A DNA stretch of 64,000 nt, taken from positions 374,084 to 438,083 of the forward strand of contig MU001683.1 in the NCBI GenBank assembly GCA_010093515.1, written 5' to 3'. Shown here one piece after another: positions 1 to 64,000 of this stretch. The notes under the pieces were generated by a model, which was not told where the DNA came from, did no database searches, and was given only the letters and a program-made list of their open reading frames with translations. The stretch's first letter is position 1. Each line of letters opens with the position of its first letter. Position numbers and translations under genes: made by a program. The DNA comes from Lineolata rhizophorae (Eukaryota > Ascomycota > Dothideomycetes > Lineolatales > Lineolataceae).

Positions 1-3000
1 CCGGGCAGCCATGTTTCTTGCAGGAGCGTATGCGACGGCAGAGGTTCGGACGATGGCTACGATGATGTTTGGGCGGGAGATTGGAAAGGGCCATGCAGCC
101 CCTCGGCCCCGGTGGCGCGGGCTGCGGGGTAGGCACGCGTCCACGGTTCGGGCCTGGGGAAGCCCGCGCCACTGGCACGCCCGCACCCGCGCACCCGCGG
201 CTTCGTCCGTGCGCCACAACCGTGACGCCAAACCGCGAGGGCCGGTACAAACCGCAGCTAGGAGTTCTGCTGGCGGAGAATCGCACTCTCTTTCTGGTAG
301 CACGTTGACAACGGCCCTGAGAAACCTCGTCCGTGGCGCAGCGCCAAGCAAGACGGTTGTTGCTGTGCGACTCCCTGAAGAGGCTCTGCTCCGCTAAGCG
401 TTCGTCGGCGCGGACGAGGGATGCGCATTCCTGTTCCAGACCGCGTGCGACTCGCGCGTCCCTTTCACTCTCCCTTTTCAATGAGACAGGAACTAGGTAT
501 GTACCACGCTAACCCCGACAAGACCGACGCCACCAAACTCACCTTTGATTGTTCCAGAATCGAGGAAACTCGCCCAATATGTTCCCTCGTCCTCGAGACA
601 GGAGTTGATTTCAATCTCTCTTAGGGCCTCAATTAAGCATGTTAGGCCGGAACACGGCACCACCAGTCGTCCGTCCATATGTTAGGATGGCAGATCTAAA
701 TGGCCGCCATGTTGGAATCAACCGACAACGCTCCCGTCCGAACGTCACTCGGGCACCATCGGTTTCCCGTTACGTGCGATTAATGCCAGGCGCCCCAGAA
801 CCGGGAGCATGAACATCGCGCGACTCTTGTACCTGCGCAGCAGGGCTGATGCCTTCACCAAAACGGCTAGCAACAGCTGACCAAGAAAACCGCCCGGTTG
901 CACCGCAGGCCTCCCTCCTTCTCCCCTTTCTTCGGCTGAGTAGTGAAGTTTTAGAGAGTCGGCCCAGCCGTCGGCTGCCCAACATTCCTTGGGAAATAAT
1001 ATTAATTTAGTGCGAGAGGCTCGCCTGTGTGAGGAGCACGAGATCTGGACAGAGCCTGCCGGGGCTCGCTGATCTTCGATGATCTGACAGTCAAACAGAC
1101 GACACCAATCCCGGACTTCAACCCGCCTTGTCCTTGTCCTCCTTCCTTGTCCTACCGGCCGGTGTTTGCCGCTTCCGAAAGCCCATTCCTCTTTTTACTT
1201 TCCTTTCTTTTTCACCCGCAAGAAGAAGGCACACCGGCCGGAACAGAGAAAAGTTACGCCTAGCGGGGCACCAAGTCCAACGTTACGGCCGGATGACGCG
1301 CCGCCAGGGCAACCTGCGCACACGATCCTGAAATTCCTGATCCAACCACGCCAAGTCGATCTGAGGAGTTTCGCAGCAGCATCCCGACTTAATTCTGCCC
1401 AAACCCACACAGGTGCGGGGCAAGAAGAAAAGAACGCATTTTCGGTCCAATCCAAGCTGGCCTCAATATATAGGGCAAAATAAAGTCAGGTGCGAGAGAG
1501 ATGGACCGTCGGCGCACCCAGCCGGGCCCCCCCAGCCATGCGCGCCTTGGGTTTTTGCTCTCGTTCGCTGCTGCGGGCACGCGCTGGCTGCTGCGCGGCG
1601 GCGCTGGCCCTGCCGGTTTTGCGGCTCCCCGTTTTATGCTTAATTACCTTTATTATTAGCAGTCCTGGCTGTCCGGCTCCAGCACCGAGTCTACCTATAG
1701 TGCCTACCTCGGCTGTACGTTCAAGTAAAAAGGTTCCAACTTTGTTGGTAATTCTGGGCCCGTCCGATCCAGGTCCTTGCTGGGCGCCGTATGGCTTGGT
1801 CCTTTTTGCGCGGCGGTGCTTAAAGGCGTGTGAGGGAGAGGTAGGATCGAGGCGTTCGGGCTGTCAGAATCTAATCTTTTTCGGTATCGAGAGGATAAGC
1901 TTAACAATTGTACGGGTACGATGGTCACTCCCTCGTCCGTACTGACATCAGACGGATGCACTCCTTTCGGGTATGCCGGTTGGCTGACGCGGTGCCAGTA
2001 GTACAGCTTTTGTCTGAGACGCCCAGGTGGGCTGCAGGCTGCGCGGGAGCCGGAATGGCCTTAGGAGCAGTCTCAAAGGATGGCCCGCATGTACAGGCGG
2101 ATTATCTAGATGTCTACTAAGTTGGGACTCTTATGTAAACGAACGAGGTATCCAGGCAGAACCCGTACGTAGTAGTTCCTGGATGCATCGCAAGCGTTCG
2201 GCATGGTCGGTACCATTTGCACGGAGCACGTCCATGGACTGGTTCGGGGCTGCAACCATCCCACGGCGCACCCGGCCGTTGACAGGTCTCCATAATCGGG
2301 TACGCGCTGACGATGACGACGGACTCCATGCGGCTGCCTGACAGCAGGTGGTCTAGGAAGAGCAGCGGCCTGCCTAAGGAGGCCGGTTGCGCTACCTCCT
2401 GTAACCGCACCCGGGCAGAGTGCCTTCGAACGTGTTCGGGGCGTAGACGTCCGGGACGGAGCCCGCGAAGGCAGTATGTACAACATGGGATTGCTGGCGC
2501 TGCCGGCGGAGGAGAAGGAGGCGCGGTGCCCCGCCTGCACCATGACGGGCAGGCAGGCGGACAGGACAGCGTGAAATGCCCGGCGCAGGGCTCCAGCCCG
2601 GATTGGCCAGACGGCGACGTAGCGGGCACACCGGGCCCCAGGCGCTAGGTAGGGTAACGAATGGAATTGATGAGTCCCCAGGTGCTGCCCGGCGGCGCAA
2701 GCGGCCTCGAAGGCGGTTCAAGGCGAGCAAGCGAGACGGCGCCGGCGGCCACGGGGGCCCGGGGCGGGAAAGCGCAGGCGGCGGCCTGCTAGCCCTTAGC
2801 CCCCTTAAGGCCGGCGCGCGGCTTCTCTTTGTGTGCCCCGGCCCAGAACGCCGCCCGCGCTCGCCCGCCGCTTGGCACCTCCATCCTAGGCAAGCACCCG
2901 GCGCCTGCTGCACCGGACAACCCCAACCCGCACAACGCGCCTTGCCACCGAAGCCCGCGACCCTCCCTCTCTCCACTCCGCCGCTCTGCAGCCTCCAGTC

Positions 3001-3453
3001 TCCCCTTCCTGCTCCTCGTCCCAAGCGTCACCGCATCGCCCCGCCGAGCAACCCCCTAGCCCTTCCCTGCCCGCACGCCCGCCCTTGGCCCTGCGCTCTC
3101 CTGCACCTTCCGCGCCCGGACTCGCTGGCCTCGAACCCGTCCCCACGACCACGCCCTTTTCTCACCTGCGCCGCCAAACAACGTCCCTCAGCTGACCGTC
3201 CGGCCGTTCACCGTCCGTACCTATCGTACACTCACCACGCCGTCTCGAATGCCCCGTCCTTAGACGCTCACCCACTCTCGCTCGTTTCTCTCCGCGTCGG
3301 CCGCCTTCCGCAGCTGAAATCCACCCTCTTTCTCCCGTCGCGCCGCCACACATCTTTCCAGCGACCGCTCCTCCCGGCCGTTGCTGCTCTCCTCTCCCCC
3401 CTCTCCCTCCGGCTCTTCACAACCACCACCGCTCCCCCTCGGCCAATTCTTAT
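1..3453. other. Intergenic region and probable leader of the Cid1-type gene
   Basis: No open frame here has a recognisable domain or fungal intron structure. The longer frames are GC-driven shadows. From about 2,880 to 3,450 the + strand becomes very rich in C and T with few purines, which is typical of the transcribed leader of an actively expressed fungal gene, so I read it as promoter-proximal and 5' untranslated sequence of the gene starting at 3454. The first 2.6 kb holds nothing I can name. Confidence 0.55.
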
Positions 3454-6400
3454 ATGGGCGATTCCGGCCATCGGCCGGCTATTTCGACACATCTTTACCG
3501 CAGCAGCGAATCCCGCAGCCGCACGTCCTCGCTTGAATCGCGCGTGCACGCTCCTCCGCCGACGCTGCCCCAGCGGCCCCAGTCGCTACCCTCGCCTATA
3601 TTCTGGCCGCTGATACCCGGTCATAGCCACCACCACCACCGTAACTCGCAGCTCGCCCACGCCGCCCTTGTCCAGCATCAGCACCGTCAGCTGTTCCAGC
3701 AGCCGCCGCAGCAACTGCAGCCGTCCTCGGCTGCTGCCGCAGCCGCCGCCGCGGCGGATCAGCTGGTGCTCTTGTACCCGCTCCTGCAGCTCGCACCGCA
3801 CCTGAGCGGAGTGAACACAAGCGCCAGCGCCCGGCACGCTTCGTCGTCGTCGCCCTCGCCTTTCACCCGCAGGAGCAACCGCGCCAAGCCGCAGTCGCCG
3901 CCTCCCGCCGTCACCGTGTCTCCGTCTCCGGCTCCCTCCCGGCCCGCCGCCGCCGCCGCTCCTGCCGCCGCCACCCCCGCCACGTCGACGACCGGCATCA
4001 GTGGCTCCAGCTCGACAACGACCGCAGCACCGCCGCCGCGCCCGGCGTCCTCGATAGACGCGCGGCTGACGCGCGAGCAGCTCGATGGGAGTGATAGTAC
4101 CGGAATGGGCGTCCCTACTGGCACCCCACCAATGGTAGCCAGGACTAACCGGAACTCGCCTGGAGTGGCTGACGGAGGAGGGAGTAACAGTAACGGTGGT
4201 GGTACAGCCAACAGTAATAGCGGGGCTAGGAGAGAAGGCGGCGGCGGCGCTACTAACAGTTGTAGCGGAAGCTCTAGTGGTGGGCTGTCGTCGCAGAGCA
4301 CACCTTTCCGACCTCCCATGACGTCGCATCACTCCAACTCGGTTCCTTCTACACCGCATCAGTACCCGCGCGACTTGGCCTTTCGCTCGCGATCGCGCTC
4401 GCCTTCTCCCGCCGGTTTGGGAAGCCACTCGCCGCGCTCGGTCACGTCCGAAGCAAACGGCGTCATGCCGACATTACCAGGCAAGCCTCGCCAGGGCTGC
4501 CGATTCGAGACTAATGTTGCGTTTGGGCGAAGACGGATGCGATACGATATTGGGGCGGATATTCTGCCGAAAGCTGAGAAGGAGCCGAAGAAGACGCTGG
4601 AACCGCACGAGGCGGACAAGCTGAGCGGGGATATGCGCGAGCTGTACGATCGATTATTACCGTCCGATGACAGCCAGCAGCGGAGAAAGAAGCTCGTGGA
4701 GAAGCTGCACCGGGTGCTCATCACTGAGTGGCCGGGGAACGAGTTCAAGGTGCACGTGTTTGGGTCTTCGGGGAATATGCTGTGCACAAGCGAGTCGGAC
4801 GTCGACGTGTGCATACAGACTCCGATGAAGAAGTTGGAGACGATGCACATGCTGGCCGAAGCCCTGTCAAAACATGGCATGGACCGGGTGGTGTGCGTCT
4901 CTTCGGCCAAGGTGCCCATCGTTAAGATCTGGGACCCGGAGCTGAAGCTTTCGTGCGACATGAACGTCAATAACACGCTGGCGCTCGAGAACACGCGGAT
5001 GATCAAGACGTACGTGCAGATTGACGATCGCGTCCGCCCCTTGGCGATGATCGTCAAGTACTGGACGAAGAGACGTATATTGAACGACGCTGGTGAGCTT
5101 TTTTTTTTTTTGGTTACATATGTTTTAGGGTTCGAATGATCTGACCTTTCAGTAGCGTTTGGTGGTACTATTAGTTCTTACACCTGGATTTGCATGATAC
5201 TCAACTTCTTACAAACCCGAAATCCGCCGGTCATTCCCGCACTGCATCAGATGCCGCACAAAAAGCCTCCGGATGGCGAACCCGACCTGTCTTTTGCGGA
5301 CGACCTCGAAACGTTGCGCGGCTACGGTAACGAGAATAAGGAGTCGTTGGGTGAACTTCTTTTCCAATTTTTCCGGCGCTACGCTCACGAGCTAGACTAC
5401 GAAACGCACGTTATCTCCGTTAGACATGGGAGGCTTTTGTCACGAAAAGAGAAAGGTTGGGATATCAGCAGCTTGACTAAAGAGGGTCGCGATCGGCTTT
5501 GCGTGGAAGAGCCTTTCAACACGTCACGGAATCTGGGGAATTCGGCAGATGATACGGCGTGGCGAGGTATTCACCTGGAGCTGAGACGAGCCTTTGATTT
5601 AATAGTCGACGGTCTACAATTGGATAAATGTTGCGAGCAGTACGAGTATCCGCCGGAAGAAAACAAGGGGATTTTTAAGAAGCCCGCCTCAGGTCCGAAG
5701 CCGGTACTGTCCCAGAGTCTACCTCATTCGCGAGGGCGCGGGGGCGGCGGAGCCGGGCGCGGTGGCCGAAACTACAACCAGAAGAGCGCCCACGGTTCGC
5801 GCCGCGCATCTAGCGGCGAGACGTTCCTCAACCGTCATCAATTTGCACCTAGCCCGCCTATTCAGGTTGGTGGTGCCGATTATTTTGGGCGCGGTGGCAG
5901 CAGTAACATCCATGAGCTCTACTACCGGTACCAACTTATTGATATGCAGATCCGCGAGCGACTACTCCAGCAATCGCAGCAGCAGGCCCAAGCCCAAGCC
6001 GCGCACACTCACAGTGCGCACATGCAAGCAGCGCAGGCCCACGCCCAGGCGGTTGCGCAGCACGCCCAAGCCCAGGCGCGCGGCACGCAGATGTCGAACT
6101 CGCCGCAGCGGACTCCCTACGTCAACGGTCAGCCCAGTCCAGGTCTTCTCGAACATCCGCCCGCGACTGCGCCCCTGATGTATGGCAATCTCTACAATTA
6201 CCAGGCGCACTTCGAGCCGTCGCAGACGCAATCGATGGCGCCATCCCTCTCCCAGGAAGGGTCTCGGACAAACCCGTCGTCGCCGTCGCTCTCCTCGCCT
6301 GCGCCTTCGCTTCGCAGAACCGCCCATCGTTCGTCAGTCACGAATGGCACGCAGAGCAGCTCGATCCGGTCACAGTCGCAGCCCGCACGCGTGGCTTCGA

Positions 6401-7211
6401 ATCCTCTGGTTCAAGGAGCCTTTGCCGTGCCTTACCAGTACGATCCCGCCACCGGCGCCGTCTCCGGATATCCTATGGTTCCGTACCCGGACTTCTCCCA
6501 AGGCCATGGTCAAGGCGGCGTGGAGCTCCCCGGCTTCACGCTCGCCGCGCCCGGCATGGATCACGGAGTGCCCAAGGAGTACGTCGGCTACTACGAGAAC
6601 TCGCCCCAGATGCCGCAGCGCCCGGATTTCCAGGTTCCCGCTATCCCGATCTTCAAAGAGTTGCCGCAGCAGCGAAGACGTAGGGTGTCGCCGGAGCATA
6701 TGCAGTCGTTGAATCGCATGCCGGGTGCAAATAAGTCGTCGAGGTCCCCTTCGCCATTAGGAGGCCGTCTGAGAAGCCAGTCGACTGGGCTACAGTCGAC
6801 ACCTTTGGCGGGAAGACAGCAGCAGCTGGACCCTACTTCGCTGCCGGGAAATTCCGGCCTATTGATCGTGAACGGATCGCTTCAACATGAGTCCCACCAG
6901 CAACAACAGCGCGTGCCTATGGAGCAGCAGCAGCAGTTTGCCTACCCGCAAGATCCGTATCTGGTTCCTTCTGGGTTGGGTCAGTCCGTAGAGCTGAGCG
7001 CGATGCCTATGAATGACGAAAATCAGCGTCCGCCTCAATTCGGACCCGTCGTCGCGGATTCAAATAGTGCTACGGCGTTTGGGTCGCCGAGCCGCATTGC
7101 GAGCAATACATCGACCAAGAGCGTCGACTATGCGTCGCCGAAGATCGTGCCGTCATCCATGGCTACCGCGAGCGAGTTGTCGCCTAAGACCACGCTCACT
7201 CAGCAGCAACC

Positions 7212-7246
<35 letters not shown>

Positions 7247-7920
7247 GACACGCGAGCCCGCCCTTGAAGACGACCAACATGTCACCATTGGATATCTCAA
7301 TGGGCCCAAACTCCGGTTCCGCTGGGCTACAGCCTAAGGATACATCTTCGGCGCCAACGACAACGACCGCCTCCTCGGCTCCGCTCCTCTCGCCTATTAA
7401 CGAGACGCAGACACCTTCGCCGACGGCGAGCAGGCGCTTCAGCAAAGAAGTGCCTACCTCCGCCGCTCAGCAGTCACAGCCGCCGCAACAACAGCAGCAG
7501 CAGGCCCCGCCGAAGCCCGTCGTGGTAAACGGGTCGACCGCGGTTGTGAACGGCAGGAGCACCAGCGCCTACCGCGACGAGATGCCGGCGCCGCCGACCC
7601 CGGCGAGCGCATCTAGCGATGGCGCCAAGAATTGCCAGCAGCCTTCCAAGGGCTCTGTGACACCGGCGACGGCGGTGTCGAATAAGGGCGGCGCTAAGGC
7701 CGCGCCGAAGAAAGACGGCTCGGAGCAGCTGCCGGTGTCGGGGACTTCGACGGCGGCGTCCTCGCCGGGTGCGTCGTCGGGCGCGGGTGCGGGCGCGAAC
7801 GTGTGGCAGCAGCCGAAGAAGGCGAGGAATCGGAAGGGGGGGAGGTCGAGTGCGGCGAATGAGCGTAAGAGGGAGGGGGAGCCGATGCCGGCGAATGAGG
7901 CGGATAGGAAAGGGGGGTAA
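3454..7920 (+). CDS. Cid1/Trf4-like non-canonical poly(A)/poly(U) RNA polymerase
   Basis: Two exons, 3454-5092 and 5153-7920, joined across a 60-nt intron, give 1468 aa. The nucleotidyltransferase core lies around residues 400-545: a GSS turn near 437 followed by the metal-binding D449-V-D451 pair in SESDVDVC. The junction restores the family motif (NDAVAFGGTISSYTW), which fixes the splice. The PAP-associated domain follows in exon 2 (ESLGELLFQFFRRYA to LRRAFDLI). Such enzymes add A or U tails to RNA for decay or activation. The first 350 residues (Ala, Ser, Pro and His runs) and the last 750 (Gln, Pro and Ser rich, with a CAG run) are low complexity, so the protein is far longer than yeast Cid1 and closer in plan to filamentous-fungal Cid13-type proteins. 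The start is the first Met in frame; the N-terminus is the least certain part. Confidence 0.9.
7213..7242 (+). repeat. CAG microsatellite coding poly-Gln
   Basis: Ten uninterrupted CAG triplets lie in frame within the C-terminal low-complexity tail of the Cid1-like enzyme and encode a Gln run. Interrupted CAG/CAA stretches occur nearby, around 6,900 and 7,485-7,503. The tract is a likely length polymorphism between strains. Confidence 0.9.
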
Positions 7921-10133
7921 GGGAGCAGTTGTGGAGGGGTTTTGGTTGTTCGGTGTGTTTTGGGCCTTGGTCACGAGTCTTGTGATGGGTTTGTGGAATG
8001 GAGAGCTGCGGCTATGTACGAGATAGGTACGAGGTATGGGTGAGATGGCTGCGATCGCGCTTTTGGATAGGGACGCTTCGATGTCCCGTCGTCTATCGGG
8101 CGCCTACATTGTATGGGTATGGGTCCATTGCGAGATGATGGTGGCATTTGGTGCCGGGCGGCAGTGAAGGGAATGGTCTCAAAAAGGAGGTGGAAGGAGG
8201 AGGAGCGGTTATTGTTTCCTTTGCTGCTGGTGTAAGCCCATGCCCGTTGTCTTTTCTTTTCCTTTTTTTTTTCTCATTTCCATTCGATGGGCGGGCTCGT
8301 CATCTGTGTTAGGTCCATCTGTCCAATTGATTCACCGTCATCCATCGGTTTGGTTGGTCATCGTCGGCATTTGCTGGGAGATGCATAGGGCCCGATATGG
8401 GCGAAAGGCGGTCGAGACAGATCGAGCAGGCGGGCGAGCGAAGATACGGTGCACGAGTGAAGGAAGCAAAGCACATGGCGTTTGTTTTTGATTGAGTTTT
8501 TGTTCTCTTCCATTTTCTTTTTTTCATTTTCTTTTTTTCATTTTCACATCGTCGCCGGATCGGCGGCTAAGAGAGGCAAAAAGCATGTGATCCGTCCATC
8601 ATCGAAACGAATGCAAATGGGAGTTGTCTGTGTTTTCTTGTTTTTCCGTCTTATCTTCCGCATTTCTCTTTTCATTTTTCAGTCTTCTGTTTCCGTTTGC
8701 GTCCTGTGTGTCTTGCTCCCTGGTTGTGTGCTTTTTCTCTGTGTTGCCACTGGGTGCTTTGTATCATCGTCCCGTGTAGTCAAGAAGAGGCTGTTTGAAA
8801 ACGCTCTTAGGTCCTTTTTTTTTGGTTTGCGGTTTTTGTTGGCCTCAAGAACTGGGGCTATCGATAGTATATACCATGGTTAGAAAGACTAGCAAAAGAT
8901 TCCTATTTTAAAATCGTCACGGATGGATGCGAACATGGAATGGGGTGTGAGACTGAGACGAGAGTGGAAGGACGGGAGTAAGTAGGGGCATGTTTAAATG
9001 GTGGAGAAGCTGATCCATGTTCTCTAGTCTGATGATTAGCAAGACTATTTCACTGACCGTGGAGACTTCATGCAGGAACGATGACCACGTGGTACCGTGA
9101 AGATCTAATGATGAGCTTTTGGGAACGTCAGTACTATGTAGGTCTCACAAGACTCGTTCCCTCACCAGTGACGACAAGATAGCATATCAACACCGTGATT
9201 AGACTAGTGGGTGCCCCGCGGGTACTAAGTACTTTAAAGGCGGGGAAGCGGTTCCTGACGATCTCGGTGGCAGGCTGAGTCCGGAAGTGAGTGAAATCCA
9301 CGTCTCGATTACTAGACTTTTCGGAAACGGTCAGTTAGCGTGAGCGTAGCCGGCAGGCAGCAATTCGTCATAGCAATTCAACCCAGCATTTAGAACTTGA
9401 AAAAATGGATGACGCATCGTCGATGAGACCAATTCATGGACCGATCTACTGAAGAGCTATTCAATGCTATCGTCGCTGTATGGGAAGCTATGCTCGCCCA
9501 ATGTCGCCGGCGTATAACGTGATAGACCGGCTGCCAGCGCCCATTGGAGTCAGCCCGCGTCGCACTTACTTGCTCTCCGCAACTGCGAGGCATAAGTCGC
9601 AGCGCCCAGGACAGCATCATGACGTCCGCAAGCCCCGGCCCGGCCGGATCTTTGTGCGGTTCGGACCGCAAGCTAGTTGCCATTGGCAATTCCGCACGTA
9701 TACTTAAATTTGCAATCGAGAGCGCGGCATTCGCCGGAACGGCTCTCCTCATGCTTCTGTCCTTCATCGCTGTGCAAAAGCTAGGTACCTAATCTGCTAA
9801 AGGCGACGGAATTGAACTACGACCTACCGTAGGTAGCTAGTCGCTATCTCGACGCCCGTGGGTGGGCCATTAATACATCACACCACCGCGCGCCGTGCCG
9901 CAATCGCACCGCGCCGCCGCCCGAACGACTCCAATTAAGATAAAAAAGAAAGAAAACTGGGCCTTTCCTCCCCTCTCTCGTTGTCCGTCACCACCTAGCC
10001 GCAGCAGGGTCCCAAAATACTTTGCCCACCAGCAGACTCCATCCTTGCTTTGCTCCTCGCGTCCCGCGCGCCGCGACTTCGAGACGAACTAGTATCTCGC
10101 AAGTGGAGCCGACGAGAGACGCACGAAACAACA
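7921..10133. other. Intergenic, no gene recognised
   Basis: The first part should be 3' untranslated sequence of the polymerase gene. T-rich runs at 8,235-8,280 and 8,500-8,560 and a T-rich stretch to about 8,830 carry no supported frame. From about 9,890 the + strand turns C-rich, which fits the leader of the acetate kinase gene. Confidence 0.5.
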
Positions 10134-11637
10134 ATGCCCGTCATCCTGTCGGTCAACGCCGGCTCGTCCAGCCTCAAAATCTCGGTCTACCACTTCGATC
10201 CATCCGGCGCTGCCGCTGCCGCCGCCGCCGCCGCCGGCGGGGCTGGTGGTGGTGGCGGCCCCGCGGACCCCGCCACCGCGCCGCCCCGCGAACTCGCCGT
10301 CGCGCAGGTGAACGGGCTGACGGCGCCGCCGCCCGTCTTCACGTACGAGCTAGCGGGCGATAGCGGCAAACGGATCAAGGAGACGCTGGACGGGATCGAG
10401 GGCCATGAGGGCGCCTTCGCCAAGATCATCGACAGCCTGGTCGCCGACGAGCACGTTCCGGAGTTGAAGGAAAAGGGCGACGTGCGCTTCGTGTGCCATC
10501 GCGTCGTGCACGGCGGCGACTACCCGTCGGCGCATCGCATCGACGAGGAGATGTATCATCACATTGCGGAGTTGTCGGACCTGGCGCCGCTGTAGGTGAA
10601 CCTCTTGCTTTTCGTTGGCTTTGGGTCCTATAATCGTAGAGCGCGTGGGAGCACGTAGTTGGTTTGTTCCCGCGGCAAGGAGGGGGTCATCACGATATCT
10701 ACCAGCGGCGTCTTGGAGTGATATCTACTCTCAACAGAAACAACTGACCACCGACAGCCACAACGCCGCCGCCCTCCGCCTCATCCGCACCATTTCCGAG
10801 CAGCTCCCCACGAGCATCCCGCTCGCCTTTTTCGATACGTCCTTCCACTCGACGCTCCCGCCGCACGTCCGAACGTATCCCATCAGCCCAGCGCGCGCGC
10901 AGAAGAACAAGCTGCGCAAGTACGGCTTCCACGGGCTCTCGTACGCCAGCATCCTACGACACACGTCGGCCTCCCTCGGCAAGGCCAAGGAGCGCGTCAG
11001 CATCATCGCGCTGCACCTAGGCAGCGGCGCGTCGGCGTGCGCCATCCGCGACGGGGCCTCGCTCGACACGAGCATGGGCATCACGCCTCTGGCGGGCCTG
11101 CCGGGCGCCACGCGCTCCGGCTCCGTCGACCCCTCGCTCGTCTTCCACTACACCCACAACGCCGGCAAGCCCAGCCGCGCCGCCAGCAAGGAGCTGCACG
11201 TCACGCGCGCCGAGGAGATCCTCAACAAGGAGTGCGGCTGGAAGGCGCTGGCGGGGACGACGGACTTCGGCGTCGTGAGCGAGGGTAGGTCCGAGGAGGC
11301 GAGGCTCGCCTTCGACATCTTCGTCGATCGCGTCGTCGGGTTCGTGGGGAGCTACTTTGTCAAATTGGGCGGGAGGGTCGACGCCTTGGTGTTCGCCGGC
11401 GGCATCGGCGAGAAGGGTGCGAAGTTGAGGAGAGAGGTGGTTAGGGCGGTCGAGTGCTTGGGGTACGGCGTCGATGAGGGGAAGAATGAGGCTGTGGGGA
11501 AGGGCGACGAGGAGGGCGTGGTGGTGGAGATTGGGAAGGAAGGGTGTAGGAGGGTGTTGGTTGTCAAGACGGATGAGCAAAGTGAGATGGCCTTGGGATG
11601 CATGGAAGTGGCAGGGAAAATTGAAGCGGCGAAGTGA
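10134..11637 (+). CDS. ackA: Acetate kinase
   Basis: Two exons, 10134-10591 and 10758-11637, joined across a 166-nt intron, give 445 aa. The enzyme interconverts acetyl phosphate plus ADP with acetate plus ATP. In fungi it is thought to work with phosphoketolase, which makes the acetyl phosphate. The N-terminal phosphate-binding motif is NAGSSSLKIS (residues 8-17). The second signature appears as KYGFHGLSY, and the nucleotide/substrate loop MGITPLAGLPGATRSG follows. The splice restores DLAPLHNAAAL, as in the family. The Met at 10134 directly precedes the conserved VILSVNAGSS, so longer upstream frames are rejected. The oddity is a low-complexity insertion of nine Ala then mostly Gly (residues 26-42) between the first two strands. 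No phosphoketolase gene lies in the window. Confidence 0.95.
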
Positions 11638-12116
11638 GGCCTTGCATTTCGAGGTGGGACAGTGGAATCTTAGGGCTTGGCGAGAGCAAAAAAAAAGAAA
11701 GTACATTTAGTGGGCCTTAGTACTTGCATAGACCACAAAGTGACGCTAACGATTTTAGAGGGAGCTTTGCTAGAGTACTCCGTAGTTCTATTGCGTAAAT
11801 GGCCGTATGAAAGATACACGAACCTACTATAGTTTTACTTCTGAGAAAGTTTCTAGAGCTTCGTAAACTCCTAGATTTCAGTTCTAGATAGACGCTGAAT
11901 CAATTAAGCTATTTCTACCAAGGGTCTCTGTCAGTGCTTGAGCACCTCTGCTTATATTAAAGAGCACAACCCCTGCAACCAGCATCACGGCTCACGGACC
12001 ATCTTGCATAAGTACTTGTTGCACATGAGCACGTCGGCTAAGCTGCAACATCACCTCAGGCCCCGCGAAACCAAGCGGGACGACCTGCTAGGTAGCGAGG
12101 AGTCCCTTCTACAAAC
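11638..12116. other. Intergenic spacer
   Basis: 479 nt separate the acetate kinase stop from the next start. It holds the 3' end of the kinase transcript and the promoter of the secreted protein gene. I see no further gene. Confidence 0.5.
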
Positions 12117-13934
12117 ATGGCGCGGTACAGCGTGATGGGAGTGCTCTGGATGGTTCTGGGACTCCTTCTGCTGGGAAGGCTTTCCGCTAGCGCGGACGAC
12201 CCATTCAACAATCCGCCCGGAGTGGACATTTGGTGCGGGAAAGCATACCGCCCAGAGTGAGAAATACCAATTCAACCTCCGTCACCATCCAGCGCTAACA
12301 ATTATTTTTCTGTTGCCAGAGATGCCGCATTTGATCCGGGTGGGTGGCTTAACGCTCCGGAGCCGTCCCGGTTCCTGCTTCTCGACCTCCGCGTGTTCCC
12401 GCGAATGAGCGTCTACACTGCAGACGACAGTGAGGGATCGTTTATCCTAGAGGCCCGAACATCGCGTACCCGTGGGATACCGTACTGCTCCGGGAATATC
12501 CAGCGCCACGACGTGTTCTCCGTCGATCCCGTGGAACTGGCATTTGAAGTGTCGGATGCCGAGACGGGCCGCACTCTCGTCACGGGACTCGAAGCCCCGG
12601 CCCTGTCGATTTCGCATGAAGTTAGCATATCTATCGGAGACTTGATGCCGCGGTTTGCCCCTTACACTATCAATGTCAAATTGATACTCCCAGATTGCGA
12701 TCAAATATACACTACATCCACTAAGATTTTCCGCCTTCCGCGGAGAGATGACGGTGGAGGAGTTACTAAGATTGATCAATTGTATGGAGGTCTCATGGTG
12801 CAAGATTACCTGTCGAACTCGACGGAGTGGAAGCCGTTGTTCCCATTCTCATATTATGTGAGTTGGGGAGGCTGGCTCGAACAAGATTTGACGCAAGTCG
12901 ACGCGTTCAAGGCTGCCGGGTATAACATCATCCACGTCGTTCCCGGGGGAGGCTATCCTCCAGTCAACTGGACCACGTTTGAGCAGTTCTTCGACCTATG
13001 CGACGAGCTCGGGCTCTGGGTGATGTACGACCTTCGCCACACGTACCAGAACCGCACATTGCTATCCGATCAAATCTCTCGGTTCGCGAGCAGGAAGAGT
13101 CTGCTTCTCTGGTACACTGCAGATGAGCCGGACGGCCATTGCGATCCGCTCGAGGCTCCCAAGACTGCTCTTGGCCGGATCCGGGAGCTTGACCCTTGGC
13201 ATCCCGTCTCCCTGTGCCTCAACTGCGCGAATTTTCACTACGAGGAGTACTCGGCAGGCGCGGACATCATCCTGTCCGACGTGTATCCGGTCGCGGTAAA
13301 CACGTCGTACTCCGAGGTCTACGGGACCGTGTGCAACACGACGTACGGCTGCTGCGGCTGCGACAACTGCGAAGGCCGGCTCTCGGACGTATCCGACCGC
13401 CTGGACGCCTTCCGGCGGTATCAAGACTGGCTCGGCACCGCGCCTCCCAAGTCCTTCTGGGGCGTGCCCCAGGCGTTCGGCGACGAGATGTTTTGGCGCC
13501 GGAACCCGACTCCTGAGGAAGAGGTCGCCATGGTCGCGCTTAGCGTCAACCACGACGCCAAGGGCATCGTGGGCTGGATTTACCCTACCACGGACAGCAT
13601 CGCCGCGGCGACAAGAGCACTGGCAAGAGTGGTCACCTCGGAAGAGATTACCGCTTTCCTCCTGGGAAGTTCGACGCAGAGTTTGGAGGTGCATTCGCCG
13701 CCAGCCGCCGTGGACGCTGCCGCGTGGGTCCGAGAAAGCAAGATGCTGGTGAGCGTCGTCAATTCCGGTCGCGCAACTCAGGCCCGTGTGTCTATCATCT
13801 TGCCCGAAATGGTTGTTGGGATTGCAGCCAGCAAATGGGGCGATGGCTCTGGGTGGAAGGCAGCAGGAAGAGAACTCAGCAGGAACGGCCTGGGGAAGTA
13901 CGAAGTGGACATCGTGGTGCTCGACTTGGCTTAG
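12117..13934 (+). CDS. Secreted glycoside-hydrolase-like TIM-barrel protein
   Basis: Two exons, 12117-12256 and 12320-13934 (63-nt intron), give 584 aa. Residues 1-26 form a signal peptide with a Leu-rich core ending in SASA. The N-terminal 180 residues look like a beta-rich domain. The middle reads like an alternating beta/alpha barrel: GYNIIHVVPGG, then LGLWVMYDLRHTY, then LLLWYTADEPDG, then ADIILSDVYPV, then KGIVGWIYP. Glu316, in the DEP motif at the end of a predicted strand, sits where GH clan A enzymes carry their acid/base residue. A Cys-rich loop (GCCGCDNC) and N-glycosylation sequons fit an extracellular protein. The C-terminal 100 residues may be another beta domain. I cannot place it in a numbered family, and hydrolase activity is inferred from fold cues only. 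Confidence 0.8.
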
Positions 13935-15282
13935 ATGCCTACTAGGACGTCCCTTCGTCCTGTCAGGAGTCCCGACGGATGTTGGTTTCCCGCCATCCCG
14001 CGTTCCTGGGAACAGGCCAGTCGTAACCATGTCACGCTCACAATTCAATTTCCTTGCTTTTCGGCGGTCTCCAAAGCCGAGATAGAGTGCCTGCAATTGG
14101 AAAGAGCACGGCCTATATGAAAGTGGGGCTATTTAGGCAGTTCCGTGAGGACGACGAGACTCGCCGCCGCCGGAGAGCCACTTCCCTTTCCGGGTCATGT
14201 CGGTGCACTTCCGGGCGGGTGCGTGCTCTTGCCGTGCGCATGGTGGTTCCCGCTGGGGTCTTTGCCCTCTAGGGTCTCTCCAAATCGGAATATTGTCTTC
14301 ACTTGTCAGGCGTCCTTGCCTCTCGTCGGTGGCGCGTCACGCCTCTAGTGGTTTGGTTCAGGGTCGTTAGCCACCCATTCAACCAAGGGTTGCCATTTCG
14401 AGAACAGGGTTTACCGTCCCGCGGAACGGTTCCCCGCCGCTTGCGTATTGCAATTCCACAATTCTCGTTGCCCTATCGGGATGCTTCACTGCCAAACCCA
14501 GCCAACACTAGAGCATGTAGAAATCGCCAAGAATATTGCTGCAGCGCATCATCTATACGACAAGTTTGCAACAGATAACTCGAGTGGGTTGTGACCAGCT
14601 GTCTCAACCCCAACAGTTGTTGTCTTCCCGTCCTAGGTACCTACGCGGGATATTCGTGGTCATGCCCCGCGGCAGTTGAGCAGCCCGCCCCACTGCCTGT
14701 ACCTGCTATCTAGCTGTGGCAATGTACTTGCCCTAGTAGTTGAGGCTACAGCAACGCCGCGGTGCTCTCCCAACCACGGCTGTGGGTACGCAATTGGCCC
14801 CATAGGTCCCTTGTTCTGTGCGGATTGGGGAGCCGGGATCTATAGTCGCCCCTCTTCGGCATTCATTGCTTCCACATACTCTCCGACTAGCATGGACAGC
14901 ACGTCGAGCTTGCCCCGGCCTCCATGTCAAGGTTGGAGTACCACGGATTGGGAAGGGCCCAACCGAGGTTCAAGCGGTCCCGACCCAGCCCATCAGTCCT
15001 GTTGTTGTGGAAACTTCAGTTTTCCGGCCTGCGGGAGGCAGGCGCAGGGGGAGCAGCCAGGGTTGCTGGCCCAGCCATAAAAGACCCCTCCATCCGCTCG
15101 GTTTGCTTCCTCTGCCTTCACCATCACTCCGCTCTCCGTTAGAGAGTATCATTCAGCGAGACAGCAGTCTTATCCTTCGTTTGATTTTTGCATCCAGTCA
15201 GTTACTGTTCGTTTCATCTCCCCGGACTCCTCCATCCAGCCCTGCGGGCCGTTACCTTCTTCGCGCCTTTGTGGTCGCCACG
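13935..15282. other. Intergenic region with promoter of the repeat-protein gene
   Basis: No supported frame. The last 200 nt are pyrimidine-rich (CTTCACC and CTCC runs) downstream of a TATA-like box at 15077, which fits a transcription start near 15,110 and a leader of about 170 nt. Confidence 0.5.
15077..15083 (+). promoter_or_regulatory. TATA-like box
   Basis: ATAAAAG lies 200 nt upstream of the start codon at 15283, just before a strongly pyrimidine-rich leader. The position is plausible for a core promoter, but the motif is short and could occur by chance. Confidence 0.4.
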
Positions 15283-18200
15283 ATGTTGTTGAAGAACGTA
15301 GGTCTGTTTGTAAGTCGCCCCTCGGTTTTCTTCATGCTGTGGCCTCACCTTGGCCTTCATCCATAACTCTTTGCACTGAACCGGCGATTGATACCCGTTG
15401 TGGGCTTGTTACTTTTTCATTCTTCATGTGCTACAACTTCATCTCGAGTCTTCCATTGCTCTCTCTGTTTGCTGCCCTAATGACTTTCCTGTTCCTTCAC
15501 CGTGCTTCTCCCCGGCTTGACACTCTTGGATACGTCCCAATATCCCAAGTTGCCTCAGTCAGAATACACCGCTGGCCCCTGCGCAGCGCGGTTTTGTCCG
15601 GATTTTTGTTCAACTTTTTATCACGCTCCGCTCACCTTTCTATTTATCCGTCACTTTTTTTTCGATCATATCTTACCTTCACTCCGTTTCGTTCTATTAA
15701 ATCCTCAAAGCAATGTGGTTTGCCTGCCACTTTATCAACTTTCCCAGCCATGAAATCCCTGGACATTTTCAATGCTTCGAGCTTTTAGTTTTGATACTAG
15801 TTTCCTTTCGAGTCTTTCACCAGTCACTACGTATCGAAGCCTACATAGTTCTAATATTTAACAGGGCCTCTGGAGCGCTTCTTTTCTGGCCTACGCCGCA
15901 GCCGTTCCCCTCGTGCCTAGGAACGTGTCAGCCGTCACCAACACCAACGCTGCCAACGATTGCGCCAAGATCAAGAAGGAGATTGATGGCTGGTTCACTC
16001 GTGAAGAAGACGATTGCCTCAAGAAATGTTTCAGCAATAGCCTCACACACGCCGATGAGCTCTTGGGCGCGATTTACACAATGAAGCACAGCGAGCACCA
16101 TTCGAATCCTTGCATTCTAGCGTGCATTCCGGACAAGGAGCTCAAGATCAAGATCAAGATCAAGATCAAGAACAAGCGTGGTGGCCATCGCGATGGACAA
16201 TACGACCATCCTGGCAAGGATAACAAACACGACTTCAACCACATGGAGCAGGCCTGTCTCTCCAAGTGCTTAGGCACTGGGGAGTGTGCTCGATTCGAGG
16301 CCGAGCTCCTCCGGAACAAGGCGGCTGATCTCCAGATGTGCTTCAATGAGTGCATTCCGGACGCGAAGGTCGACCTCAAGATCAAGATCAAAATCGAGGA
16401 CGACGAGGAGCGCTCTGCCAAGGCCCCGGATCGGGACGAAGAGCTGCACATGCCTGGCCACCCGCCCATGGGTCACAAACCCTTCTTTGGGCCCAAGAAA
16501 GGTAGGCCTGACTTTGGACTCGGGGAGGGCAAACCCCACTTTGGATCCGAAGAAAGCAAGCCTCACTTTGGACCCGAAAAGGGGAAGCCATACTTTGCGC
16601 CGGAAGAGGGCGAAAAGCACTTCATCATCGAACCTGTCGAGGATTCGAGAGAGTCATCTCACGATTTTTCCGGCGCTCCGTCTAAGCCCTCTTCTGGTTC
16701 TAAGGCCGGCGGGATCCCGGAGTTCTTCGAGCCTGAGTCTGATGACAAGGATGACGACTCCGACTACAAGGTTTATCACGTCGTTCTCGCAGGCAACTGC
16801 ACGGTCTCAGCGAAAGAGGAAGACGTTGTGAGCTGCCCATTCAAGGACCACGGACCGGCTAAGGTAGTCCCGAGGTCGATCGCATCCGCCGAGGACGGTT
16901 CTGGGCCAGACGCGATTGGCAAAGATGCTGAAACCACTTTCGCCCTTCTGGAGGCCCAGGATGGGCCATTCAAGCTCAAAAGCAAAGGCAAGTTCAAGTG
17001 GAACAAGCGCGAAGAAGACGAGCAATCCGCGGAGGCCGACGGGAGCGTGACCGACGCAAGCACCAGCCGGTTGCAGACGCGGCGTGACCGTGACAGGGAG
17101 CTCGACTATAAGCACTACGAGAAGAACAGGATCGAGCTCGATGATCGCCGCCGTCACAAGGCGCGTGGCGTGGAATCTGCGAACGAGGCCGGAAGACGCG
17201 ATCGCGACAGAGAGCTCGACTACAAGCATTCCGAAAAGAACAGGATCGAGCTCGATGATCGCCGCCGTCACAAGGTGCGCGACGTAGAAGCGGCGGACGA
17301 GGCCGCCACTGCTGGAAGACGCGACGACGACAGGGAGCTCGACTACAAGCACTACGAGAAGAATAGGATCGAGCTTGACGATCGCCGTCGTCTCAAGGCG
17401 CGTGGCGTAGAATCTGTGGACGACGGGGCCAATGTCAAAGCGACGAACAAGGAGCACGGCTTTCCTGGGGAGCACGACCTTTCCGGGGAGCACGACCTTT
17501 CCGGAGGACACGGCTTTTCCGGGGAGCACGGCTTTCCCGGAGGACACGGCTTTCCCGGAGGACACGGCTTTCCCGGGAGCCTCGGCTGGCACGAAGAGAA
17601 GAAGCCAAGTCTGCTGGAATTGCTCCAGAACGCGCCTGATTTTGACTTCAGGGACAGGCACCGCACTCGATTCGAGGCCGAGCTCCCGGACGAAATCCCC
17701 GACAACCGCGACCGCGACCGCCATGACGGCCGCCATGGGCCCAACTTCGACCACCCCCCACCTTGGGTGAAGGATATGATGCTCAAGTACCCTCCCAATG
17801 GTCAGTACGACGGCGGCCGTGGACCCAAGGTCGGCGGAGAACACCAAGCACCTTGGTCAAATGGCGGCGAGCATGGACCCAAGCGCGGCGACGAACATCA
17901 AGCGCCTTGGGCAAAGGGTGGCGAGCATGGACCCAAGTTCAACGGGGAAGATCAAGCGCCTCGGGCAAAGGACCTGTGGGTCGAGACTCCTACCAAACAC
18001 GGCCATCCGAAGAGGGAAGTTGAAACCCACGATGGCAATCAGGGAGACCAATGCGCGGAGGACGATCGCGATGGAGAGTGGGGTTTTGGGCATGACAAAT
18101 GGGGCAACTGTGCCGGTCATAGCGGAATATACGCCGGGCCGTCCAAGGAACCCGTCAATAAGGATAAGGCGGATGTCGCGCCCTTCAGCCTCAAGGACAA

Positions 18201-18855
18201 GAACAAGACCAAATTCGAAGGCCAAATTCCGCACCCCCCTCAGGAACATCAGGATGACCACGTTGGGCAATTTCCTGATCACTTTCGTTGGCACCATCCC
18301 GAGCCCTGCATTGAGAACTGCTATGTCCATCAGCCAGAAGCCTCGTTTGCCCATGCAAAGAGGTCTGAGGCCAGTGCAGATACCAAAAATGGGGGGCCAA
18401 GCATCCCAGGAGGGTTTGGACACGGACATGACGGCAACGGGCTTCTCGACTTGTTGAAGTACAGCGACGAATGGAGTCTTAGGGACTCGCACAAAACCAA
18501 TTTTGACGTTGACGTCCCGGATGGCAACCGCGGTCGTGGTCGCGGTCGCGGTCGCGGTCGCGATCGCGGCCGTGATCATGATGACGATGACGAGAGGCGT
18601 CGTGAGCCGGAGTGGCTTGAGGGCGGCAAGCCGGGATTCGGCAAGCCGGGATTCGGCAACAAGGGCTTTGGCAATGGCAACAAGCACGGCGTACCCAAGT
18701 GGTTCCGCCATAGCTATGGCTTCTCCGATGGCTCGAGCGAGGCCGACAAGGATGCCCATAACTGGATCGAGGACGAGAACGGCCGTCACGACCTCCTACA
18801 GTCCAAACCTTGGCAGCACTTCGACGGGAATGCGCATGGCAATATGCACGCCTAA
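15283..18855 (+). CDS. Secreted repetitive hydrophilic protein with CX3C pairs and Lys-Ile tracts
   Basis: Exon 1 (15283-15309) codes nine residues. A long 555-nt intron leads to exon 2 (15865-18855), giving 1005 aa. The join builds a signal peptide (about residues 1-22, ending AYAAA) that neither exon has alone. Module 1 has Cys at 42, 60, 64, 92 and 96; module 2 has Cys at 140, 144, 150, 168 and 172. Both contain two CX3C pairs, and both end in CIPD followed by alternating Lys-Ile. Then come three DRELDYKH units, seven hexads of GHGFPG type, EHQAPW units and an Arg-Gly run. A degenerate motif of DxxxTxF type recurs (RDRHRTRFEAELPD, KDKNKTKFEGQ, RDSHKTNFDVDVPD). Lys-Arg sites (NKRE, PKRE, AKRS) could be Kex2 targets. 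I recognise no family. A cell-wall, matrix or precursor role would be inference. The long intron might hide a further small exon. Confidence 0.75.
16144..16170 (+). repeat. AAGATC hexamer repeat coding Lys-Ile
   Basis: AAGATC is repeated four times plus a final AAG, in frame as alternating Lys-Ile. A second, shorter copy occurs at about 16,378-16,395 after the second Cys module. Alternating charged/hydrophobic residues would form an amphipathic beta strand. Confidence 0.9.
17083..17430 (+). repeat. Three 111-123-nt tandem coding repeats
   Basis: Units start at 17083, 17197 and 17320. Each encodes about 38 residues with RDRELDYKH, then EKNRIELDDRRR, then an acidic linker. The cores are nearly identical and the linkers vary in length, which suggests recent tandem duplication within the secreted repeat protein. 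Confidence 0.85.
17452..17577 (+). repeat. Seven 18-nt coding repeats (Gly-His hexads)
   Basis: Seven six-residue units vary around (E/G)HGFPG, two of them as EHDLSG. High identity at the DNA level points to slippage or unequal exchange. Confidence 0.85.
17820..17971 (+). repeat. EHQAPW-type coding repeats
   Basis: Three imperfect units of about 54 nt encode GGEHGPK followed by EHQAPW or DQAPR. They form the fourth repeat class in the same secreted protein. Confidence 0.75.
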
Positions 18856-20018
18856 GGTAAATTCAACTCTGTCGCCCGATCCGTGAGAGATTCATAATGA
18901 GACTAACAGTCCAAAGGGCTCAAATGCGTTCAGAATACCCTTTTTTTGCAAGCAGCATTACAGGGGTGTATCTTGTGTCTCTTGCGACGGATGAGCTCCC
19001 AATCGTCTTATCCGGCAACTCTCGTTCAATTCGCACGGCAGGCGTCTATTGTTTCTAAAGACTTGCGAAAAGAGGTCCCCATTGGCTTTTTTTCTGTTGG
19101 CACTAACGAGCCCAGTCATCTAGTAAAGACTGGAGGAGTCATGACGAGGAGATGGGATGATTCAGACTGACTGGGTGATGGACTGCACGGCTCTTTTACT
19201 TTTAATCCTACTAATTTTTCTTTCCTACTCACGTTCTTTCTGTACACACTCACCTTCTTACCTCTTGCCTTTTCAATGTACGCTACACTTAATTATTGAA
19301 AAAGTTTGTCCTTTGCTCAGTCCTATTCTTAGCTCATCGTGTTGTTACTTTCGTGTGTTGCGGGAGAATATCTCTCACGAGTGAGGAGTTGTCCCCCATT
19401 AAGTTTCGCAGATTCTGAACTCTAGAGAAGTCGATCGTGGCCCTTCCAGGGAAGGGAAACTGAAATTCCAATTGCTTCACAGGTGTAGGACTTGGCAGCT
19501 ACCTGCAGTCATAGACTTGGGTAGTAGTATGGAACGTCCTATTAAGTGTGCCGGAAATGACACGTAGTGAATTTTCTTTTTGTTGAGCGGAGGGCAGAAC
19601 CGTGAGAATGGAGATTGGTGAAAATGCCCTTAGCTATTTATGGGAGATTTAGAGATGGAACGAGAAGTAGCGGTCTATGGGGAATGCAATAGGATCGATG
19701 ACGTTGTAGAGACCATTGATTTCCTCCTCTCGATTGATCCTCCTCTCGTCTCGCAGATACAAAGAAATTCATAATTCTGGTTTCCTCCTGCCATCGTGCC
19801 CTCGCGCTCGCCTGCTTAGCAAATTTCTCGAAGCAGTTCACAATACCCACCCATCCCATCTAGCAGAAAGATCCTTCTCTCCACTCAACGCAGGCCCACA
19901 TGTTGATACAAACAGCGCACAAGGTCGCTGGCCTATTCCCTACCCTTCCGCGAAATCAATCCAACAACGAGACCTCCACAGGAAAAAAAAAGAAAGAGGT
20001 AAAATCACCACCCCTAAT
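18856..20018. other. Intergenic between convergent genes
   Basis: This holds the 3' untranslated ends of the repeat-protein gene (+) and of the Atg33-like gene (-). I find no supported gene. Confidence 0.5.
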
Positions 20019-20602
20019 TCAACACCCCCTCAACCTCCTGGACCCGAACCGATCCCCCCAAAGCCCCACGATGCCCATCATCAAGCCGATTCCCAAAACA
20101 CCCGTACGCACGCCTTCGACGACGCGCAGCCGCTCGACCGCTTCGCGCACCTCCTCGCCGTTGACCTCGTCCTCGCGCGCGGCGCCCATGTCCCTAATGT
20201 CGTCGTCCTCGTGGGCGTGGCGGAGGGCGAGCTCGACGCCGCCCGCGCAGCCGGCGGCCGCCACGAGCGCCGTCCACAGCAGGTACGGGTGGCGGGCGCG
20301 CGAGGGCGACAGCGCGAAGGCGAGGGCGAGCGAGGCCGACGCCACGCGTCCGAAGAGCCGGTAGTGCGCGGTGGAGCGGGCGCGCAGGGTCGAGAGGGTG
20401 CGGGCGCAGAGGGGCGCCGTGGGGAGGGTCAGCAGGGACGGGAGCGTTATGGTCGTGAGGGAGTAGGATATGCCCTGTGCGCAAAAGAGACGGGGGAAGG
20501 ACGGTATCGTTAGCGCCGTGCGGTCCGTAGGAAGACGATGGGTTGACGTACCGTGAGCAGGCCCAGGCTGAAGGTGCCGACGAACTTGAAGAGCGAGATC
20601 AT
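20019..20602 (-). CDS. Atg33-like multi-spanning membrane protein
   Basis: Two exons on the minus strand, 20602-20552 and 20474-20019 (77-nt intron), give 168 aa. Four hydrophobic segments are visible: FKFVGTFSLGLL, then ISYSLTTITLPSLL, then a third starting near RHPYLLWTALVAAAG, then TGVLGIGLMMGIVGLW close to the C-terminus. The ordering, the RHPYLL motif before the third helix, the charged acidic loop and the final GLWG.. helix resemble yeast Atg33, a mitochondrial outer-membrane protein needed for mitophagy in stationary phase. Yeast Atg33 is 197 aa. The short first exon carries the start and first helix, so the longer internal-Met frames are truncated models. The match is by pattern only and the mitophagy role is inference. 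Confidence 0.75.
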
Positions 20603-22204
20603 GGTGGCCGGTCCGAGTTCACGGGCTGCACGCCTGCCCGCGGCTGTGAATGTGTGGATGCGTGATTTTGTCTGCTTTCGATCTCGGCGGAGATGGTCGT
20701 GGATGGTTGGGCAGGTTGAGGTGCGGATGCGTGTGGGGTGAGAGCACGAGCTGCAGGGTTCGGAGGCGCGGGCGCGACGGCCGGAAGCTCCTCAGAGCTT
20801 GACTCCGCCATTGGGTGGCGCTGACCAACGAACGACGACACTGCTGGTACCACAAGCCGAAACGTTGCCAAAAAGCAAATACATGATAAACCTGACCTCG
20901 CTGGGCACGTATCAGGCTAGCAATTACTCCCGCGGACGGTCGCAATTCATCGATTGAGCGATGAAAGCCACTGTGCCTCACGTAGTGCTACGAAGCAAAC
21001 GACCGTCTTGGCGCTACTGAGCCAGGATTTGTTCGACAACGTATACTCGGTACCAATGACCATATAGCGATTTATCATATTCGCACTTACGTAAAAAAGC
21101 TCCTGGTGTCTGTGGACCAATTCTGACCCTTTTATCTCTCAACACCTAACAAGATCCAGCCCCCTCGAATATAAGAATAGTACTTGGACGACGTATCGTG
21201 CTCTGCCTCCTATTATTGCACGTCAGCTGTGAGCGTAGTAGCCTAAATAGACAATTGTAGATTTCCTCAGCTAAGCCAAAATAGAATAAATATAAACACT
21301 CGATTTTAGTTATAACACTCATTATATCTAGCCCCAATCTCGTAGTTCTCGGCGTTCTGGCGATATAATGTTATACAGATAAGCTCAACAGCCGACGACA
21401 CAGAGCAGCGCCAATGCCGCCTTGGTTGAATCTGGTGATGGACACGTTCTTTTTGGGTCATGTCGATTGACAAGGTTCTTGATGACGCTGCGATGCCCTT
21501 TCTGCCCAAGAAATGAAACGATTATGGTTTAGTGAGATAATGGCTATTGGAACTCTGCACTTCGTGCCAACAGAAGCTTTCCCGATGCCGCTGTTTGGAC
21601 GGCCGCTTGTCAAACTTTCGAATGCATATGCAATCTGAATCCCGAAGGCCGAACGACTAAGCCAACGTGAGAGGCCGAATGCTCGGGCCTTTGGGAAAAA
21701 CTTCCATCGGAAAGGCTATCGGCCGTAACGCCTAGAAGTCTACATATTATATGGTGTGCGAGTAGCAGGGTCTTACGCTGGGAAGTGTTAGGCTGGGATA
21801 AGTAGGGGAGGGATTGTGGGGGGAAAGGTGCGGGAGGGCTAGTATTTCGAATGGGCTTTTACGGCGGGCTCCGTCCTTGACCCCTGCACAATCGTTACTA
21901 AAATCGCCCGTCACCATTCTCTAGACTCTGCAAACCAACTAGTCGGGGAGTCGTGGTTCCTATGTCCGAACTCCTGCACTCTATTGATTTATAATGGTCA
22001 GTATAGCAGCTTAGAGGAAAGTTGCGAAGACGGACTATTTCAAATCCGTTGTATTTGTAGCATGAGGTGGAATGGTTGAAGTGGTCGCGCAAGGAAGTAT
22101 AAATGCTCAGCTTGTCTCCGCACCCCAGTCCAGCACATCTGAACGCAACATCGCAACATTTTTCCAGGATTCCCCCAGAAACCAACATCTTCCTTACTTT
22201 CACA
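20603..22204. other. Intergenic between divergent genes
   Basis: Promoter space for the Atg33-like gene (-) and the NmrA-type gene (+). The stretch 21,100-21,400 is AT-richer than the flanks. I see no supported gene. Confidence 0.5.
22098..22103 (+). promoter_or_regulatory. TATA box of the NmrA-type gene
   Basis: TATAAA lies 107 nt upstream of the start codon at 22205, followed by a C/A-rich leader. Sequence and spacing are typical of a fungal core promoter. Confidence 0.55.
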
Positions 22205-23125
22205 ATGCTTGTCCTAGTAGCCGGCGCAACCGGTAACGTCGGCCAACACTTGCTGACCAGTCTGCTATCCCGAGGACACGAGGTGCGGGCACTGGGTCGA
22301 AACCCCGAAAAGCTTCCGGCCGACCTGCGAGTTCGACTCGAGCAATTCGTTAGATCCGATGCCTATTGGGACGTACCGGCGCTAGAACGCGCCTGTGCCG
22401 GGGTCGACGCCGTGATCTGCGCGTACATGGGCATTCCGGAACTGATTATCGAAGGGCAACTGCTGCTGCTCCGCGCCGCCGAACGCGCCGGCGTGCGGCG
22501 GTTCGTGGCAGCGAGCTGGAACTACGATTGGAGGAATATGTCACTAGGAATGCATGACAGCTACGATCCAATGATCAGCTTCCGCAACCACGTGGAGTTG
22601 TCCTCGACGATGCGCCCCCTGTACATCTTTACAGGAATCTTGGCCGAAGTGCTGTTTGCGAAGCCTGGCCACGGCGATTACTCGCCCAAGAACCACGGCG
22701 TCTGGGACCCGGAGGCCAAGGTCATGGAGATCTGGGGCGATCCGAGTTTCAAGTGGCATTGGACGTGCGAGTCCGACCTGGCCGAGTTCACTGCAGAGAT
22801 TGTCCAGCGTGACGATGCTGTCAATGGGGGCTTTTGGAGCGTCTGCTCGGGTTTGAACAGTTTAGAGGAAATCGCTCAGATCTACGGCGAAGTCAAAGGG
22901 TGCGATGTGACTGTGAAGAAGATGGGCTCAATTGACGAGCTCCGACGACGAGCTTATGAAGCTCGTGAGCAGGGGCAGCGCAACAACATGTGGGAGTACA
23001 TCGGCTACTTTTACACTTTGTATACTGCCGATGGTACTTGGACGCTGGGTGAGCTCGACAATGAAAGATTAGGCATGAAGGGGACGTCGTTGCATGATTT
23101 CCTTGCAAGTCAGCCCGACATTTAA
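22205..23125 (+). CDS. NmrA/isoflavone-reductase-type NAD(P)-binding protein
   Basis: A single exon codes 306 aa. The protein opens with a Rossmann beta strand and the dinucleotide loop GATGNVGQHL (residues 7-16), then RGHEVRALGRNPEKL. The body matches atypical short-chain dehydrogenases of the NmrA/isoflavone reductase group, where the active-site Tyr/Lys pair is often lost: VDAVICAYMG and RFVAASWNYDWRN are seen in place of a YxxxK. The start was taken at 22205 because the Met abuts the first strand; the longer upstream frame would put the loop too far in. Substrate is unknown. Such proteins act in secondary metabolism or as redox sensors. It has its own TATA box and no co-directed pathway partners. 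Confidence 0.85.
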   Translation: MLVLVAGATGNVGQHLLTSLLSRGHEVRALGRNPEKLPADLRVRLEQFVRSDAYWDVPALERACAGVDAVICAYMGIPELIIEGQLLLLRAAERAGVRRFVAASWNYDWRNMSLGMHDSYDPMISFRNHVELSSTMRPLYIFTGILAEVLFAKPGHGDYSPKNHGVWDPEAKVMEIWGDPSFKWHWTCESDLAEFTAEIVQRDDAVNGGFWSVCSGLNSLEEIAQIYGEVKGCDVTVKKMGSIDELRRRAYEAREQGQRNNMWEYIGYFYTLYTADGTWTLGELDNERLGMKGTSLHDFLASQPDI

Positions 23126-23267
23126 ATGAGAAACAGAATTCTTTTTTTCCAGATTCGGACTCAACCTTGTCCACAACAGGTTGCTTCAGTCTCCAGTCTG
23201 TCTCCAGCCACTCGGTTGAGCCACCAGTTGAAAAGCGGCAGATCGGGTGGATGGCGACAAAGGACCG

Positions 23268-24051
23268 TTATTCGCATGTCTCCTGTATCAGTTCATCCAG
23301 AAATATACCGAAGGTATCAAAAGAAAACATGCTACCTGAGAGCACGTATCCGCGCTGGTTGCTCAGAAAATTGATTCTGCGCTTCTGAAATTGTGACGTG
23401 AAGTGTGTGTCTGAAGGCCAATAGTTTGGCATTCTTACAACCTCCACTGGCGACAAAACTTGTCGGGAAAGCGGGCGCCTGTGGATTGGTAACGTGCTCA
23501 GGGCTAGAGGTTGCCTGGACAGAAGGCGCATGGTGGGTAACGACCGGGGTATTCTTGCTGATGGCTTCGTCCTCTTCTAGGATGCGGGCAGTCTGACTTT
23601 TGAGCCACGTCAGGTCAGAGTCGAGCGCGGCGTTGTGGTCACCGACGGTCCAAGTTGTAATTTTCTAGAAGACTTTAACTCTGTTTCGATGGCATTTCAC
23701 AGGTCTCCGGGGCTTCCAGACCAAATAGTGCAGCCCCGAATGGCGGCAAAGGGGTTCAGAACGTCGAAGCACCGTTGATGTAGCAGCACCAATTTGTCCT
23801 CCTGGGTTGGCTCGCCCTGCGCGCATTGTAAAATGGCGGTAAGTGAGAGTCCGTAGAACTCGCGGTTACCGAGTTACGAAAGACTTTTGTGAAGAAGCTA
23901 GTTTACCACGCTCAAAAGGACAGATAGGAATCGTAGTCAATGAGACGATCAAGTCATCGGCGAGAATACCGTACGGGGCTGAAGGAGGTATTTCGAACGA
24001 AGAATACTGCTGTCCAACTTCGACATGCGGGTCAGAAAGATCTAGAATGAC
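23268..24051 (-). pseudogene. Decayed calcineurin-like metallophosphoesterase gene
   Basis: Reading the minus strand from 24051, pieces of a fungal metallophosphoesterase appear in order but in different frames and with stops. First comes VILDLSDPHVEVGQQYSSFE, then PPSAPYGILADD, then REFYGLSLTAIL with LVLLHQRCFDV and IRGCTIWSG. Next are WTVGDHNAALDSDLTWLKSQ, the metal-site piece VVTHHAPSVQATSSPEH, a frayed AFRHT where GHTH is expected, and finally FLSNQRGYVLSG. The first metal motif DxH reads DPH, the GD motif reads DD, the GNHE motif is missing before EFYGL, and the GHTH motif is damaged and frame-shifted. At least three frame changes or stops are needed to explain it. It is a dead host gene, not an element. 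The residual similarity implies fairly recent inactivation. Confidence 0.85.
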
Positions 24052-24244
24052 GGCTGGGAGTATTTAGTAAACAGAACGGTGCAAAAAGCGCGGGGCCATG
24101 AAAAGGCCTACGGCATGAATGCCGGGCTGATCTTATATGGGTCCTTTGTCCATGTCGTTGTCAGACCATGAGGCAACGGTGGTCGGCTGCGACTGCAGCC
24201 AACCACACGTCGCGCACGCTCTGATCTGCGCCAATCGCCCCCAA

Positions 24245-24250
24245 CCTCGG
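24245..24250 (+). promoter_or_regulatory. CCTCGG element (FarA/FarB-type core)
   Basis: CCTCGG lies 186 nt upstream of the dienoyl-CoA reductase start, with a CCAAT box at 24231-24235 close by. CCTCGG is the known core site of the fatty-acid-responsive Zn2Cys6 regulators FarA/FarB in Aspergillus. Because the downstream gene is peroxisomal beta-oxidation, the site is credible, but six bases alone are weak evidence. Confidence 0.4.
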
Positions 24251-24435
24251 CTCTCTTGACGTCCGGCCTGCGGCCGTAAGACTTGCATTCAAGGACACGG
24301 CCCCGAAGGATATCTCGCAATATATCTCCGCCTTTGCCTAGGAACCCATGTTGTAAAATTACTGCTTTGTTTCTTTTTTTTAAAGACTTCGCTTTTGTGC
24401 TAGCACCTCAGTAGTCGAATCCTCGCGCCCCCAAT

Positions 24436-26312
24436 ATGCCTCTCCCAAAGCAAGAGTATATGAGCGACGTTTGGAAGGATGGCATATTCGGTACGTTGTT
24501 GTCTTCGAACTTATCTCTTGCTTGGATGAGAACGTGCATTCCCATGATAAAGTCGAAGGCTTTTCTTTTGGTTCTGGAGTCACGTCGAGAACCCTGCTAG
24601 GTGCTTCGGACGACAATCACTCCGAGTTCAATTGTTCATTTTATCTCTGCTTCATATTTGAAAAACACGACCACTCCCAAACCCTTCATATCTTTTCTCG
24701 CTATTGTCTAACTTGCGTCCAACCCCGTCCCTCCTCCAGCCAACAAAGTCGTCTTCTGCACCGGCGGCGCCGGCACCATCTGCAGCGCCCAGGTGCGCGC
24801 CCTCGTCCATCTAGGCGCCGACGCCTGCATCATCGGCCGCAACGTCGAAAAGACGGAGAAGGCGGCCACCGACATCGCCACAGCCCGCCCGGCCGCCAAG
24901 GTCATTGGCATCGGCGCCGTCGACGTGCGCAGACCCGACGACCTGGCCACGGCCGCGGACCGCTGCGCCAAGGAGCTGGGCGGCATCGATTTTGTCATGT
25001 GAGTTTGAGTCTGCTTTCTGTATCCATTGGAGTGTTTGAAGGGGGGCTTCTTTGATGTGGGTCAAGCTCTTTTTGCTTTGGAAATGGTCATTTCATGTTC
25101 GTAGAAGTGAGACTGCCACATGTACCATCTACACGGGATGTAGCGCTGGATGCTGTTCCGAGAATTCATTGGTGGCAATCGACATCCAAACGGGATTCTC
25201 TGTTTCCCTTGGCATGGACAAGGTTGGCTTGGAGACCACCCACGGCGGTACTTGCTTTCAATATTTACGCTTGAAATATTCGAAAACACCATAACACCTG
25301 TATCATCCAGTTGCTCTAGCCATGAGATCAAACGAACCAGCAACTCCTCTTCCCAAACAAACGAACCCAGAAGAACATAAATCCCGCAGGAAACTTACCT
25401 ACTAACCCTCACGCCTTTCAGCGCCGGCGCGGCGGGCAACTTCCTTGCCCCCATGAACCAACTTTCCCCCAACGCCTTCAAGTCCGTCATGGACATCGAC
25501 GTGCTCGGCTCCTACAACACGGTCAAAGCGACGCTACCCTACCTCGTCGAGTCCGCAGCCAAGCATCGCACCTCCGGCAACGCACGTACGTACTCTTATA
25601 CTCCCCCATCCTGTCCGGACCTACACATCCCTTTCTTAGCCCATACCGGGAGCTCCCCTCTCCTCCCCCCAGCCCCCGAAAAAGCGACTTCGACCGACCC
25701 AGACTAACGCTTTCCCGCCCTGCCCGGGCGTCGGACCCAACAGCCTCACCCAACGGCACAGGCGGCCGCATCCTCTTCGTCAGTGCAACGCTGCACTACG
25801 CGGGCACGCCCATGCAGACGCACGTCATGGCGGCCAAGGCGGCCGTGGACGCGCTCTCGTCGGGCGTCGCCATCGAGCAAGGCCCTCGCGGCGTCACGGC
25901 CAACGTGCTGGCGCCGGGCCCCATCGCCGGCACCGAGGGCATGGAGCGGCTCGCGCGCGGCGGCGAGGAGCGCGCCGCCACCATGAAGATGGTGCCGCTT
26001 GGGCGCTGGGGCGGTGTCAAGGAGATCGCGGACGCGACGGTGTTTCTGTTCGGGGATGCGGGGAACTTTGTCAATGGGGATGTGCTCGTTGGTGAGTGTA
26101 TCTCTGCATGTTTACGTGTACTAGAGACCTGGCTGCTTCTCCTGGTTTCTGTTTTCCGGTATGTTTTTTGGGGCTGACGTGACTTCACAGTGGACGGAGG
26201 CGCTTGGCGCACGCAGTCGACTCTGGGTGGGAAGGGCTTCGAGTATCCTGACTTTTTGCTGTCGGGAGAAGTTGTTACCGGAGTCAAGGGCGGGAAGAAG
26301 TCAAAATTGTAG
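24436..26312 (+). CDS. SPS19: Peroxisomal 2,4-dienoyl-CoA reductase
   Basis: Five exons (24436-24490, 24740-24998, 25422-25585, 25744-26091, 26191-26312) give 315 aa. It is an NADPH-dependent short-chain dehydrogenase that reduces the conjugated 2,4-dienoyl-CoA formed when unsaturated fatty acids are oxidised. The cofactor loop reads [12 protein letters not shown], followed by IGRNVEK and the IAGAAGN strand. Further on are [28 protein letters not shown] with the conserved AKAAVDAL helix, and VDGGAW. The C-terminus is KKSKL with a perfect SKL peroxisomal signal, which appears only when the last 99-nt intron is removed. All five exon phases agree. Introns 1 and 2 (249 and 423 nt) are long for this window. 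A CCTCGG box upstream fits induction by fatty acids. Confidence 0.95.
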
Positions 26313-29300
26313 ACATTTGTTTGTTCTTAGAAGCTGTACTGGAAGTGAACGGGATGCGTCTTCGGCCGTAGGGTTAACGTGCGAGTTTTGTTGTAGTAGT
26401 ATCGCAGCGAGCATCTTCGATTTGTACTTGTTTATATATGTTGTTCCTAAGTCTTTAATCAACGGTGGTTTGCCTAGGAGATTTTGGGAGCCATTGCGAT
26501 CATTTGGCGCACACAATTTGAGACAAAATGGCATATGAAATTTTTCGACACCTGATGTTTTTCCTGCAGATAACAAAAGTGATTCGAGTACCCTATCTGT
26601 TTCAGCATGGGTCTATCACCATCAAATTGGCCCCCTCAGGCCTCTAGCTTCGTAAGCATCCACTCGCGGATGAGCGCGGAACGGCTGGCGGGCGTCGATT
26701 CAAATATCAAAGTCGACCTAATTTCGGCCGCGGTTAATTCCGCCTTTAGCCTGCGAGCTAGTGTTTACCGTAGTGAAGGATCTATTGAAATTTCGAGATG
26801 AAAGTAGCCCGAGCCCACTCCATCCTCATCCTCAGTCCATCGACAATAAGATGGCTTTGGAAAATTCAAGCGCAGAACGGCGAGTTCTTGAGTTGTGTGC
26901 GGCACGTCATTCGCAGGGCCGGTCGAGAGAGATTGACAGGGCGCGATCACCGTCCCTGCACAGCCGCCACGACGAACCAAGTTCTGGTTTGCGCTACGCT
27001 ATATATAACTCCCGCTGCTGATGCAGGGCTCCGATCGGCAGAACCACGGGTTGGATGCGGTTCGTCGACCCAGTGCAAGTTGGACCCAAAATCGCCCGGG
27101 CCGTACATTTCCCGTTTAGGCCGTCCCCGCCTACCATACCACCCGTCCCCCTTTTCCCGCGGCTTCGGAGCGCAGCACTCCGTATATGCGGCGCTGGGCC
27201 CGCGCCAGCTGCTCTTGGCGGCGAGGGCGTCCGCCCCTGGGCGCCTAGCCGGCGCCCCAGCGCCACTGACCTCATGCGCCCCAAAAGTTAGTTGCGCCAC
27301 TCGCGCGCCAAAAACGGCCAAGCGACCGAGTTCGAATTCGGACGGCCGGGACGCCACCGCGTGCCCGCGTCTCCATCTCGCGCTCGCCTTGGCTCCTTGG
27401 TTGGCTGCCGCGCGACCCCGTGGCGTGCGCTCGCGCTGTTGCTGGCGTCGCGAGCGTCACAACGCAGCGTGGCCCCGAAGAGGGTTTCGGATTAAGCAGC
27501 TGTTTGTTTGGGTCTGGCGCGTCTAAGAAGGGAAAGAAAGAGGGAGCGCGTCGTCTCATTTCGGCCTCGAGACGATGGCGGCGGCGGATGGGGGGGGAGA
27601 GACTAAGAGAGAGGCGCCGGGGACACGTCGCATGCTCCCGTTGCCCGTTGTGGCCGACCTGGCGAACTACGTACCTACCTACATACCTAGGGCTTCCAGA
27701 AGGGGGAGGGGGGTGGCCAGGGAGCCACGGCGCGCTAAGCACCCTCCACTCATCCCCGGTCTCACGCGACCTTTTATTCTTCGTCAATCGCGCGACTCGC
27801 GAGATGAGCTGCGGCTGCTCGACCTCGTGGGGAGGAGTGTTGACGCTTTGACTCCACAAAAGTTTCAAACATTGTTTTACGTTACCTCGATGAAGCAGGG
27901 GTTCAGGAGTGGAGCGGGAGGGGGAAAGAAAAAGAAAGAAAAAAAAGAGTTTAAATGTGCCTCAGAATCTCGCTCGGCACACCCAAGAGAATCGAGGAAT
28001 TTTGGGCCAATGATGGCATGTCCTGTTTGCCGCCTGCATCATGCGCGGTTCGTGGCAGTGTTGGGATCCGTTGCGGACGGCCGCTGTCTTTCGACGGGAA
28101 CAAAGCAGACGCGACGGCCTCGGCCAATTCGGCGCTACCCCGTACTGGGCTGCTCGTCGATTGGTGGCCACGGCCCGCAAACTTGTCAACGAGCTTGTTA
28201 CCAAGTGGCAACATCTTTCGCCTTTGATGCCCCGGTGGGACGGTGAATTGAGAGCGTGGCCTACGTCTGCCGTGAGCATCATCAAGGAGCAAATACCTAA
28301 TCAGTTCGGCATAATGGCCCGAGATATATGTGCGGTCGGGAGAAAGCGCACGCTAGCTGGAAAGGCAAGGCTGTACACTCGGGCACACAGTACATATCTA
28401 GCAGGCATATCTTATCGTCGAGCGGATTTGATGAAAATGATGAAGCTTTTAATCTGGTCGTCTGGGATCGGGGTCCGGGTGTGCCGCGCCCGCCACCCGC
28501 TAGTCGACCACGGCGCCATACGTATGCAGTATACTGCCCACAGCATGCACGCGCACGCATGCAACCCGCGAAGCGCACCACCCACCAACCCGCCCTCCTC
28601 GGGGCCCTTGTAAATAGAAGTCGAAGCCCGTGATCTGCAGGCGGGCGACGGCGCCATCTGAAGAGACGGGAGACGTGTAAATACTAGGGCAGCTGCCGCA
28701 GGCCCCCCTCTTTTTCGCTCCCTTTCCGCGTCGCACCATTCTTCTTTTTCAGTCTTCTGCCTCTCTCGCTTTGCTGCTGCAGTCGTGCCACCGCCCTTTG
28801 CGCTCCACGCTCGTTCGCCCATCCGCTTCGACTCGACCGCGTCGTGCTGCTGCTTCCCGCCCGCGGCCCCAGGGCGTGTGCTGAAACCCGCGCCGCGCAG
28901 AAGACGGACGGCCCAGCCCAGCCCGGCTCCGAGCCCACCGCGGTCGCTTTTTCTTCCTGGCTTTTAAAGTTCCTTCCCCAGCCCCCGAACCCCTGCCTCC
29001 GTTCTGCCTGGCGTTGGGCCAAACGCTGCAGGCTTGCATCTCGCAGAGACCCAAATCCAGACCTTCGCTACTCGTACCCTTCCGAGGAGCGCCTGCTACC
29101 TACTTATCTACGGAGTCTTTCTTTGCCTCTCGTTACCACTCGGCTCGCACACGCACCCCGCGCAACCCCCGCCCAATCGTCGGCGCACTCATCTTGCTTG
29201 TTTCTGCTCCGCGGTTGCACGCTGTTATCGCGACCGGATCCGGGGCATGCAAGTCGCAGCTTGATCGTGCACGTCATGATTGTTTGGAGCGGAGAGGGCG

Positions 29301-30660
29301 GCCAAGACGCTCTGCCGTGAACCCTTCCTTTTCCCCAGTCGTGACTTTTATTTCCCTTCTGGCGACATTATCCGTCATTGAAGATCCGAGGCCCGATTGA
29401 GCCGAGCCCCGCTGCGGTCGCCGTACTTCTTCCCTTTTTTTTTTTGTTCTTTTTTGTCCTCGCCTTCTCCTCGAACCGTTTTCCCGCAGCCAAGACCGAG
29501 ACACCAAGCGCAACCTAACGCACGAACGTCCCGGCCGCCCTTCCGTCTCGGCCCACTAATAAAACCGCGCCGCCGATCGCAGCGACCGCCGCCCAGAGCA
29601 GCTTTGCGAGGGGCCGGCCCCACGGCGATAAGTCCGGGCCTGCGCGACAGCATCGAATTCTGGAAATCCTGCTTGGTCCCCGGCCGCGGAAGCGCATACC
29701 CAGGCGCTTTGGCCGACGGGCAAGAAGGGCAATCTGCAGAGGCCGTGGCCGAGTTGATAGCAGGCGCCCCGGCCGCAAAGGGATTGCCGGCAGCGGCCTT
29801 AGCGAGATCGCCCGAGCCGGGGTGGCCCTAGCCCGGACAAGGTAAGCCCCCGGCACGCCGCGCGCAAACGCCTCCCCCCCGGCCCCCCCCCGGCGCCCCC
29901 CAACCAACGCCGGCCCGTGGTTGCCCGTCGCGCCCGAGCTTGCCGTTCGTTTCCCCGTCCTCTCGCATCCCGTCCGCTCTCCTACTCAACACCTCTTCCA
30001 CCCTCGCCCGCCCTCCGTCCTTCTACCTTCCCCGACCTCACCCTGCCGCCCTGCTCCCCCGCCCCCACCGCGCTTCTGCCGTCGCAGGCGCCCCTCCGGC
30101 GGCGATGCTGACGCTCAATTGAGGTTCTCAGCCAGCCAGAGTGGGAACTCGAGCAGCGCCGCCAAACGCTTTCGTGCATAGCTAGCCCGCTCGCCCCGGT
30201 GCTACGCTCTGCGACGCGCTCCGACACCCATTGGGCCGCGGCGGCCGGCGTGACTGCTGTCGTCCGCCCGTGCCGTCCTGTCCGCCGGACCAGCGGCCTG
30301 CGTCGTACGCAAATCGCCTCTGCCGTGCCCGGCCTCTCGTCCAGCGTCGGCGCCGCTCCCGACCGTGCCCTCTAGTCCACAACCCTTCCGTCCTCCCGCC
30401 TCTCACGACCGACGCGACCTTCGATCTCTCCGGTGACACGATCGCGCGCCCGCCCTCTTTTGGAGACCCGCCTTCCTTTCCTTCCGGCCCCGATTCACCC
30501 GCGGCTCGGCGCCTCCCCGGTCCAATCTCATGGTAACGGCGACCGTGGCCCGCCGCACTTGCTGAAGCGAGCATCCGTCCTATCGCCGGCATACTTAAGA
30601 TCCACGGCGCGTGTCGGCAGCCCTCGGCGAATCACCGTCCTTGGCTCTTCGGCCTTCGCC
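26313..30660. other. Long gene-free region and probable WSC leader
   Basis: More than 4 kb lacks a gene I can support. Frames are many because of GC content, but none has domain cues or plausible intron partners. 26,313-27,000 should include the 3' end of the reductase transcript. From about 28,680 onward the + strand is markedly C/T-rich with several short upstream ATGs, as in long fungal leaders, so up to 2 kb may be transcribed ahead of the WSC sensor. A good splice donor (AAG|GTAAGC) at 29842 hints at a leader intron. Confidence 0.5.
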
Positions 30661-32408
30661 ATGGGTCCCACGATGCACCTCTCGCGGTCCGCTCTGGCGG
30701 CCGTGGCGTCGCTCCTCTCGTTGGCGGCGACGGCCACCGCCCTCTCGTTGGAGTACTGCTCCGACTTCAATACTGGCCAAGATTCCGAGTCCAGTGAGTT
30801 CCCCTAGCGCAAACTTTTGCCACCGCCCGTGGCTGCCTGCTAACCACCTGCACAGTGTTTTGGACTTGGCAGTCAAACGGTTGGTGCCACGACCAATGCC
30901 TTGGAGACTACGCCTTTGCCGTGGTCCAGGGCAACTACTGCTGGTGCTCCGATTATATTCCCGCCAACCAAGAGGATACCGGCGACTGCGACATGGACTG
31001 CCCGGGATTCCCCGACGAGAAGTGCGGCAATGTCGACGAGGATCTGTTCGGTTACATCGCGTTACCGTCGGTGAGCCCGTCGGGGACTATGGGACCGTCA
31101 CCCTCCAGTTCTGAGGTGCCCCCGTCCACTAAGGTGAGTGCTTTCTTTTTTCCTTAACTTTTGCCTGCTTTCGCCTCGGTTTAATGGCACTGTTTCGAAG
31201 TTTCTTATGGTCGCGTCCGCAGACTTCTGCGTTGCAGTCCGCAACCGTATATACATTTTCTTTTTCGTCATCTACTGCGCTGGTCACGCCTACGTCCTTG
31301 TCCATTACATATACCCCATCTACGCGCCGAAAACGGCCTACGACGTCTTCTGTTTTTACGTCTGAATCTCCTGTTACATCGTTACGAACATCAAGTCTTA
31401 CCTCTGAGCAGAGTCCAACGGCTCAGCCAACTTCTCGTTCTCCTTCCCCTACGTCCTCTGATGAGCATGGCTGGACCGAGTCCAGACATGATGATGGTAC
31501 ATCGACGGAGCTGGCTCCGTCGCCTACTTCTTCAAAGACGCCTGTACGTCTATTATTATCTTTGCTGTACAGGTCGCAGCTGACATTCCCTCCTTAGGTC
31601 ACGACTTCCGATCCTCCTAGGACTACACATGACTCCACACCCGACTCTACGACCGACCATGAACCAGTCACTACCCGCGATTCTACCCGCGGTTCTACCC
31701 GCAACTCTACTCCCACGACCGACCCTACCTCTTCTTGGACGCCCACGCCGGTCACATCCGTTGAAATCATCACGATCTCAGGTGCTGCTGTCACAAAGAC
31801 GGTCACGTCGACTCCAACAACTCCTCCCGAAGCGGCTACCCAGCGCGCCGAACGCAAGCTATCCGGTGGTGCAATTGCCGGAATTGTCATCGGGGTTCTC
31901 GGCGCACTTGCCTTGATTGCGCTGGCCGTCTTCTTCTTTTGCTTCTACCGTAGGCATCGTAGCGGTAGCGATGCTGGTGACGATGAGTCTGCGAAGCAAC
32001 CTCCTCGCCGGAACACGTCCGTCCTTTCTAAAGTCGGCCTTCTTTCCGAAAAGCATTCACCTGCTTCGGTAGCGCCCACTGCGATCGTCCCACCGGTGAA
32101 TTTGAACAACAATGGGGCGACTTCGGATAGCACGGATCCCAATAGCCCGGTTTCGGACAAGCGCGCAAGTAGACCGATGTTTTACGACCAGCGCTTGAAC
32201 CCGTCTGCCTTGATGGACCTAGACAATGGGTCTCGGTCCAGCATGATTACCATGGAGGACAACCGTGATTACACCAGAGCCCTCAACGTAAGTTCCATAC
32301 CCTGTTTCTGCATCTGTGCAAGAGTAACCTTGGCTTCAGGTCCGTAACCCAGACCCCGACGGTGTTTCGCTGGCCTCCCATCAGGTTCAAACGCCGGCCG
32401 CGAAGTAA
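30661..32408 (+). CDS. WSC-domain cell-wall stress sensor
   Basis: Five exons (30661-30793, 30856-31133, 31223-31543, 31598-32287, 32340-32408) give 496 aa. A signal peptide (about 1-28, ending TATALS) is followed by a WSC domain (about 33-115) with eight Cys, including WCHDQC, YCWC, DCDMDC and KCG. Next comes a long Ser/Thr-rich mucin-like stalk (about 120-330), then a membrane helix (about 334-358, AGIVIGVLGALALIALAVFF) stopped by YRRHR. The cytosolic tail keeps the blocks MFYDQRLNPSALM and RDYTRALNVRNPD seen in fungal Wsc1/Wsc3 tails. Such sensors detect wall stress by stretching and signal to Rho1 and the cell-wall-integrity MAP kinase path. All junctions keep frame, and the last exon is only 69 nt. 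Which paralogue it is cannot be settled here. Confidence 0.93.
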
Positions 32409-34569
32409 CGACGAGTACATACCCTTCGCTTCTCTTTCTCCGGTTACTGCATTAAGAGGTTACCACGCATCGGACTCTTGGCGTTCTCCCGGACCGGCGG
32501 CATGGATCTGAAAGATCCAACTTGTTTCTTCTTCCCCAATTCGAGGCTTGATCCGTTTCTTGGATTAACCGAGATTGGTATGCGCTCTTTTGCCCAGTTT
32601 CTCTTGTCGAGACCTGGAATGAGGTCTCTCTTCCACGGCAGACGCGCGCCTCCTCTCTTGGTCTAATTTTCCTTTTTCTCTACACTGCAGGTAGGGGCAT
32701 TGCCCGCAGGTAGTAAAACTCTTCTCATAAACGATCTCCCTTTGTTACATTAATGTCCGTGATCCTGTCTGGTGCCAAACAGGCCCACCCTTATTGTTAT
32801 AATATTTTGTATGTATAGGCCTTTTCGCTTCTTCGGTTCACGATCCTTTTTCATCACGCACACGATTATGGCTCTTTCCTTGTTTGCATTGCAGCCAGAT
32901 AGCAGTGAAGGAGAGCATGGGAAGCGAGTGGAGTGGGTGGAGCGGAGAGCTGAAAAGACCGTGTGGTGACGAAGGGGCATCAGCTGCGTGTGATAAATGA
33001 CTGTGCTTGCAAAGCGGACGGCGTTTGATTTCGAGGTATTCTGTGGTTGCTGCCGCACTGGCTAGCCCGATGAGCGGGCGAGGAATTCGTCGGGCTTGCT
33101 GGACCTTTATACGTGAGGCAGCTGGACGTCATAATGGTTTAATAGGGCTTCTAGGATGGACGGTGCTAGGGACGTTGATGGCGCGTTGCAGCATTGGGAT
33201 GCGCAACAAGGCTGCTGCGATCGAGGCATCAAGTACAACAACTTTGAGTTTTGAAGCTTCAATCTGATTTTGAGGGTATATGTGATGTGCGGCATTCGTG
33301 TACCTCCTTCAGAGTATATAAATGGCACAATGTGCAGCCTTGAATTTCGAAATGTAATGACCCGAGACGACTTCGATCGCTGAATCCAACCTCACCTCAT
33401 CGCCCTGATGTTGTGTGCCGAATGTGATATTATTAAATATTCTGTATCTATGCGTTGTATAAGGTGTTCCAATATTTAGCGTTAACCTAAGTGTACATAC
33501 TGTGTTCCTCAGACATTGTATGCTCTATGATCTTTTGAGGTCACAATATGACTTCAACGTATACCCGGTGAATTCTAGTCTGAAGTCTATATACCCGATC
33601 TAAAGATCTGTGAGATGTAGTTCATCCAATCAGGCTTCCTAAATTTTGTTTACATAATATTGAATTCTAGGAATCTCGCGCTTTTCATAGGTGCTTTACA
33701 CTTCTTTATGGGTCGATGTCTGCTTAGAATCTTTAAACTTGGAGTAGAAGCCAGTGCTGTAACTCAAAATACCACTTTTGCGTTCAGAGTGTGTATGAGT
33801 GACGAACTCGCACAGAGATTGCTGCATTTATTCCATATCCTTGTAGACCTATTGGCAGTCTAAAATCTCATTAAATATTTCAATGCATTTGAAGAGAGAG
33901 TAATCATCAAGTAGGCATGTGCGTGCGCAGCGCATAAAATGGTCTGAACCGGAATGGCAAAAGATACGAGCTGGATGGAAGAACTGCATGAGGGAGTAAT
34001 TTCCGGTGTCACAACACCAATTTCCCATGTCTAGAATCCATGCAACGCCCTTCCTTATAGGAAGGCGATATGAGATCCGCCCAGGGGTTGCGCCAGGCAT
34101 TTTATATATGTAAAAATCGAGCATGCAGGAATATCGATAACCGGGGGTGGTTATGGGACATTCGTCTGAAGGTGCTTCTTGAATCGGAGAGCCAATTGGG
34201 TCACCCCGCGCATGGCGGCAAGATACACGCGCGGCTCTGCACCCGGCCCAGGCCCGAAATAGCAAGTTTCGCCCAAGACCATCCACCACCCACGTTTCGT
34301 TTCCCCCTCGTCCACCGACGCCAACGCGAACGAACGGACGCCGCTCCGCCGCAGTCGGCTCCAATCACCTCTCGAACCCTCGCATACGCGCACACGCTCT
34401 CTCCGTACGGCCCGCCAAGGCGATTCCGATTGCCCTCGCTTACTCGCGTGCGCGCCCCTGCTACTATTGCCGGCCCTAGCCCCTCGATTGCCTCGCGCTC
34501 CCGTTCCCGCAAGTAAGCAGCGGAACATCGCCTCAGGCGACACGACGGGTGTGCATTGGGTCGGCAAAG
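32409..34569. other. Intergenic with an AT-rich island
   Basis: The first few hundred nt should be the 3' end of the WSC transcript. About 33,260-33,900 is clearly AT-richer than the surroundings and carries no coding signal. 34,150-34,560 is C-rich and probably the leader of the ArfGAP gene. Confidence 0.5.
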
Positions 34570-36235
34570 ATGAGCAAGATGTGGGAGGTCGACCCGGAGA
34601 CGAGGTCAAAGGTGTTTGCTGCCCCTCCCTTTTCCCCTTCAACCTCCTATCCGTTTCGCGTGTTATGCGGCCCATACGCGGAGCTACTACCGGTACTAGC
34701 CGTTGGGGATGCTATGTTTGGACAGCCGGCGGTAGCTGCTCAGCTATATGCGCAAGAGCAGTTGCATACGAGGCACCAAGCATAGCCTTATTCCGCTAGC
34801 AGATCGATGGCATACACTTCGAGACCAGTCAGCTAACTCGAACACCCGTCCGGGCCCCACACAGCTCCTCGCCATCCAGCAAACCAACGACAACAACCGC
34901 TGTGTCGACTGCGGCTCCCCCTCCCCGCAATGGGCCTCGCCCAAGTTCGGCATCTTCATGTGCCTGACGTGCTCGGGCGTGCACCGCGGGCTCGGCGTGC
35001 ACATCTCCTTCGTGCGCAGCATCACCATGGACGCCTTCAAGCCGCCCGAGCTGGCCCGCATGCAGGCCGGCGGCAACAAGCCCTGGCGCGACTTTTTCGA
35101 CGCCCACCCGGACACCAAGATGCTGGCCCGCTCCTTCGACGAGTGCACCGTCGCCGAGCGATACGATTCGGCGCCTGGGGAGGAGTGGAAGGAGAGGCTG
35201 AGCGCGAAGGCCGAGGGCCGCGAGTACGTGCCGGGCGAGAAGAAGAAGGCCGCGGCGCCGGCGGCGAAGAAGGTCGCGACGACGGGGATGGGAGGAGGAC
35301 CAGGAGGAGCGGCTGGGGGCTCCGCGGCTGGGTCGCGCAGCCAGACGCCGCTGTCCCGCACCCGCACGTCCGACTCGGCGTCGGGCGTGTCGCGCTCGTC
35401 GTCGCCGGCGCTCAGCTCGGCCGCCATGAGCAAGAAGGCGCAAAACGAGGCCTACTTCGCGCGCATGGGTAACGAGAACGCGGCCCGGCCCGACGACGTG
35501 CCGCCGAACCAAGGGGGACGCTACACGGGCTTTGGTAGCGGGCCGCCGCCGGGCGCGGAGCGCAACGGCAGTGGCAACGGTAATGGCTTCGCTGTGGACG
35601 AGTTCCAGAAGGATCCCATGGCCGCATTGGGCAAGGGGTTTGGGTGGTTGAGCACGACGGTAGGGAAGGGCGCGATGCAGGGATACGAGGGGTGGTTTAA
35701 GCCAGGAGTGCAGAAGGTGAGTTGGATGTGGACACTTCCGGTGATGCTGCGCGGTATTCTCCTGTTGGTTTATTCGACTGCCGTACATCTCCTGAAAACG
35801 GCCAGTATACTAATCACGCTCCGCAATCGCCCTCAGTTCGCCGAAGGCGACTTCGCCCAGGCCGCCCGCCAGGCCGCCGCCTCGGCCAGCAAAAACGCCA
35901 ACGACGCCTTCGCCCGCTTCGTCGAGGGCGACGAAGACCACCAATGTGCGACCCAACCCACCGCCACCACCAACACCACCGCAGCGCGCTCCTCCGCCTC
36001 TACCCGCGCCCGCCCCGACGCAGACCGCCGCGACTTCTGGGACTCGTTCGGCGCGCCCCCGTCGGGGCCCTCGCGCGACAAGAAGGACTTCTGGGATGAG
36101 TTCGCGGCCGCGGCCGCGCCCAAGAGCAAGTCGACGAGTATAGGGACGTCGGCGATGAAGAAGCCGGCGGCAGGAAGTGGAGGGGCGGGAGGGGCGGCGG
36201 GTAAGGATGGGGATGATGGGTGGGGGGACTGGTGA
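34570..36235 (+). CDS. GCS1: ADP-ribosylation factor GTPase-activating protein
   Basis: Three exons (34570-34611, 34865-35716, 35837-36235) give 430 aa. Gcs1/ArfGAP1 proteins switch off Arf1 on Golgi and endosomal membranes and drive COPI uncoating. The ArfGAP zinc finger is C27-x2-C30-x16-C47-x2-C50, followed by the arginine-finger block GVHRGLGVHISFVRS (R55) and SITMDAF. The 14-residue first exon supplies the family N-terminus MSKMWEVDPETRSK, joined to LLAIQQTN across a 253-nt intron. The C-terminal half contains amphipathic, Ser/Thr-rich lipid-packing-like segments (FAVDEFQKDPMAALGKGFGW) and two FWD motifs (DFWDSFG, DFWDEFA), and ends DDGWGDW. Intron 2 (120 nt) has no stop and is divisible by three, so a retained form would also be translatable. 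Confidence 0.95.
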
Positions 36236-36991
36236 GAGGCTTGCTGGGCGTATGCGTGTGGGGTGCTTGTGTCGACCTTTTGTAGCTTTGCGCTTCTGTA
36301 TGGTTCTTGTTCATTTGGAGTTCGGGATAGGGGCGTTCTTGCTTTTGCGTGCTTGGGGGCATTCTGTTGGGATGTGGCGATTAGTGGGTTGGGTTGTGCT
36401 GAGTTTGTAGTAGTGTGGCTTGGAGCCGTGAGTAGTTTGCTTCCTATGATGAGTTGGGGATGTGATGGGATGTCGACTTGCATTATTCCATGGAATAGAC
36501 TGAAGAGAAAGATTGACCGTAAGTGCTAGTTCCTGCTTAGTAACGTACTGGCCCTTTGGAAAGTGAATTGCTATCTTAAAGTGCAACAGTGTTTTGTGTT
36601 ATGCTTAAACTTGCGGCATAGCTCGTCTTAGCGGTGTAATTGAGTCTATGTGCTCTTGAGATCTCTAGGGAAAACTAATTATATATGTTTTTGTGAGAAG
36701 CACACATAGCACTTAGCTACCTATTCTCTTGCTATATATACAAAACCGTTATTCATTATCAAGGATTTTAAAATACCTTACTGATTCGAAAGGCTACACT
36801 CTATTCATCTAATATTAACTGAATAAATTACGTGTTCGAAGTCTAAAAGGACTAAACTTTATATAATGCGTCCCTAGATGTTCGCTAATGTTCGGCACTT
36901 TTAAAGGGTCTGGACAAAACACTTAATAGTAATACAAAGCGAGCCATAGACTCCTAGAACTAAATTAATACCAATCCACAGTCCCAATGAC
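36236..36991. other. Intergenic between convergent genes, AT-rich
   Basis: This 756-nt spacer between two convergent stops is AT-rich from about 36,540 to 36,990. It holds the two 3' ends and nothing else I can see. Confidence 0.55.
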
Positions 36992-37954
36992 TCACATGTA
37001 CTTCCTCGCCACACTCGTGGTGCCTTTGCTGACGCTGCCAGCGACAGCAAAAGCCGCGGTCATGGCCTTGTAAGCCTCGTACAAGATCCAGAAGGGAAAC
37101 CAGACCCAAAGCATGTTGAAGAAGAAGAGATAGACCCATCTACAGATTATGAGTTAGAACCTAGGGGCTAGCACTGGCATGGGGCTCTTCAGATGCCATT
37201 CGTGTACAGAAGATGCAAGTTAGTGAAACTTACAGGTACATCCAGTTGGAAGTGTCCAGATTATGACTACCGCTCAACCACTCGGGAGCAAATGTCATGA
37301 ATCCTATGTGCGCACCGCAATTAGACAGAAACCCAATAAAGTTACAACGTCCGCTGCAGTCCAAATCAAAACAATCAGAGGCTTTAACAACTTACCACCG
37401 TACAGCTCACCCGTCGCCAGCACCACCATCCAAAACCACGTCATGGCCCTGGCTTTCCCGGCAAACCTACCGCCGCCGACACCGAACAAGTCGCACCTGC
37501 TCAACAAGAAGCACACGGCCGCGGCAATCGGGCCCCCTAGCCCGACGGTCAACAACTCGATGCTCACAACGCCCAAGTCCGCGCCGCCCCATCGCCTGTC
37601 CGCGCGCGCATACTCCTGCCACAGCTTCGCGAACGGCGACTGGCCGTAAAACGCGCCGTAGAGGCGGGAGTCATCGTTGAGGAAGTAGAGGCCGGGCGGG
37701 AGGAAGGCGGATTGGGCAGTGGAAGGGGTCGCGGGCGCCGAGACGAAGAAGCAGTTGTACAGGAAGGAGCCCTCGAAGAGGAAGTGCGTGAGCGCGTCGA
37801 AGGCGTGCCAGACGAAGAGGATGCGCGTCTTACGGGTGGCGGCGCGCGGCAGGAGGGAGTAGGAAGCGGTGTAGGCTAGGATGAGGAGGGAGAGGGCGGC
37901 GAGGAGGGATAGGACGGTCACGAGGCTGATTTGAGGGCCGGCGGAGGTGCTCAT
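36992..37954 (-). CDS. EXPERA-domain (emopamil-binding-like) membrane protein
   Basis: Three minus-strand exons (37954-37396, 37303-37234, 37139-36992) give 258 aa. The EXPERA domain is recognised from WHAFDALTHFLFEGSFLYN, LWQEYARADRRW, and ADLGVVSIELLTVGLGGPIA, which line up with the His, Glu and Asp positions used for the sterol shift in mammalian EBP. The join restores GELYGGFMTFAPEWL, and the last exon gives a Trp/Phe-rich final helix (LFFFNMLWVWFPFWI). At least four membrane helices are present, and the protein should sit in the ER. Fungi make the sterol delta8-delta7 isomerisation with Erg2, which is unrelated, so the role of this EBP-like protein is open. The start was chosen at 37954 (MSTSAGPQ); another in-frame Met lies 14 codons upstream. 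Confidence 0.88.
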
Positions 37955-38378
37955 TTTGAAGTTGACTCTCTCAGTTTCACTTCTGTGGGCTTTCACCCCA
38001 AGTCTTCAATTTATAGCCCGATGGAGTGGAGAATTGGACTCAGTTCGCCTTTGTTTATCCGTGCACGTGGAATGCTACAAAGCTCTTGGGAGCTGTCGTG
38101 ATTGGATGACGTTCATTTTAGGTTGTGTCTAGCCAAGCGCGGATATTAATTTCGATAGTAACGATGATTACGATCAAGTACTCCCGTACACAGCGGGGTG
38201 GTCTGCATACTGACGCCTTGTCGCAGCCGAGGCCCGAAGCTGCTCGTCATTCCGAGCCCGCGCCGACTGCCCTCACCCGAACCAGTCTTTCAGTCTTCCT
38301 GTGCTCGCGGCCCTCCACCACGACCCGCCAGCACCGCCGCTGGCCCTTCTCTACCGAAGCTCAATTGGCATTTCCGCT
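37955..38378. promoter_or_regulatory. Shared divergent promoter
   Basis: Only 424 nt separate the EXPERA-protein start (-) from the ETF-beta start (+), so both promoters must lie here or overlap. No clear TATA box is seen on either side. Confidence 0.55.
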
Positions 38379-39284
38379 ATGCCGCCGCTCAGGATTTTGG
38401 TTCCCGTAAAGCGGGTCATTGACTATGCCGTGCGTATCCCACGCGTTGAATGACGACCGTCGTCCACAGCCGACTCTTGCCGCTCGTTACCGTCCGACAG
38501 CAATTGAAGCTCACGATAACCCCCCCCCCGGCTATCTTCTTAGGTCCGCCCGCGGGTCAACAAGACGCAGACCGCCGTCGAATCGGCTGGCGTCAAGCAT
38601 TCGATGAACCCCTTCGACGAGCTCGCCATCGAGGAAGCCGTGCGTTTGCGCGAACGCAGCAAGACGACGGGCGTCGCCGTCGAGGACATCCTCGTGTGGA
38701 CCGCAGGTCCCGCCAAATCCAGCGACGTACTACGGACCGCGCTCGCCATGGGCGCCGACCGCGCCATTCATGTCGCGCACGAGGCTTCGGCCAACTCGGC
38801 AACGCAGCTCGAGCCGCTCGCCGTAGCTAAGATGCTGTCTAAAGTAGCCAAGGATGAAGGCGCCAACCTAATGCTGCTAGGCAAGCAGAGCATCGATGAC
38901 GACGCGTGCCAGACGGGCCAAATGGTGGCGGCACTGCTGGGCTGGTCGCAGGCTACGCAGGCGGCCAAGGTCGAGGTCGACAAGGACGGCCACTGCCAGG
39001 TCGTGCGTGAAGTAGACGGCGGGGTCGAGACTCTGCGCGCCAAGCTACCCATGGTTGTCACGACGGATCTGCGTCTCAACGAACCGCGCTACGCTAGCTT
39101 GCCTAACATCATGAAGGCCAAGAAGAAGCCGCTGATCAGGGTTGCGGCCGAGGACATGGGTATCGATCTCAGGCAGAGGATCCGCACCATGAAGGTCACA
39201 GAGCCGCCCCCAAGGAAAGGTGGGACAAAGGTCGAGGATGTGGACAGCTTGGTTGGAAAGTTGAAGGAGTTGGGCGCGCTGTAG
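38379..39284 (+). CDS. CIR1: Electron transfer flavoprotein beta subunit
   Basis: Two exons (38379-38429 and 38544-39284; 114-nt intron) give 263 aa, close to the 255 aa of human ETFB. With the alpha subunit it passes electrons from mitochondrial acyl-CoA and other dehydrogenases to ETF-ubiquinone oxidoreductase. The first exon encodes MPPLRILVPVKRVIDYA and joins VRPRVNKTQTAVES, restoring the family N-terminus. Long conserved blocks follow: GVKHSMNPFDELAIEEAVRL, RTALAMGADRAIHV, LLGKQSIDDDACQTGQM. The ETF-beta signature VREVDGGVETLRAKLPMVVT precedes the AMP/recognition-loop region LRLNEPRYASLPNIMKAKKK. The start matches the human one in position, and larger upstream frames are shadows. There is no obvious cleavable targeting peptide, as in other ETF-beta proteins. 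Confidence 0.96.
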
Positions 39285-39507
39285 AAGGCTTGTGCTTTTT
39301 AGAAGCGTTGGCGTATGAAAGAGATTGAAATGTATATAAAGGCAAAATGGTAAGGTCAGGTCGTCTCATTGATGCCTATGGTCTCAACTGCTTTTGCACG
39401 ATCGTAGGGCGATTGCAAAATCTGCTAACCCATCTAAAGAACTCATAGAAATCATAAAGTCATATTACAAGCAGGCGGCGCGAGATGGGAGGAGTAGTAT
39501 GCTGCCT

Positions 39508-42291
39508 TCAATCTAAGAGCTTCAATAATTCTCTCCCCACCCTTTCCTGGTCAGTCCTTCTTTTCTTCGGTGGCTTTGGTCCTTGCGTGACATTGCCTTT
39601 TCCAGCAGGTGCCTTCCTTTTGCTTCCCCGGACTAGATTTCGGCGACTCTTAGTTTTGTCTCTCTTCTGGGTGTCGAAATCCGTCCGTTCAACAGAAAAC
39701 CGGCGCCCCGGTCCTCTCAACTTCTGTCTTTCGTCATTTGGCTGCTTTTCTCTAGCGGCAGCCCCTTCTGCTTTGATAGAAGGGTTTCTGAGTCGCGTAG
39801 TTGCCGCTGAACTACTTCTGTTGCTCTTTGATGGGGAGAGCACCGTGCTCTTACTTCGCTCAGAATACGACTCGAATATTCCCCTCATCACAGAGTTCTC
39901 TTCCTTCTCCAAGTCTTTTCTATCTTTAGCCTCAGCCTCTTCACTATCCAGTTCACTAGGCACGTTCTGATGGAACACCCGCTCTGCCGTGGCGCCCACG
40001 GTTCGCCAATGTTTGTCCTCTTCGTCTTCGCTGTCCCATTTAATTTCCACATCGTCCTTAGTATCCCTCCACCAGACAACTCTGAGTATCGGACGACGTT
40101 CACGATGGCATAGGGAGAACGTGAAGTCCCAACCTTCGCCACTAATCAGTTTGGCGAGACGTCTACCGCAAAGCCATTGCACAGCTTTGCGCGCTCTTGC
40201 TTCATTGTCCCCTGATTCCGGAGGAGGTATATCAGTTATTATCATAACCAGGGGCATTATAATCACCAGCCTCCTTAGCCGGACAAACAACCCCGCATAA
40301 GCATGCCAAATAGCATTCCAATTCCTCCGTTCGGATTCCCAAGCCCTATTTCTCATAAGCATGGCATCCTGGAGTGTGGTCTGCCGGTGAGATTCCTTCG
40401 TGCCCTGCGGAGGCGCAAAAAGTCTCACCTCATCACAGACGTCGAGCGGCCATCCCTCAAACTCTATCGTCAACTCCCGCAAAAATCCAGCCACAAGTGG
40501 CGATTGGAACAACTCCAGGTACGATGCCTTAGCCCAGCGCGTGAAAGGATTCCAAATCGGTGGCATGGTGCGTGTCTGCCTGGTCGGCTCGCTGTGTTCC
40601 TGCCAGCTGTGTTCAGACCGCGACATCCTTCCGTGTTCTAGCCAGTACGCGTGTTTGACGTCGCGTGATATGAGCACGCGCGTATCAATGTTAGCCGCGT
40701 CGAGAGCGCGCATCACAAGTGAGAAGTAGAATGCGCGCTCGGGTGCCCAGGTCGATGTCTTGGACAATGCGTGCAGCCGGTCCGTCCACGCCAGCGTCAG
40801 CTTGAGGCGTAGTGTGTCGTGCATGTTGCGCAAGATGGGCACGAGCCTGTTGAACGCGAGGCGCTGGGCGGCGGCATCGTCTATGATATTGTCAGGTCCC
40901 AAGCCCTCGAGCAGTTTCCACACGTCGATTGAGACGTCTTGCTTCTCTGAGGTGTTGTTGTAGTGGGAGAGCCTAGAGCCATCGGCAAGGCAGGAACGCA
41001 CGGCGAGTCGTGTCTGGCAGCCGGCTTGCATGAAGTCTTCTAGAAGGTGGGCAACGGTCTGTGGGCAAGAACTTGAGAACTCGAGTGCGCGAGGTGCGTG
41101 ATTCCTATCGCAGCCTTGGATTTCGCGCTGGCGTTCGCCCTCCTTACTGGTCCCAGAAGGCCGACGGCGCTTAGATGTGGCGGTCTGCATTTGGATGGCC
41201 CGGATCAACGCAGCGCAGGGAATGTTAATCCACTCAAGGTTTTGCAGGGGCAGGCCTCCACCCGGATTTCTTCCAGGTATCGCAACTGATCCTTCCATGT
41301 ACGCAGCGAGATCGTTAACAAAGGTTCCAAAACTTGGGACAGACATGTTCATTGTGATTTCGTTAACCCCTTCAGGCAGGTGCTTGACTAGAGAGTCCAC
41401 CAGACCGCAGTATACTTGGTGGACTCTCTCATTATCCCAATTCCCTGCAGCAGGCGTTTTTGTTCCATAGATTTCTAGCGAGTGAAGTGAGGTACACAAA
41501 GGCACGATGGTAGCAATGACAGAGCCACGATCTGCGCACCGAGAGAATGGTTGCGACTCCAAATGGTGCCTAATAGGATTGGGCATAAAGCGTCTCAGGC
41601 TGCTCATTTGGGGTCGCAATACCCTCACCAACTGGTTAGGATAATGCAGCGAATCATCGGCCCAGTTGCGAACCGACAGCCGGGTCAGCCGCGCGAAGAG
41701 GCCCGGCACCACGGCCGCCAGTTCTACCCAGGTGAACCTGTAATTGCTAGCGCCGTGGTTTGCACAGCTTGCGCTAGAATGAACCCTGTCTATTGTGGAA
41801 CAGACATCGCGCATCTGGGAGAGGTCCAGTGCCTCCAGGGCCGGCAGGTTGGCTTCAACCCACACAAAGTCTGCGATCGTGCTCCAATGGCTCATGGCTA
41901 GACGCTGCACCAAATGCCTATTGAGGCCGTTAATAGACCGCTTGAATGCGTCCCAATGGCGGGAGCCCTCGCCTCCGTGCCACCATTTCTGTTGGAGCGA
42001 CTCGAGATCGGCTTTGTGGATTGGCTCGCGGTAAAGGGCCTCGTCAAGGAGGTGCGGGTGCGCAAACGAACGGCAGGTTAGGATGAGGCAAAGGACATCA
42101 GATCGAGGGAGGTAAGAGAGAATCGAACGAAAGACGTTGGCAGGAAGCGCCAGCAGTGCTGGCCACGACCGCGAACTCGTTCTTCGTTTGTCCTTTTCGG
42201 CCTCCATATTTTGCTGCTGAGCATTCATAGCAACCAAGCGCGAAGAACGGCGGCGCCCTGGAACTTCTGGATTCGACGAAGGATCTGACAT
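39508..42291 (-). CDS. F-box protein
   Basis: A single intronless frame codes 927 aa. Residues about 44-82 form an F-box (LLALPANVFRSILSYLPRSDVLCLILTCRSF, shown here as the hydrophobic core with the LP..V and YLP motifs), which should bind Skp1 in an SCF ubiquitin ligase. The following 600 residues are rich in Leu and Trp with no clear WD or Kelch pattern; irregular leucine-rich repeats are possible. The C-terminal 150 residues are charged and low in order, with strings of Lys/Arg (KPPKKRRTDQERVG) that look like nuclear localisation signals, and RRRSSRL lies at the N-terminus. The target substrate cannot be guessed. The gene converges with ETF-beta, with 223 nt between the stops. Confidence 0.85.
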   Translation of the reverse strand: MSDPSSNPEVPGRRRSSRLVAMNAQQQNMEAEKDKRRTSSRSWPALLALPANVFRSILSYLPRSDVLCLILTCRSFAHPHLLDEALYREPIHKADLESLQQKWWHGGEGSRHWDAFKRSINGLNRHLVQRLAMSHWSTIADFVWVEANLPALEALDLSQMRDVCSTIDRVHSSASCANHGASNYRFTWVELAAVVPGLFARLTRLSVRNWADDSLHYPNQLVRVLRPQMSSLRRFMPNPIRHHLESQPFSRCADRGSVIATIVPLCTSLHSLEIYGTKTPAAGNWDNERVHQVYCGLVDSLVKHLPEGVNEITMNMSVPSFGTFVNDLAAYMEGSVAIPGRNPGGGLPLQNLEWINIPCAALIRAIQMQTATSKRRRPSGTSKEGERQREIQGCDRNHAPRALEFSSSCPQTVAHLLEDFMQAGCQTRLAVRSCLADGSRLSHYNNTSEKQDVSIDVWKLLEGLGPDNIIDDAAAQRLAFNRLVPILRNMHDTLRLKLTLAWTDRLHALSKTSTWAPERAFYFSLVMRALDAANIDTRVLISRDVKHAYWLEHGRMSRSEHSWQEHSEPTRQTRTMPPIWNPFTRWAKASYLELFQSPLVAGFLRELTIEFEGWPLDVCDEVRLFAPPQGTKESHRQTTLQDAMLMRNRAWESERRNWNAIWHAYAGLFVRLRRLVIIMPLVMIITDIPPPESGDNEARARKAVQWLCGRRLAKLISGEGWDFTFSLCHRERRPILRVVWWRDTKDDVEIKWDSEDEEDKHWRTVGATAERVFHQNVPSELDSEEAEAKDRKDLEKEENSVMRGIFESYSERSKSTVLSPSKSNRSSSAATTRLRNPSIKAEGAAAREKQPNDERQKLRGPGRRFSVERTDFDTQKRDKTKSRRNLVRGSKRKAPAGKGNVTQGPKPPKKRRTDQERVGRELLKLLD

Positions 42292-42736
42292 GACTTTGTG
42301 TATTTCAGTGATATGAAGTTGATAAACCTCGCATTCCCCATATTGACGGTTGAAGACACAGGCACCGTAGTCTCATTAGACAAAGGATATGAATTTTTTA
42401 AACAAAGAACAGAAAGGATTCTCACACTTGCATAATGATATCGATAAAGAAAATAGCATCGACATGTGAGCCAGTTCCGTTCGCAGCAAAACCTCCGAAA
42501 CACGAGCACCAGCTAGAATGCAGAGGTCTCAACATAGGAAATACTAATTGCCTATGTATATCCTAGTAGAGAACTACTAGGTTAATTAAACACACTATCA
42601 CGACAAATGGCTTTTTGAGCATCGGAAATGGTAATGAACTGGTTTTGTGCAAAGAAATGAAACAGTCCTACGATGAATTGAAAATGCAAAATTCCCGTTC
42701 CTATAGGCGTTTCTATGGTACAGAACTCGTCAACCG
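42292..42736. other. Intergenic spacer between tandem genes
   Basis: 445 nt between the end of the t-SNARE gene and the start of the F-box gene, both on the minus strand. It holds the F-box promoter and the t-SNARE 3' end. No gene is seen. Confidence 0.55.
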
Positions 42737-44075
42737 TCAGCAGTCCACGAGAATTTGCGAACGCGCCCATAACCTCCTCTTTCTCCTATGCCAGTCTTTT
42801 CGAGTTCTTGGTGATGTCGCTCCTCTGATCTCTCGAATTCTCTCTGAATCCGGCGGAACGTCAGATAGAGGGGCCGCCGGAGGATCAGCCGGTGTTGCCG
42901 GGGCCGGACCGGAGTTGCTATCGCCGCTCTTGCGAGTGCCGATCTTCAGTGACAAAAGTATTACCATACCAGCAACCAGCAGCAATAACAGCAGAATGAT
43001 TTTTCGCTTCACCGTCCTCCTCTGGTAATTGGTAGCCACCTTCAATTCCTTGTCGGCCCCCTTAACCTCGGTCGTCATACGCTCGACGTTATAGTCGATT
43101 CGGTCTAGCATAGTGCCCTGGTCTATGACCATGCTTTGTAGCTCCTGGAAGATATTGGCTAGTTCTATGACTCCTTGTGCAATGCTTTCTATCTCGCGCT
43201 CGCGCTGGGCGATCAAACTGTCGTTCAGTGTATGTGTTTGGCGCCGTTGCTGCGTTTGCATCATGGTAGATTGGGACAGAGCTCGATCCGCATCGGATTC
43301 TTGCATGGACGGATCGGAGTAAGGATTGAGGGTGGGAGTTGCGGACCGGGACAGGGGAGCAGGAGACGTAAGACCGCCCAGGGTACGCAGTTCTATTGGA
43401 ACAGTTAGATAAGGGCCCTCAGATCGCATTTAAACGCAAATAAACGCACTCTTTAGATAAGCTGCCTGCTTTTTCCGGAAGTTGGCGCTCGCATCGCTAA
43501 CCCTAGCCGCCAGGCTGATCTTGAGGTTGTGGGCCATGGCCTCCTCGCTCTTGGTGATGTTGCCGGACTGCTTGGCCTCGGCAACCATGCGATCGATTTT
43601 CTTGATTGCGGTTTGGCAGCTCTGGAAGTGACGGGTAATAGCTTGGGTCAGCTGCTCGATGTCGCGCTCCTCGCGGCGCTTGACCGCCTCGTCGTCGAAA
43701 CCCGGCAGGACGTGTTTTTGGTGCAGCTGGTCAAGGCGGCGCGTCGACTTAGCGATGTCGGCCAAATGCTCCGTCACGTCGTCCTGCACATCGAGCCAAC
43801 GCGGTGGCAACAGGTCCATCTCGATGACGGCGTCGCCATCGTCGTTGAAGTCAGCGCCGGACATGAGCCCGCGCCGCTCCTCCGAAAGGGAGCCGCCATC
43901 GCTGAGGAAGGCGCCCGCTGCAGCGCTCTGGCCGGGACGCCGCGTCGGGTGGTGCGAGTAGCTCTGCCGGTAGGAGATGAAGCTGTAGGTGGAAGCACGA
44001 CTAGGTCAGCGCGCAATGAAAGCGACGGTTACAAACGTCAGACGGCGCATACAGATTGGTGCGGTCCCGCCACAT
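42737..44075 (-). CDS. TLG2: t-SNARE of the Tlg2/syntaxin-16 type
   Basis: Three minus-strand exons (44075-44053, 43982-43450, 43392-42737) give 403 aa. The tiny first exon (MWRDRTNL) joins FISYRQSYSHHPTR, the N-terminal peptide by which Tlg2 binds the SM protein Vps45. A three-helix regulatory region follows (about 70-185). The SNARE helix spans about 250-303, with the Qa zero-layer Gln277 in MVIDQGTMLDRIDYNVE. One membrane anchor (about 316-336, IILLLLLLVAGMVILLSL) comes next. A Pro/Ala-rich tail of about 65 residues follows the anchor; Tlg2 proteins do carry such luminal tails. It acts in endosome-to-Golgi fusion and in forming vesicles for the Cvt/autophagy path. Intron lengths are 70 and 57 nt and all phases agree. 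Confidence 0.93.
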
Positions 44076-44640
44076 GTCGCAACAATCACAGGCCGCTCGG
44101 ACGGGTTCAGGACATGGCTGGCGAGCGAAGCGCTCAAGGGATTGCAGCGAGAAGATGCTTCCGAGGCTGGAAGTTGTTCAAAGTTTTCTCGGGATAGTGC
44201 AGGAGGGAGCTTTCGACACGGTATAACGGTACATAGTATGTATGCAAGTAGGGGCACAAGGCCACCATGTATTAACCGTGGAGCCTTACTAGCGCGGCAT
44301 CCTAGCGCACTGTCACTAGTGGCCAATGAGCCTAAAGATTACATTACAGGGCTCACTTCCGGTTTCTATATTATTTGTATTTAACGACCAACTCCCGGCA
44401 TTGCGTTGGAGCAGCTAGGAAAGCTACATTTTAAAATACCATCCAAGTTTTCTATGATGAAAGAAGGTCCGTAAAATATCGAGACCAAGCCCGCAATAAG
44501 TACTTGAAACACGCAGCATAAAATGTCCCTCCCCCACCTTCTAACCCCCCTCCCCTCTCCCCCTCAAGGAAAAAGAGAGAAAGACACCAATTTTAGGTGC
44601 ACTGCCTACTATACATTATAAGTACAAGCAGACAGCCTTT
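44076..44640. other. Intergenic spacer between tandem genes
   Basis: 565 nt upstream of the t-SNARE start on the minus strand, with its promoter and the 3' end of the next gene. AT-rich near 44,380-44,520. No gene is seen. Confidence 0.5.
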
Positions 44641-46689
44641 TTACGAAGAATTGAGCTCTCCGTTCACCCCAACCTGAAACCGAGGCTGGCCTCGCTGAAG
44701 ACCTCGTCCTCTCCGCCTCTCTTTGCTCCCATTCGCGCTAGAATTAGCTACATCATTGTCAGCATTACTAGGATGTACTTATGACCGCTTTCTTTGATAA
44801 ATTTCTTATGCACGTACCCTGTGAAGCGGACAAGCTTGACCCTGAGGTGTTTCGACCCTGCTTCTGGGCAGCTTTGGTACCGCCTATTCTGCGCTCCGCA
44901 TCGGGATTCGAGTTGTTCGTCACCGGGACTCTGAATTTCGGTTGTCCAACTGCCGGTCCTGAATCTTCCACATTGCTTCGCAAATCTTCAGTAGGGTATG
45001 TACTCCGTGGCCGTTGGTTTTTATGTTTTGAATTTCGCCCTCCGATCACCAACCGGTTCTCAAATTCCGCTCTTTTCGGGCTACCCGCTGTTTCAGTGTC
45101 CTCATGTAGAGATGTCGGATACTTTGGGCCCAAATCAAACATCTTGCCATGTGTTCGATCTGATGCCTTTGGCGGCTTTGATTTGGTGACCTTTGGATTA
45201 TATACGAACTGAACAAGATCCTTGCTATTTTCGTCCCCCAGTTGCCACCATGGAGGCAAGTCGCAAACTGGCTTTTTCATCCATACATTACGGCAATGTA
45301 TGCAGTACGCTGCAGTTCTTGCTTCTCTGGTGAACGGAGGTGGACGCTTGTCCTTGCATCCGCAACACAAGGAACTTGTGGTGTAGAAGCATGGAATCAA
45401 CTTTTTGTGGTTGCAAGGCTCACTTCCTCCCGAGGGCCTGGAATTGCTCGTATTTCCTTGCGACTGAGTTGGATTCCAACGTTGAGGGTCTAGTTTTTTG
45501 GTTGTAGCGACGGCCTTTCGAGGTTTGGGAGGTTTTGTTGTTGCAGGCGCCATGGTTTTGGGCCCAGGTGGTAGCTGTTGTGTCGGAACAGGAGGCGGCG
45601 CCAATATCGGCGAAGGCGCTATTTGAGTGGCAGGTGCAAAACTCATAGGCCGAGGGGCTTCTACTCTTGGAAGGGATGTCGAGCTGTACCGAGAGCTCGC
45701 GCCCGGAGGGTATCGCGAACTTGGACGGTTTGGCAGGATAGCTGTCGAGCTCAGAGACGAACTCATCGGGACACTTGAGGCTGGTGGCTGGTACGCATTT
45801 GGCCGGCTGAGGGGTGCTGGCGCATTCCATAGCGACGCTCTTCGTCGGCGCTGGCGGCGCCGACGGAGACGACAACAGCACCACAAGCTAATGCATAGCA
45901 TGATCAACCCTCCCACAGCAATACCCGCCGTTATTGCGAGCGAAATCGGCGTGTTGAAGTCAAATATCTCGTATTCTCCGTCCGAGTCTGGGGAGCTCGA
46001 CGAGGCTTCCAAGTTTGCCGTGGATACCCAAGATGATGGGATGACCATACTAATTGGAAATTCCATGACAGTGTAATGAGTTGTAGCCGGTATAGTACTG
46101 ATGACTTTGGAGGAAAATGTTGTATAGATTCCATATGCCTCTGTTGGGTTTCCCACTTCATCCGACAACGTAACCAGGCCATAAGCAATTAGCCACAATG
46201 TCTCCGGCGCTGAAATACGACTGCAGCATACGTCTTCCCCTAAAAAATTCTGCGCTAAGGTGGGGTAGTTGCTATGGGAAATTAACTTTAGCTATATCGC
46301 CCGTACTACGAAGGATGGAGATTCCAAACTCACGAGGGACAGCATGTAACATAAAGATCATCGAAGCGGTCAGATTTGGAGTATATAGTGCTGTATCCAT
46401 CTGGACAGCCCTTTGCCGGTGAGAAATAGAAGCCGGTATACCATTGTGTGTTGGGTGGATCGCAGGTTGTCCCATCCACCGAACGATCTGTAATCAAATA
46501 TCTGCCATGCCTCCACGCAACAAAATCCTCAGAAATGACTTCTGGTGCGTACTCTTGACAACCTTCATTGCCACAAGTTCCTCCAACGAGTATAGGTGTT
46601 GGTGTGGCGCACGAAGGTGGAGGAGTAAATATCGTTGTCAAGGGCGCGACATGTGTGGTGCTGGCAGCCGTGACCGACGTTACCGCCAT
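44641..46689 (-). CDS. Single-pass membrane protein with cytosolic Cys cluster
   Basis: Three minus-strand exons (46689-46334, 46271-44818, 44747-44641) give 638 aa. The outer part has paired Cys (GGTCGNEGCQEYA, GCPDGYSTIYS, VTCCPS, EDVCCSR) in a layout common to fungal surface proteins with a Cys-rich ectodomain, Ser/Thr linker and one helix. There is no clear signal peptide. The helix is at about 228-252 (SLAITAGIAVGGLIMLCISL) and is stopped by CCCRLRRRRQRRRR. The inner half is Pro/Ser-rich and then carries a Cys/His cluster: C405, H407, C413, C421, C422, C424, C442, C445, suggesting a metal site. The last exon is predicted from a GTACGT donor and adds a short basic tail. If it is not used, the frame ends at 44768 with 619 aa. 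Function is unknown. Confidence 0.8.
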
Positions 46690-47887
46690 ATCTTTCGCGT
46701 TCCAGTAATATTAACTAGAATACCCATAAAGGGCTGCCTAGGAAAGCAGCATGAATATAGAGGAGATATCACATTGGATGTTCATACTGAGTTGGTGTCT
46801 CTCCCCTGGGTCCTAGTGATCTTGCGACGTTTGACAAAGTCGGGTCATCGATACAGAGTCTGTAGGAGAGTAAGAGGAATACAGCTTCCTGGATCCCAAT
46901 TTCCGCCGGCTGGGAGGCCACGTCAGCTTTCTAGAGACGTGCAAATTAGACAGCTGAACGGGAAATTTGCGAGGAACCAGGCGCCAGCATATGCGTAAGC
47001 AAATTGAATAGGACAGGTCTAGAAGAGACCCACGGCAACCTTGATCTAGCTAAAATGCACATCCCGAATTACAAAGGAAGAATTAAGTGGTGGGCTCCTC
47101 GATGATTCTAGACTCACAAAATGTCACTGGCAATTATGGGGTGGGCTTTGAAGAGAAGCAACAGCAGTCTCGGCTTGATGTGGCATGATTCCATGTATTT
47201 CTCAATGCGGACACGGACTGCTTACGCCAAAAACAAATCTCTATGGCACCGGAATTGGTAGAGTGCGCTATACAAATGGCACTGTTTAGCGAGTGAGTCT
47301 ATGAGGCTTGTCTCAGCCTTGTGGGTAATGATTGAGGCGCAAGCCCCAAGGACGTCAAAATTTTATGTCTAGGCGAGTGTAGACAATTCCGGCTTGAAAT
47401 TGCCAAGATACTACTACATTTGTTATTAGGGGGGATTGAATGCAAGATACGGCACACTTAGCACCTAGAAGCGGCACGCAGGAATCCCTAGTGGCTAGCT
47501 GGGATTCCACACCGCGCGACATTGGGACACTGTTTTGGACACATTCTACCGTAATCACAGAGGGAATCTCCCAACCGTTCCTAAATTCATGCCTTGTCCC
47601 AATTCTAGGCGTGACGACTAAGCCTGAAGGGCGGTTACTCTGCTAAACCTCTTAAGCAAAAATGACGGCAGGCAAGCATAGGTTCTATGGAATCACACGA
47701 TCATGAAAGCCATGGGATTTTGAGCACAACTATAGCGCATCTTGGAAGCATAGGAAAGCCAATCTAAAATTAAATTCACAACAAAATCACACTGTAGAAG
47801 AGCCCCAATAACCGGAACGGGAAGTCCATGCAAGCCTATCTTGTAGCTAGACATGACTGATCAATCATGCAGAACTGAGCCTCAGTC
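46690..47887. other. Intergenic, no gene recognised
   Basis: About 1.2 kb between the Hsp70-like gene end and the membrane-protein gene start, both minus. Composition is close to even and short frames lack any domain cue. Confidence 0.5.
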
Positions 47888-50044
47888 CTACTTGTCGTAG
47901 CTGACACTCACGCTAGCATACTCTTTGCCATCAAAGATGAACTTCCAATCCACCATACCTCCAGAAAAGGTAGCCTCGAGCGTAAACTCCGCAATGTAAT
48001 ATTCCTCATTGGAGAGCCCAGTTCTCGCTTTCGTGAACTTGTGCTCGGGAACACCACTCAGATCAGCAGTGACTTTGCAAATGTTGTAGGCAGCTTGGGT
48101 TAAGCGAAAGTTAGTCTAGCCTCGCAATTATATTGGCGTGCCCACTTACACTTCTCGGCGTAACGCTGTGGGGCATCATCCTCATCGCATCCAACTAGAA
48201 CAGCTTGAAAACTTCGGTCATCTTTCCTGAAGTTTGAGCAGCATTCAATCGACGCCTTCTTCGGGAATTTCTCAGGCAGTCGTTCACCCTTGCCAATCAT
48301 CCATGTCATCTGGCCCTTGGCAAATTTGGTGCCACTAAACTCACAGATGTACATATCCTCAGCTTGATGGATCCTTGGATTGAACTGTTTTGACGTAGGC
48401 GTGCCGTAATGTTTTCGCGCAAGGCGGACTTGCACAAGGCCAGCTTGGGGTCCTTCCAAGCCCCTGCACACTGCACCGCGTGCAACTGCAGACCAACTAA
48501 CATGGCGTAAGTCAAGGACGCTTCAATATTGAATTGGTGAACTACGGGACGACTTACGGATAATGCGGCTTTCTAGCAGCAATGCCACGCTCTTTGCAGT
48601 ACTCCGTGATTCTGCGAAACAGATATTCATTCCTCCCAAATCCGCCGACCACAAGAACCATCTAAATCGGCTCATTAGCGGGCGTAAGAAAAGCTTTTTC
48701 CAGAACACAAACCTTTGGCTTTGCCTGGCCGCTCTTTAGCATGTCCGCAACTTGGCCATCAATAAGCTCCAAAGTACGATTGACACAGGGGTCAAAAAAA
48801 CCCTTCATCTGCGTACTGCGGAACTGTCAGGATCAACAGTTAAATCTCAAATCTAGCACAGCTTACTTTGTAATTTTGAGCACACGGTCTTCAATGTTTT
48901 TCTCCTCGTTGTCGTCGATACCGCATTCCTTGGGAAGAGTGACTTCAATATCATCCTCATCGCCGCTGAAGTGAGCCTTCACTATCTCGAAGTTGTTGAT
49001 AAGCGGGCTTCCGTGGCGGGTTTTGAATGTGGGAATGTTGCGGTACGCTTCGTGTCCAATCCATTTCTCTAGCCAAGCAAGAAATTCCTACGAAATCGGG
49101 TGTTAGGAGTGTAACTATAAAATTATGAATTGCAATAGCACCAGTACCTTTTCAACATATGTTGCGCCGCATTTGTCGCCACTTCCCACTGCTGCTTCTT
49201 CGATCTTGAAAGTCGGGGAAGTTTGGGTAACTTTGTAGGAGATGAGATCAACAGTCCCACCGCCAGCATCGCACAGCACGAAGCGGTCGCCGACTCGAAT
49301 CTCATCAGAGCCAGCGCCTTCCTTCATGTTTTTTAGCGTATAGATCGCAGCGGCTTCAGGCTCAGTCACCATGGAGATCTTTTCAGCGTCGAACTTTGCC
49401 TTGACTACCGCCTTGAGAGTCTGGTCTTTGGCTCGCTCCGACCAAACCGCTGGAACAGTGACCACAAGTTCTTTGCTGAGCATCCCAAATAGCAACTCTC
49501 CGTAGGTTTCGGTCAGCTCCTTCCAAACATGCTTTCTGATCTCCCTCAAATAGTCGGCTACGATGTCGACCGCATCCTTGCCCGGGTAATCGGGAGGCCC
49601 GTCCTCCTCGTCCTCACTTCCAGAGTCATCGAGGTCCAGTTCATCGAAATTCGAAGTCAGAAATGCCAACAGCATCTTGAGTTGTTTAGACTTCTTCAGT
49701 CGTTCGTCGAGCTTCAGCTTCATCAATGCATGGACCTTTGCTTTCGCTGTAGGTTTTATGAGGTTTCCCCATATAATTTCATGCTTCGGGGGAGGCCCGT
49801 ACGAAATCCGACTTGGAACCTTTTCATTGTTCCATTGGCCCAGCCCTGGCCAAGACGTGATCAGTTGGATAGCACTTGCGCCCTCCTTACCCCTCTCATC
49901 GTCGCAGTACGCAACTCCACTAAGAGGCGTCAGTCAGCTGTTTAAACTATTGCGAACTGATGGCAAAAGGATGGCGCAAGCTTGACATATTTACCTGTAT
50001 GTTGTGCCAAAATCTAGTCCTATCACGAGTGTTCTGTTTGTCAT
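47888..50044 (-). CDS. Hsp70-like ATPase, divergent (HSPA12-type)
   Basis: Seven minus-strand exons (50044-49995, 49919-49148, 49087-48867, 48815-48713, 48661-48558, 48496-48150, 48093-47888) give 600 aa. The actin/Hsp70 ATPase motifs are present: phosphate 1 VIGLDFGTTYSGVAY, connect region VTEPEAAAIYTL, phosphate 2 VLCDAGGGTVDLISYKV, adenosine loop MVLVVGGFGRNEYLF. A second connect-like helix reads SAVARGAVCRGL. The usual Hsp70 substrate-binding domain is absent and is replaced by about 150 residues ending VDWKFIFDGKEYASVSVSY. That plan matches the divergent HSPA12-like proteins common and variable in filamentous fungi, not cytosolic Ssa chaperones. Introns are very short (51-75 nt), and every junction restores a family motif. 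The start abuts the first strand. Its client is unknown. Confidence 0.92.
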
Positions 50045-50703
50045 TGTGAGGCCGTGATTGAGTCGGGATTAGAGAGAGTATTATGAAGTCGAAGGAAGTC
50101 AGGACTCAATATCAGACAAGTTAAATTGGACAAATATCGTAGGGTTGCGCATGACCTACAACCAGCGTTCGGCTCTTAAGGCGGCTGGAAGTCGATATTA
50201 AATATACGGACTCTTAAAATTAGCAAAGGCAAACATTTGCCAAGAAATTGTCATTGAGCCCTTTTGGTTACGCCAAGGAATCATGTCTCATGTATTGCTT
50301 TTTAATTGTGTGAAGCGGGAAGGGTATTGCATATGCAGCCATGCAGCCTCCAATTGTGACAAATATTGGCGTAGGTCTAGACTGTGATGGGGTGATAGTA
50401 GAAGCGACCTGAACCCGCCACCATAAGCACACAGCCTTGCAGCGATTTTCGTATGCGTCGAACAGGAAATAAAAGGCTCTTTCACTCTGGAGTTTGAGAC
50501 GAAGCAACGGCTAAAAGGTCCCCAAGCTTCCACCATGGTGAATTCAAAGAAACGAGGCAAACGGATGTCATCAGGAAGCACTAGAGGAGCCCACAAACCT
50601 GCAGACGCCCAGAGGGTAAAGATTGATCTCCCAGCATTCGACGTCATAAGCTAATCCTCAGCTACCCTAGGCCGTCCAAGGTCCGTTATCTGCAGCGTCC
50701 GAA
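50045..50703. promoter_or_regulatory. Divergent promoter region of Hsp70-like and coiled-coil genes
   Basis: 659 nt separate the two starts, which face away from each other. An AAATAAAAGG stretch near 50,467 could serve as a TATA box for the + gene. I found no clear heat-shock element (alternating GAA/TTC triplets). Confidence 0.4.
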
Positions 50704-51850
50704 ATGGTCGGCTTGGAGCTCGAAGAAAAGGGAAATCATCTTGATGCTTCAAACGGGCACGAGGGCGAATCTTCCTTACAGGATCCTAGCCAGAATATCG
50801 AAGCAGCCGCAAATAATGATATGCTCCAACACATAGGGGATGTGACAACCCAAGGCCGTCACAAAAGCTTCTCCTGGCAGTCGATTCTGGACGAAAACTC
50901 GAGACTTCGGGAGGAACGAAACAAAGCGAGGGAAGTCTTGCAAGACACTCAGTCGAAACTCCGAGATTCTCACGAAAGGCTCGAGAAACTGCAAACCGAG
51001 GCTCTTTCTTCTGTTGACCGTTTTCAGCCCGCATTCGACGAACATATCGTCAGCAGGTTCAACGATCTCGTACAAACAATGAAACCAATAGGGTCCTACT
51101 TGGCGAACCAGAAGCAACAAATTGATCCGCGCCGATGGGGGACGGCTGTGCTGGAATATCTCCGGGTAGATGCCATCAACAAAGCCGCGCCCCGATTTAA
51201 TTACGACGAGAAATCAATCAGGAAAAAGGTCCTGAAAGCTGTGACCTGGCAATTTTTGGAGAACACTGTTTTTGGAGATCCGTTCTTGTGCTTCGGAACC
51301 GAAGTTGCGCACCAAGCTCGCGAGATGTATCACGTATTTTACGAAGACCCTTGTAGGTATACTTCCTTCAGTGTCTGGTAAATTTACTTACAAGGTTGTA
51401 GACTCGAACGAGGATTCCGGGAAGTGGCGGTCCATGACAGTCCAGGCACTTAAACGACTGAAAGTTGAAACTGTGGACGTTGAAGTCCGCGATTGCATGA
51501 TGCAGAGGTTCGACGACTTGCTTGACCGGTTTGGCTACGACTTCGACGGCAAGCTTCAGGACAAGGTGAAGGTTACGCTAGACAAGGCCATTGCATTCGC
51601 CCAGCTCTTGGCAGAACAGCGCGCAATTTTCGGGCTTTATAGCCCTAGGCTAAAGGGCGATAGCTTTCGAAAGAAAGCGAACGATCCCACTCTGACAAAT
51701 ATCGACAATGAATTTGACGACGACGACGAGGAACGGGAAGGCGAGATTTGGTTCGTGGTGAGTCCTGGCTTGGTCAAGTATGGGAATGGGGCTGGCCGCA
51801 ACTTGAAGCAAGCATCATTGCTCACAAAAGCATTTGTGCAGTTGGTATAG
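50704..51850 (+). CDS. Coiled-coil protein of unknown function
   Basis: Two exons (50704-51352 and 51402-51850; a 49-nt intron) give 365 aa. I do not recognise a family. Residues about 60-115 (ILDENSRLREERNKAREVLQ and onward) have heptad spacing and should form a coiled coil. The rest is predicted mostly helical with a central block WGTAVLEYLRVDAINKAAPRF and a second half with the run DNEFDDDDEEREGEIW near the C-terminus. There is no signal peptide or membrane helix, so it should be cytosolic or nuclear. The splice phase (1/2) joins EDPYSNEDSGKW cleanly. It is divergently paired with an Hsp70-like gene, which suggests but does not show a shared role. Confidence 0.75.
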
Positions 51851-52927
51851 GGCTCTCGTGGTATTGCTGGACGGTGCTATTACCGGGGGGTTGTACGCAA
51901 TAATTTGTAGTACGTTAAGGGCAGTTTGTTCGCCTATATTTGAAAAGCATTAGTTTGTAATGTAATTGAGTTTGCCGGATTATTGTTGAATCATACCAGT
52001 ACTCTGTGTATTTGCAGGCATAGAACTGGGCTGTACCTGTGGGGGACCAAGGAGAAGTCAAACGCCCCGGTGGCTGTGGCACGAGTTTGCATGCTTAGTC
52101 AACAACTCGTGCAGCATGGAGGGTACGTAGCCCGTCAGCCGGACCCACCGTGCACCGACGTTGGCATGCACTACGTACTCCGTAGGGATGCACGCGTTAA
52201 GCGGAGACCAAGCGAACGCAAGCAATTGTGCGGCGTAGGGTAGTGTGTAGGTCGGGCGGTTGGCAGGGCAGGGCAGGCAGAACAGGGAAGGCTGCGGCCG
52301 CGCCCCCGATGGTTGGCGGCGGGCCGGGCAGCTAAGCAGGCGGCGACGCTCGGCTGCAGCGACCCCCCGCGACGGCGGCGGGCTGCAGGCAGACGGGCTC
52401 CGGGGGGGCGTCGTGAGACGGCCAGCCAACGGAGAAAAAGAAAAGCGCAGCCTCATGGCCTCATGTACTGGGAGAGGGCAACAAGCACATGCCTGCGAGG
52501 GCGCATCGGGGCGGTTTAGCGGCCAGGCGCGGGCGGCGAGCGGCCCAATGGACGGCGTTCTGCGGCCTGGAGAGGGAGAGGGGCACCCTCTGGCGCCCCG
52601 TCATTCCCCGCCCTCGTGGCCCCGGTCGCCTTGGCCGGCCCGGCCGTCGCCTCATGCGCCGCGGCTGACTCGCTGCCTGATGGGACCTTCTTCAGCTGCG
52701 CGCTCGTTCGTGAGTCTCTTTTTCTTTCTCTCCCGCCCGCGCACACGCACTCGCACTCGCACTCTCGCGCCGCCAGAAATCCCGCCGCGATCCTGCGCAA
52801 GTAACTACCGCCCAGCTCGCCTTCTGGCCCGGCACGCTCGCGCCCTCTCCGCCGCCGTCGTTTCGCGCCTCCCCGCCTCGCATCCAACCTAGCAATCGTC
52901 GCCCTCTGCACGCACCGAACCCCCACC
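51851..52927. other. Intergenic region and calmodulin promoter/leader
   Basis: About 1.1 kb. Short GGCAGG repeats occur around 52,260-52,290 and a C/T-rich leader with CACTCG repeats near 52,740-52,770, as expected upstream of a highly expressed gene. No other gene is supported. Confidence 0.5.
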
Positions 52928-54014
<1,087 letters not shown>

Positions 54015-55280
54015 CCCACCCATTTCCGCGCCTCAGATCCACCTTTGCACCCCCGCCTAGCAACAGCAACCACAACCTACTGCCTCTCTCAATCGGCTCT
54101 GACGAACTTTCGAATCCGTTTGCCATGATTCCTGAAGGCAAGGCGTGGAGGACGAGGGAGAGAGCACCCGTGTTGCAAGGGAAGAGCTGAACCTGCGCGG
54201 CAGTATCAGCCTGGGTCGACGGGAGCTGACAATTCGGAAAGCCAGCCAAAGCTCCCCTCCCGACCAGTACCTCACATGCTGCTTACCCTTGTCCTTTTTC
54301 AAAATTTCCTCATTGCCTCCCCTTTCCTCTTCCATTCTTCCTTCTTTTTGGCCCTTGAGCTTATTGAAGATATCCTCAATCCCGAAGATACTTCCTGACG
54401 AGTGATCTGCCTGGCTTGCGGATGCTTTGCCGGGTACTTGCGTACGAGTCTTGAATGTAGTCTTGGCGAATGATCACCGGCTGAATGAAAATACGCGAGT
54501 TGATGCTCACGTACCTGGTCTTTCTACCTTCCAGTTTGCTGTGACTCGAAACTTTTCGGAATAGCGTCAACACCATCTAGGAATGCTTGGCCTGCTTGCA
54601 CGTTAAATCGCTCTGGCACGGTAATACCGCTCATCAACCATTGCAGGCGATAGACTAAGATCACATCGTATTCCATAAGGGAAGGCAATCATCAGTAGGT
54701 ATTCCGCACTTTTGTGATATTTTTTTTTCCGCACCCCACACGCCCTTCTCGCAACGCGCCCAAGATATCGCTCTATAGTACACATCTGCAGCTAAACCTC
54801 CGAAAGTGGAATGTAGTATGTTTCGGGGAAACAAAGGACATGTCACGAAAAGAAGTTTGTTGAGAAGCAACCCCACTCGCTGATTCCAGGATTGACAAGG
54901 AGGAGAAAAAGGGGGGGAAGGAACGTCACAATCGTCTCTCACCGTCGGCTCTCCTCTGCAGTAAAGTTTCCACCCCGCCCAAAAAGATCCAGTTGGAAGG
55001 AAAATGCCTGCCTCGATATGCCGACCGAGACACGAAATCGCGCTCCTCCGACCCATGTATCCTGAACCTTGCTACGCCGTGGGAACCAGAAAGGGAAACT
55101 GACATTTGTGGGATGATAATTACCAAGGAAAGAAGGTGAGGGTGCGGGGCTAACAGAACCATGGTTACGGAGTGCGCGTGCAGTGGGGCCAACAAAACTT
55201 GTGCACGTCAAATCAAGAGCCAAAGTTGACGTAATCCCAACGAGCTTGACAGCTGGACCCAGTCGACGTGCGCGCTTGAC
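54015..55280. other. Intergenic between convergent genes
   Basis: The 3' ends of calmodulin (+) and of the RRM protein (-) meet here over 1.27 kb. The calmodulin 3' UTR is T/C-rich around 54,290-54,360. No gene is supported. Confidence 0.5.
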
Positions 55281-56600
55281 TTAAGCAGCAGCAGAGGGGG
55301 GTTCCTCGACACTGCCCGAGGCCTCAGCAGTAGAGGGACCGTTCTCGGTGGTCTCAGCATCATGGGAAGCGCCGTCGACCTTGTCATCATCTTCCTTGCC
55401 GGGACTGTCGATTGCCACCTTGACCGCAATCTCGCGGCCTTCGACTTCCTTGCCGTTCATTTCAGAGCATGCCTTCAGCTGAAGCTCTTCAGAGCCAAGG
55501 GTGACGAAACCAAAGCCACGGCCCTTGCGCGGCTCATTGCGAGCCTGAAGTTTCTTGACCATGAATCGAGGGATCGGGCGAAGAGCGATTTTGGCAGACG
55601 AAGGCTCGTAGTCCTTGAAGATTTCCAAAAGCTGCGATACATCAGCAATGTGCCGAGGAGCAGAGCTTTGTTTTATGGACAACATACCTTTTCCTCACGC
55701 AAGTCATATGGGAGGTTCGCAACCATGACCTTAGTCTTGGACGGAACACCATCTTCAGGCGGCCCACGCTGCTTGCGAGGCGGGGTATGAGGCTTGCCCT
55801 TCGGCGTAACAGTATCGTGGGTGCCCTTGTCAGCCGTAAGTGCCTCGTTCGTAGTCTCTGTGAGAGGGACAACTTGGCCAGGTACATTCGACGGAGCCGA
55901 AGCCTCGGTGGTGGCAGCGGTACTCTCGGCTGGCTGCTCAGAGGTGGCCTTGTTGGCCTATTTAGGCCGTGGAGTAAGCAAACAATCTGCGTCCAGTGTA
56001 ACGCACGCTTAGGTAACTTACGCGACCGCCACGGGCAGCACGGCCACCGCGGCCACGGCCACGGCCACGGCCGCGGGTAGAGCCCCGCCGGCGACCCTCA
56101 CCGCCGCTGACGCCTTCGCCCCCGCTACCCTCGCCAGAAGCTTCGGGCTTGCGGGCAAGCTGGATCGAGACCTTGCGATCGAGGATGGCCTTGCCATTGA
56201 GCTCGGTAATAGCACGCTCAGCCTCGCTCGGAGTCGAGAGGTCAACGAAGGCATAGCCAACGGGACGGGTCGTGCGGGGGTTCGTCGGGATGGAGACGGA
56301 CTCGCTGGGGCATCCATGTCAGCAGGTTTGGTCGGCGAGAGAAGGCGCTGAGTCACAGGCTTACACAAGGTAGTCCTTGAAGAAATCCTTCAACTCCCCC
56401 TCGGTGGTCGCATAAGCGAGATTCCCAATATACAGTCGTCTACCCTCAGCGGCACTGGCAATGACAGCCTCATTCTCGGCTGCATTAATGGGCTTATCGC
56501 CTCCAGCACCGACAGTGGTGCCCTCGGCGGTGCCGGTAGGCTCGTTGAGGGTAGTGTTTGCCATCTGGGCGGTGGCACTGTCGACGGCAGCAGCAGACAT
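55281..56600 (-). CDS. RNA-binding protein with two RRMs and an RGG linker
   Basis: Four minus-strand exons (56600-56365, 56304-56022, 55957-55688, 55631-55281) give 379 aa. RRM1 (about 53-130) has RNP2 RLYIGNLAY and RNP1 RPVGYAFVDL. An Arg-Gly run (RGRGRGRGRGGRAARGGR) follows, likely arginine-methylated. RRM2 (about 235-320) has RNP2 KVMVANLPY and RNP1 KGRGFGFVTL. The N- and C-terminal tails are Ala, Glu and Thr rich. The plan resembles fission-yeast Rnp24-type proteins of unknown precise role; mRNA or rRNA processing is likely but inferred. The start is the ATG at 56600, because the upstream extension uses a non-ATG codon. Introns of 60, 64 and 56 nt lie inside RRM1, after the RGG run and inside RRM2. 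Confidence 0.92.
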
Positions 56601-59589
56601 AGTTGTTGTCGGTTCGGGGTAATCGGACACGAGAAAGCTTCTTTTTGGCTTAGGCGTGCTCTACGTCGGAGAGCAACAGACACGTGTGGAAGGTTGATGA
56701 AACTGGTCGTCCTGAACGAAGTCGGTCTTAGCTGCCTGCTTGGGGACAGACGTCGAGGGCGTGCAGTGATGGCCTGTCGAAACCGCCTTAAGAGGGAAGG
56801 GAACAAGGTTGACGAGAGGGAGTTGGCTGTGGGAAGCTAGGTGCCCGAGAAAGTTGAGCTGTTTGTGAACTTGATCGCGTGTTGGTGTTGACTTGAGAAG
56901 TTGGAGGAAGAGAGGATCAGGTCGCGACCGAAGGAAATTTAACGACGGGGCGGTCTGTGCGTAGGGGGTTCGCTGCGGCTCTGGCAGTGACCTTGCCGGA
57001 TTAGGAAAGGTCCCGGCCGCTCGCCACATCAGCCACGCCTCGCCTACAGGAAGCTAACGTGCCTGTGGCTGCTGCCACGCGTTTCGGACGTTGCCCAGGT
57101 CTTCGCCTCGTGGACCGCCGAGCGCCAGCGGGAGTTCTACAACAAACCCGAACCTGCCGTCGAGGAGTGGAGTCCGGCTTCGCCGGCTTGAGTCATGTCT
57201 CGCCTCTGGCGTTGCCTGCGCGCCTGCCTCTAGTATCCCATTCGGGAGAGCGCCCGGTCTGCTCGCCTCCCACTGGGCGCATCTTGCTCGCTCTCAGGTG
57301 ACTGCTGCGTCGTTTCCCCGCGTATAAGCGGCAGCTGCATCTGGCCGCCCGGCCAGCACCTTGGGGGAGAAGCGCCGACAGCCGAGGAAGCGCGTCCGTC
57401 GAGTTGGTGCTGTACCTGCATGCGCAAGCTGCACGTGCTGAACACTAACCACCTGCCCAGTACCTACTGCTGGACGATCGCCTTGCTGAACTTGACGGCG
57501 TCTCTTACGGTTTAGTGTCCGTCTCGCATTGCTTCAGACCTAGCACAGCGGATGCGAGATGCTCTCGCGACGTTAAGGGTGAGCCCCAACATACTCCGTA
57601 CACGGCATGGCATCCATCGTCATGAGCCTGGTGGGTCCAAGAACGGAGATGCTCGCTGTTGGCGGTAAAGCAGTCCGCATGTCCATGTACTCGACCTCCT
57701 GACTGCTTCCGCATCTCCTCTAACCAGATCTTGTCACTCTTCGAGACATCTACATATCACTCTATTGACTTGATTGTTCTACTCCCTCTCGCGTTCGGAC
57801 AAACCACAGCGAGTTGTAGATGAAGATGACTTCATGCAGAAAGCCGTTGAAAACAGCGCTGAGGATGACGACGATGTTAATGATAAAGAGATCCATAAAG
57901 AGCCTTCGCAAGGTGCCATGTCCCACTATAAACGTGCATTGAGGCCATGGGATACGGGCATCCAACATTTGTTTCATTGGAAGTATTGATCTTAGTTGGA
58001 AATTCGTCGCTAACTCGGTACACATCCGATTGGACGAAACCTGAGACATAACAAGCACAGGGTTCTGTCTTCGGAGCGTTCAGAACATACCTACATCTAT
58101 AGTCGATGCAAACCTAGAGTTAGGTTCATTCTCCCAGGTAGTTTTCGTTGACAGCAACATACGAGCGGATTACTAGCTCCTACTCGGCCTTTTCCTCTTT
58201 TTAATGGGGAGGAGGGTGTTGGAGGGATTCTTTAGCACCTCCTTTAGGGCATTGATATGCGTTAGCCCGAGATCACTCCGACTTCGTAGTCATACTTAAG
58301 AAAAAAAAGAAGTGCGTCAGAGCCTCAAACGACGTCCTGCAACTCGAAGTGAAGTAGAACTTCGCGAATAAGCAAGCCAACTAGTATAAAGAAGGCAAAG
58401 AGCCACTTTCCGCTCATTCGTAGGCGAGACTCCTAGAATCCTCATAGGTCGAGAGACGGCTGGATATTGAAAATCTGGTCATGTACGGTTATGCGTTTCC
58501 GAAAAGGTCCTACAGTGTTGGATGAGCGAAGGAGAGACGTTGGCCACTGCTGAATGTTGGCGGTATTATTGATGATGACAGCGATCTTCTTAATGGGCGT
58601 GGAGTGCCGTGGACCTGCTGCAAAAGGGTGCTTTGGGTTCGTTGGCGATTGCAGAGTTCTTCAATAAAGCCATGAGGCGGAAGACCGAAATGTAGAAGGG
58701 GCTAGCAAGGAGTGAGTGCTGACGGCCGCAGCGGTGGGGGCGCTAGTACGTAAGCAAGCCCTCGGCCCGCGGCTGCCCGGGCCAATCTTGGCCTGCGCAC
58801 TCGTAACACCACATCCCACATCCTCTTACCCATCTAACTTACACCTCACTTTGAATCGGCGAATATAGGCAGAGGTAGTGGCGGAGTGAGACATCCAACG
58901 AGGCTTCCCTTTGAGCTTTACTCCACGTCATAAGAGAGCCTCACGCCGCCCATCGCCACATCCTCACATCCTCAATCACATCATAGGCCGGTAACGATGC
59001 CCCGAATGGATAAATAGCTACAGCAGGCCTCAGGGAGAAAAGGACCCTCGGGGAGTGTGAGATTAAGAATTTACTAAAACGGGTTAAATTAGATACGAGG
59101 TAAGCTCTAGGCGACATATAAACATCTTAACATCCTAAGCATGTCATCTGCAAAGCGGTACGCTTGTGGTGCACCCAAGAGCAAAAAATTGTGCATTCTG
59201 GTCAGCTCCCAAGTACTGAATCAAACTAGCAGAATATCGTTGGCAGCTGCCACTCGCGCAAAGGTGTGCTGCTGGGATTGTCTCCCATTTCTGTGCCCTA
59301 AGAGTTAGTTTCGCTTTGACTACTACGATCTTCCCAACACAGGGCTGTTTAATACACAGAACTTACAGGTGTCCTCCATAGGAACCACTTTCTATTCCGG
59401 AGCGTAGACACCCAGGCCCTGTTTTATGCTAAGCAGAAATCTTAGCGACCAGGTGGGTTGAAGGGCTCATAGAAAAGCCCCCCGCTTCAGCCTTTCCTTG
59501 ACACGAAAAATCCCCAGCCTGGCCTTTATCTGTATCCTACTTCAGTTGCGATTGAAATGGCAAAAGTACGCTAGCATTCATAAAGCGCT
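56601..59589. other. Long intergenic region between divergent genes
   Basis: Nearly 3 kb. The first 450 nt upstream of 56600 should be the promoter and leader of the RRM gene. 57,050-57,450 is GC-rich without a recognisable frame. A minus-strand mini-frame at 58,325-58,417 encodes 30 residues with one hydrophobic helix. Around 59,060-59,110 is an AT-rich patch. Nothing else can be supported. Confidence 0.5.
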
Positions 59590-61804
59590 ATGACTCCCGC
59601 AGGTCAACCTGTGCAAATCATGGATAGGAGGGCGCTCGTCCTATATGGTTCCGAGACAGGTAATGCGCAAGAGGCCGCCGAGGAAATCGGCCGCATCGCC
59701 GAGCGGCTCCATTTCGACACTGAAGTAGCTGAGATGAATTCAGTAGAGCTTGTACGTAGTTGTTCTGACTAACACTCTTCGCTTCGATGTTTTTGCTAAC
59801 CCATAGGGCTGATCCACACGGCTTCCAGCGCCAATTGAGACAATTCACCGTGGTTATCTTTGCCATCTCAACGACGGGGCAAGGCGATCTGCCCCCAAAT
59901 TCTCAATTATTCTGGCGAGCGCTACGAAGCGTCAGGCTACGCCCCGGATCGTTGGCTGGCGTGCGGTTTACTACCTTCGGGTTAGGCGATTCCTCATACC
60001 CAAAGTAAGCTTGCGATATTTCACCTCTACCGAGCTTGGCTGATAAAGGTAGATTTAACTTTGCGAGTCGGAAGTTGCATAATCGCCTACTCCAACTCGG
60101 AGCTGATCCTTTCAGTGAACGAGGAGAGTCGGATGAACAGCATCCTGAAGGGTGAGTGCAACAGCAACAACCAACTCCTCCAATTACTGCCGGCTTACAT
60201 CAAGAGTAAGGATTGATGGGACTTTCATACCCTGGTCTCTACAACTGAGGGGGCGCCTTCTTGAACTCTTTCCGCTTCCAGATGGGATTGAACCAATTCC
60301 TGATAACGTCCTTCTCCCACCAAAATGGATCCTGGATTTCGCGGAAGCGAAGACTGAGACCCCTTTCGCTACGTCGGGTGCCAACGACGTCACTGCTGCA
60401 ACCCCTCCTCCGGACGATCTCATTCCTATCCCAGAGAGCGTTATCGCGACCGTTGAATCAAACCACCGTCTAACTCCGGAAAGTCATTGGCAAGATGTTC
60501 GACATCTTAAGTTGACGACAACTGAAGACGTTACTTACTATCCAGGCGATGTCTGCGCTATTCATCCAAAGAATTTCGCTGCCGACGTATCACATTTCTT
60601 GCAAATCACTGGCTCTGAAGAAATTGCCGACAAACCAGTCCGTGTGATACCGGGCAACGTCGAAACCTCCAACTCAAATATGATAGCCCCGTTCTCTAAC
60701 CAAACTATCACTTTGCGCACCCTTCTCACGAATCATTTGGACATTATGGCTATTCCGCGGCGGTCTTTGTTCGCACAGCTAGCGCACTATACAACGAATG
60801 AATTCCAACACGACCGTCTTCTCGAACTTACGAATCCGGCTTTGCTAGACGAACTATATGACTACACGACACGTCCACGACGAAGCGTAATGGAAGTTTT
60901 GCAGGAATTTGACACTGTTCACGTTCCGTGGCAGCGTTTGCTAAGCATCCTACCACCTCTAAGGCCTCGGCAATTCAGCATTGCGAGCGGCGGCGCGCTC
61001 AAGCGGGCTACTGATGATAAGACCACGTGTATCGAGCTTCTCGTCGCGATTGTGAGGTATCGGACCGTCATTCGTCGAATCAGACGGGGTGTCTGCACTC
61101 GCTATATTGCAGCATTGCAACCCGGTCAACACCTACGCATCAAAGTTCTTCGAGGAAGCTTACGCATGGATGCCAAGGATTATCAACGGCCGATTTTAAT
61201 GGTTGGACCTGGGACCGGTGTGGCGCCGTTGAGGTCCTTGATTTACGAGAAGCTTGCCCGAGGCAGTGCTGCCGGCTGTTCTGACAGCTGCTTAGGAGAT
61301 GTGCTGTTCTTCGGTTCGAGGAACAGAGAGGCCGACTATTTCTTCAAGGACGAGTGGACTCTATTGGAAGGCAAGGGGAAGCTAACTGTATTCACTGCGT
61401 TTTCCAGAGATCAGGTGAGTCGAGCCAACGATTTCTAGGTAGCTTTTTTTGTTTTGAACTAACCGTAAAATCTACAGCGAGAAAAGGTATACGTGCAAGA
61501 TTTAATCCGCGAGCAATCAGAGCTTGCATATAACATCCTGCTGTTGAAAGATGGAATGGTTTATGTCTGCGGGTACGTATTACTAGGAGGTCCGAAATGC
61601 GGCTCTCGTATTTCTGATAGCATTTAGAGTGATAGTAGCATTGACTGAGTTCACTTTTTCAGGTCTTCGGGGAAAATGCCACAGGCTATCCGCGAGGCTC
61701 TTATTGAGTGTTTCCAAGTTCGTGGCTCTTTAGATAGGATAAAAGCGGAGTCAGTTTTAGTCGAGATGGAAAAATCAGGCCGGTACAAACAGGAAACTTG
61801 GTAG
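59590..61804 (+). CDS. TAH18: NADPH-dependent diflavin oxidoreductase (Tah18/NDOR1 type)
   Basis: Six exons (59590-59751, 59829-60004, 60053-60151, 60211-61414, 61478-61572, 61663-61804) give 625 aa. It passes electrons from NADPH through FAD and FMN to Dre2, the first step of cytosolic iron-sulphur cluster assembly. The FMN domain has VLYGSETGNAQEAAEEIGR, ISTTGQGDLPPNSQLFW and TFGLGDSSYPKFNFASRKL, the last restored by a 48-nt intron. The connecting/FAD region has RPRQFSIAS. The NADPH region has MVGPGTGVAPLRSLI, FFGSRNREADYFF and YVCGSSGKMPQAIREAL, and a terminal Trp stacks on FAD in this family. The exon 2 acceptor at 59828 was chosen over the nearer AG at 59806 because only it keeps frame. 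Start alternatives are Met1 and Met11; Met11 abuts the first strand. Confidence 0.95.
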
Positions 61805-62568
61805 ATCGATTGCATAGTACTTCGCAGATTACCCTTCGGTGCTACCTATACATTAGATAACCCAGCTATTTAGAGATCTATCCCCGATTCCGCTCTACTT
61901 CGACTAGATCCTTCAAGCCGTCCAATCTCCGAATGGCTTTTTGATGTCTTGCATAGTTTCTTATGCAAAAACCGTAGCACTACATCTCAAGGAAAGCCGA
62001 GGCTTTAGTGAGATACGAAAGTATAGGAATCCGTTTCCAACGCATGCCAGCCATTAGAGATTCTTGACGTTGGAAGACGCACCAACTTTTATTCCTAGGT
62101 GTCTCGATGACTGAGCTATCGTCATACGGATCTCCACTCGGCCCGTTTCCGCCCAAGCATGATTGGTTGATGCCGCCGACATGGCCGCTGCGCCGCACAA
62201 CGATCCTGCTCAATCGAGCATGAAACAGCCGGGACCAACAGCGGTGTATCGCTTTCTTTAGTCACCGGTTTCGCACGACGAACTTTTTGCAGGCTACTAT
62301 TCTGTTGTTGTTTCTGGAGTGTACGAATATAATGGGTTCGACCCCGCGCCTGCGAGAACTCATGACCGAAGTCTCACCCATTCCTCGCCCACGTTGGTAT
62401 GGCAATAGAGAAAAGTCAAGCTTGCGTAAAGGCCGAAATTCTAACCAGATGATCGGCGCAGTGAAAATTGCCGACGGAGGCACCTCCGGTGTACGAGCTA
62501 CACTCTTTTTAAACGTTGCTACCCCAGTTCGCGAGCTCTTTGCTAACTCCAACATATGCTTGCCGCAG
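61805..62568. other. Intergenic region and unresolved 5' part of the regulator gene
   Basis: The first coding exon or exons of the transcription factor should lie in 62,150-62,560, but no frame shows the first zinc-cluster half (C-x2-C-x6-C). A candidate start is the ATG at 62181 (MAAAPHNDPAQSSMKQPG) and a branch-site-like TGCTAAC lies at 62541, ahead of the acceptor at 62568. Confidence 0.45.
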
Positions 62569-64000
62569 GTGAGGATGGCGAGGGCGACACAGAGGCGTGT
62601 GCTCGTTGTCAATCGTCCGGAGTGGCTTGCGTTAGAGGAAGTAGCTACAGATTTGTTTCGGACTCGTCCACACAAGATGGAGACGAGCAGAAGCGATACG
62701 GCGACATAGATTCCTTTTCCGAAGATCAAATATGGGTGTCTCCACCCTCCAAAGGTATGTGTGGATACCATTTGATTCATTTGCCGACGTTTTCTTCGAC
62801 TTGAAGTTTGCTAAGCGGACATACTGGGCAATCTATCAGGTTTTGATTTTGTGGATGAAACGAGGGAGCTTTCGGACATGTACGGTCTCGCTCGGAGAAG
62901 TTATCCAGTTGTAACGAGTCGTCAAAGACTACCGCATTTTGTCACTCGCACGAGCGATACTAGGAACGATAGTATGGCTTCCTCTCATAGTAGCGTTGTC
63001 ACCCCGATTACAGGAGTCGATCCGAACAGACCGGGTAGCACTGGTTCAGAGCAAACTCACAAATATCGACACAAGGCGCCAGCCTCGGGAAACAACAGTT
63101 TGATGCTTGCTGCGCTTGATCTTCCATCTGAGAACCACATAAATAATCCGTTTATGCCGGAATCCCGACCCTTGCAATATCCTCCAAGTTCCAAGATGGC
63201 TTGGCCGCTGGACAACGAGCTACATGCTCGCCTTTTTCATCACTTTATTTCGACAATGGCACGATGGGTAAGGCTATCCGGCATACCTAATGGCATACTG
63301 TGTGGGCTATAGCTAACATGGAAAAGTTTGATGTTTGTGACCCAGGAAAACATTTTGCACGCCACATCCCGGTTAGGGCCATGAAGTCTCCCATACTACT
63401 CGGCGCCATGCTGTCTCTTTCGGCCTGGCACCTGAGTATGGTCTCAGATGTTGACGCTAGAGTGTCCGACCAACTCTACGGCGAAAGCCTAAATGCATTC
63501 ATCAGCACAATTGCCGACTCGCCTTCGGAGGCTGACGAGAGTCTTTTTGTCGCTACAATTATTTTACATAATGTTGAAGAGGTCAAGGGTAAAAGCTAGC
63601 CTTAGTGATTCGGTCTTTTTTTTTGGTGCCCAGCACTGACTTGTCATAGATCCATCCACCACTAAGGTCTCACACGGTCACCTTGTTGCCATGAATCATT
63701 TTCTAGACCGCCAGCCATCATTTGATCGCGAGCTGCATCAGGCTGCCCTAAATGTTAGCCTCCGTCAGGAAGTGACGTTCTGCATGCTTTCACAAAAGCC
63801 TCCGGGGTGGCCAACCAGCAAATTTGGCATCGATCGATCATTGTCTGAAGCAGATGATACGGTTTGGGCTTTGCGCATCGTAGCTATAGCTGCCGACGTG
63901 CTGGCATTTTGTCTCGGCGACGAAAATAGGTCTTTAGTCCAGTGGGCGGATCTTGACTCGCAGACTGATCAGTGGTTGGCCGTAAAACCCACGACGTTTG
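62569..64000 (+). CDS. Fungal Zn2Cys6-type transcription factor, partial
   Basis: Exons seen: 62569-62754, 62840-63267, 63327-63588 and 63650 to the window end, where the gene is cut. The first of these holds the second half of a zinc binuclear cluster, CARCQSSGVAC (C-x2-C-x6-C), after an acidic loop GEDGEGDTEA. A Ser/Pro-rich linker leads to a fungal-specific transcription factor domain: LFHHFISTMARW joined to FDVCDPGKHFARHIPVRAM, then PILLGAMLSLSAWHLS. This pattern fits the Fungal_trans_2 (DUF3468) type. The exons keep frame over introns of 85, 59 and 61 nt. The first zinc half is not visible upstream, so either an exon is missed or the DNA-binding domain is damaged. Target genes are unknown. 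Confidence 0.82.

What the first reader, a model, noticed from the sequence alone, without database searches (positions are those of the whole stretch)
15283..18855. Large secreted protein with paired CX3C modules, Lys-Ile tracts and four repeat classes
After splicing, a 1005-aa protein with a signal peptide appears. Two N-terminal modules each carry two CX3C pairs (C60/C64 with C92/C96; C140/C144 with C168/C172), the spacing expected of a disulphide-stapled helical hairpin like the twin-CX3C fold, but here in a secreted protein. Each module ends CIPD followed by alternating Lys-Ile, an amphipathic strand pattern. The remaining 800 residues are highly charged repeats. A motif of the type DxxxTxF followed by a PD-rich tail recurs at least three times. 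I know no family with this plan, so it is the best candidate here for an undescribed component of wall, matrix or host interface.
Basis: partly seen in the sequence, partly recalled or inferred. Interest (0 to 1): 0.72.

Follow-up and report, generated by a model that had tools for sequence, protein, structure and literature searches.

The report
Orphan secreted fungal cysteine-hairpin repeat protein
A filamentous fungus carries a gene for a long, probably exported protein with two small cysteine-paired modules followed by a highly charged repetitive tail; the gene looks real, but its job and its relatives could not be established with the databases on hand.

Summary
A 27-nt exon, a 555-nt intron and exon 15865-18855 encode 1005 aa with a signal-peptide-like start. 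Two diverged copies of a CX3C-Xn-CX3C-IPD-(KI)n module are clearly related (z 8.8, 0 of 500 shuffles), and the cysteine spacing is far from chance. A weak AlphaFold model of module 2 puts each CX3C on its own helix. Three dispersed DxxxTxF units form a second family. No Pfam family passes its cut-off and no solved protein matches well. The pattern CxxxCIPD occurs twice in 31 Mb, both in this gene. No fungal collection could be searched, so the number of relatives is unknown. I favour a secreted matrix or wall-surface polymer with a disulphide-stapled head and a charged, probably disordered tail (0.4). The main rival is a Kex2-cut precursor resembling pumpkin PV100 (0.27); it fails one published criterion for KEX2-processed repeat proteins. 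Interesting, but orphan secreted repeat proteins are common in fungi (recalled).

The parts
15077..15082 (+). TATA-like ATAAAA, 206 nt upstream of the ATG
   Evidence: pattern found; function not shown
15283..15309 (+). exon 1, residues 1-9 (first part of the signal-peptide-like segment)
15310..15864 (+). 555-nt intron (GTAAGT...CTAAT...AACAG); a second usable donor GTAGGT at 15298
   Evidence: no RNA evidence
15865..15903 (+). rest of the signal-peptide-like segment (residues 10-22; AxA-type cleavage site near 20-22 judged by eye)
   Evidence: 19-residue hydropathy maximum 1.71 in windows starting at residues 1-30, 0.70 in the rest; no predictor run
15910..15921 (+). LVPR (25-28), fits the expanded Kex2 motif LxxR
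   Evidence: motif from PMC8528282 passages
15943..16179 (+). module 1 (residues 36-114): C42, C60xxxC64, C92xxxC96, IPD, KIKIKIKIK, ends NKR
16144..16170 (+). Lys-Ile tract of module 1 (K103-K111), encoded by a (TCAAGA)5.8 repeat
16240..16398 (+). module 2 (residues 135-187): C140xxxC144, C150, C168xxxC172, IPD, LKIKIKI
16485..16610 (+). 9-residue repeats of the type KPHFGPEEG
16969..17010 (+). third alternating Lys tract FKLKSKGKFKWNKR (378-391)
   Evidence: (strand moment 0.88)
17092..17423 (+). 2.8 copies of a 123-nt (about 41-aa) charged repeat; each of three copies holds a 22-residue core preceded by RR and ending in RR (417-438, 455-476, 496-517)
17450..17577 (+). Gly-His-Phe-Pro six-residue repeats (GGHGFP)
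17584..17802 (+). DxxxTxF unit U1 (583-655)
17820..17971 (+). 18-aa repeats of the type GGEHGPK..EHQAPWAK
18184..18384 (+). DxxxTxF unit U3 (783-849) with the fifth CX3C (C824/C828)
18424..18650 (+). DxxxTxF unit U2 (863-938) with LLDLLK and an Arg-Gly tract (18529-18577)

Best explanation
A secreted, non-enzymatic structural protein of the hyphal surface or extracellular matrix. Shown on sequence grounds: gene structure, signal-peptide-like N-terminus, duplicated cysteine module, charged low-complexity repeats, no second strongly hydrophobic segment. Inferred: in each module the CX3C pairs staple two helices (outer Cys to outer, inner to inner), and the odd fifth Cys of each (C42, C150) could link the modules or molecules. 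The Lys-Ile strands that follow would give edge strands for intermolecular beta-sheet or for binding anionic wall polymers. The 800-residue tail, a Gly/His/aromatic-bearing polyampholyte, would act as a disordered, hydrated, possibly coacervating filler.
For: The modules look like old duplicates: they have drifted to about 30% identity yet keep all four CX3C Cys, IPD and the Lys-Ile strand. The three Lys tracts have strong strand amphipathicity (moments 1.09, 1.11 and 0.88 at 170 degrees). Residues 29-1005 are 35% charged with net charge per residue -0.04, Gly 11%, His 6%, aromatics 7.6%. No Pfam family, catalytic or other, passed its cut-off, and there is no second hydrophobic stretch of membrane-span strength. 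Helix-loop-helix of module 2 predicted weakly.
Against: Ser+Thr is only 7.6%, and no C-terminal hydrophobic GPI-type tail is seen, unlike classical fungal wall mannoproteins (recalled). No localisation, expression or homologue data. Structure models are low confidence (mean pLDDT 50.1; 60.5) and no significant fold match was found. In the model of both modules the Lys-Ile tracts are strands; in the module 2 model the tract is not. Disorder, assembly and coacervation are untested.
Confidence: 0.4

Rival explanations
1. A secreted multi-product precursor cut by a Kex2-like protease: LVPR28 and NKR114 free module 1 as a cationic cysteine-hairpin peptide, and RR sites free the 22- or 41-residue charged repeats. 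It would work like plant precursors that carry alpha-hairpinin modules with other domains (pumpkin PV100: signal peptide, two Cys motifs, six Arg/Glu-rich repeats, vicilin-like domain).
For: In-silico cutting at KR/RR gives three near-identical 22-residue fragments bounded by RR, and isolates module 1 up to NKR, directly after its Lys-Ile tract. RR is above chance (11 against mean 4.5; 85 of 20,000 shuffles reach it), more weakly so with the tandem copies collapsed (6 against 3.0; 1,332 of 20,000); RK is absent (27 of 20,000 shuffles as low; 170 of 20,000 collapsed). Module 1 has net charge +3. PV100 plan: PMC7191063 passages.
Against: KR sites are not enriched (5 against mean 5.8, or 4.5 collapsed). 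The LDDRR sites have Asp at P3, reported as unfavourable (PMC8528282 passage). The 22-mer repeats cover 6.6% of the protein, or 12.2% if counted as 41 aa x 3, below the 15% threshold of PMC6339444 (passages). UstYa-family matches exist in the genome (4) but none lies on the window's contig.
Confidence: 0.27
2. A secreted effector or host-interface protein of a plant- or animal-associated fungus.
For: A signal-like start, cysteine-rich head, repeats, an LxxR pro-site and no recognised family are all compatible with effectors.
Against: 1005 aa is large, and the fungus's lifestyle is unknown. Of 30 window ORFs scanned (of 152 listed), those with a Pfam match over the cut-off are housekeeping or metabolic types. 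No expression data.
Confidence: 0.13
3. A metal-binding surface protein that uses its many His and acidic residues and the Cys pairs.
For: His 6.3%, Gly-His repeats, the HHPEPCIENC stretch.
Against: No Pfam metal-binding family passed its cut-off.
Confidence: 0.07
4. A mitochondrial small-TIM relative rather than a secreted protein.
For: Sub-threshold zf-Tim10_DDP match to module 2 (E 0.001, 19.0 bits against a cut-off of 22.3, two stretches). Tim10 is weakly hit by the two-row profile (E 0.078 and 0.084). A Tim9-Tim10 chain tops a non-significant fold list (E 1.5).
Against: Signal-peptide-like N-terminus; spacing 27 and 23; the best stretch covers 16 residues of one half-motif.
Confidence: 0.02
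5. Artefact: wrong gene model or a chance ORF.
For: No transcript evidence; 349- and 312-aa antisense ORFs overlap; codon usage unremarkable.
Against: One ATG and one acceptor in the single-intron scan; duplicated modules and synonymous excess in this frame.
Confidence: 0.03

Closest known systems
Plant alpha-hairpinins and their multimodular precursors (PV100, MiAMP2, Sm-AMP-X)
   Same: Signal peptide; several modules with CX3C-Xn-CX3C and helix-loop-helix; extra cysteines occur; PV100 also carries charged repeats (PMC7191063 and PMC11591084, passages seen)
   Different: Fungal; Xn 27 and 23 (the latter with a cysteine inside) against a published range of 4-20; Lys-Ile strand after each module; no vicilin-like domain; no sequence match shown
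Small TIM (zf-Tim10_DDP, PF02953) twin-CX3C proteins
   Same: Two CX3C on antiparallel helices (recalled for small TIMs); weak half-motif match
   Different: Signal-peptide-like start, longer spacing, below the curated cut-off
Fungal KEX2-processed repeat proteins (KEPs)
   Same: Signal-peptide-like start, three near-identical fragments between RR sites
   Different: Repeats cover under 15% of the protein; KR not enriched
Synthetic gel-forming peptides with alternating Lys and hydrophobic residues (MAX1 and the KIKIKIK-bearing kind)
   Same: Alternating Lys/hydrophobic strand pattern (abstract starts in a search listing only)
   Different: Synthetic; here natural, short and attached to a cysteine module

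Membership tests
alpha-hairpinin | two CX3C pairs in one module (C-x3-C-(X)n-C-x3-C) | tested here: met
   definition from PMC4695807 passage
alpha-hairpinin | n between 4 and 20 non-cysteine residues | tested here: not met
   n is 27 (module 1) and 23 with C150 inside (module 2); range from PMC11591084 passages
alpha-hairpinin | two antiparallel helices with two disulphides | tested here: inconclusive
   module 2 model has helices at residues 135-145 and 162-172, mean pLDDT 60.5; disulphides and helix packing not measured
alpha-hairpinin | antimicrobial or inhibitor activity | not testable with these tools
   needs a peptide assay
zf-Tim10_DDP (small TIM) | score over the Pfam curated cut-off | tested here: not met
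   19.0 bits against 22.3 at best
zf-Tim10_DDP (small TIM) | mitochondrial intermembrane-space protein without a signal peptide (recalled) | tested here: inconclusive
   signal-peptide-like N-terminus by sequence and hydropathy; no predictor or localisation data
KEX2-processed repeat protein | signal peptide and at least three similar fragments between KR/RR sites | tested here: met
   by inspection; the paper's SignalP and Fimo steps were not run; criteria from PMC6339444 passages
KEX2-processed repeat protein | repeats cover at least 15% of the protein | tested here: not met
   3 x 22 of 1005 aa is 6.6%; 3 x 41 is 12.2%; threshold
UstYa-type RiPP precursor | UstYa gene next to the precursor gene | tested here: not met
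   the four PF11807 matches lie on C10 (two), C22 and C42; the window is on C14; the search scores best candidates only

The most novel reading that the evidence does not exclude
A fungal family of secreted proteins that has independently arrived at the plant PV100/vicilin-buried plan: disulphide-stapled helical hairpins plus charged repeats in one precursor. Each hairpin is fused to a Lys-Ile beta-strand; in module 1 the strand is encoded by a hexanucleotide repeat, so its length, and with it assembly or membrane activity, could change quickly between strains.
Probability: 0.2. Interest if true: 0.6.

Novelty: new variant of a known kind. Interest (0 to 1): 0.36.

Why it matters
If confirmed, it would put paired CX3C hairpin modules in a secreted fungal protein, joined to a repeat-encoded amphipathic strand, giving a concrete candidate for a matrix or defence component. 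If it turns out to be a lineage orphan with no phenotype, it is one more fast-evolving secreted repeat protein.

Tried and rejected
Relatives: none confirmed in viral contigs (152 pattern stretches) or prokaryote genomes (582); a fungal relative would not be expected in either. Own genome: the N-terminal 204 aa (E up to 10) and the C-terminal 812 aa (E up to 1) each match only themselves. The Lys-[IV] tract pattern gave 21 matches; one is in this gene and the other 20 are A-rich repeats (AAAATA, AAAATT and variants), not AAGATC (whether they are coding was not checked).

Weak family matches below the cut-off: PAN_1 and PAN_3 to the two modules together, and EBNA2_Core (E 0.002, 17.9 bits against 35), EIF4E-T and C19orf84 to the Arg-Gly unit; DUF3283 and zf-Tim10_DDP to the whole exon-2 protein. 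I treat the Arg-Gly ones as composition.

Weak internal resemblances, of 55 block pairs compared: M1/U3 (7 of 500), M2/U3 (3 of 500), R41/U1 (6 of 500), U3/U2 (6 of 500); not pressed.

Organism: no 5.8S rRNA was found (39 of 869 candidates scored). A fragment of ribosomal protein L3 is closest to chains 8oo0 and 7olc, then 7r81, which I recall as Chaetomium thermophilum and Neurospora crassa. This suggests a Sordariomycete; species not determined. The tubulin search and the P450-reductase-type PDB search support no claim here.

Print: no paper on this protein was seen in the listings; the last searched six of its own peptide strings and found 0 papers. One search scans bacterial promoter types and is not informative for a fungus.

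Full report
Gene. The window lies in a genome held as 30,968,845 bases in 48 contigs; a ribosomal L3 fragment is closest to solved chains that I recall as Sordariomycetes. The finding's gene model stands up: a 27-nt exon at 15283, a 555-nt intron and a 2991-nt exon code for 1005 aa. Exon 2 has no Met before residue 82, so without the splice the signal-peptide-like segment would lack a start. The scan of canonical single introns left one ATG, one acceptor and two donors 12 nt apart. The intron is long by fungal standards (recalled) and no transcript was available. The + frame of the 123-nt repeats shows 23 synonymous to 16 non-synonymous differences over three copy pairs. One antisense frame has a similar ratio (20 to 16) but contains 7 stops. 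Average codon usage does not discriminate between the strands.

Head. Two modules, residues 36-114 and 135-187, share CLxKC, CxxxCIPD and KIKIKI. Their alignment scores z 8.8 with 0 of 500 shuffles as high; identity is 28-30% depending on the ends. Each module has four cysteines in CX3C pairs and one more (C42, C150). The pattern CxxxCIPD is found twice in the whole genome, both here; the reversed control pattern also has two matches. Folding the two-row alignment gave a helix-loop-helix for module 2 with one CX3C on each helix, at moderate local and low overall confidence; the Lys-Ile tract was not a strand there, though it was in the poorer model of both modules. The Lys-Ile tract of module 1 is a hexanucleotide repeat of 5.8 units, so its length may vary between strains (inference). 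A third alternating Lys tract, FKLKSKGKFKW, precedes NKR391.

Tail. Seven tandem arrays were found over the gene, one of them the Lys-Ile repeat, and three dispersed DxxxTxF units are related to one another: U1/U3 z 8.7 and U1/U2 z 7.8, 0 of 500 each; U3/U2 alone is weak, z 2.7, 6 of 500. Residues 29-1005 are 35% charged, nearly neutral, Gly- and His-rich and poor in Ser/Thr. I read the tail as a disordered polyampholyte; no disorder predictor was run.

Families. Pfam has no family over its cut-off for the exon-2 protein or for seven pieces of it. The PDB has no sequence match up to E 10 for the exon-2 protein, and three weak ones (best E 0.078), two of them Tim10, for the module profile. No fungal protein collection could be searched, so the number of relatives is unknown. 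That is the chief limit of this report.

Function. Two readings compete. In the first the intact protein is a matrix or wall-surface polymer. In the second Kex2-like cutting releases module 1 and the charged repeats. For cutting: LVPR28, NKR114 and three RR-bounded 22-residue fragments, with RR above and RK below shuffles. Against: KR at chance level, Asp at P3 of the LDDRR sites, and repeat coverage below the published threshold. The plan of signal peptide, two cysteine motifs and charged repeats recalls pumpkin PV100 (PMC7191063 passages), as an analogue and not as a relative: the spacing of 27 and 23 lies outside the published alpha-hairpinin range of 4-20. I put 0.4 on the structural reading and 0.27 on the precursor reading; both are inference beyond the sequence facts.

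Noticed in passing
window 12261-13931 (+): Neighbouring 557-aa ORF without a Pfam match that reads by eye like a glycoside-hydrolase-type barrel protein.
   Followed up: no
window 31598-32344 (+): Thr/Ser/Pro-rich stretch followed by one hydrophobic segment and a basic tail, by eye like a fungal wall-stress sensor.
   Followed up: no
window 16807-17856 (-) and 17857-18795 (-): Long antisense ORFs of 349 and 312 aa opposite the gene, with codon scores like the gene's own; probably by-products of its codon make-up.
   Followed up: partly
window 9999-11634 (+): Acetate kinase split over two reading frames, 9999-10592 and 10600-11634, probably by an intron.
   Followed up: no
window 44771-46291 (-): 507-aa ORF with one hydrophobic segment and a Pro/Ser-rich tail by eye; weak TM_ErbB1 match below its cut-off.
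   Followed up: no
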